IMG/VR virus record: IMGVR_UViG_3300048687_000060
Location: 1-28,038 of that record
Strand: one strand, 5' to 3'
Length of the DNA: 28,038 nt
Source: a virus
Part shown: in pieces, positions 1 to 28,038 of the stretch
Layout: every line of letters begins with the position of its first letter
Position numbering within the stretch: the stretch's first letter is position 1
Position numbers and translations under genes: made by a program
The notes under the pieces: generated by a model
Databases searched by the model: none
What the model saw: only the letters and a program-made list of their open reading frames with translations
Told to the model about the DNA's origin: nothing

Positions 1-163
1 CGTTCGGCTTTCCGTGGCTCTTCTGCTCAAATAGCCGGATGCGCCGTTCCTGCGCTGCCACTACCCGCATCAGCGTGTTGATGTTGTCGGACAACTTTTC
101 TATCTCCGTACCGTGGCCGTCGACGATCTCCTTCAGCCATTTCATTTCTTCGTCGTAGGTCAT
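1..163 (-). CDS. Small coiled-coil protein, truncated at window edge
   Basis: This reading frame starts at an ATG at 163 and runs off the left edge without a stop, so only the first 54 residues are seen. It begins MTYDEEMKWLKEIV and continues as a charged, heptad-like helix (EIEKLSDNINTLMRVVAAQERRIRLFEQK), as expected for a small coiled coil. Its ATG overlaps the TAA of the preceding minus-strand gene as TAATG, which suggests translational coupling. The function is unknown. Small coiled-coil proteins of this kind are common as phage accessory or lysis-adjacent proteins, but nothing here allows a choice. Confidence 0.6.
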   Translation of the reverse strand, partial: MTYDEEMKWLKEIVDGHGTEIEKLSDNINTLMRVVAAQERRIRLFEQKSHGKPN

Positions 164-351
164 TACTTCTTCTTCGCCTTCTTAGCTGCTGTTTTCTTCT
201 TCGTGCCCCATCGCGCAGCGGCCGCCTGCTTAGCCCGTTCCGAGCGTTCCTTCTGAGTCAGCGTTGCTATGCCCTTCCGAACCTTCGCCTTGCCTCCGCG
301 ACTTCCTATTTCCGCCAGGTACTCACTAACCGGATCTCGCTTCTCCGCCAT
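163..351 (-). CDS. Small lysine/alanine-rich GGKA-type basic protein
   Basis: The gene encodes 62 residues. The N-terminal half contains the GSRGGKAKVRKG motif, the middle has LTQKERSERAKQAAAARWG, and the tail is nearly pure Lys/Ala (KKKTAAKKAKKK). GGKA...AARWG sequences occur in many small bacterial and phage proteins thought to bind nucleic acid, so DNA or RNA binding is inferred from the strong positive charge. The ATG at 351 is the first usable start; a GAAGG lies almost against it, which is closer than ideal. It is the first gene leftward from the 352-461 divergent control region and is coupled to the next minus-strand gene by a TAATG overlap. Confidence 0.65.
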   Translation of the reverse strand: MAEKRDPVSEYLAEIGSRGGKAKVRKGIATLTQKERSERAKQAAAARWGTKKKTAAKKAKKK

Positions 352-360
352 CCTTCATTA

Positions 361-452
361 GTACCATAAGCCGCTTACGCACATTTTGGCTTGGGTACTT
401 GCGTACCACAAGCCGCTTATGGCATCATACTTATGTACCCAGTAAGTACATA
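361..452. promoter_or_regulatory. Divergent GTAC-rich operator-like control region
   Basis: A 20-bp sequence occurs twice in direct orientation at 361-380 and 403-422 (17 of 20 identical, core AAGCCGCTTA). A perfect inverted repeat, TATGTAC at 432-438 and GTACATA at 446-452 with a 7-nt spacer, sits just before the Shine-Dalgarno of the early operon. GTAC also occurs at 395-398 and 403-406. On the minus strand, TTGTGG and CAAAAT 17 nt apart give a possible promoter for the small basic protein. Position between divergent operons and repeated dyads suggest repressor binding. No regulator is assigned. Confidence 0.45.
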
Positions 453-461
453 GGAGAAACG

Positions 462-698
462 ATGCGATACGAAAACTACGGGCCGATGGACATAGACGAA
501 TACGACCCGAACGACGAGCCTGTCTGCGTCTGCGCGGATTACGTGGGCTCCACAGAAGTCACATACTGCAAGTCATGCATGACCTATACGGACGACGCCA
601 ACCTGTTGGCGCCCGAGACTATCGAGGCTATGTTGACCAACACAAATCGCGTAATGAGCGCACTATATCAAGCAATGGACAAGAAGGACGCAGCATAA
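462..698 (+). CDS. Small acidic Cys-rich protein, first gene of early operon
   Basis: The product is 78 residues when read from the ATG at 462, which has AGGAG at 453-457. An upstream in-frame ATG at 399 lies inside the repeated control region and has no ribosome site, so it was not chosen. The protein is acidic (DIDEYDPNDEP) and carries CVCADYVGSTEVTYCKSC, a CxC...CxxC arrangement that could bind one zinc. It resembles no family I can name. Its TAA overlaps the next ATG (TAATG), starting a chain of seven overlapping genes that ends at 3325 and is presumably one transcript. Confidence 0.65.
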   Translation: MRYENYGPMDIDEYDPNDEPVCVCADYVGSTEVTYCKSCMTYTDDANLLAPETIEAMLTNTNRVMSALYQAMDKKDAA

Positions 699-994
699 TG
701 GCTAGCAAATCATCCGCAATTGAAACTTACCGCGAGGCTCTCTCAGAGCTTCAGAACGCAGTCAATGCACTCGACATGGCACATGCGCTGCTGCGGGATC
801 TCGGCTGGCACAACTACGTCGAGACCGGCTACGGCCCGAGACGCCAGACCCTCCAATCGATGGTCTATGACGCTGACGGCCTGCTCCGGGACGCGCAGAA
901 CATCATCTGCCCCGAATGTGCCAAACCGATGGCGGAATCGGAAGATTGCCTCTCGGGCTGCTGCCCGGATTTGGTAGGTCACGTCAATGGCTAG
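698..994 (+). CDS. Hypothetical helical protein with C-terminal zinc-ribbon-like knuckle
   Basis: The gene encodes 98 residues, starting at the ATG that overlaps the previous stop. Residues 1-65 look helical (ETYREALSELQNAVNALDMAHALLRDLG). The C-terminal part has CPECAKPMAESEDCLSGC, a CxxC...C...C set suitable for a zinc knuckle. The function is unknown. Small Cys-knuckle proteins are frequent in phage early operons, where they often bind nucleic acid or host proteins, but this is only context. The next gene begins 8 nt before this one ends. Confidence 0.65.
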   Translation: MASKSSAIETYREALSELQNAVNALDMAHALLRDLGWHNYVETGYGPRRQTLQSMVYDADGLLRDAQNIICPECAKPMAESEDCLSGCCPDLVGHVNG

Positions 995-1535
995 CCCTAC
1001 CGCGGTACGTCGCGACACATTAACCTTCGAGTCCGACGTTGTCTATGAGCTGGTCCTGAAATACCAGACCGGCAAACAGATCAGCAACGGCAATATCATG
1101 TTCACCACGTCGCAGGATCAGGTGTTTTTCCTGCGGCCCGACAACGCGCAGAAGATTCACGCGCTGGGCCTGCAGGTCAACGAACCGTTCGAGTTAGTGA
1201 AGCGCAACAGCGGCATCGTCGTGCGAAGAATCGGGCAGCAGCCGGAATCGTCCCTCCCCAAGAGTTGGATTCCGACCGCCGCTACAGCTAAGACAGAGGA
1301 AGGTCGCGATGCCAATCAGAACAACGCTGCTCCGTCTTCGCAGCCACAATCTAACACACTGAGTGGCATTATGGCTGGCTCGTACATTGCCGCTATGGAT
1401 GCGTTGATGATCGCGCAGGATTACGCCGAGGCGAAGGGGTTGCCTTTCCGGATAAGCCCGATGGAACTGAGGTCCGCGGCATTATCTGTGTTCATTGCTC
1501 AGACCAAAAACATAGGTGGCCCATGGCAAAAGTAA
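987..1535 (+). CDS. Hypothetical phage early protein, two-part architecture
   Basis: The product is 182 residues. An N-terminal domain (about 1-95) is rich in beta-type sequence (DTLTFESDVVYELVLKYQTG, FTTSQDQVFFLRPDNA, FELVKRNSGIVVRRIG). A polar Gln/Asn/Ser linker follows (about 96-125). A short C-terminal helical domain contains MDALMIAQDYAEAKGLPF and MELRSAALSVFIAQTK. A compact fold, linker and conserved tail is the plan of some phage recombination and single-strand-binding proteins, and the replication/recombination setting fits, but I do not recognise the family and give no function. It overlaps its upstream neighbour by 8 nt and the GIY-YIG gene by 13 nt. Confidence 0.65.
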   Translation: MASPTAVRRDTLTFESDVVYELVLKYQTGKQISNGNIMFTTSQDQVFFLRPDNAQKIHALGLQVNEPFELVKRNSGIVVRRIGQQPESSLPKSWIPTAATAKTEEGRDANQNNAAPSSQPQSNTLSGIMAGSYIAAMDALMIAQDYAEAKGLPFRISPMELRSAALSVFIAQTKNIGGPWQK

Positions 1536-2284
1536 TTACTTGGGTCATCTACGTTCTGAAGAACCCACGTACCAATGAAATTCGGTACGTGGGCTGGACA
1601 TCCGTAAGGCCACAACGGCGATTGACTGTCCATATCCACGAAGCTGTCTACAAGCCGCGTAAGAACTATAGAGATCGATGGATCTCATCTCTCGTGAGTA
1701 CCGGCCTTAAGCCCCTCATGGAGATCGTTGAATCCGGTATAGGCGATGGCTACAACGAAGCTGAACGCCGTTGGATTGCTCACTATCGTATCAACGGTGC
1801 GCGATTGGTGAATGCCACAGAGGGAGGTGAAGGCTGCTTAGGACGCATTGCTTCTGCTGCTACGAGAGAAAAGCTAAAAGCCTCGCCGGAAAAACGGGCA
1901 AAGATGTCTGTATCACAAAAAGCCCGCGCCAAGCCTTCCGCTGAAACAAGGGCCAACATATCTGCAGGCCAACGAAAACGCTTGGCAGCAATGACACCTG
2001 AGGAACTTTCCGCGCGGAGCCGGAATGCTGCATTGAAATACTGGGCGAAGAAAACACCCGAAGAGCGCTCCGCCCTGAACAAACCTCTCTTGGAGAAAAG
2101 TCTGGCTGCTCGTCCATTCGTGGTTTCTGCTGAATCAAGAGCGAAAATGGCCGCCGCTAAACGTAATGCTGGTCCTTTGCCCCCGGAAACACGGGCTAAA
2201 ATATCAGCCGCCATAACAGGCATGAAACGCTCCCCGGAAACGCGAGCCAAAATGTCTGCAGCAAGAAAACGGAGAGTCGCATGA
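1523..2284 (+). CDS. GIY-YIG homing endonuclease with NUMOD3 repeats
   Basis: The product is 253 residues. The N-terminal 100 residues form a GIY-YIG nuclease domain: VIYVLKN at 8-14 and RYVGW at 21-25 replace the GIY...YIG strands, an Arg-rich segment with H38 follows, and E81 in NEAERRWI sits where the catalytic Glu is expected. NATEGGEG at 97-104 closes the domain. The rest is at least five repeats of the NUMOD3 type (SAETRA, SPETRAKMSAA), which bind the DNA target. Such free-standing enzymes cut unoccupied alleles and copy themselves by repair. The gene sits inside the early operon, overlapping both neighbours (ATGA at its end), so it has been fitted into the operon without breaking translation. 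A perfect 10-bp hairpin lies within its first codons. Confidence 0.88.
   Translation: MAKVITWVIYVLKNPRTNEIRYVGWTSVRPQRRLTVHIHEAVYKPRKNYRDRWISSLVSTGLKPLMEIVESGIGDGYNEAERRWIAHYRINGARLVNATEGGEGCLGRIASAATREKLKASPEKRAKMSVSQKARAKPSAETRANISAGQRKRLAAMTPEELSARSRNAALKYWAKKTPEERSALNKPLLEKSLAARPFVVSAESRAKMAAAKRNAGPLPPETRAKISAAITGMKRSPETRAKMSAARKRRVA
1564..1593 (+). promoter_or_regulatory. Perfect 10-bp hairpin in 5' coding part of GIY-YIG gene
   Basis: CCCACGTACC at 1564-1573 and its exact complement GGTACGTGGG at 1584-1593 flank a 10-nt loop, 41 nt after the start codon. A 10-bp perfect stem inside codons for the nuclease domain is unlikely to be forced by the protein. It could restrain translation of the nuclease or serve as a DNA operator for autorepression, as known for some phage GIY-YIG enzymes. 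Confidence 0.45.
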
Positions 2285-2808
2285 GTGCCATCACTGTATT
2301 ACCTGTCAAAGAAACGTTAACGACTCTTACAGAGCGTCTTACCGAATTACTCGACACGATTGATATGTGCGAGGACCCAGATGTTCGGCTTGAATGTGAA
2401 GCCGAGATCATGGACGTTCTCACGCGCCAGATGAATAAGATTGATCGGATGGCAGAATATGTCGACGCGCTCGAGTTCAGTATTGCTCTTCGAAAAAAAC
2501 AGGTGCAACTGCTGGAACGGTCAAATAAACGGGAAGCCGCCATCCTCGAGCGCATCGACAACGCCATCCTGCGGACGATGGATGCGACCGGCCGCAAGTC
2601 CTTGGAAGGCAGTCTCTACTCGTTTAGCTTGCGGAAACTTCCGCCATCCGTCGAAGTGATCAACCAGGCCGCGGTCCCGGCGCAGTATATCCGCACTACC
2701 GTCAGCGAATCGGTGGATAAGCAGATCGCGAAGATCGACCTGAAGAACGGCGTCTCGATTCCCGGCCTGCAGCTTGTGTCTGACCGTAAAGGCGTGACAC
2801 GCAAATGA
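2281..2808 (+). CDS. Gp157-like phage protein (Siphovirus Gp157 family)
   Basis: The product is 175 residues, close to the family size. The N-terminal two thirds is a long helical region with repeated Glu/Lys heptads (LTELLDTIDMCEDPDVRLECEAEIMDVLTRQMNKIDRMAEYVDALE...RKKQVQLLERSNKREAAILERIDNAILRTMDATG). The C-terminal part has the family signature of a substrate-like beta strand and following motif (LYSFSLRKLPPSVEVINQAAVPAQYIRTTVSESVDKQIAKIDLKNGVSIPGLQLV). Gp157 proteins are found in early regions of many tailed phages beside recombination genes; their biochemical role is not well established. The ATG overlaps the GIY-YIG stop as ATGA. Confidence 0.8.
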   Translation: MSAITVLPVKETLTTLTERLTELLDTIDMCEDPDVRLECEAEIMDVLTRQMNKIDRMAEYVDALEFSIALRKKQVQLLERSNKREAAILERIDNAILRTMDATGRKSLEGSLYSFSLRKLPPSVEVINQAAVPAQYIRTTVSESVDKQIAKIDLKNGVSIPGLQLVSDRKGVTRK

Positions 2809-2999
2809 ACCGCACACTCACGGGCCGGGAGCAGCAAATCTCGGCCCTTGTCGCCACAGGCATGTCCAACAAAGCGATAGCCGCACAACTCGATATCAGT
2901 GAGCAGTCCGTGAAAAACATGCTGCAGCGGGCGTTCGCAAAAACAGGTGCCAGCAATCGCACAGAGTTAGCTTTGTTGATGCTGAAAGTTGCCGCATGA
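2805..2999 (+). CDS. Stand-alone LuxR/GerE-type helix-turn-helix regulator
   Basis: This 64-residue protein is nothing but a GerE-type DNA-binding domain: LTGREQQISALVATGMSNKAIAAQLDISEQSVKNMLQRAFAKTGASNRTELALLML. The match covers the conserved start (LTxRE), the two HTH helices (NKAIAAQLDISEQSVKNML) and the final helix (NRTELALLM). Full-size LuxR regulators carry a sensory or receiver domain; here it is absent, so binding is probably controlled by abundance. It may be an early-operon regulator of this phage, and the 352-461 and 4761-4801 dyads are possible targets, which is inference. It is joined to both neighbours by ATGA overlaps. Confidence 0.8.
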   Translation: MNRTLTGREQQISALVATGMSNKAIAAQLDISEQSVKNMLQRAFAKTGASNRTELALLMLKVAA

Positions 3000-3325
3000 T
3001 GCTGGCCCGCTATCTCCCAATGCGCCGGAAAGCGTTGAAGACGTACCGCGGCCGGGAACTCGACCCGAAATATCTCGCGTGGGTCAGAACGCAGCCGTGT
3101 GCGGTTCCGGGTTGCACCTCGCATTACATCGAAGCAGCGCATGTCGGACCTCGAGGGTTCGGCGTGCGCTGCCACGATCGCGAAGCAATCGCTTTATGCG
3201 TGGGACATCACCGGAATCGGGCGGATGCCCATCATCGTCTAGGGAAGCGTTTCTGGATATTCCACAATCTAAATCGCTTCGACGTGATCCGGTATTTTAA
3301 TCACCGTTACGAAAATACAGATTGA
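2996..3325 (+). CDS. HNH nuclease, Ref/DUF968-like
   Basis: The product is 109 residues. It shows the zinc-bound HNH pattern CAVPGC (35-40), AAHVGPRG (48-55), a Asp-containing segment (RCHDREAIAL) and CVGHHRN (about 69-75), followed by AHHRLGKRFWIFHN. This spacing fits the small phage nucleases of the P1 Ref/DUF968 type, which act in RecA-dependent recombination. The Lys usually seen before the Asp is not obvious here, so activity is uncertain. It is the last gene of the early operon and starts by ATGA overlap with the HTH gene. Downstream lies the hairpin-rich convergent region. Confidence 0.7.
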   Translation: MMLARYLPMRRKALKTYRGRELDPKYLAWVRTQPCAVPGCTSHYIEAAHVGPRGFGVRCHDREAIALCVGHHRNRADAHHRLGKRFWIFHNLNRFDVIRYFNHRYENTD

Positions 3326-3328
3326 CGT

Positions 3329-3651
3329 CCTACCCACTTTTTACGGGTAGGGAAACCCGAAATATTTCGGATTGCCGTTAAGGTGGGTTTTCACTTGCCT
3401 TGCATTACGGTTAAGGCATATCGTGGAGGGGCGCTGGCAGCAGTACTAGCGCAGAAAAGGTTTTATGTTGTGTCTTTTCTATCACAGTACTTCACGGCTT
3501 GGTTAATCGTTGTTGGTTACCAGTCTTCTCCGTGTTACGATTTAAATGCCCGTCTTGCTAACGGGCAGCAGATACGTAGCATGGCGGCCGTACCCGCTCC
3601 CCAGCGGGTAGTAACACCGGCCGCCAACTACCGAACCCCTCGGTGTTACGA
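3329..3651. other. Hairpin-dense gene-free region beside integrase (possible structured RNA or attachment site)
   Basis: Eight local inverted repeats with perfect arms lie in about 320 bp. They are CCTACCC 3329-3335 with 3345-3351; the palindrome CCGAAATATTTCGG 3357-3370; TGCCTT 3396-3401 with 3413-3418; GCGCT 3431-3435 with 3448-3452; AGAAAAG 3453-3459 with 3474-3480; GCCCGT 3548-3553 with 3561-3566; GGCGGCCG 3583-3590 with 3618-3625 enclosing TACCCGCT 3591-3598 with 3603-3610; and GTAACACCG 3611-3619 with 3641-3649. GTGTTACGA is also repeated directly at 3532-3540 and 3643-3651. No credible gene covers it. Position next to the 3' end of the integrase suits attP arms; the serial stems suit RNA. 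Confidence 0.4.
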
Positions 3652-3683
3652 GGGACATATTGGACAGAATCCATCCAATCCGG

Positions 3684-4658
3684 CTAAAGCTCCAGAGCGG
3701 AGCAGGCGTTCGCCCGGAACGGGTCCTCCGATCGCATATAGCGCTTCAGCGTCCCGAGCGACCGGTGTCCGCTATGCCGTGCGGTCACAATCTCTCCCAC
3801 GCCCCCCTCCAGAGCACTCGTAATAAATCCTGCTCGCAAGCTGTGCGCCGCGTACTCGGCTGTATCCAGGCCGAGCGCTTCAGCGCCCCTCTTTACAATC
3901 ATCGCCAGCGTGTTTGTGTGAATGGGTTTTTCGTGGGAGATTTTAGACGCCCGCATTCCGCAGAAGACCGGCCCCGGCGTGACGCCGCGGTAGGTCAGCC
4001 AAGCCTTCAAAGCCTGGACAGGACATGTGTCCGCGTGCTTGCCGTTCGGCACTCCGATATAGCGGCCGATCCCGGTCTGGTCCTGCTTCTCCCTGCGGAC
4101 ATGGACCACAAAGCCTTCGGGCCGGAAGTCCACGTCCTCGAGTGTGAACGTCGCGAGGTTCGATCGCCGGAGAGCCGACGTAAAGCCGACCAACAGCACG
4201 GCCTGGTCGCGGGTGCGCGCCGGCTCCGGGCGGTCGATGCTCCACACCATCATCCGGAGTTGCTCGACAGTGATCGCCGCCTTGCCACGCATTTGTTCCC
4301 CGCGAATCCTTTGCGCCCCGGTGAGGATCGTCAGAATCTCCCGCCGCGAAGGCTCGATACATCCCCCCACACGGTGGTGATGGATGATGGCGCAGACATG
4401 GTGCCGCAAGGTGCTGACGCGCTTGTTGTGAAGCAGAGAATCCGTGATGTAAAGCCTCACGGTGTCGGTGGTGGCGGGAAGGGCTTCCCTCCCTTCCTTG
4501 GCACACCACAGGCAAAAGGTTTTCCAATCGCTCGAGTAGGTTTCGAGCGTCCGTGGCGCACGAATCGATTCCTCGAAGTGAAGGCTTTCCCGAAACAGAT
4601 CATTCTCGTCGTTTGTGAAAGCTTCGCGAAACAGGGGGAGTTGCTGGTGAAGTTCCAT
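3684..4658 (-). CDS. int: Tyrosine recombinase (phage integrase)
   Basis: The product is 324 residues. The N-terminal core-binding domain spans about 25-115 (TLETYSSDWKTFCLWCAKEG). The catalytic domain shows the full active-site set: R164 in ALRRSNL, K191 in RREKQ, H272 and R275 in HSLRAGF, H298 in SGHRS and nucleophile Y307 in KRYM. It would catalyse site-specific integration and excision of the phage genome. The ATG at 4658 precedes a typical N-terminus. The protein lacks an obvious arm-binding domain at the extreme N-terminus. It faces left toward the hairpin-dense region and is divergent from the replication gene. Confidence 0.92.
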   Translation of the reverse strand: MELHQQLPLFREAFTNDENDLFRESLHFEESIRAPRTLETYSSDWKTFCLWCAKEGREALPATTDTVRLYITDSLLHNKRVSTLRHHVCAIIHHHRVGGCIEPSRREILTILTGAQRIRGEQMRGKAAITVEQLRMMVWSIDRPEPARTRDQAVLLVGFTSALRRSNLATFTLEDVDFRPEGFVVHVRREKQDQTGIGRYIGVPNGKHADTCPVQALKAWLTYRGVTPGPVFCGMRASKISHEKPIHTNTLAMIVKRGAEALGLDTAEYAAHSLRAGFITSALEGGVGEIVTARHSGHRSLGTLKRYMRSEDPFRANACSALEL

Positions 4659-5018
4659 GTATCAACTGCACCAAACTTGAGATGCGCTCACGGTGAGGCT
4701 AGAGCGGATTATTTACTAACGTTGGACAAAACACACTTCTGGAGGCGAATGTGGCGAATGCAAAGTTGTCAACTTTGAGTACGTGCAGCTGGCGGCCAGC
4801 TTGGGGCAGTTTGGAAAGGCCCCCTCCAATGGAAAATAACTCGTTGCTGCTCCATGCCTGAGAAACATTTAAGGCAGCGACAAGTTACCAAGCCCAGAGA
4901 AGGGAGGGTACTACTGGCTTTATTCTGACATAAGTCTTCAGCCCGTCAACCCTCAATCGACCCTTTTTGTAAATTTTGCCTGCGGTGGCGCGTTGCGCCG
5001 GATTGGGTGTTGGCTTAC
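4659..5018. promoter_or_regulatory. Divergent integrase/replication control region with two palindromes
   Basis: About 360 bp without a gene separates the integrase start from the replication gene. It holds two odd-length perfect palindromes: CAAAGTTG-T-CAACTTTG at 4761-4777 and AGCTGGC-G-GCCAGCT at 4787-4801, with centres 25 bp apart. Read on the minus strand the first contains TTGACA, a consensus -35, but I see no good -10 at the right distance. A GGGGC/GCCCC stem follows at 4803-4823 and TGCCT/AGGCA at about 4856-4877. The palindromes look like operators for a dimeric regulator; which protein binds is unknown. Confidence 0.4.
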
Positions 5019-6251
5019 ATGCCGGATCGGGATCAGGTCTTTCGAGAGTTTCATAAGCAGGTTGGAAACAAGCCGTTTGCCCCGGATTTTATCGACTCCC
5101 TCATCACCGTGATGCGCGCGACCGAGGCCGCCTGCTGGACCGAGCAGGTTTGGGCTTGGCAGCGCTGGCGATCGTGGGCCAACTCCTCCAAGTACGCCGT
5201 CAGCGACTGGAACCCGGACAAGGCGTGGTATCTCGACCAGCTCGACTGCTGCCTGGATCTCTGGTGGCTGCAGCAGGGGCGGGATGTGAAATGGATCGAG
5301 GGGCAGTCTCGGCAATCCAGGGAAGACTACCGGAAGGACTTCCGGCGCAAGCGAGAGGAACAGGAATACCCAGACCTCGTTGCCCTGAAAAACCCGATTA
5401 ACCACGCGTTCTCTAAATTACACTCTCGCGGGAATCTTGACTTTGGGGGGCGGAAGATCTATGCTCTCGTTTCCCCGCCGGCTACTCCCCCGTCCCCGAA
5501 AATCACGCGGACCAATGATTTGTCCATCAAGAACAAGAAGTTTATGGACTGGTGGAAAATCACGTGGACCAATGATTTTCAGGAATTCGAGGAAGCTCGA
5601 AAACGGTACAACGAGGCAAGACAAATCGCGCGGACCGCATATCAGAGATACCTGGACCAAGGGATTTCTGAAGCCCCTATCCTTATAGAGAAAATAATAG
5701 ATAATACTTCGTCGTCGTCAGATACCTCCGCACTAGAAGAAGCGACGACGACGATCTTCCCGGACATTCCTCTTGAAGAACACACACCTCCACCTCCTAC
5801 AACTGTTGGTTTAGATCTCGGGGGAGGTGAAACTAACGGTGCTCCCCAGGAGGTGGTGGTAGATGCTCTTGAGGAGGAACTTCCAGATTTACTGGCAACC
5901 CACGGGAAGGGCTCGCCGACAAAAAAACAATTCTCAGAAGTCCGGAATGAGATTTCCAAGCTTCCGGAACCAAAGCAAGAAGAAGCTATCTTCGTCCGTG
6001 AGTACCTGCCACCCCGACTCTGTAAGATCCAACACGCTGGGGCTCTGCCGACGCTGGCCCAGGAGTTCGTGCGAATCCGGCTAAGGCAATTAGAAAATCA
6101 GAAATCCGTCGCTACGGCCCCCGCATCCCGTGCCGCGCCGCCCCAAGACCAGATCGAATGGGCTCGCGAAATCCTGGCCCATCGGGAAGATCACCCCGCC
6201 ATAGACATCGAAGTAGCTGAAACGCTGATGGGGATGGCGAGCCATGAATGA
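5019..6251 (+). CDS. Putative phage replication initiator with internal iterons
   Basis: The product is 410 residues from the ATG at 5019; a GTG at 5007 would add four. No clear ribosome site precedes either. Residues 1-130 are Trp-rich and helical (WTEQVWAWQRWRSWANSSKYAVSDW, WWLQQGRDVKWIEG), a middle part is charged, and residues 225-300 are a Ser/Pro/Glu-rich disordered linker. I do not recognise the family. The call rests on context: first gene of a plus-strand block divergent from the integrase, and within the gene four GGACC-cored repeats followed by an AT-rich tract, the arrangement of lambda O and its origin. The repeats encode the paired peptides KITRTNDL and KITWTNDF. Its stop overlaps the HNH gene start by 8 nt. 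Confidence 0.5.
   Translation: MPDRDQVFREFHKQVGNKPFAPDFIDSLITVMRATEAACWTEQVWAWQRWRSWANSSKYAVSDWNPDKAWYLDQLDCCLDLWWLQQGRDVKWIEGQSRQSREDYRKDFRRKREEQEYPDLVALKNPINHAFSKLHSRGNLDFGGRKIYALVSPPATPPSPKITRTNDLSIKNKKFMDWWKITWTNDFQEFEEARKRYNEARQIARTAYQRYLDQGISEAPILIEKIIDNTSSSSDTSALEEATTTIFPDIPLEEHTPPPPTTVGLDLGGGETNGAPQEVVVDALEEELPDLLATHGKGSPTKKQFSEVRNEISKLPEPKQEEAIFVREYLPPRLCKIQHAGALPTLAQEFVRIRLRQLENQKSVATAPASRAAPPQDQIEWAREILAHREDHPAIDIEVAETLMGMASHE
5498..5710. other. Candidate replication origin: iterons plus AT-rich tract
   Basis: Two 24-bp direct repeats, 5498-5521 and 5555-5578, differ at one base. Each is a dyad: GAAAATCA, 10 nt, then TGATTT; the second extends to TGATTTTC, giving perfect 8-bp arms over 5555-5580. 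Degenerate copies follow: AAATCGCGCGGACC at 5623-5636 and a right half TGGACCAAGGGATTT at about 5653-5667. GGACC cores are at 5509, 5566, 5632 and 5654. A 27-nt tract at 5683-5709 has only four G/C. Dyad iterons followed by an AT-rich tract inside an initiator gene is the layout of the lambda origin. Confidence 0.5.
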
Positions 6252-6819
6252 CCATCGGCCATGCGAACGGAAGTGTAAGGGCACATGCGGATTATGGAAA
6301 CACCACTCACGATTCGCTAGCCGCAAGCGCGAAACCCCAAACGGTACCGTTTGGGAATTTGATGGAACATGTCGCGACTGCCAGCAAATTGAGCGCAACG
6401 AACAAAAGAACAAGGACCGGCCGTTAGCGATTATCCGGGGGCGCGCTCAATCCGCCGCACGTGAGGCCAGGACAACGATGGAGTTCTTCTGGACGCAGAT
6501 GAATTATCGGGCGCTGGTGCCGTGGTTGCGGGCGATGATGACGCATGAAGGACTTTGCATAGGTTGCGGTCATGCATTCGTAAACGAGCGTGATATTCAG
6601 ATTGACCACTTGTTTCCGCCGCGATATCAGCAAGACTGGGCACGCCTTCATACAAGGAATCTACGATTAGGCTGCGCTTCCTGCAATAACAGCAAGGGTT
6701 CAAAGGACCCTGCTGTTTGGCTCGATGAACAGGAAGGCGCACGCCTCAGCAACCTGGAATATCAGGAGAAACCAGTCGAGGTCATGGATGACCAACCTCA
6801 ACTCTCCCTTGGTTTCTGA
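6244..6819 (+). CDS. HNH endonuclease with two zinc knuckles
   Basis: The product is 191 residues. The N-terminal part has a Cys set (CERKCKGTCGLWKHHSRF and CRDCQ) like the short zinc domain seen before HNH modules. The nuclease domain, about residues 100-165, contains CIGCGHAF, IQIDHLFPPR with the HNH His, LRLGCASCNNSKG with the second Cys pair and the Asn, and a conserved N-x-K. It is a typical McrA-like HNH fold with structural zinc and one catalytic metal. It could be a homing nuclease or a packaging/recombination nuclease; no NUMOD repeats are seen. It overlaps the replication gene by 8 nt, so they are probably cotranscribed. Confidence 0.8.
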   Translation: MNDHRPCERKCKGTCGLWKHHSRFASRKRETPNGTVWEFDGTCRDCQQIERNEQKNKDRPLAIIRGRAQSAAREARTTMEFFWTQMNYRALVPWLRAMMTHEGLCIGCGHAFVNERDIQIDHLFPPRYQQDWARLHTRNLRLGCASCNNSKGSKDPAVWLDEQEGARLSNLEYQEKPVEVMDDQPQLSLGF

Positions 6820-6837
6820 GAACCGAACGAGGCTACA

Positions 6838-7047
6838 GTGACCCCTCCTGAGGTAGCCGCAGCCTTAAAAGTCCTAGCCGAGCGTCCAAGATTTGGGGAC
6901 AAAGAACAACTCTACGCACTGGAGGTGATGCAGAAATGGCAGGAAACAAACTGCAGGTACTGTCAACTGGGGATCACGAGTTCGACGGCGGGGAGGTACC
7001 CGTGTCAGGTGTGCGAGGGGACGGGGAAGGTATGGATCCGGAGGTAG
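6838..7047 (+). CDS. Small zinc-finger protein (DnaJ-type CxxCxGxG half)
   Basis: The product is 69 residues and starts at a GTG at 6838, since no ATG precedes the conserved part. The N-terminal helix (PEVAAALKVLAERPRFGDKEQLYALEVMQKW) is followed by CRYCQLGITSSTAGRYPCQVCEGTGKVW, two CxxC pairs of which the second is in the CxxCxGTGKV form of the DnaJ central zinc finger. Single half-modules like this are common in small phage proteins. A role in binding unfolded protein or nucleic acid is only possible. It ends 16 nt after the next gene begins. Confidence 0.65.
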   Translation: MTPPEVAAALKVLAERPRFGDKEQLYALEVMQKWQETNCRYCQLGITSSTAGRYPCQVCEGTGKVWIRR

Positions 7048-7277
7048 GGCACTACTTTCTCGACCCGTGCCGTGTGATGGCGGCGATCTCGCTGCTGACC
7101 GGCGAACATGCACAACACATCCGGCGACTGCAACGGAAGTACCTGCGCCGGCCGGAAGCCGAATTTGTCGCGGCTGTCTCCGAGTACCTGGTCGAGTCGC
7201 TGGGAGTCGAACGCATCGAGGCCCGCTACTACCTCATGGAAGCCGGCGAGTATCCCTGGCCTATGCCCTTCGCGTAA
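7032..7277 (+). CDS. Small helical hypothetical protein
   Basis: The product is 81 residues from the ATG at 7032, which has GGGGAAGG just upstream; a longer reading from 6936 would lie mostly inside the previous gene and has no ribosome site. The sequence is helical and charged (AAISLLTGEHAQHIRRLQRKYLRRPEAEFVAAVSEYLVESLGVERIEARYYLMEAGEYPWP). I do not recognise a family. It overlaps the previous zinc-finger gene by 16 nt, so the two are probably co-translated. A hairpin that contains the next start codon follows its stop. Confidence 0.6.
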   Translation: MDPEVGHYFLDPCRVMAAISLLTGEHAQHIRRLQRKYLRRPEAEFVAAVSEYLVESLGVERIEARYYLMEAGEYPWPMPFA

Positions 7278-7280
7278 CCT

Positions 7281-7303
7281 AACCATCGGGCACACCGATG
7301 GTT
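7281..7303 (+). promoter_or_regulatory. Hairpin sequestering the start codon of the next gene
   Basis: AACCATCGG at 7281-7289 and its exact complement CCGATGGTT at 7295-7303 form a 9-bp perfect stem with a 5-nt loop. The ATG at 7298 of the following gene lies inside the 3' arm, so the folded RNA would hide the start. No T-run follows, so it does not look like an intrinsic terminator. Translational control, perhaps opened by ribosomes finishing the upstream gene at 7277, is a reasonable inference. Confidence 0.45.
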
Positions 7304-7522
7304 ATTCCGATCGACAAACAACTCACAGACTTAATACAGAAGAGAAACTTCTCGCGCTGGACAACGGCGAAGGCGAAGGTGCGACGGATGTCACGCCTGA
7401 CCAGGCCGTCAGACTGCCAGCTCTGCGGGAAGGCAATTGTGGGGGGACAGATGTACCGGGACGGGGGGATTCACAACCGGGCGCACGATAAATGCGTGGC
7501 GGGCACTTTGTGTGCGATCTAG
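7298..7522 (+). CDS. Small treble-clef-type zinc protein
   Basis: The product is 74 residues. A basic N-terminal half (LIQKRNFSRWTTAKAKVRRMSRLTR) precedes CQLCGKAIVGGQMYRDGGIHNRAHDKC, that is CxxC, a GG-containing turn, then HxxxHxxC, as in small treble-clef or LIM-like zinc modules. The basic part suggests nucleic acid binding; the function is otherwise unknown. It is the last gene before a 500-nt gene-poor region. Its start codon lies in a perfect hairpin. Confidence 0.6.
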   Translation: MVIPIDKQLTDLIQKRNFSRWTTAKAKVRRMSRLTRPSDCQLCGKAIVGGQMYRDGGIHNRAHDKCVAGTLCAI

Positions 7523-7738
7523 CGGGATTGCAGGCAGGGATTGAGGCAGGATTTGGGTACTAAAAGGCTATCGACGAACTTGTCGTCTGGTTGGTAGTCT
7601 CTAGGTTTGGTTCGGTTACGGGGTGTGGTGGGTAAAGACCTTCTAGAGGTCTGATGGGATGCCTGGAATGGCAATTCCAAGCACCCCGATACTAATCGGA
7701 CCAAGGGGGGTGAAGCCTGTAAACAACCGCATGCCTAA

Positions 7739-8146
7739 AAGCAGCGGCTTCTCATTGGAGGACGACATGGCAAACTTTCCGGCTTACCAAACTCCACGAT
7801 ATTAGCCTTAAATCCCTGGTTCGGCCGTGCGTTCCCAGGAGGCCGTTGTGCCGGTTTACACGGGAAGGTTGTTATCTCTCCCGCCGCTATCGCTAGCGGA
7901 GCGGCATTCGCTTGTGACCGCTCCTCAACCTCACCCGTAGAGCGTCCCGATTGCTCGGGTAAAACACAAACGGCAGAGCCATTTCAATCTATTTTCGCAG
8001 TCGCTACGACTGTTGTATATAGCCCAAAAGGCTCATTTTACCCCGAGGCCGAAGCCTATGAAGCTGATCCTCATACTCAGAATCGTTATCGTTTACGCGA
8101 TGACGGTTGCTGTCAGGTTGCGGTTCCGGAAGGAGCCATAACTTAG
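7739..8146 (+). other. Open reading frame without a start codon (possible frameshifted or decayed gene)
   Basis: The frame is open for 135 codons between a TAA at 7736-7738 and a TAG at 8144-8146, but contains no ATG, GTG or TTG. Its translation looks protein-like in parts (ALNPWFGRAFPGGRCAG, AVATTVVYSPKGSFYPEAEA). A well-placed GGAGG (7757-7761) and ATG (7767) lie in the frame one base off and give only 12 residues (to the TAG at 7803-7805). A -1 shift or a one-base indel would join the two; no convincing slippery heptamer is seen. It overlaps the structured-RNA candidate, and the two readings compete. Confidence 0.25.
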
Positions 8147-8151
8147 TCAGC

Positions 8152-8177
8152 AAGGGGCCTCTCACCAGGCCCCTTTT
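8152..8177 (+). terminator. Rho-independent terminator
   Basis: AAGGGGCCT at 8152-8160 and AGGCCCCTT at 8167-8175 form a 9-bp GC-rich stem with a 6-nt loop, followed by a run of four T. It reads on the plus strand and separates the early/replication transcript from the cassette beginning at 8190. Confidence 0.85.
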
Positions 8178-8189
8178 GATTATACGCAG

Positions 8190-8217
8190 TTGCTTTCAGA
8201 ATGCCAGTGGGTACTAT
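8190..8217 (+). promoter_or_regulatory. Probable promoter of the moron-like cassette
   Basis: TTGCTT at 8190-8195 and TACTAT at 8212-8217 are separated by 16 nt and lie between a strong terminator and a gene with a good ribosome site. The match to the sigma-70 consensus is moderate. Its position just after the terminator is the usual arrangement for an independently transcribed phage moron. Confidence 0.45.
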
Positions 8218-8261
8218 TTGGCTATATACAGCGGCTGGACACACTTGTCACGATAGGAGCT

Positions 8262-8621
8262 ATGAAGCTCCTTATTTTGGCAATATTACTGGCCGCTGCT
8301 GCGTTCGCGCAGCAGGCACCACGCCTTTACTCGAACGATGGCAAAGGCGTTTATCTCGGCAACCTGTCAACTAACACGGTCGACCCGTACTCCACGTCCA
8401 ACCCAGTCGGAATCTACGGCAGTCCGGTCAGCCCGTTGTCGATTAACAATCCTGTAGGCATCTACGGCAGCCCTGTCTCGCCGTACAGCGCCCGTAATCC
8501 TGTCGCTACTTCGGCGCCGATTATCGTGGCACCGCGTTCGACGTACCCCACGTACTCCACGCCATCCTGGTCATCGTTGCCGTCTCTCAGTACCAAGTGC
8601 TGCTCTGACTGGTCCTGGTAA
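8262..8621 (+). CDS. Secreted repeat protein (YGSPxSP/NPxGIYGSP type)
   Basis: The product is 119 residues from the ATG at 8262, preceded by AGGAG at 8255-8259; an earlier in-frame start at 8190 lies in the promoter. Residues 1-17 are a signal peptide (MKLLILAILLAAAAFAQ) with an AFA-Q cleavage site. The mature part begins YSNDGKGVYLGNLSTNTVDPYSTSN and then repeats NPVGIYGSPVSP twice before a third NPV. This LGNLS...NPxGxYGSPxSPxSxxNP pattern recurs in small bacterial exported proteins of unknown function. The C-terminus has a KCCSDW pair of Cys. In a phage with its own promoter it is likely a lysogenic-conversion or superinfection-exclusion gene, by inference. The next gene starts immediately after its stop. 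Confidence 0.7.
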   Translation: MKLLILAILLAAAAFAQQAPRLYSNDGKGVYLGNLSTNTVDPYSTSNPVGIYGSPVSPLSINNPVGIYGSPVSPYSARNPVATSAPIIVAPRSTYPTYSTPSWSSLPSLSTKCCSDWSW

Positions 8622-9062
8622 ATGCGGTTGTGGTTGAAGTTCTGCTTAATCTGGGCAGTCTTCTCGCTGGTATGGGGGCCGCTCACCGGCCCTGATACGG
8701 TGAAGGACCGCATCCTGCATGCCTTCGTCCCGCTGATCATCCAACTCGTCACAGCTCCGATCATTCGCGCCCTGAACTTTCGGCGGATCTATCGCGAACA
8801 TGGAATGGACGTGGTCTATTGCATGATCGGGGTGTGGGTCTTCGTCCTGACGGTGTTTCTCGGCCCGGGGTTTGCCTATAAGTGGGGCTATCCACGTGTA
8901 GGAGACACACTGCTCGGGGTTCTGATCTTCTGCCTGGTATACCTGCCGCTACTGCGATTGTTGTTCTGGCTGGGGACGCTGGTGTTTAAGGGGTTGCGGG
9001 CTCTGGGGCGGTTTGTGTTTGCTGCCGCAGCTTCGCAATATACTCGTTCACCCGAGCCGTAG
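8622..9062 (+). CDS. Integral membrane protein of moron-like cassette
   Basis: The product is 146 residues with three to four probable membrane segments: about 5-21 (LKFCLIWAVFSLVWGPL), 33-50 (AFVPLIIQLVTAPIIRAL), 64-86 (VVYCMIGVWVFVLTVFLGPGFAY) and 96-121 (TLLGVLIFCLVYLPLLRLLFWLGTLVF). Loops are Arg-rich. The ATG is adjacent to the TAA of the secreted repeat protein, so the two are cotranscribed and perhaps act together at the envelope. A holin role is possible but the topology and position outside a lysis cassette make exclusion or conversion equally likely. Its last 77 nt overlap the convergent minus-strand gene. Confidence 0.6.
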   Translation: MRLWLKFCLIWAVFSLVWGPLTGPDTVKDRILHAFVPLIIQLVTAPIIRALNFRRIYREHGMDVVYCMIGVWVFVLTVFLGPGFAYKWGYPRVGDTLLGVLIFCLVYLPLLRLLFWLGTLVFKGLRALGRFVFAAAASQYTRSPEP

Positions 9063-10500
9063 CGGTACTCATCCGCGCAGGACCGTAGCGTCGTGGATTC
9101 ATCTTCATGCCGTTGTAGACATTGATCGCCAGCCGCGATTTGACGTTGGGGTGGTCAAGCACGGAACGAAGAATCGCCGCCGCTGCTGCTAGTTCACTGC
9201 TTCCGGTTGCCGCATACACACCTCCAGCCGTCGCCGGAGTAGCGAGGCTGAACAATTGATAATTTCCAGTCCTCGCCAGAGCCCGCTCCAGTTCCGGGGC
9301 GAGATCCAGTGCCTTCGATTGCCGCGCCGTGAGTTCGCTGATCTCCGGTAATTGCGCGGCCACTTCTTCGTTGATGCCGCGGGCTATCGCTTTCCGCGCC
9401 TCGATGCCGGCGGGCTTCTTTTTGCCGTACTGGCCCTTCAGGCTTTGGTAGGTGCCGCGCTTGATGTCATGCGCCGTATCGACCGGGATCGGTTGCGCGG
9501 TGCCAGGAATCGGTTGCGTGGTTGTAGGCGTTGGCCCTGGCTGTCCTGCGGGGAACGTAGCCTGTCCATGCTCTTCGAGGAACTCCTGCTTCACGTCAGC
9601 GAGTTTCTGCAAGTCTTTGCGGGGCGTTGCCTGATTTTGGAATTGCGGCTCGAGGGCATCTAAGCGCTTAGCGACATCTTCCGGAGAGATGGTGATTCCT
9701 GCTTTTGCTGCTTCATCGACATATCCCTTAACTTCTTTATCGAGGTCGGAGACAAGCCCCCAAATCTTCTTTGCTCCCGCGCGGCTGACCGGGATACCTT
9801 CGTCAAGGCCGGTCTGAACCATCCGTTCCACCCGACCCGTTTGCGTAGTGAGGCTGGGACGGGGCTTCAATGCACTCTGGTAAAGTTCCTCTGGCCGGTA
9901 TTGCGATAGTGGGGTGTTGGGCACACGCAATGGAGATGCAGCTACGTTGAAGCCGACACGGATCGGATCAGTCCACGCAGATACGGCGTTCAACGCTTCA
10001 CCCGTTTTGCCTAATGCACCGGCAACTCGCGGGAGGTTCGCCATCCGGCCAAGCGTGCTTGCTCCGCGGGCCGCCAAGCTTCCAGCTCCGAGCACCACTG
10101 ACAAATCCGCTGCCGTGCCTACAGGGTCCTGTAGAGCCGTGTTAGCAGCGTTCTCGACGCTGCCGTATCGTTGCTTGTAGAATTCCCCTACCGCTTCCGG
10201 GTACTCCGTCATTGGCTTCGGCCCAACGTGTCCAGGACCGAACTTGTTAGCGATGCCCATAGCCAGATTGGCTATGCCCGTAGGAGTTGCGCCGAGGGGA
10301 CGATCTAAACTGATCCGGTTCCCCTTCTCATCAAGCACCATGCCCTTCGCTGCATCCCATACCTGCCCAGCGAATTGGCCGCCCGAGCGCACGAAATTTC
10401 CAGGCAGGTCTTGGATTCCTCTGGGTGGTCCTTGCTTCTCTTGCTGTTCATGCTCTAGCCGCTGATACATCAGCCAAGGGGGTTCTTTGTCGTCAGGCAT
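8986..10500 (-). CDS. Putative injection-type (internal virion) protein
   Basis: The product is 504 residues. The N-terminus is polar (PPWLMYQRLEHEQQEKQGPP). Residues about 100-180 hold Gly/Ala-rich helices that could enter membranes (GTAADLSVVLGAGSLAARGASTLG). A central charged helical region and a Pro/Thr/Gln linker (about 315-345) follow, then a second Ala-rich segment (ATPATAGGVYAATGSSELAAAAAILRSV). I do not recognise a family. The position, last in a P22-like virion operon and after two other candidates, matches P22 gene 16, whose product is ejected with the DNA. The start lies one base after the TAA of the upstream gene. Confidence 0.5.
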   Translation of the reverse strand: MPDDKEPPWLMYQRLEHEQQEKQGPPRGIQDLPGNFVRSGGQFAGQVWDAAKGMVLDEKGNRISLDRPLGATPTGIANLAMGIANKFGPGHVGPKPMTEYPEAVGEFYKQRYGSVENAANTALQDPVGTAADLSVVLGAGSLAARGASTLGRMANLPRVAGALGKTGEALNAVSAWTDPIRVGFNVAASPLRVPNTPLSQYRPEELYQSALKPRPSLTTQTGRVERMVQTGLDEGIPVSRAGAKKIWGLVSDLDKEVKGYVDEAAKAGITISPEDVAKRLDALEPQFQNQATPRKDLQKLADVKQEFLEEHGQATFPAGQPGPTPTTTQPIPGTAQPIPVDTAHDIKRGTYQSLKGQYGKKKPAGIEARKAIARGINEEVAAQLPEISELTARQSKALDLAPELERALARTGNYQLFSLATPATAGGVYAATGSSELAAAAAILRSVLDHPNVKSRLAINVYNGMKMNPRRYGPARMSTATARVNEYIAKLRQQTQTAPEPATP

Positions 10501-10501
10501 C

Positions 10502-12022
10502 TTAGTTCACTTTTTGGTAACTGTCTTTTTTCTTCCTGTCGCCACCCGTGTAGCGATAGCCGTTAACGACATCTCCGGGTTTGAGTAAGACGTCTCCCAA
10601 CGGCACGACTGGCGCCGCGCCCGCTGGCGGCGCGGATGGCTTAGCCTTAGGAGCCTGTGGCGCAACAACACCAGGGCTGTAATCAACGACAACGTTTTCT
10701 GGGTCGAGATTGCTACGTGATGCAATGGCGCCATAGGTCTTACGTATCTTGTCCTGGTTGGCTTCTGTCTGGCGGTAGATCTTTTCCGCTTCTTCTACGA
10801 ATTGATTGCGGATGGTGGGATCGAGGCGCTCGCCGTTAATCGCTTTGTTGTACATCGCCTGCACCCGTTGAGGGATGCTGCCTGCATTCTGAGCCGTGGC
10901 GAACTCTCCTTCACGCACCGTCGATCCGGGATCGAGGATCTTCATGTAGGCAAAGATGAGGCTGATGTCTCCCGGTCCCGTCTGGCTTTGCGCTGCCCCT
11001 TGGACCTTGCCGAACGCATCGCGGATCGTCAGGTAATTCTTCGACTCCTGCCGGTAGTCGTCTCGCAGTTTCGCTTCGTTGCCCACTTTCTGATCTGCCG
11101 ACAAGATCATTTGCGGAGCCGATGCTTTGCCTTGGGTCGCAAACTTCGAGAGCGCTTTATCCGCCTGTTCCTGCTCTTCACGGGAAGCATTAGGATCAAC
11201 GGAAATCCGAATCCAATCTCCTGCAGTCTCCGGTAATACGTTTGCGGCCGGTACCCACATCGACAGCGCCTTCTGCTTGTTGGCTGCGTTAAACCGGGGC
11301 GGCATCAACGGTTGCAGACGAATCGGCAAACCCTTGATCGCCCGCGTCCAAGATTCCTGATCGTTTGCGCCGGCCATCTGTGGATACGCTGCCTTAAACT
11401 GCTCTTCTTCGAATTTGAGGTCTGCGGCCTTCGCTTCTGTCTCGCCTTTCAATACCGTCTGCAGCTTCTCTGGCGTGTAGGCCGCGGAGTACTTCTGCTG
11501 CCATTGCTGCTCAGTGGGCGCGAGAGGCGTTTCCTGGCCTATCTGACCGATGCCAAGCCGCTGCGCCTCTGGCCGCATCAGGTCTTCCATAACAGCCTGG
11601 TCCATCGCAGCTTGACGACCCTCTCCTTGCACGTTGCGGACACCATACAGCACGTCTGCGACTTGCTGTTGCTGCTCCGTCTGTGCTTTGCGTTGTGCCG
11701 AACCCTGAGCGAGCCGTGCTGTCTCGCGTGTAGCTTCCTTCGTAGCCCATTCGGCAGTCAGATGCGGATCGATCGCTGCGAGGTCCCGCAGCGTGGCACC
11801 GCGGCCGATCGCCTGACGGAACTGCTCCGCCCGCTGCCGGTCTTCCTGCTCATACTGCGCTTTACGGGCGTGCTCCTGCATCGTTTGCTGCTGCAATTGG
11901 TATTGCTGCTCCCGGATGCGTCTCTGGTCCATCAGGTCGCGGAGGGTCCGCAGCTTCGAGTAGTCGTCTAGTGGATCCGCCCACTGCACACCGCGTTGTT
12001 TCAGTAAGACTGAGGGGTCCAT
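10502..12022 (-). CDS. Putative injection-type protein, Gln-rich coiled coil
   Basis: The product is 506 residues from the ATG at 12022 (MDPSVLLKQRGVQWADP), four bases after the upstream stop. A longer reading to 12190 would lie inside the upstream gene. Residues 25-100 are a long Gln/Arg/Glu helix (RIREQQYQLQQQTMQEHARKAQYEQ), the body is charged and helical, and the C-terminal 60 residues are a Pro/Ala linker followed by LGDVLLKPGDVVNGYRYTGGD. Size and place match P22 gp20, an ejection protein, but sequence similarity cannot be judged here. It is tightly packed with both neighbours (gaps of 4 and 1 nt). Confidence 0.55.
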   Translation of the reverse strand: MDPSVLLKQRGVQWADPLDDYSKLRTLRDLMDQRRIREQQYQLQQQTMQEHARKAQYEQEDRQRAEQFRQAIGRGATLRDLAAIDPHLTAEWATKEATRETARLAQGSAQRKAQTEQQQQVADVLYGVRNVQGEGRQAAMDQAVMEDLMRPEAQRLGIGQIGQETPLAPTEQQWQQKYSAAYTPEKLQTVLKGETEAKAADLKFEEEQFKAAYPQMAGANDQESWTRAIKGLPIRLQPLMPPRFNAANKQKALSMWVPAANVLPETAGDWIRISVDPNASREEQEQADKALSKFATQGKASAPQMILSADQKVGNEAKLRDDYRQESKNYLTIRDAFGKVQGAAQSQTGPGDISLIFAYMKILDPGSTVREGEFATAQNAGSIPQRVQAMYNKAINGERLDPTIRNQFVEEAEKIYRQTEANQDKIRKTYGAIASRSNLDPENVVVDYSPGVVAPQAPKAKPSAPPAGAAPVVPLGDVLLKPGDVVNGYRYTGGDRKKKDSYQKVN

Positions 12023-12026
12023 AGTG

Positions 12027-13004
12027 TCAATTCCGCTTGTACTGTCCGGTCGCCCAGTCGTAGGTGTAGCCACCTGATTGCGGGCTGCCATACGGGTTGT
12101 AACCGGCCCCCATCGCGCCGGCCATCTGCATCCCGCCGCCGACAGCGTTCGCGCCTCCACTCCACTGGTCCGCGGTAGCCTGACCGACACCGAGGATGCT
12201 GTTCGCTTCCGACTGCACCCCGCCTAATCGGAGCTGCCGCGCCATATCCCCGTACCGCATGGCGATATCGGCCTGCCGGTTCTGGCCTTGAATCCCCCAG
12301 TCCCCTTGCTGCTGCGCCGCGCTGTTGCGCCATCCGCCCGCGGTCTGGTTGGTGCCGATCAGGTTCTGTCCGGCCGCGCCCGATGCCCCATAGCCGGTAT
12401 TCACCAGACTGCTGAGGGTGCCGAGCCGTTGCTGCCGCGCCTGCTGATTCGCCTGGAATCCCGACAGGCTCCGCTGAAACGCATTCTGGTATTCCTGCGA
12501 GGCCATGTCCTGCCCGTAGCGTGTGAGGGCTTTTAATGTCCCGCCGGTTTGCCCGATGCCTCTACTGGCCGCGCTGCGTTCCAAGGCCTTCAGGCCCTCC
12601 GCCTGACGGAAGGCATAGCCGGGGTCCATCTCGAGCCCCTGCCCCGTGAAGCGTTCTTCCGGGGCCTGCGCGAGGCTACTCAGCGTGGTCAGCGCATTGC
12701 CGCCGGCATCGATGTACGGGTTGAGGTACTCGTTCGCTGTCCGTCCCGCCCCGATCAGGTCGTCGCCCGAACGGTTCGCTACGCCGGACAGATCCCGCCC
12801 GGCCACACTGTAGGCTTCGCCGATTCCGGGGTTGATGGTTTCCGGCATCTGAAGCGCATTCGCTGCTTCATTGCCGTATCCCTGCTGCAGGATGCCGCCG
12901 GCCTTCTTGGCCGCGGCCTTCTGTGCCCGACCCGCAAAGATCGAGCCAATCCCTTTGACAAGAGAACCACCCGCCATCAAAGCCATCGTTACCGGATCAG
13001 CCAT
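12027..13004 (-). CDS. Injection-type virion protein (phage DNA-transfer family)
   Basis: The product is 325 residues. The N-terminus is a Gly/Ala-rich helix (MALMAGGSLVKGIGSIFAGRAQKAAAKKAGGIL) that could insert in membranes. The middle has the recurring phage pattern YLNPYIDAGGNALTTLSSL ... DPGYAFRQAEGLKALERSAASRGIGQTGGTLKALTRYGQDMASQEYQNAFQR, found in minor virion proteins of many podoviruses annotated as DNA-transfer or injection proteins. The C-terminal third is Gly/Gln/Asn-rich and disordered. The place in the cluster corresponds to P22 gp7. The start has GGAGGG at 13013-13018 and an adjacent small hairpin. Confidence 0.68.
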   Translation of the reverse strand: MADPVTMALMAGGSLVKGIGSIFAGRAQKAAAKKAGGILQQGYGNEAANALQMPETINPGIGEAYSVAGRDLSGVANRSGDDLIGAGRTANEYLNPYIDAGGNALTTLSSLAQAPEERFTGQGLEMDPGYAFRQAEGLKALERSAASRGIGQTGGTLKALTRYGQDMASQEYQNAFQRSLSGFQANQQARQQRLGTLSSLVNTGYGASGAAGQNLIGTNQTAGGWRNSAAQQQGDWGIQGQNRQADIAMRYGDMARQLRLGGVQSEANSILGVGQATADQWSGGANAVGGGMQMAGAMGAGYNPYGSPQSGGYTYDWATGQYKRN

Positions 13005-13060
13005 AGATAAACCCTCCTTCGCGCTAAAGCGAAAACTACAGATGTAGTAATACGTTAATG

Positions 13061-14008
13061 CTATTGCCGCAAATACGGCATCAGGTCAACGTGCTTCGGT
13101 TCCCCCGCCGTAACGCTGGCGCCCGTCAATGTATGGTTGTGCGCCGTGCCTGCGCTCGAGGTGGTCGGCGGAATATCAGTCGTGTGCTTGTGGCCGCTGC
13201 GGGTTGCCAGGTAGATGCTGGCAGGCGCGTAGTCCACTTCAAGCCCCCCGGTATCCTGTGCGCCACTCTGGCAAGGCCCCGGATCGACGGTGTGCGTATG
13301 ACTCGATTCGTTATCCGTCGTTCCCGAGATCGCGCCACCGGTAGCCGGCACAACCGTTGGTGAGTACGCGGCCGCGCCTTTGGCATACGCCGTGATCAAA
13401 TTCGGCGTGGTGATGGCGGATGTAGTCGCATTCCCGAGAGTCCGGAAGGTAGACGTGCCGTTGCACAACGCCCAGCCGGTGCCGGGGTCTGCCGTGAACC
13501 ACGCGATCTCGCCGCTGGCCCGATCCCCCGGCGCGTATTGCCAGGTGCTCCCGGTCCATCGCCAGGTGTGCGCGTAATCGGCTGCGTAAAACAGAAAGTT
13601 GGTGTCGTAGACTCCGAGATCCGTGGGCTTATTCGTCACCGCCGCTCCCCGCATCGTGCCGGCTACATACACCCATTGCGGCGCTGAAGTGGGCGGCACT
13701 GTGGCCGGCACAACCGGGACGACGCGCACCTGATAGAGCACCGTCCGGTCCGTCTCCCAGAACCAGGTGCCGGGCCGGTATTGCGCGGGGTCGTTCTTTT
13801 CGTCGATGCGGTCTGCGTGCGTCCCCTCGAGATAGATCCGGGTGCCGATATTCAGAATCCACTGGAAGAGGGATACCCACGGCACGGTCAGTAATCGCCG
13901 TTCGTCCACCACTTCGTTCTGAAGGGGTAGCGGGATCGGCAGCGGGGATATCTGTTGCGTCGAGGCGGCAAAGCGCTCGCTGCGGGTCATCCCGCCGAAT
14001 CGTCGCAT
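13061..14008 (-). CDS. Tail fibre protein with collar-type C-terminal domain
   Basis: The product is 315 residues. The N-terminal half carries VPWVSLFQWILNIGTRIYLEGTHADR and Trp-rich strands that may attach to the virion. The C-terminal half is of the phage tail-collar/microcystin-dependent-protein type: GWALCNGTSTFRTLGN, ITTPNLITAYAKG, three histidine clusters (HTHTVDPG, HKHTTDIPP, HNHTLTG) and the ending HVDLMPYLRQ. In such trimeric fibres the His clusters bind metal ions along the axis. It probably contacts the host surface. It occupies the place of the P22 needle gene (26) between gp10-like and injection genes. The ATG lies 3 nt after the gp10-like stop. Confidence 0.7.
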   Translation of the reverse strand: MRRFGGMTRSERFAASTQQISPLPIPLPLQNEVVDERRLLTVPWVSLFQWILNIGTRIYLEGTHADRIDEKNDPAQYRPGTWFWETDRTVLYQVRVVPVVPATVPPTSAPQWVYVAGTMRGAAVTNKPTDLGVYDTNFLFYAADYAHTWRWTGSTWQYAPGDRASGEIAWFTADPGTGWALCNGTSTFRTLGNATTSAITTPNLITAYAKGAAAYSPTVVPATGGAISGTTDNESSHTHTVDPGPCQSGAQDTGGLEVDYAPASIYLATRSGHKHTTDIPPTTSSAGTAHNHTLTGASVTAGEPKHVDLMPYLRQ

Positions 14009-14011
14009 GGT

Positions 14012-15442
14012 TTAGCGCGCTATTGTTGCGGGATTCTGCGGAGGATCGGCCAGGTGCAGATAGCCTTCGATAATCCCCTGCGCTCCCGTCAAGGAGTCGA
14101 GCAGGTACAGTTCGTACATACGGTCCCGCGCCCGACCCAGCCTTCGGTACTTGATCTCGTGCTTGAACGGCGCGACTGTTCGTTCGTTCGACCACGTTGT
14201 ATTGTCATCGTAGAGATACCGCATCGTCACCGCACTAGATCCGCTGGTCAGTAATCGCAGGTAGTGGTGAAACAGCCACTGCTGATCGGCTTGCGTATAA
14301 GGCGCTGCGCGATACCGGCGGATGCGGTTCCCGTCGTCGCCGTAGATGTGCAAGCCCTGCTCGTAGATCTTGGTGTGGTCGCCATCGGGGAACGGTGCTT
14401 CCGAAGTGCGGGCCACGATGTGCTTGCCGAAACAGAACGCATGGAATGAAGCCCCGCGCCAGTGCTCCCAGTGATCCGCGTTCCACCTTGCCCGCTCGTG
14501 CCACATGTTGGTCGAGAGGTTATAGACCAGGCACGCCTTCGCCTTCGGGAAGCTCAGCACATAGAACGTGTGACCGTTCTCCGTATACCCCGAGCCAGTA
14601 ATACACTGGTCCGTTCCCAAGTCCAGATACGTCTTGATCAGATACTCGATCGCCTGGTTCGAGATCGGGACCGGCGTGTATCCTTCGGTTCGAAAGACCC
14701 GTCCGTAGCCGTGCTCGTTCATTCCCAGCCAATACAGCTTCCGGTCAATTCTGGTCACACTCCACGGGGCCATCGTGCCCTGGTCGATCGTCGCGCCGTC
14801 GATGGGGGCGAACGGAAAGTCCGCATTCCCGCTGTCGTACCAGACACTGATGGATCGCTGCCCAAACAGCCACAGGTGCCCTTCATGCGCCTCTAACCGC
14901 ACCTTGCGGTCGACCGGCCCCTGCGATTGGGCAGTATCGAGCGGGTCCCACGTCAATCCCGGTGTCGATCCTCCCGAGATCTGGATTGTCTGCCCATCCG
15001 CCAACAGGATTATGTAATACCCATCGAGATAGACAACTGAGATCGCCCCGTCGTAAGTCTTGTGCGAGACACCACCGGTCGCGTACCAGATCTGATCGCC
15101 ACTTGCGACTAACAGGCTCGTCCCGTTGGCAGCGAACTGCACCGGGGTTGCCGCGCTGAGGACGCCACCGGTTACCGCCGTGGCTGCACCGCTCGAGAAG
15201 ATCTCGAACAAGCCGCCCTGAGCTACGGCGAACAAGCGGTTATCCCCCGCCCACAATCCGCGGATCGGCGGGTTGGTTAACGTCGTGAAGACCTGCAATC
15301 CGGGTATCGGGGCGAGCTCGACTTTGCTTTGTGCTGTGCCGGAGGTGTCTACGATGGGAAACCAGTTGGTTACGCGACTGCAACTCCATAAGGAATCACG
15401 AGTTACGTCTATGCCGCCACATAGACTAAATGGATTAATCAT
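14012..15442 (-). CDS. P22 gp10-like tail hub / packaged-DNA stabilisation protein
   Basis: The product is 476 residues, close to P22 gp10 (472). The N-terminal ...SLWSCSRVTNWFPIVDTSGTAQSKVELAPIPGLQVFTTL and repeats of WAGDNRLFAVAQGGLFEIF and GTSLLVASGDQIWYATGG are typical of this beta-propeller-like family, as is GHLWLFGQRSISVWYDSGNADFPFAPIDGATIDQGTMAPWSV. The C-terminal region includes GRARDRMYELYLLDS. gp10 plugs the portal after packaging, with gp4 above. No ribosome site is seen before the ATG at 15442, and a plus-strand HNH gene starts only 15 nt upstream, so the insertion may have changed its initiation region. Confidence 0.85.
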   Translation of the reverse strand: MINPFSLCGGIDVTRDSLWSCSRVTNWFPIVDTSGTAQSKVELAPIPGLQVFTTLTNPPIRGLWAGDNRLFAVAQGGLFEIFSSGAATAVTGGVLSAATPVQFAANGTSLLVASGDQIWYATGGVSHKTYDGAISVVYLDGYYIILLADGQTIQISGGSTPGLTWDPLDTAQSQGPVDRKVRLEAHEGHLWLFGQRSISVWYDSGNADFPFAPIDGATIDQGTMAPWSVTRIDRKLYWLGMNEHGYGRVFRTEGYTPVPISNQAIEYLIKTYLDLGTDQCITGSGYTENGHTFYVLSFPKAKACLVYNLSTNMWHERARWNADHWEHWRGASFHAFCFGKHIVARTSEAPFPDGDHTKIYEQGLHIYGDDGNRIRRYRAAPYTQADQQWLFHHYLRLLTSGSSAVTMRYLYDDNTTWSNERTVAPFKHEIKYRRLGRARDRMYELYLLDSLTGAQGIIEGYLHLADPPQNPATIAR

Positions 15443-15456
15443 GATACAATAGTCAA

Positions 15457-16122
15457 TTGGTATCCGACAGTAAAATCTGGAAGCCGGTTCCGAGCCTTAA
15501 GAATATCTATGAGGTCAGCAACTGCGGCGATATCAGAAGAGTCTCTGTTAAAACGAAACTCTCTATTGAAGATGTGGACTTAATACGCTCCGATCGAGAG
15601 GCGGGCAGAAGCTGGCAATCCATCGCTGACAAGGTTGGCGTCTCGAAAATGGCCGTCCGAAAGGCTGTAAGGCCCCGGTTATTCAGTTTTCGAACTCAGT
15701 ACAGACAACTGAAACCGCAGAAGTCATCGCATGGATATCCTATGTTGCGGGTTTCCTTGGATGGCATCCCACGCACTGTCGTAATGCACCGACTAATAGT
15801 TGAAGTCTTCCTGGGTCCTATCCCGAAGGACATGGAAGTTAACCATAAGAACGGCAAACGAGATGATAATCGCATTGAGAATCTGGAAATAGTCACCTGC
15901 TCAGAGAATGCGCGTCACAAGATCGATGTTCTCGGCTATAAACATATTGGACTAAAGGGGTCAGCTTGCCCCTCGTCAAAACTTAACGAAGCAAACGTAG
16001 CAGAGATCAAGGCCCTCAAGGCTACAGGACACACCAACGCATCTTTAGCAGAACGCTTTGGAGTGAAAGACCGGGCGATTAGAAACATACTAGCCCGGCG
16101 AAGTTGGAAGCATTGCCCTTAA
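15457..16122 (+). CDS. NUMOD4-HNH homing endonuclease with two helix-turn-helix parts
   Basis: The product is 221 residues from a TTG at 15457, the only start ahead of the conserved N-terminus; TACAAT at 15445-15450 could be a -10, which would make the message nearly leaderless. Residues 7-29 are a NUMOD4 target-binding motif (WKPVPSLKNIYEVSNCGDIRRV). Residues 35-73 form a helix-turn-helix (IADKVGVSKMAVRKAV). Residues 84-157 are the HNH core (MHRLIVEVFLGPIP, VNHKNGKRDDNRIENLEIVT). A second, similar HTH ends the protein (LAERFGVKDRAIRNIL). It is antisense to the virion operon, between the gp10-like gene and the collagen-like fibre. Confidence 0.88.
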   Translation: MVSDSKIWKPVPSLKNIYEVSNCGDIRRVSVKTKLSIEDVDLIRSDREAGRSWQSIADKVGVSKMAVRKAVRPRLFSFRTQYRQLKPQKSSHGYPMLRVSLDGIPRTVVMHRLIVEVFLGPIPKDMEVNHKNGKRDDNRIENLEIVTCSENARHKIDVLGYKHIGLKGSACPSSKLNEANVAEIKALKATGHTNASLAERFGVKDRAIRNILARRSWKHCP

Positions 16123-16202
16123 TCGCGATGCGGACCAAAGCGAATCGCGGGTAGCGCTGGTTTCGCCGCAAAGGTTGAAAGGCGATATGGGCATATATAC
16201 GT

Positions 16203-17288
16203 CTAGCTAATTTGCCAGTACATCAGCGAAACGCCGAGATCCGTGCCGCCGGCGGCGCAGGAGATGAAGAACCCGATCTGATCCGGCCCTCCCGTCATCC
16301 AGTCGCCGCGGAGCCGTGTGTCGAATACTTCCCAGTTGATGCTATCCGGCGAATAGCTTGCGATCAGGTTGGTGCCGTTGTCCTGAATCCGCATCCAGAA
16401 ATACGGCGGGTAAAAGAAACTCCACCACCACTGATTCGACGTCACGATAATGTAATCCGCGGAGAAGGACGTGCCGGTGTTCCACTTGCTGTTGGCGAGG
16501 AACGTTCCTTGTGAATTATTTTGCCCCGCCGTGAAGGCAACAAGCTTTCCGCTCGATGCCTGCCGGAAGCAGATGCCAAAACGCATGTCCTTCGACACCA
16601 TCGGCCACCACTTCACCAGCTTTGCTGTCAGTGTGTAAGGCGCGGCGGGAGCAGTCCGGTAGCGGATACGGATGGTGCCCCCGGCATCGGCAACGCTGCG
16701 AATGCGCTCTATGCCGCTACCGCTTTGTATAGTTGCTGTCCCCTGGTTATCCCAGGACCAGCCCGCGGAGGGAACATTGCCGTCCACCGGGAGGCCATAG
16801 CTTCCTACAATCGTGACGTCTGTGCGGTTATTCGCCGCGTCGTCAGTTACCACCACGCCCGTGCCGGTAAAGTTGAGCCCTGCGCGTTGCGTCAGAGCCG
16901 CACTACCCTCGTCGTGGATCGTGTGTCCGCCGCTTGCAACGGTCACGTTGGTGCGGTTGTTGGCTGCATCATCCGAAGCCGTCACGCCAGAGCCAACGAA
17001 GTTGAGCGCGGCACGCGCCGTTAGTGGCGTGCCCTCCTCCTGAATCGCTGGGGTGGGCCCAGCCGGTCCGGGCGCTCCAGCAGGCCCCGCTGCGCCGGCA
17101 GGTCCGGTGGCTCCGGCAGGTCCAGTGGCGCCAGCGGGTCCAGTCGCGCCAGCAGGTCCGGGAACGGTGCTGTCGGCGCCAGCAGGCCCAGCCGGTCCTG
17201 GGGGTCCACCCGGAGTCCCCGGTATGCCTTGCGGCCCGGTGGGTCCGGGTGGCCCCGGAGGTCCGGGAATCGGTACACAGTTAGACAT
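16203..17288 (-). CDS. Collagen-like tail fibre protein
   Basis: The product is 361 residues. Residues about 8-78 are Gly-X-Y collagen repeats including tandem GPAGAT units, expected to form a triple helix. Two copies of a module follow (about 80-165), each with [32 protein letters not shown], a sequence often found after phage collagen segments. The C-terminal 190 residues are a beta-sandwich-type domain with [50 protein letters not shown], reminiscent of concanavalin/LamG folds that bind sugars. A host-receptor role is inferred. It lies between the NUMOD4-HNH insertion and gp4-like factor 2. Confidence 0.82.
17098..17151. repeat. Tandem 18-bp repeat encoding GPAGAT
   Basis: Three consecutive 18-bp units at 17098-17115, 17116-17133 and 17134-17151, with a partial fourth, encode GPAGAT on the minus strand. 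They differ mainly at third codon positions. Copy number in such collagen tracts can vary by slippage or recombination. Confidence 0.7.
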
Positions 17289-17301
17289 ATGCTGATATCA
17301 G

Positions 17302-17481
17302 ATGGCAACTCAAGATGGCAAGATGGACCCTGCCACAAGGGCACGGTTAGAACAGCGGGAGAAGCGCTTACACCTCGACTTACTCGCCTGGTGCGCTAAA
17401 GAGAACCTAGCAGTAACTGTCGCTGCAGATATCGTAACCGCAGCCGCCGAACCCGGAATCCATCTCGGGGATCGGGCTTGA
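17302..17481 (+). CDS. Small antisense ORF between fibre and gp4-like genes
   Basis: A 59-residue frame begins at the ATG at 17302, 14 nt from the divergent start of the collagen-like fibre, and ends inside the 3' end of the gp4-like gene (75-nt antisense overlap). The protein is amphipathic (TRARLEQREKRLHLDLLAWCAKENLAVTVAADIV). I see no strong ribosome site. Similar short plus-strand genes occur elsewhere in this virion cluster, which supports it a little. Function unknown; could be spurious. Confidence 0.38.
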   Translation: MATQDGKMDPATRARLEQREKRLHLDLLAWCAKENLAVTVAADIVTAAAEPGIHLGDRA

Positions 17482-18189
17482 GTTAAACGACTTGACCGCA
17501 GCCTTGCTGTCGATGGCCCGCTGTTCGATCACCTGCAACAGGTTATTCGGGATCTTCATCATGATGAGTGCCGCCGGCGCGAGTTGCAACGCCAATCCCC
17601 AACGCAACGCCAGCGCATACCCGGGAGGAAAGCCGTATTGCGAATCAAGATCCGCAAACCCGGAGAGCGTCTGCCAACTCTGCAATGCCAGCGACTGTCC
17701 GTCAGACGGTGCGGGGTTAATGCGGACATTCGCGTTCGGATACGCCCGGTCGATGTGGATGCCGCAGTTGCAGCCGCAGTCCATCCACCCGGACCGCAAG
17801 ACCAACTGATGGCAGTTGCCGTCCGCGCATCCGCACCCGCAATCGCACGCGACTAACGCAGCGCTCATCACCCGCTGCGGCCGTTCGCCGCTGAGCGTTC
17901 CGCCTGGTCCCAGCGTATAGGAGCCAACGCCCGCAGTCAGCGGATACACACTCCGCTGTAACGCGGGGATCATCAGCGATTCGGTGTTCCAGCTATCGAC
18001 CATGTCGTTGAGCAGGCCGAATGCATCTTCATGGCCCTCAGGGCTGGTCTGCTGTCCTGGACGCAAGACACCGAGGGCTCGGTACGCATCGTAGATCAGC
18101 CGTCGCGCCGTGACGCTACCGGTCCCGCCGCTGCCGTTGCTACCGCCCCAGATAGCGGAGTTCCAGAGGGATTGGTTAAACTGAGGCAT
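17407..18189 (-). CDS. P22 gp4-like tail accessory factor, Cys-rich version
   Basis: The product is 260 residues from the ATG at 18189, which has AGGA upstream; a frame extension to 18333 overlaps the previous gene. The gp4-like features are a helical N-terminus (TARRLIYDAYRALGVLRPGQQTSPEGHEDAFGLLNDMVDSWNTESL), the paired strand YPLTAGVGSYTLGPGG, and PPGYALALRWGLALQLAP. It differs from the second copy at 20363 by an insert of closely spaced cysteines (CDCGCGCADGNC, CGCNCG) and a Cys-bearing C-terminus (GFGGCGYDICSDSYC). gp4 proteins extend the portal and close the head. The cysteines could bind metal or form disulfides in the virion. Confidence 0.78.
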   Translation of the reverse strand: MPQFNQSLWNSAIWGGSNGSGGTGSVTARRLIYDAYRALGVLRPGQQTSPEGHEDAFGLLNDMVDSWNTESLMIPALQRSVYPLTAGVGSYTLGPGGTLSGERPQRVMSAALVACDCGCGCADGNCHQLVLRSGWMDCGCNCGIHIDRAYPNANVRINPAPSDGQSLALQSWQTLSGFADLDSQYGFPPGYALALRWGLALQLAPAALIMMKIPNNLLQVIEQRAIDSKAAVKSFNSSPIPEMDSGFGGCGYDICSDSYC

Positions 18190-18290
18190 TACTGTGGTCC
18201 TGTTAGTTGTCGCTTCACTTACGCTAATCGCGGTCTTCTCGTTCTTTTCGCTACTGCTGTTTGTCGGCGCTTGGCCCGGTCGAAGCTGAC

Positions 18291-20330
18291 TCAGGTGTAA
18301 CTGGGCCACCACTGTGAGTCGACCGCATCCCACACCAACTCCAAAGCCCTGCCGGCAACGGCGGTGCCGGCCACCCGGATATTGCCCGCGGTGGTCCAGG
18401 TGAAACCGGCCACCGGAAGCAGGGTCAGTTTTTGGGAGAACGTGTCTGGCACGGTAATGGTGTTGATGGGAGTCGTTCCGAGGATGATGGTCACCGGGTT
18501 GACCGGAGATATCGTTGCGGCAGCGTTGATGGGCGTGGCAATCACGTCGTCGATCCCCTTGTTGCCGACCACATAGCGGTTAACGCCCTTGCCGGATACC
18601 GGGACGTTTATCGACTTGAAGGTGTTGCCGATCACCGCGGTATCTACCGCTGCGGCGTTGATCTGGACGCCCGTGCCGCCGATCATCAGGTGATTCGAGC
18701 TGACACTGGTCGCCCTTGCGCTTGCCCCCACCGCTATGAGTACGGGTATTTCCGGGGTGCCGCCCCCGTTCATGTGGTTCCCCTCGATCATCACGTTCGC
18801 CCCGTTGGTGTCGACCAGCGGCACGGAGGACGAGCCGGCCCCCCCGGTGATGAGGTTGGAGGAAAAGAGCACCGAGTCGGTACTGCTGGTCAGCTTCAGC
18901 GGATTCACGTTCGCGGCGGGATTCAGCGACATCCAACAGTTAACTATCTGCAGGTTGGCTACATTCTGCGCGTAGACGCCCGCACCCTCCATGTCGCACT
19001 CCGAGACGAAGTAGTTGCTCTGCGCCCCTCCACCTGAACCGGGAGGCATGGCAGGGCCGAAATAGATGGCCGCGGTGGTGCAGCCGTTCATGATGCAATC
19101 CCGGAACTCGAGCCCTGACGTCCAGTCGCCGATGCGGAACGGGTTGCCGACGATATCCGCCGTCTCGCAGTGCATCAGGTTACAGGTGATCGACTGGTTG
19201 CCTGCATCCTGGCCCGAGATGAAGACCGCGTGGCTACGAGTCGCTTTGATGTAGTTGTTCCACAGGTTGACCTGGATGGCCCGGTAGAGGTTGATGCCGC
19301 CCCAGATCAGGTTGTTGCCGTAGATATAGCAGTCGCGGATCTCGCACCGGCCCGCATTGCGGACGTTGATCGCCCACCCTGAAGTCCAGGCTGCGCTGGT
19401 GGTGGAGAAGACCAACCCCGAGACGACTGCTGTCACAGTCCCGGCCGCCCCGTTGTCGCCGATCCAGATGCAGTCGGTATTAATTGATGCCTGCTTGATC
19501 TCGCATCCCCAGATGGGCACTCCCTCAAGTTCATGAGCATCCGCGAGCCAGATCGGCGCGTGGATGGTGGTGACCTGCTGGGTCACGGCGACATAGCGCG
19601 AGAGGTTCAGCGCTTCCTCGATGCCCGCGGTCGCGCTTGAGATCCTCCAGGCCCCACTGTGCGCGAAGGCGCAGGTAACAATCACCGTGCCGGATGCCGC
19701 GCCCGATACCGCGGTTCCCCCGGTAATCTCGACAGCTTCCGGCGTTCCCGTGCCCTGATCGATCCAGAGAAAATGGTGTTTGTCCGTTCCATTGACTCCT
19801 TGCGGCACCGGGGTCAGCGTGATCACGTTCGCGCCTATGATCAGGTTGCCGCCGGGAAGCTGCGGTGTGAAGTTGTAGGCATGCGCGATGATCGTAGACC
19901 CGCTGCCACCCGAGCCACCGACGTTGCTCAGGTTCGGGCCGAGGGCTTGCTCGATCGCCTCGACTTCGGCAACCAGAGCGTTATGATGCCACGCATCGAT
20001 ATTCGACTTGAGCACCGATCCCGAGGCGTGCGATGACGGCTGCGTGCCGTCGAAGCCGCGGACCACTGTGATGTTATTGCCGCTGACGGACGACACGCTG
20101 ACGATCTCGCTGTCAATCGACAGCAGCATGTCCTGGACGATCCGCGAGGTGTCGCCAAGGGTGAAGATCGTGTCGCCGGAGCCGACGTTGCCGCGCAGGG
20201 TAGCCTCGACGCGGTTGGCGGCCACCTTCAGCGAGGCGTCGGTGACAACGCTTCCGGGGTAGCGGGCAACGGGACGGACCAGCGTCCCCTGCATCAGACC
20301 AACGCAGTTGTCGCCGTTAGTAGTAGTCAT
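18291..20330 (-). CDS. Tailspike/tail fibre with right-handed beta-helix
   Basis: The product is 679 residues from the ATG at 20330, which has AAAAGGACG upstream; a TTG at 20366 would add 12 residues overlapping the upstream stop. Residues 1-140 form a virion-attachment type module (TIFTLGDTSRIVQDMLLSIDSEIVSVSSVSGNNITVVRGFDGTQPSSHA...AWHHNALVAEVEAIEQALG) found in many phage fibres. Residues about 250-620 show parallel-beta-helix repeats (INVRNAGRCEIRDCYIYGNN, NLWNNYIKATRSHAVFISG, LQIVNCWMSLNP, VMIEGNHMNGGG). A C-terminal cap follows. Such spikes bind and often cut surface polysaccharide; the catalytic residues cannot be assigned. It lies between the two gp4-like genes. Confidence 0.8.
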   Translation of the reverse strand: MTTTNGDNCVGLMQGTLVRPVARYPGSVVTDASLKVAANRVEATLRGNVGSGDTIFTLGDTSRIVQDMLLSIDSEIVSVSSVSGNNITVVRGFDGTQPSSHASGSVLKSNIDAWHHNALVAEVEAIEQALGPNLSNVGGSGGSGSTIIAHAYNFTPQLPGGNLIIGANVITLTPVPQGVNGTDKHHFLWIDQGTGTPEAVEITGGTAVSGAASGTVIVTCAFAHSGAWRISSATAGIEEALNLSRYVAVTQQVTTIHAPIWLADAHELEGVPIWGCEIKQASINTDCIWIGDNGAAGTVTAVVSGLVFSTTSAAWTSGWAINVRNAGRCEIRDCYIYGNNLIWGGINLYRAIQVNLWNNYIKATRSHAVFISGQDAGNQSITCNLMHCETADIVGNPFRIGDWTSGLEFRDCIMNGCTTAAIYFGPAMPPGSGGGAQSNYFVSECDMEGAGVYAQNVANLQIVNCWMSLNPAANVNPLKLTSSTDSVLFSSNLITGGAGSSSVPLVDTNGANVMIEGNHMNGGGTPEIPVLIAVGASARATSVSSNHLMIGGTGVQINAAAVDTAVIGNTFKSINVPVSGKGVNRYVVGNKGIDDVIATPINAAATISPVNPVTIILGTTPINTITVPDTFSQKLTLLPVAGFTWTTAGNIRVAGTAVAGRALELVWDAVDSQWWPSYT

Positions 20331-20362
20331 TTCGAGTTGTCGTCCTTTTGCGCTGAAGCGAA

Positions 20363-21013
20363 TCAAGAAGCTGCGGGTACAGCCGCCGAAGCCACGCCCT
20401 GCCCGATAGCTGCGGCGTTCATGCTGGCAATCGCAGTCGTCGCCTGCGCTACCCCAGATGCAACTTCGGGCGGTAACGCCGAGCCGTATTCGGGGGCCAG
20501 CACCCCGGCTAATCCAAAGCGGAGGGCCTGTTCATATCCGGGTGGCAGGTTGATCGTATCGGCTAGCGAGGCGAACTGCGCGAGCGGACGCAAGACGTAC
20601 ACGTTGAGTGTGCTGCCGAATCCCGGAGACGGCCAGAGGAAGATGGACCCGACAGGGTAGCCGCCATCGTAATAGAGTTCCTTGGCGAACTTCGAGGTAG
20701 CCGTCCGGTCCTTGGGCTGGGTCCATTGCTGCGAGTTGACGATCGCTACCGGGAAGCTGACCCCACCATTGATCACCTGTGCGGAGAGAATCCTTACCGG
20801 ACGTGTGGGGAGCGGATACAAGGCCGCTCCGGTCAAGTCGATTCCCTCTCTCGATTCCTGATATACAGGCACGCCCGCCGCGGACCAGCTCCCGATGAGT
20901 TGGTTTAAAGCGGTGAGCGCGTTATCCGATTCGGTCGCGGTTGGCTGCTCGCCCGAGTCGAGCACGCGAATCAGGCGCAGTGTGGAATTGATAAATTCCT
21001 GCACGGTTGGCAT
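20363..21013 (-). CDS. P22 gp4-like tail accessory factor
   Basis: The product is 216 residues; P22 gp4 has 166. The ATG at 21013 follows AGAGGA. The helical N-terminus (TVQEFINSTLRLIRVLDSGEQPTATESDNALTALNQLIGSWSAAGV) and PPGYEQALRFGLAGVLAPEYGSALPPEVASGVAQATTAI match the gp4 family well, including the conserved PPGYE-ALR motif. The protein would form a ring under the portal that receives the gp10-like hub. It starts the run after the HNH insertion at 21097 and precedes the tailspike. A second copy with a Cys-rich insert is at 17407. Confidence 0.82.
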   Translation of the reverse strand: MPTVQEFINSTLRLIRVLDSGEQPTATESDNALTALNQLIGSWSAAGVPVYQESREGIDLTGAALYPLPTRPVRILSAQVINGGVSFPVAIVNSQQWTQPKDRTATSKFAKELYYDGGYPVGSIFLWPSPGFGSTLNVYVLRPLAQFASLADTINLPPGYEQALRFGLAGVLAPEYGSALPPEVASGVAQATTAIASMNAAAIGQGVASAAVPAAS

Positions 21014-21096
21014 ATTTGTCCTCTAAAATAGATAAGGGCCTGCGCTGCTTCTAACAGCCCAGACCCGCTGCACCAAAGCCCGATGGAGGGGCTACG

Positions 21097-21603
21097 ATGC
21101 CTACCCAACCTACCAGATTCGAGTACCTGCTTGAAGCACTCAAGCACCCACCGGCAGATGAGTCAACGTGTATGGAGTGGCCCTATGCATTGAACCGTGA
21201 CGGCTACGGTCGCCTGAAATCGGCAATGGGAACATGGGCCCATCGCGCTGCTTATATTCTTTACTACGGTCCTTTGTTACCCGGGCTTTGGTACATCTGC
21301 CATCACTGCGACAACCCTAAGTGCTTTCGCCCTTCCCATTTATTCCTTGGAACACCTACCGACAACATGCAGGACTGCAAGCATAAAGGCCGCTACAGAG
21401 TCCGCCCCGTATACGGAGCAGGAAACGGACGCAGTAAAGTAACCGAAGCCCAGATAGGGGAGATAAACACAATGTATCTTTCCGGCAACTTCCAGAAGAA
21501 AGATATTGCAAAACAATTCGGAATTAACGCTTCAACGCTAAGGAAAATCGCTACTCGGAAACTCTGGGCTCATCGCACCGATCTCGAGTGGGATAAGCCC
21601 TAG
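21097..21603 (+). CDS. HNH homing endonuclease, HNH_3 type
   Basis: The product is 168 residues, with GGAGGGG at 21085-21091. The HNH_3 domain occupies about 24-100: CMEWPYALNRDGYGRL, AHRAAYILYYGPLLPG, the metal/active site HHCDNPKCFRPSHLFLGTPTDNMQDCKHKGR. A C-terminal helix-turn-helix (about 115-155: TEAQIGEINTMYLSGNFQKKDIAKQFGINASTLRKI) probably reads the target. It is antisense to the virion operon, between gp4-like factor 1 and the 207-residue gene, and its stop is 3 nt from the stop of the latter. Confidence 0.88.
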   Translation: MPTQPTRFEYLLEALKHPPADESTCMEWPYALNRDGYGRLKSAMGTWAHRAAYILYYGPLLPGLWYICHHCDNPKCFRPSHLFLGTPTDNMQDCKHKGRYRVRPVYGAGNGRSKVTEAQIGEINTMYLSGNFQKKDIAKQFGINASTLRKIATRKLWAHRTDLEWDKP

Positions 21604-21606
21604 TCT

Positions 21607-22230
21607 TCACTTTCCCTTGTGTTTTGGTTCGTCCTGGGCTTTTACTTCCCCGCGATTCGCCTCAGTGCGATTGTGCCTCGCTTCATCTTCGCGCTCCCGC
21701 CGTTTCTCGATCTGCTCCGGTGTCTCGACCGGCTTGAACTGCGGCCGCGGTACGTCCGTGGGGCTGATGGCCCGCATCGGTGCGTTATCGGCGTGGCAGT
21801 CAAGCGACTGGTTGAGTTGCACGTAATCGAGGGATAGCCGCCGGCCGTCCCGGATCGCCTCCGCCTTCTCCTGCAGCGTGAAGTTGCCGGTGCGGGAACG
21901 GGTCGACATCGGATCGGTGGAGCCGTGAGGCGCATCGGCCCATGGTCCTCCGGGAGCGTTCACCTGCGCCGCTTCCTCTTCCGGGGTGTTCACGGCGACG
22001 ACATCCCCGTTGGGCGCGAACATCATTTTAGGGTAGTCTTTGTGCTGGTATTCCAAAGTCCAGCCTTCCCCTAATGCGTCGAATTCTTCCTTACTACCGA
22101 CTACGCGGGGCGGTTCGGTCGCGTGATAGGCATAGCGGGGCCAGAGCGTGATCTGCATCGGGCCGGCGGATGTGCTGTACGCAAATCCGGTCTGATCGAG
22201 TTGCAAGGTGCCATCAAATTCTTGGGCCAT
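21607..22230 (-). CDS. Hypothetical virion-region protein
   Basis: The product is 207 residues, with AAGGAG before the ATG at 22230. The N-terminal part has MQITLWPRYAYHATEPPRVVGSKEEFDALGEGWTLEYQHKDYPKMMFAPNGDVVAVNTPEEEAAQ, a pattern (sensor-like EEYDALGxGW...YPKxxY) seen in many unassigned phage virion-region proteins. The C-terminal 60 residues are highly charged (EQIEKRREREDEARHNRTEANRGEV). It follows the coat gene by 12 nt, so it may be a capsid-associated or decoration protein, but this is context only. Confidence 0.6.
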   Translation of the reverse strand: MAQEFDGTLQLDQTGFAYSTSAGPMQITLWPRYAYHATEPPRVVGSKEEFDALGEGWTLEYQHKDYPKMMFAPNGDVVAVNTPEEEAAQVNAPGGPWADAPHGSTDPMSTRSRTGNFTLQEKAEAIRDGRRLSLDYVQLNQSLDCHADNAPMRAISPTDVPRPQFKPVETPEQIEKRREREDEARHNRTEANRGEVKAQDEPKHKGK

Positions 22231-22242
22231 AGTAATCTCTCC

Positions 22243-23430
22243 TTAACTGATAATCCGGCATGCCAACTCTGGGTAAATCGCGGCCACACCGTATAAAACG
22301 TCTAATCTTGTTGGGAAACTGTCATCACAAATCGAATATTGACGTACCATGCGAACCGAGACGCCCAATTGGTCATCGCTGACGCGAGCTGCCATGTCCA
22401 CGCCGTCCGGTAGCGGTAAATCGGCAGTCGCGTATGTAAATGCGTCCTTGTGGAATGCAAGCGCCTGCGCGGTCTTCGAGTTGGCGGTGAAGATCATGGT
22501 CAGCGGTGCGCTGGCCGCAGGGCTGGCGGTCACGGTCTGCGATGCGCCGGTAGGTGTGATCGGCGGATAGATCGGGATGGATGCCGTGCCATCTGCCGCG
22601 CTCGACACATCGGCAGTGACCGTAAACGTCCGGAGGTATCCGAGATCCTGGTGGTTCTGCCCGTTGACTGCATTCACCAGAGGGAGCGTGAACAGGTCGC
22701 CTTTCTTCAAGCGCGGAGCCGCCGCTGCGGTGAAGCCTGACACGAGCAGTGTCGAGCCCACCTGAGAGCCGCCTGCCACAATCGGTGCGCCGCCGTACGC
22801 GCCTGCTGTATGGGTCCTCGTATTCTGATCCATGCACCACTTGAATCCGCCCGTGATCCCCATGGTGCCCTTCTCGTATTGATCCTCGATTTGATCAGCC
22901 GATTGGAACAAGCCTTTCAATGCGTCCACAATCGTGGCTTGCTGGATCGGATTTACAACAACTGCGCGTTGCCCATCGCGAGGGGCCATGTTGTCGTCGA
23001 GCGCTACGCCGGCCATCAGGTAGGTAAGCAGCGTATTCGGAACGGTTCCCGCCGCACCGACCACATTGGGCACTGTCTGATAGAGGCCCATCATGTCGAA
23101 ATCGATCTTGTTCGCGACTACCGCGACTGCGGGCTTCAGGATGCGTTTGCTGAAGTCATCGATCGACAACGCCAGTTCGGCTGATGTGAACGTCAGGTCC
23201 ACGCCGAACTGCGTCGTCAAGGCGAGAGGTACTGACGTCTCGACGACATCTTCCACCGCGCACACGCGGCCCGTCCTGCCGATGTACTTCGGTGGTTTTC
23301 TAATGTTTAAAACAGATCCGATTTTTGCGCCGCTGCGGGCGAACTGGTCGCTGTACGTGGTGCTTATCTGCTTGGTAAAGCAGAGGTTGTTGGTCAAGAT
23401 CCTCGCAGCTTCGCGAGTGATCATAGACAT
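22243..23430 (-). CDS. Major capsid (coat) protein, P22 gp5-like
   Basis: The product is about 395 residues (P22 coat has 430). The N-terminus (MITREAARILTNNLCFTKQISTTYSDQFARSGAKIGSVLNIRKPPKYIGRTGR) is typical of the P22 coat family, as are TTQFGVDLTFTSAELALSIDDFSKRILKPAVAVVANKID and the closing MVRQYSICDDSFPTRLDVLYGVAAIYPELACRI. It builds the HK97-fold shell with scaffold help. Candidate ATGs are at 23430 and 23424. Neither has a clear ribosome site; a 16-codon frame ending two bases before the ATG could couple translation. It lies directly after the scaffold gene. Confidence 0.9.
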   Translation of the reverse strand: MSMITREAARILTNNLCFTKQISTTYSDQFARSGAKIGSVLNIRKPPKYIGRTGRVCAVEDVVETSVPLALTTQFGVDLTFTSAELALSIDDFSKRILKPAVAVVANKIDFDMMGLYQTVPNVVGAAGTVPNTLLTYLMAGVALDDNMAPRDGQRAVVVNPIQQATIVDALKGLFQSADQIEDQYEKGTMGITGGFKWCMDQNTRTHTAGAYGGAPIVAGGSQVGSTLLVSGFTAAAAPRLKKGDLFTLPLVNAVNGQNHQDLGYLRTFTVTADVSSAADGTASIPIYPPITPTGASQTVTASPAASAPLTMIFTANSKTAQALAFHKDAFTYATADLPLPDGVDMAARVSDDQLGVSVRMVRQYSICDDSFPTRLDVLYGVAAIYPELACRIIS

Positions 23431-23514
23431 CGTCAATAATGTCTGGGGTATATGGCTACCGATCCTTTTGTGGTTTGCAGCATCAGCGGAAATGCCGATG
23501 TGCTGGGTTCGGAG

Positions 23515-24435
23515 TTAACGGTTTCCCCGAGCTGCTTTGATCTGCCGTTCCCGCGCGCGGATGTAGTCGCCAAGGGGCAACTGATCCATCGGCACGGTAG
23601 AGGTCGCGCCTGCACCGTTTCCGACCGGCCGGATCGGATTAGGTGCGCGCGACACCGGCTTCACTCCGCTACTCGGAGCTGCCGTTTTTGCAGGTTCCAG
23701 CCTCGCCTTGAATTCGCCCAGCGCGGTTAACGCGCCAACGGGATCGAGACTTGCGATCCTGGCGAAGTCCTCTGGTCGCCGTGCCAGCTCGTAGGCCAGC
23801 TTCGGTCCGAGGGCATCCGCCATGATCGCCTGCTGCAAAACGGGTGTGAGGTTGATGTGATCGACGGACTCGAGTACGTCTTCAAAGTCCGGTGCTTCCG
23901 ATTTAAATTGGCCAACACGTTGTTGCCAGCCAGTTAATCTTTCCTGCTGCTGCGCGGCCTGGTGCCGCTGCTGCTGCACCGCATGCTCCTGCTGCAGCCG
24001 TGCCTCGAGCTTCCAGTCGGTGAGCTTGTCGAGGTACTCGTCGTAGGAATCGAACTGATCCTGTCTCGGACGTCCGTCGGCTACGGGTTGCGGCTGCGGT
24101 TGTTGCGGTTGTTGCGGTGGTCGCTGCTGTTGCTGATAGCTGAGCTCGTGGAATCGGCGCGCTAAGTACTCGTTCTCGCGGACCAGGCGTTCGATCTTGC
24201 GCTGGAAGCCGCCCGTGCGTTTCGGCTTGGCAGGCTCTTCGTCGCCTTCCTTCTCTTCCTCGCCGTCGCCTTCTTCTTCGGTTTCTTCTTCCGCTTCGTC
24301 AGGTTCTGCTGGCTTGGCCGGTGCTGGCGCTTTGACCGCCTGTTCCTGCTGCTCTGCCGGCGCTTCGGTTTCGATGCCGGCGGCGGCGTTGACGGCTTCC
24401 TGCGAGTCGGTTGTGGATGAGACTACAAGAGACAT
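23515..24435 (-). CDS. Capsid scaffolding protein, P22 gp8-like
   Basis: The product is 306 residues, P22 gp8 303. The N-terminus is acidic and disordered (EPDEAEEETEEEGDGEEEKEGDEEPAKPKR), followed by a coiled region (GGFQRKIERLVRENEYLARRFHELSYQQQQ) and a Gln/Pro linker. The helical body includes QDQFDSYDEYLDKLTDWKLEARLQQEH and PDFEDVLESVDH. The C-terminal RARERQIKAARGNR is the basic end that binds coat in this family. It has AAAGG five bases ahead of the ATG. It leaves the shell or is recycled after assembly. Composition, size and place between portal and coat support the call. Confidence 0.85.
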   Translation of the reverse strand: MSLVVSSTTDSQEAVNAAAGIETEAPAEQQEQAVKAPAPAKPAEPDEAEEETEEEGDGEEEKEGDEEPAKPKRTGGFQRKIERLVRENEYLARRFHELSYQQQQRPPQQPQQPQPQPVADGRPRQDQFDSYDEYLDKLTDWKLEARLQQEHAVQQQRHQAAQQQERLTGWQQRVGQFKSEAPDFEDVLESVDHINLTPVLQQAIMADALGPKLAYELARRPEDFARIASLDPVGALTALGEFKARLEPAKTAAPSSGVKPVSRAPNPIRPVGNGAGATSTVPMDQLPLGDYIRARERQIKAARGNR

Positions 24436-24443
24436 GGGTACCT

Positions 24444-24472
24444 TTGGGCTATGTATTTATAGGGTTTATGGT
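24444..24472 (+). promoter_or_regulatory. Possible promoter for the plus-strand island
   Basis: TTGGGC at 24444-24449 and TATGGT at 24467-24472 are 17 nt apart, in the gap between the divergent scaffold gene and the first ORF of the plus-strand island. The match is moderate. It would fire against the virion operon. Confidence 0.35.
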
Positions 24473-24488
24473 TGCTACGATGGAATCA

Positions 24489-24511
24489 GCCGGTAAACCA
24501 TCCGGCAGGAG
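24489..24511 (+). promoter_or_regulatory. Hairpin joined to Shine-Dalgarno before TTG start
   Basis: GCCGG at 24489-24493 and CCGGC at 24502-24506 form a 5-bp stem with an 8-nt loop; AGGAG at 24507-24511 follows without a gap and lies 7 nt before the TTG at 24519. A near-copy of this arrangement precedes the third ORF of the island (stem 24929-24944, AGGAG 24946-24950, TTG 24959). Confidence 0.45.
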
Positions 24512-24518
24512 AAACTAA

Positions 24519-24716
24519 TTGACCGAGAGTGTTCTGATTGCCCTAATTAGTGCAGGTGGCATGTCGCTTACCGCCATCACCGCACTCCTTCTCAACTACC
24601 GAGGCTTCAACAGCATCGAACGCCGCTTAGAGATCATCGAGAAAGACCTGAAAGACTTCTTCCGGGAGTTGTCGAGCCATGACAAACGCATCGCTGATCT
24701 GGAGAAAGCCAAATGA
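24519..24716 (+). CDS. Small membrane-anchored coiled-coil protein
   Basis: The product is 65 residues from a TTG at 24519, with AGGAG at 24507-24511. A membrane segment (VLIALISAGGMSLTAITALLLNY, residues 5-27) is followed by a charged coiled coil (NSIERRLEIIEKDLKDFFRELSSHDKRIADLEKAK). This topology is frequent in small phage proteins placed near lysis or virion genes, and a holin or spanin-like role is possible but not shown. The ATG of the next ORF overlaps its stop (ATGA). It is antisense to its virion-operon neighbours. Confidence 0.62.
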   Translation: MTESVLIALISAGGMSLTAITALLLNYRGFNSIERRLEIIEKDLKDFFRELSSHDKRIADLEKAK

Positions 24717-24877
24717 CCGACTCGCAATTGCTGGTCTTGTCGGTTGCCATTGTATTTCCCATCTCCGTGTTGATCTTCCAAATCGGTATGGTTGTCGCGG
24801 CTATTAATCGTTTAAACGACACGTTGCAATCAGCACGGTCTACCATGCGATCTAGCGACGTGTCTCATCTTCGCTGA
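24713..24877 (+). CDS. Small single-span membrane protein
   Basis: This 54-residue frame starts at an ATG overlapping the stop of the previous gene (ATGA). It has one strong membrane segment (LLVLSVAIVFPISVLIFQIGMVVAAI, residues 6-31) and a polar tail (NRLNDTLQSARSTMRSSDVSHLR). Coupling to the preceding membrane coiled-coil protein suggests the two act as a pair at the inner membrane; what they do is unknown. Confidence 0.55.
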   Translation: MTDSQLLVLSVAIVFPISVLIFQIGMVVAAINRLNDTLQSARSTMRSSDVSHLR

Positions 24878-24958
24878 GTGCCTTCTCTGTGCGAAGCGGA
24901 GCCTCCGGGTTGGTAACCTGGCAAAGCGGGTAGGTCAAGCCCGTTAGGAGAAAATCAC

Positions 24959-25081
24959 TTGTCCGACAATCCCAACCCGCCTGCTACCAGGGCGGATATC
25001 CAACATCTTGCAAACCTAATCATCCATTTGACAGACCGCATCAAGCGTATGACTCGCAAGTTAGAGGGCAAGCCCGCTTAA
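24959..25081 (+). CDS. Small 40-residue basic/helical ORF, third gene of island
   Basis: The frame begins at a TTG at 24959, with AGGAG at 24946-24950 at ideal distance, and gives (M)SDNPNPPATRADIQHLANLIIHLTDRIKRMTRKLEGKPA: a Pro-rich start and an amphipathic basic helix. Its TAA overlaps the portal stop codon in the shared TTAA at 25078-25081. The initiation region closely resembles that of the first island ORF. Function unknown. Confidence 0.5.
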   Translation: MSDNPNPPATRADIQHLANLIIHLTDRIKRMTRKLEGKPA

Positions 25082-27165
25082 TCCCCTCCACCAAACGACC
25101 CATTCGGCGGCTTCTGCTGTTGCTGCTCTTTCTTCGCTCCCAACTTCATCTGTTCCGCGGTGATCTTCGTTTCGGCATTCAACTGCGCGATGCTCTCCTG
25201 CGACTCTACCTTCTGATCGGTCTGCAATACGTCCGAATGAATCTTGCCCGCATCCCGCATGATGTCCGTCTGCGCCTTCATCTCCGCCAGCATTTGCTTA
25301 CTCTCGATATCCCGCATCTGCATCCGCTCCGCCGAATCGATCTGCAGTTTCTGGGTACGGATGATCTCGGTAGCCTGCTGCAACTGCGCTTGCAGTTCCT
25401 GGGCCTGCATCTGCATCTGCTGCATCGCGGCCTGGGCTTGGGGCGGGATCGGCGGTTCGCCCTCTTTGGGTATATCGGGAGGTCTGATGCGGTCTGCGAT
25501 GGCATCGGCTCCCGGCCAGTCCATCGCGGTGACCAGCAGGTCCGCATACCGCGGCACCAGCTCCGGAGCCACCTGGGCGAACTGCATCATGCTCTCGGCG
25601 CTTTCCTGGCGCTTGGTGGCGTAGGATGGCCCGACCGCTACCGCTACGTCGTAGCGTCCCGCGGATAGATCGTAGAACTTTTCCATCCCGCTGTTCTGCT
25701 GCCGGAATGGCGCGTTCACCGGGACTGATTTCTCCGTGCCATCCTCGCCGATGATGCGGACCACGCGGCCAGGCCGGTCGTAGATCTTCGGGATCAGGTC
25801 AACCAGGATCCTGCCCTCGTGAGTGATTGCCGTGGTCAAGTTGTCGACGTAGTGATAATTAGCGACATCGCCCTGCATCTTACGGGCGCGTATGCCAATG
25901 CCGGATGTCTCGTTGCTTCGGTTGCCCAGCGATGCGTCATAGATCCCGGTTGCGGCCTTCATGTGATCGACCGCGACCTGCTCGGCCTGCGTGATGGCTT
26001 GTACCGGAGGTTCGTACACCTGCCTTTGTGGCGGGGGAACAAGCTCCTGTCCTACCGCTTTCGGCTTATAGATCAGGTACGGATAGTTGCGGGTATTCGC
26101 CTGCGCCCATTCCTGCTCATGGTTCTCTGTCTGTCCTTCCGCCACCATGTACGGGGCTCTCGGTGCGAGTGCAATCGTCTCGGTCTTGCAGGACTCCCAG
26201 TAGTTGAGCATGCGCTGCGGGTCTTTGGCGTTACGCACCATGCCGCTTAGTTCCGTCTCGCCGTCGATGTCGTATTCTTCCCCTAGGACCGCGATTACGG
26301 GTATCCATTGGCCCAGCCAGTCTGCTTCCTCCAAGACTTGGCAACCGTCGATCTTGCACCACTTGACCAAGGGCATGTCGGTGGTGCGCTGCGCGATGAT
26401 GTTGGTTCCTTCGGGGACCTGCTCGAGCGGCATCACCGTGCCATCGGCCAGCATCGCTATCGGCGTGGGGACCATCTCGCGGCTGAAGTACTCGGCTATG
26501 CGTACACCCTTCTCGAATCTCCAGAAGGGTGCGTCGTCGCCTAAGCTGCGGAAGTCTTCCGCGGAGTACATGTCCTTATCCGGGAACTGCGCTTTGAACT
26601 CGTCCTCCGTCAGGTCTTCGACGATGAAGCAGTACCGCGCATCGCTGTAATCCGGTTCCTGGCAGGCTGGGTCCATGTAGACCGTGGCCGGGTTCTTGAT
26701 GCGTTTGATGTAGATCTCCTGGTCGAATCCCATCGGGTCCGCGAAGTCGGTGACGATGCGGTAATAGCCTCGTCCGCACACCACGGCGTAGAAGGCTGCG
26801 TAGGATCTGGCGGTATCGGCTTTCGACTGCCGTTCGATGTGGCGGATGAGGCCTTGAAAGATCTCTGCGGTTTCCTTGTCCCCGGTATCGTCTACCGGGC
26901 TGACGTTCGGCGCTGGCTTGTTCTGCCGGATCTCGTTTGTGACCTGGTGGACGAACTGCGGCATGCGGTTCAGCGTGAGGCAGGGGCGCTTGTCCATCTC
27001 GCGCTGTCTACGTACGTTGTCTGGCCACTGGCCTTCTCCCTGGTAGAATTCCAAATCTTGTTTTTGGAGGGCTCGCAGCCTGCTTTCGGACTCCGCGCTG
27101 AGCTTGAAACGCTCTCTGGCCGTGGACAGGAAGTCGTCCTCGTCCTTCGTCTTCTTGTACGCCAT
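25078..27165 (-). CDS. Portal protein, P22 gp1-like
   Basis: The product is 695 residues from the ATG at 27165 (P22 portal 725). The family signature is clear: KQDLEFYQGEGQWPDNVRRQREMDKRPCLTLNRMPQFVHQVTNEIRQNKPAPNVSPVDDTGDKETAEIFQGLIRHIERQSKADTARSYAAFYAVVCGRGYYRI, followed by DPACQEPDYSDARYCFI and, near the middle, ATGIYDASLGNRSNETSGIGIRARKMQGD. The C-terminal 120 residues are Gln-rich coiled coil (QAAMQQMQMQAQELQAQLQQATEI), as in P22 the barrel. It forms the DNA entry ring. An upstream extension of the frame is Arg/Ala-rich and was not taken. Confidence 0.92.
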   Translation of the reverse strand: MAYKKTKDEDDFLSTARERFKLSAESESRLRALQKQDLEFYQGEGQWPDNVRRQREMDKRPCLTLNRMPQFVHQVTNEIRQNKPAPNVSPVDDTGDKETAEIFQGLIRHIERQSKADTARSYAAFYAVVCGRGYYRIVTDFADPMGFDQEIYIKRIKNPATVYMDPACQEPDYSDARYCFIVEDLTEDEFKAQFPDKDMYSAEDFRSLGDDAPFWRFEKGVRIAEYFSREMVPTPIAMLADGTVMPLEQVPEGTNIIAQRTTDMPLVKWCKIDGCQVLEEADWLGQWIPVIAVLGEEYDIDGETELSGMVRNAKDPQRMLNYWESCKTETIALAPRAPYMVAEGQTENHEQEWAQANTRNYPYLIYKPKAVGQELVPPPQRQVYEPPVQAITQAEQVAVDHMKAATGIYDASLGNRSNETSGIGIRARKMQGDVANYHYVDNLTTAITHEGRILVDLIPKIYDRPGRVVRIIGEDGTEKSVPVNAPFRQQNSGMEKFYDLSAGRYDVAVAVGPSYATKRQESAESMMQFAQVAPELVPRYADLLVTAMDWPGADAIADRIRPPDIPKEGEPPIPPQAQAAMQQMQMQAQELQAQLQQATEIIRTQKLQIDSAERMQMRDIESKQMLAEMKAQTDIMRDAGKIHSDVLQTDQKVESQESIAQLNAETKITAEQMKLGAKKEQQQQKPPNGSFGGGD

Positions 27166-27169
27166 TGTG

Positions 27170-27412
27170 TTAGCAGTTGCAGCTCTTCTTATCCGCGCAA
27201 TCGCAGCTCTTCTTCTTCGCACGCCGTTCTTCGCTTAATCCGATCGCGATCGCCTGGGGCCTTGATTTGACCTTATCCCCGCTACTGCTCTTCAGGTCGC
27301 CCGTGTTGAACTCGCTCATCACCTTGGATACCTTGTCCCCCGGCTTCTTCCTGCCTGCTTTGCGGGATACGACGTCGTCCGTCACTGCCGTCCTGGTCAG
27401 TGATTTGTTCAT
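27170..27412 (-). CDS. DUF6496-like small basic protein
   Basis: The product is 80 residues from the ATG at 27412, with GAGGAG just upstream. The central VSKVMSEFNTGDLKSSSGDKVKSRPQAIAIGLSEERRAKKK matches the DUF6496 pattern (KVMxEFKxGxLxSGSGxKVxxRxQAIAIxLSEARK). The C-terminus is Cys-rich (CDCADKKSCNC), which is unusual for the family and may bind metal. Members are common in phages and bacteria; the function is unknown. It ends 4 nt before the portal start. A small hairpin (GCCGAT 27444-27449 with 27453-27458) lies in its leader. Confidence 0.72.
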   Translation of the reverse strand: MNKSLTRTAVTDDVVSRKAGRKKPGDKVSKVMSEFNTGDLKSSSGDKVKSRPQAIAIGLSEERRAKKKSCDCADKKSCNC

Positions 27413-27504
27413 GGCAATTCTCCTCAATAGAAACGGTATGCGAGCCGATCAAATCGGCATCTCCGCCGTCGCCACATCTCACCCACGCACGCACAAATCC
27501 CGCG

Positions 27505-27684
27505 CTACGCCTGATTGCGTTGCCCGTTGCGTCGTAGAGCACGTATCTCGTCCTCGATCAGTTTGCGTTCACAGCGCCAGTCATAAAGCCACAACAAGAC
27601 GCCATCGATGTCCGGGTAACCGGATCGCAGCGTGGCTTCCGCTTCCGCTATCTCTCGGTCGCAGCGTGCTAGTTCCTCGATCAG
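27505..27684 (-). CDS. Small helical protein, start uncertain
   Basis: The conserved-looking part is about 59 residues (LIEELARCDREIAEAEATLRSGYPDIDGVLLWLYDWRCERKLIEDEIRALRRN). The frame is open upstream, but the only ATG is at 27786, which would overlap the preceding gene by about 100 nt. A CTG at 27684 overlaps that gene's TGA as CTGA, like the ATGA junctions elsewhere here, and is the likelier start although CTG is rare. A helical hairpin fold is suggested. Function unknown. Confidence 0.42.
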   Translation of the reverse strand: MIEELARCDREIAEAEATLRSGYPDIDGVLLWLYDWRCERKLIEDEIRALRRNGQRNQA

Positions 27685-27884
27685 TCTCTGATGACGTGCG
27701 TCCCGAACGTCTTCTCCCGCATGCAGATCAGGCAGAACAACGGGGACTTCAGGAACTCTTCCGGCCCGTGCATCACATGCCCGCATTCGAGCGTAGCCAC
27801 GAAGTAATCGTGCGCTTCGCACCATTCCGCTTTGAGTACACGTCTCAGGCATCGCTTGGCTGCGCGAACCAGCACATCACTCAT
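27681..27884 (-). CDS. Small zinc-binding-type protein
   Basis: The product is 67 residues from the ATG at 27884. It contains LRRVLKAEWCEAHDYFVATLECGHVMHGPEEFLKSPLFCLICM, with C-G-H and CxxC spaced as in small zinc ribbons. The N-terminal helix is basic. It starts 4 nt after the stop of the truncated gene at the right edge and overlaps the next gene. A longer frame to 28022 is Arg-rich and would cover that truncated gene, so it was not taken. Function unknown. Confidence 0.55.
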   Translation of the reverse strand: MSDVLVRAAKRCLRRVLKAEWCEAHDYFVATLECGHVMHGPEEFLKSPLFCLICMREKTFGTHVIRD

Positions 27885-27888
27885 CACG

Positions 27889-28038
27889 TCAACTACAGAA
27901 CCACCCAAACACCTTGCACAACCACCGGTGGAAACTGCCATACAGCCGCTCCGGCGCCGGGGACGGCGGATACGGCGTGATCGTCTCCGGCGTCCAATTC
28001 GCGATCGGCGACTCGGCGCCAAACGATACCTGATCGAT
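27889..28038 (-). CDS. C-terminal end of a gene truncated at the right edge
   Basis: The frame enters from the right edge and runs 49 codons to a TGA at 27889-27891, with no start in view. The visible end is Pro-rich then aromatic (ANWTPETITPYPPSPAPERLYGSFHRWLCKVFGWFCS). Codons use G or C at most third positions, as in the virion genes. The distance of 4 nt to the next ATG fits an operon. It is too short to identify. Terminase genes would be expected in this direction, but this tail is not recognisable as one. Confidence 0.5.
   Translation of the reverse strand: MDQVSFGAESPIANWTPETITPYPPSPAPERLYGSFHRWLCKVFGWFCS

Follow-up and report, generated by a model that had tools for sequence, protein, structure and literature searches.

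The window, by which we mean the whole 28-kb viral record analyzed here (28,038 nt), comes from a P22-like podophage and encodes portal, scaffold, coat, head-closure and ejection proteins that match PHROGs 156, 8865, 283, 578 and 598. A 410-aa ORF opens the gene block divergent from a tyrosine integrase gene, as the preliminary description had placed it, and its end is overlapped by an HNH endonuclease gene (PHROG 1035, E 3e-10; Pfam HNH). The 410-aa ORF, an unclassified soil-phage gene, very probably encodes the initiator of phage DNA replication and also contains the start site. The features of the locus are as follows.

3684-4658, minus strand: tyrosine integrase gene, divergent neighbor of the initiator gene
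5019-6251, plus strand: putative replication initiator gene (410 aa; ATG at 5019, alternative GTG start at 5007)
5310-5468, plus strand: candidate winged-helix DNA-binding region (residues ~98-150, helices and a two-strand wing)
5498-5521, plus strand: iteron 1, 24-bp repeat GAAAATCACGCGGACCAATGATTT
5555-5578, plus strand: iteron 2, GAAAATCACGTGGACCAATGATTT, identical to iteron 1 at 23 of 24 positions
5623-5636, plus strand: degenerate half-iteron 3, AAATCGCGCGGACC, about half of the repeat kept
5650-5668, plus strand: degenerate half-iteron 4, ACCTGGACCAAGGGATTTC, about half of the repeat kept, in another reading frame
5683-5709: A/T-rich tract, probable unwinding element (23 of 27 A/T)
5709-5719: left arm of the putative origin hairpin, TCGTCGTCGTC, directly past the A/T tract
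5744-5754: right arm of the putative origin hairpin, GACGACGACGA, after a 24-nt loop
5868-6248, plus strand: C-terminal helical domain
6244-6819, plus strand: HNH endonuclease gene (endonuclease VII-like)

The preliminary description had reported two 24-bp repeats with a one-base difference, two degenerate copies sharing a GGACC core, and an A/T tract, and all of these were recovered, with the cores at 5509, 5566, 5632 and 5654 and the tract as the A/T-richest 27-mer of the window. The dyads, with outer arms AAATCA/TGATTT (6 bp, or 7 bp in copy 2) around a 10-nt centre, are weak and were inconspicuous when palindromes were tested in general. Copies 1 to 3 share a reading frame, at spacings of 57 and 66, while copy 4, 22 nt further on, lies in another, so the repeat is more than a repeated peptide. 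Furthermore, the 23/24 match was reached in none of 300 synonymous-codon shuffles of the gene with the protein held fixed, which together with the frame of copy 4 identifies the repeats as a DNA feature. A looser 14-mer pattern was not rare in the 28 kb (3 seen against 1.6 expected; at least 3 in 24 of 100 shuffles), and the unusual features are the close 24-bp pair and the clustering rather than the 14-mer pattern alone. Iterons in direct and inverted repeat within the gene, though with weak dyads, and an A/T-rich tract directly past them are both characteristic of the lambda-O type.

GC skew across the window, a check proposed in the preliminary description, gave no signal and was uninformative on the origin either way. 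No helicase loader (lambda P, DnaC) or DnaB gene was found among the ORFs scanned in this record, which is a fragment, as are the records compared with it. Elsewhere in the window, two HNH homing-type endonuclease genes (15457-16122 and 21097-21603, plus strand) lie within the minus-strand structural block, and a GIY-YIG/NUMOD3 homing endonuclease-like gene (1523-2284) adjoins a Gp157/Gam-like gene. Two minus-strand genes (17407-18333 and 20363-21013) both match PHROG 12985, an apparent duplication on either side of a 691-aa ORF.

An inverted repeat shared by unrelated replication genes

Directly past the A/T tract we found a perfect 11-bp inverted repeat, TCGTCGTCGTC-N24-GACGACGACGA, that was absent from the preliminary description. 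The same arms with another loop were present in G007 (40 kb; L054 in the scan below), the one record among 14 fetched coat-protein relatives that encodes an initiator homologue. When synonymous codons were shuffled, 18 of 1000 versions of the window gene gained an inverted repeat of 11 bp within 45 nt, whereas none of 1000 versions of the G007 gene matched its observed count. Exact TCGTCGTCGTC/GACGACGACGA arms with a loop of 10-40 nt were found in 21 of 2.9 million viral contigs scanned; as exact arms were demanded, the invariance of the arms is partly built in. Two of the contigs (L041 and L044) were near-identical. About 18 different loops occurred, which indicates that most copies are not recent duplicates.

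About twenty other phages, many of them unrelated, thus have the hairpin in a comparable position. About 16 of the 21 matches fell within replication-type ORFs. These comprised ORFs assigned by PHROG (L041/L044, L046, L048, L049 and L053; replication proteins phrog_22470 and 3926, primosomal proteins 9327 and 3992), close relatives of such ORFs (L045 and L059), and ORFs from the loose family to which the window protein belongs (L040, L042, L043, L047, L052, L054, L056 and L058). In four contigs the hairpin was intergenic, with clear iterons adjoining in L050, L051 and L060 and none in L055, and a GCGTATTGA motif was found upstream of it in all four (L050 7780-7910, L051 1655-1735, L055 1800-1936, L060 1275-1395). 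This conserved motif lies near integrase genes in L051, L055 and L060. The remaining hairpin, in L057, is at a contig end and was counted in neither group.

Each of the 18 hairpin records tested contained a single site, and the reversed control pattern gave 0; with arms of 7 bp, only one site was found elsewhere in 639 kb of examined DNA (L049, 11030). The 40 nt before the hairpin were A/T-enriched in most other loci. The upstream iterons differed between families: AAAGTCCGC..GCGGACTTT in L040, the GTTGCGTACGCAAC type in L047, the TGTACA type in L043 and L058, GTGACATGTCAC in L046 and AAAGTCATCA..TGATGACTTT in L052. On this basis we define a TCG/GAC hairpin-origin class as TCGTCGTCGTC-N10..40-GACGACGACGA past an A/T or purine tract at a single site per record, to which the window belongs.

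The hairpin is translated as SSSS..TTT, SSSS..DDDD, VVVV..TTT or VVV..DDD (four frame combinations) or is untranslated, and is thus a nucleic-acid element. A protein-level SSSS/TTT linker was ruled out by these several reading frames and by the intergenic copies. DNA folding gave z-scores of -2.9 to -4.7 for the hairpins tested. A literature search for the hairpin sequence returned nothing relevant, and DNA searches with the window origin in phages and the L060 origin in plasmids gave no match. We also considered whether phage initiators generally have an inverted repeat past the A/T tract; enrichment was not significant in 21 others, including named phages. The TCG/GAC hairpin is therefore a feature of some such origins and does not reflect a general need.

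The pure triplet composition of the arms invites another reading, which keeps the initiator and iterons as in the explanation that we prefer (below) and takes the TCG/GAC repeat to be two outward-facing arrays of a triplet recognized by primase, 5'-GTC on each strand, instead of a folded hairpin. The GTC runs do lie on opposite strands, and extra repeat units occur on one arm only in L041, L053 and L047. The scan demanded complementary arms and hence does not separate a triplet array from a hairpin. We regard the paired arrays as unlikely, though a serious alternative.

The putative initiator protein, its relatives and the exchange of modules

In profile and sequence searches, the 410-aa protein matched nothing in Pfam, NCBIfam, PHROG, PDB or named phages, in line with the earlier view that the initiator is of an unrecognized family. 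In particular, the protein does not belong by sequence to the O-like families (phrog_391, 345 and 678) and has no profile match to DUF1376/phrog_22470 replication proteins. A tblastn search in named phages with the window protein (P0001) and its L016 and L042 relatives found no match, single-sequence scans with the initiator or the HNH protein found no relatives, and genome-collection scans with the initiator C-terminal domain and with the coat protein were likewise negative.

The preliminary description had proposed a search for a winged-helix initiator fold. AlphaFold, run with an alignment of nine diverged sequences, placed helices and a two-strand wing around residues 98-150. The pLDDT was ~60-74 across the helices (~67-74 around residues 110-140) and dropped in the wing. 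By profile, this part of the protein weakly matched the winged-helix region of L030; an N-terminal winged helix is thereby suggested. The whole model was of low confidence (pLDDT 57, pTM 0.31), and Foldseek returned nothing significant from the fold library. The C-terminal helical domain was better defined (pLDDT mostly 70-90); it is common to otherwise different initiators and is 39% identical to that of L016.

The G007 homologue shares the C-terminal domain (39% identity over 131 aa) and has a different N-terminal part. Its gene contains perfect 23-bp palindromes, AATGTTGCTGTnACAGCAACATT, and partial copies unlike the window iterons, and is followed by an HNH gene whose product is 71% identical to that of the window. 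Palindromic iterons also occupy the matching gene part in L016, L040, L047 and L052. The last three share N-terminal similarity with the window and have their iterons in the same stretch; at the protein position that matches window iteron 2, DWWKVRYAADFEDFE, L040 carries a palindrome of another sequence. The L052 gene spans the contig ends, and its N-terminal part is 37% identical to that of the window (E 1e-21). An outer GAAA(A/G)TC arm is common to the iterons of the window, L040 and L052, and L052 shares both outer arms, GAAA(A/G)TC..GA(T/C)TTTC. The N-terminal similarity of L052 and the common iteron arms link the N-terminal half of the protein to the iteron sequence. As no close relative exists, the proposed check on whether relatives keep the repeats at the DNA level covered position and architecture.

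The protein parts before (N) and after (C) the hairpin were compared by z. The window and G007 were related only in the C part (N z 0.5, C z 24.6), as were L040 and L042 (2.3 and 83.5) and L048 and L059 (-0.1 and 76). The reverse was found for L042 and L043 (N z 28.5, C z 0.8) and for L058 and L043 (62.7 and 0.3). In L050, where the hairpin is intergenic, the C-terminal part of the protein is related to that of L043 (z 7.7). The iterons and flanking protein domains thus exchange freely while the hairpin remains, with a variable DNA-binding module on one side of it and a distinct C-terminal module on the other.

Such reassortment in many pairs is also what would be expected if the inverted repeat were a recombination joint that swaps the N-terminal domain and iterons against C-terminal domains. 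However, none of the four intergenic copies is at a domain boundary, with the initiator-like gene of L050 ~770 bp away, and 11 bp of homology per arm is short for this purpose; conservation of an origin core might instead give rise to the swapping as a side effect. We consider a recombination joint improbable.

The HNH gene provides further context, as its relatives are 60-71% identical and most adjoin replication genes. Of 10 other loci, 6 had a recognized replication gene in this position: L025 (O-like, three palindromic iterons), L026 (phrog_3926), L030, L033 (D5 primase/helicase), L034 (phrog_22470) and L036. In L032, the HNH relative follows an apparent terminase gene instead. A perfect 20-bp palindrome, CCCAAACGGTACCGTTTGGG, lies within the window HNH gene at 6336-6355, ~0.6 kb past the hairpin.

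Proposed origin and comparison with known systems

In phage lambda (NC_001416), the O gene spans 38686-39585, the annotated ori has its iterons within O, and an A/T tract and then a short inverted repeat follow. The lambda iterons are imperfect inverted repeats, and the A/T tract is needed for unwinding (PMC7466680). The window shares this order of elements within an initiator gene. In contrast, its protein has no detectable sequence or profile similarity to O, its iteron differs, its hairpin is longer and made of triplet repeats, and the next gene encodes an HNH protein and not P.

We conclude that the window, from a temperate P22-like podophage, probably contains the origin at which the phage replicates and the matching initiator, built on the lambda O/ori plan with a hairpin that crosses families. 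What was observed is the repeats, the tract and the hairpin, their order, the recurrence of this order in other phages and the single copy of the hairpin per record. The layout, the synteny and the comparison with the family give good support to a lambda-O-like initiator with an in-gene origin, and lambda-type architecture with a new initiator family appears to be the best reading of the sequence. The lambda-type origin proposed in the preliminary description is supported in part: by the order of iterons and A/T tract in an initiator-like gene, by the palindromic iterons of relatives and by the HNH synteny, while a winged-helix fold is weakly supported. Against this explanation, neither profile nor fold searches linked the protein to a known initiator, the dyads of the window are weak, no loader was found among the scanned ORFs, the hairpin scan demanded exact arms, and other initiators showed no significant enrichment of an inverted repeat past the tract.

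By analogy with lambda, the N-terminal half of the 410-aa protein would bind the iterons in its own coding sequence, the initiator multimer would melt the adjacent A/T tract, and the C-terminal domain would recruit the replicative helicase. Once the DNA is melted, the hairpin would fold on both strands and most likely mark the landing or start site of the general replication machinery (helicase, primase or loader), perhaps serving as a landing or priming site. Because the hairpin is kept through changes of initiator, iterons and C-terminal domain, it more likely has a partner that these phages share, such as a host helicase, primase or loader, or the structure of the DNA itself. More tentatively, and as a possibility that we rate somewhat below even, the TCG/CGA triplet hairpin may be a portable core of phage origins that is used by several unrelated initiator families and recognized by a common host factor (helicase, primase or loader) and not by the initiator, with the window protein founding an undescribed family of re-assorting DNA-binding and C-terminal domains.

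A product that binds repeats in its own gene would also fit an auto-regulating DNA-binding protein at its operator; however, the repeats lie mid-gene rather than at a promoter, and recognized replication initiators have the same layout, so that an operator in place of an origin seems very improbable. Least likely of all is that the inverted repeat acts in mRNA to control translation or the transcript of the initiator, since, although it would also fold as RNA (z -1.9, 141 nt), it occurs in intergenic origins as well, follows iterons and an A/T tract where these are visible, and has no T run after it.

If the origin reading is right, the hairpin offers a sequence signature for origins in uncultured phages, including those with family-less initiators, a new initiator family is named, and the results point to an origin element that something common to unrelated initiators recognizes. 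The hand-over from phage initiator to host replisome would then be testable by mutating the 46-bp element.

Other known systems resemble the window in part. DUF1376-type proteins (phrog_22470; Pseudomonas phage phi297, Burkholderia phage Magia) also have repeats and a purine- or A/T-rich tract in the gene, and their metagenomic members L045, L046 and L059 carry hairpin arms identical to those of the window, although the protein is unrelated and phi297, Hali and Ostro are without the TCG hairpin. The actinophage RepA-like initiators (phrog_3926, e.g. Gordonia phage Birdsong) are similarly small and often near HNH/resolvase and DnaB genes; their metagenomic members L049 and L053 carry the hairpin, whereas the named actinophage members checked do not. 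In the DnaA-trio of bacterial origins, repeated trinucleotides (3'-G/AAT-5') by the unwinding region are bound by DnaA (PMC10797057); the position next to the unwinding region is alike, but the triplet is another one and there is no inverted repeat.

In Magia (L073, 1898-1948), a GGC-triplet inverted repeat, GGCGGCGGCA-N31-TGCCGCCGCC, lies directly past the A/T tract of the replication gene. Past the DUF1376-type gene repeats of Pseudomonas phages phi297 (L072), Ostro (L074) and Hali (L075), we observed tandem GGGACA/GGGAGA purine repeats with an A/T-rich stretch at their end, which is TATTTAAAAGATC in both Ostro and Hali and TTAAAGATC in phi297. Additionally, (CG)5 arms around an A/T-rich loop were found in the middle of the DUF1376 replication gene of L034 (3638-3707).
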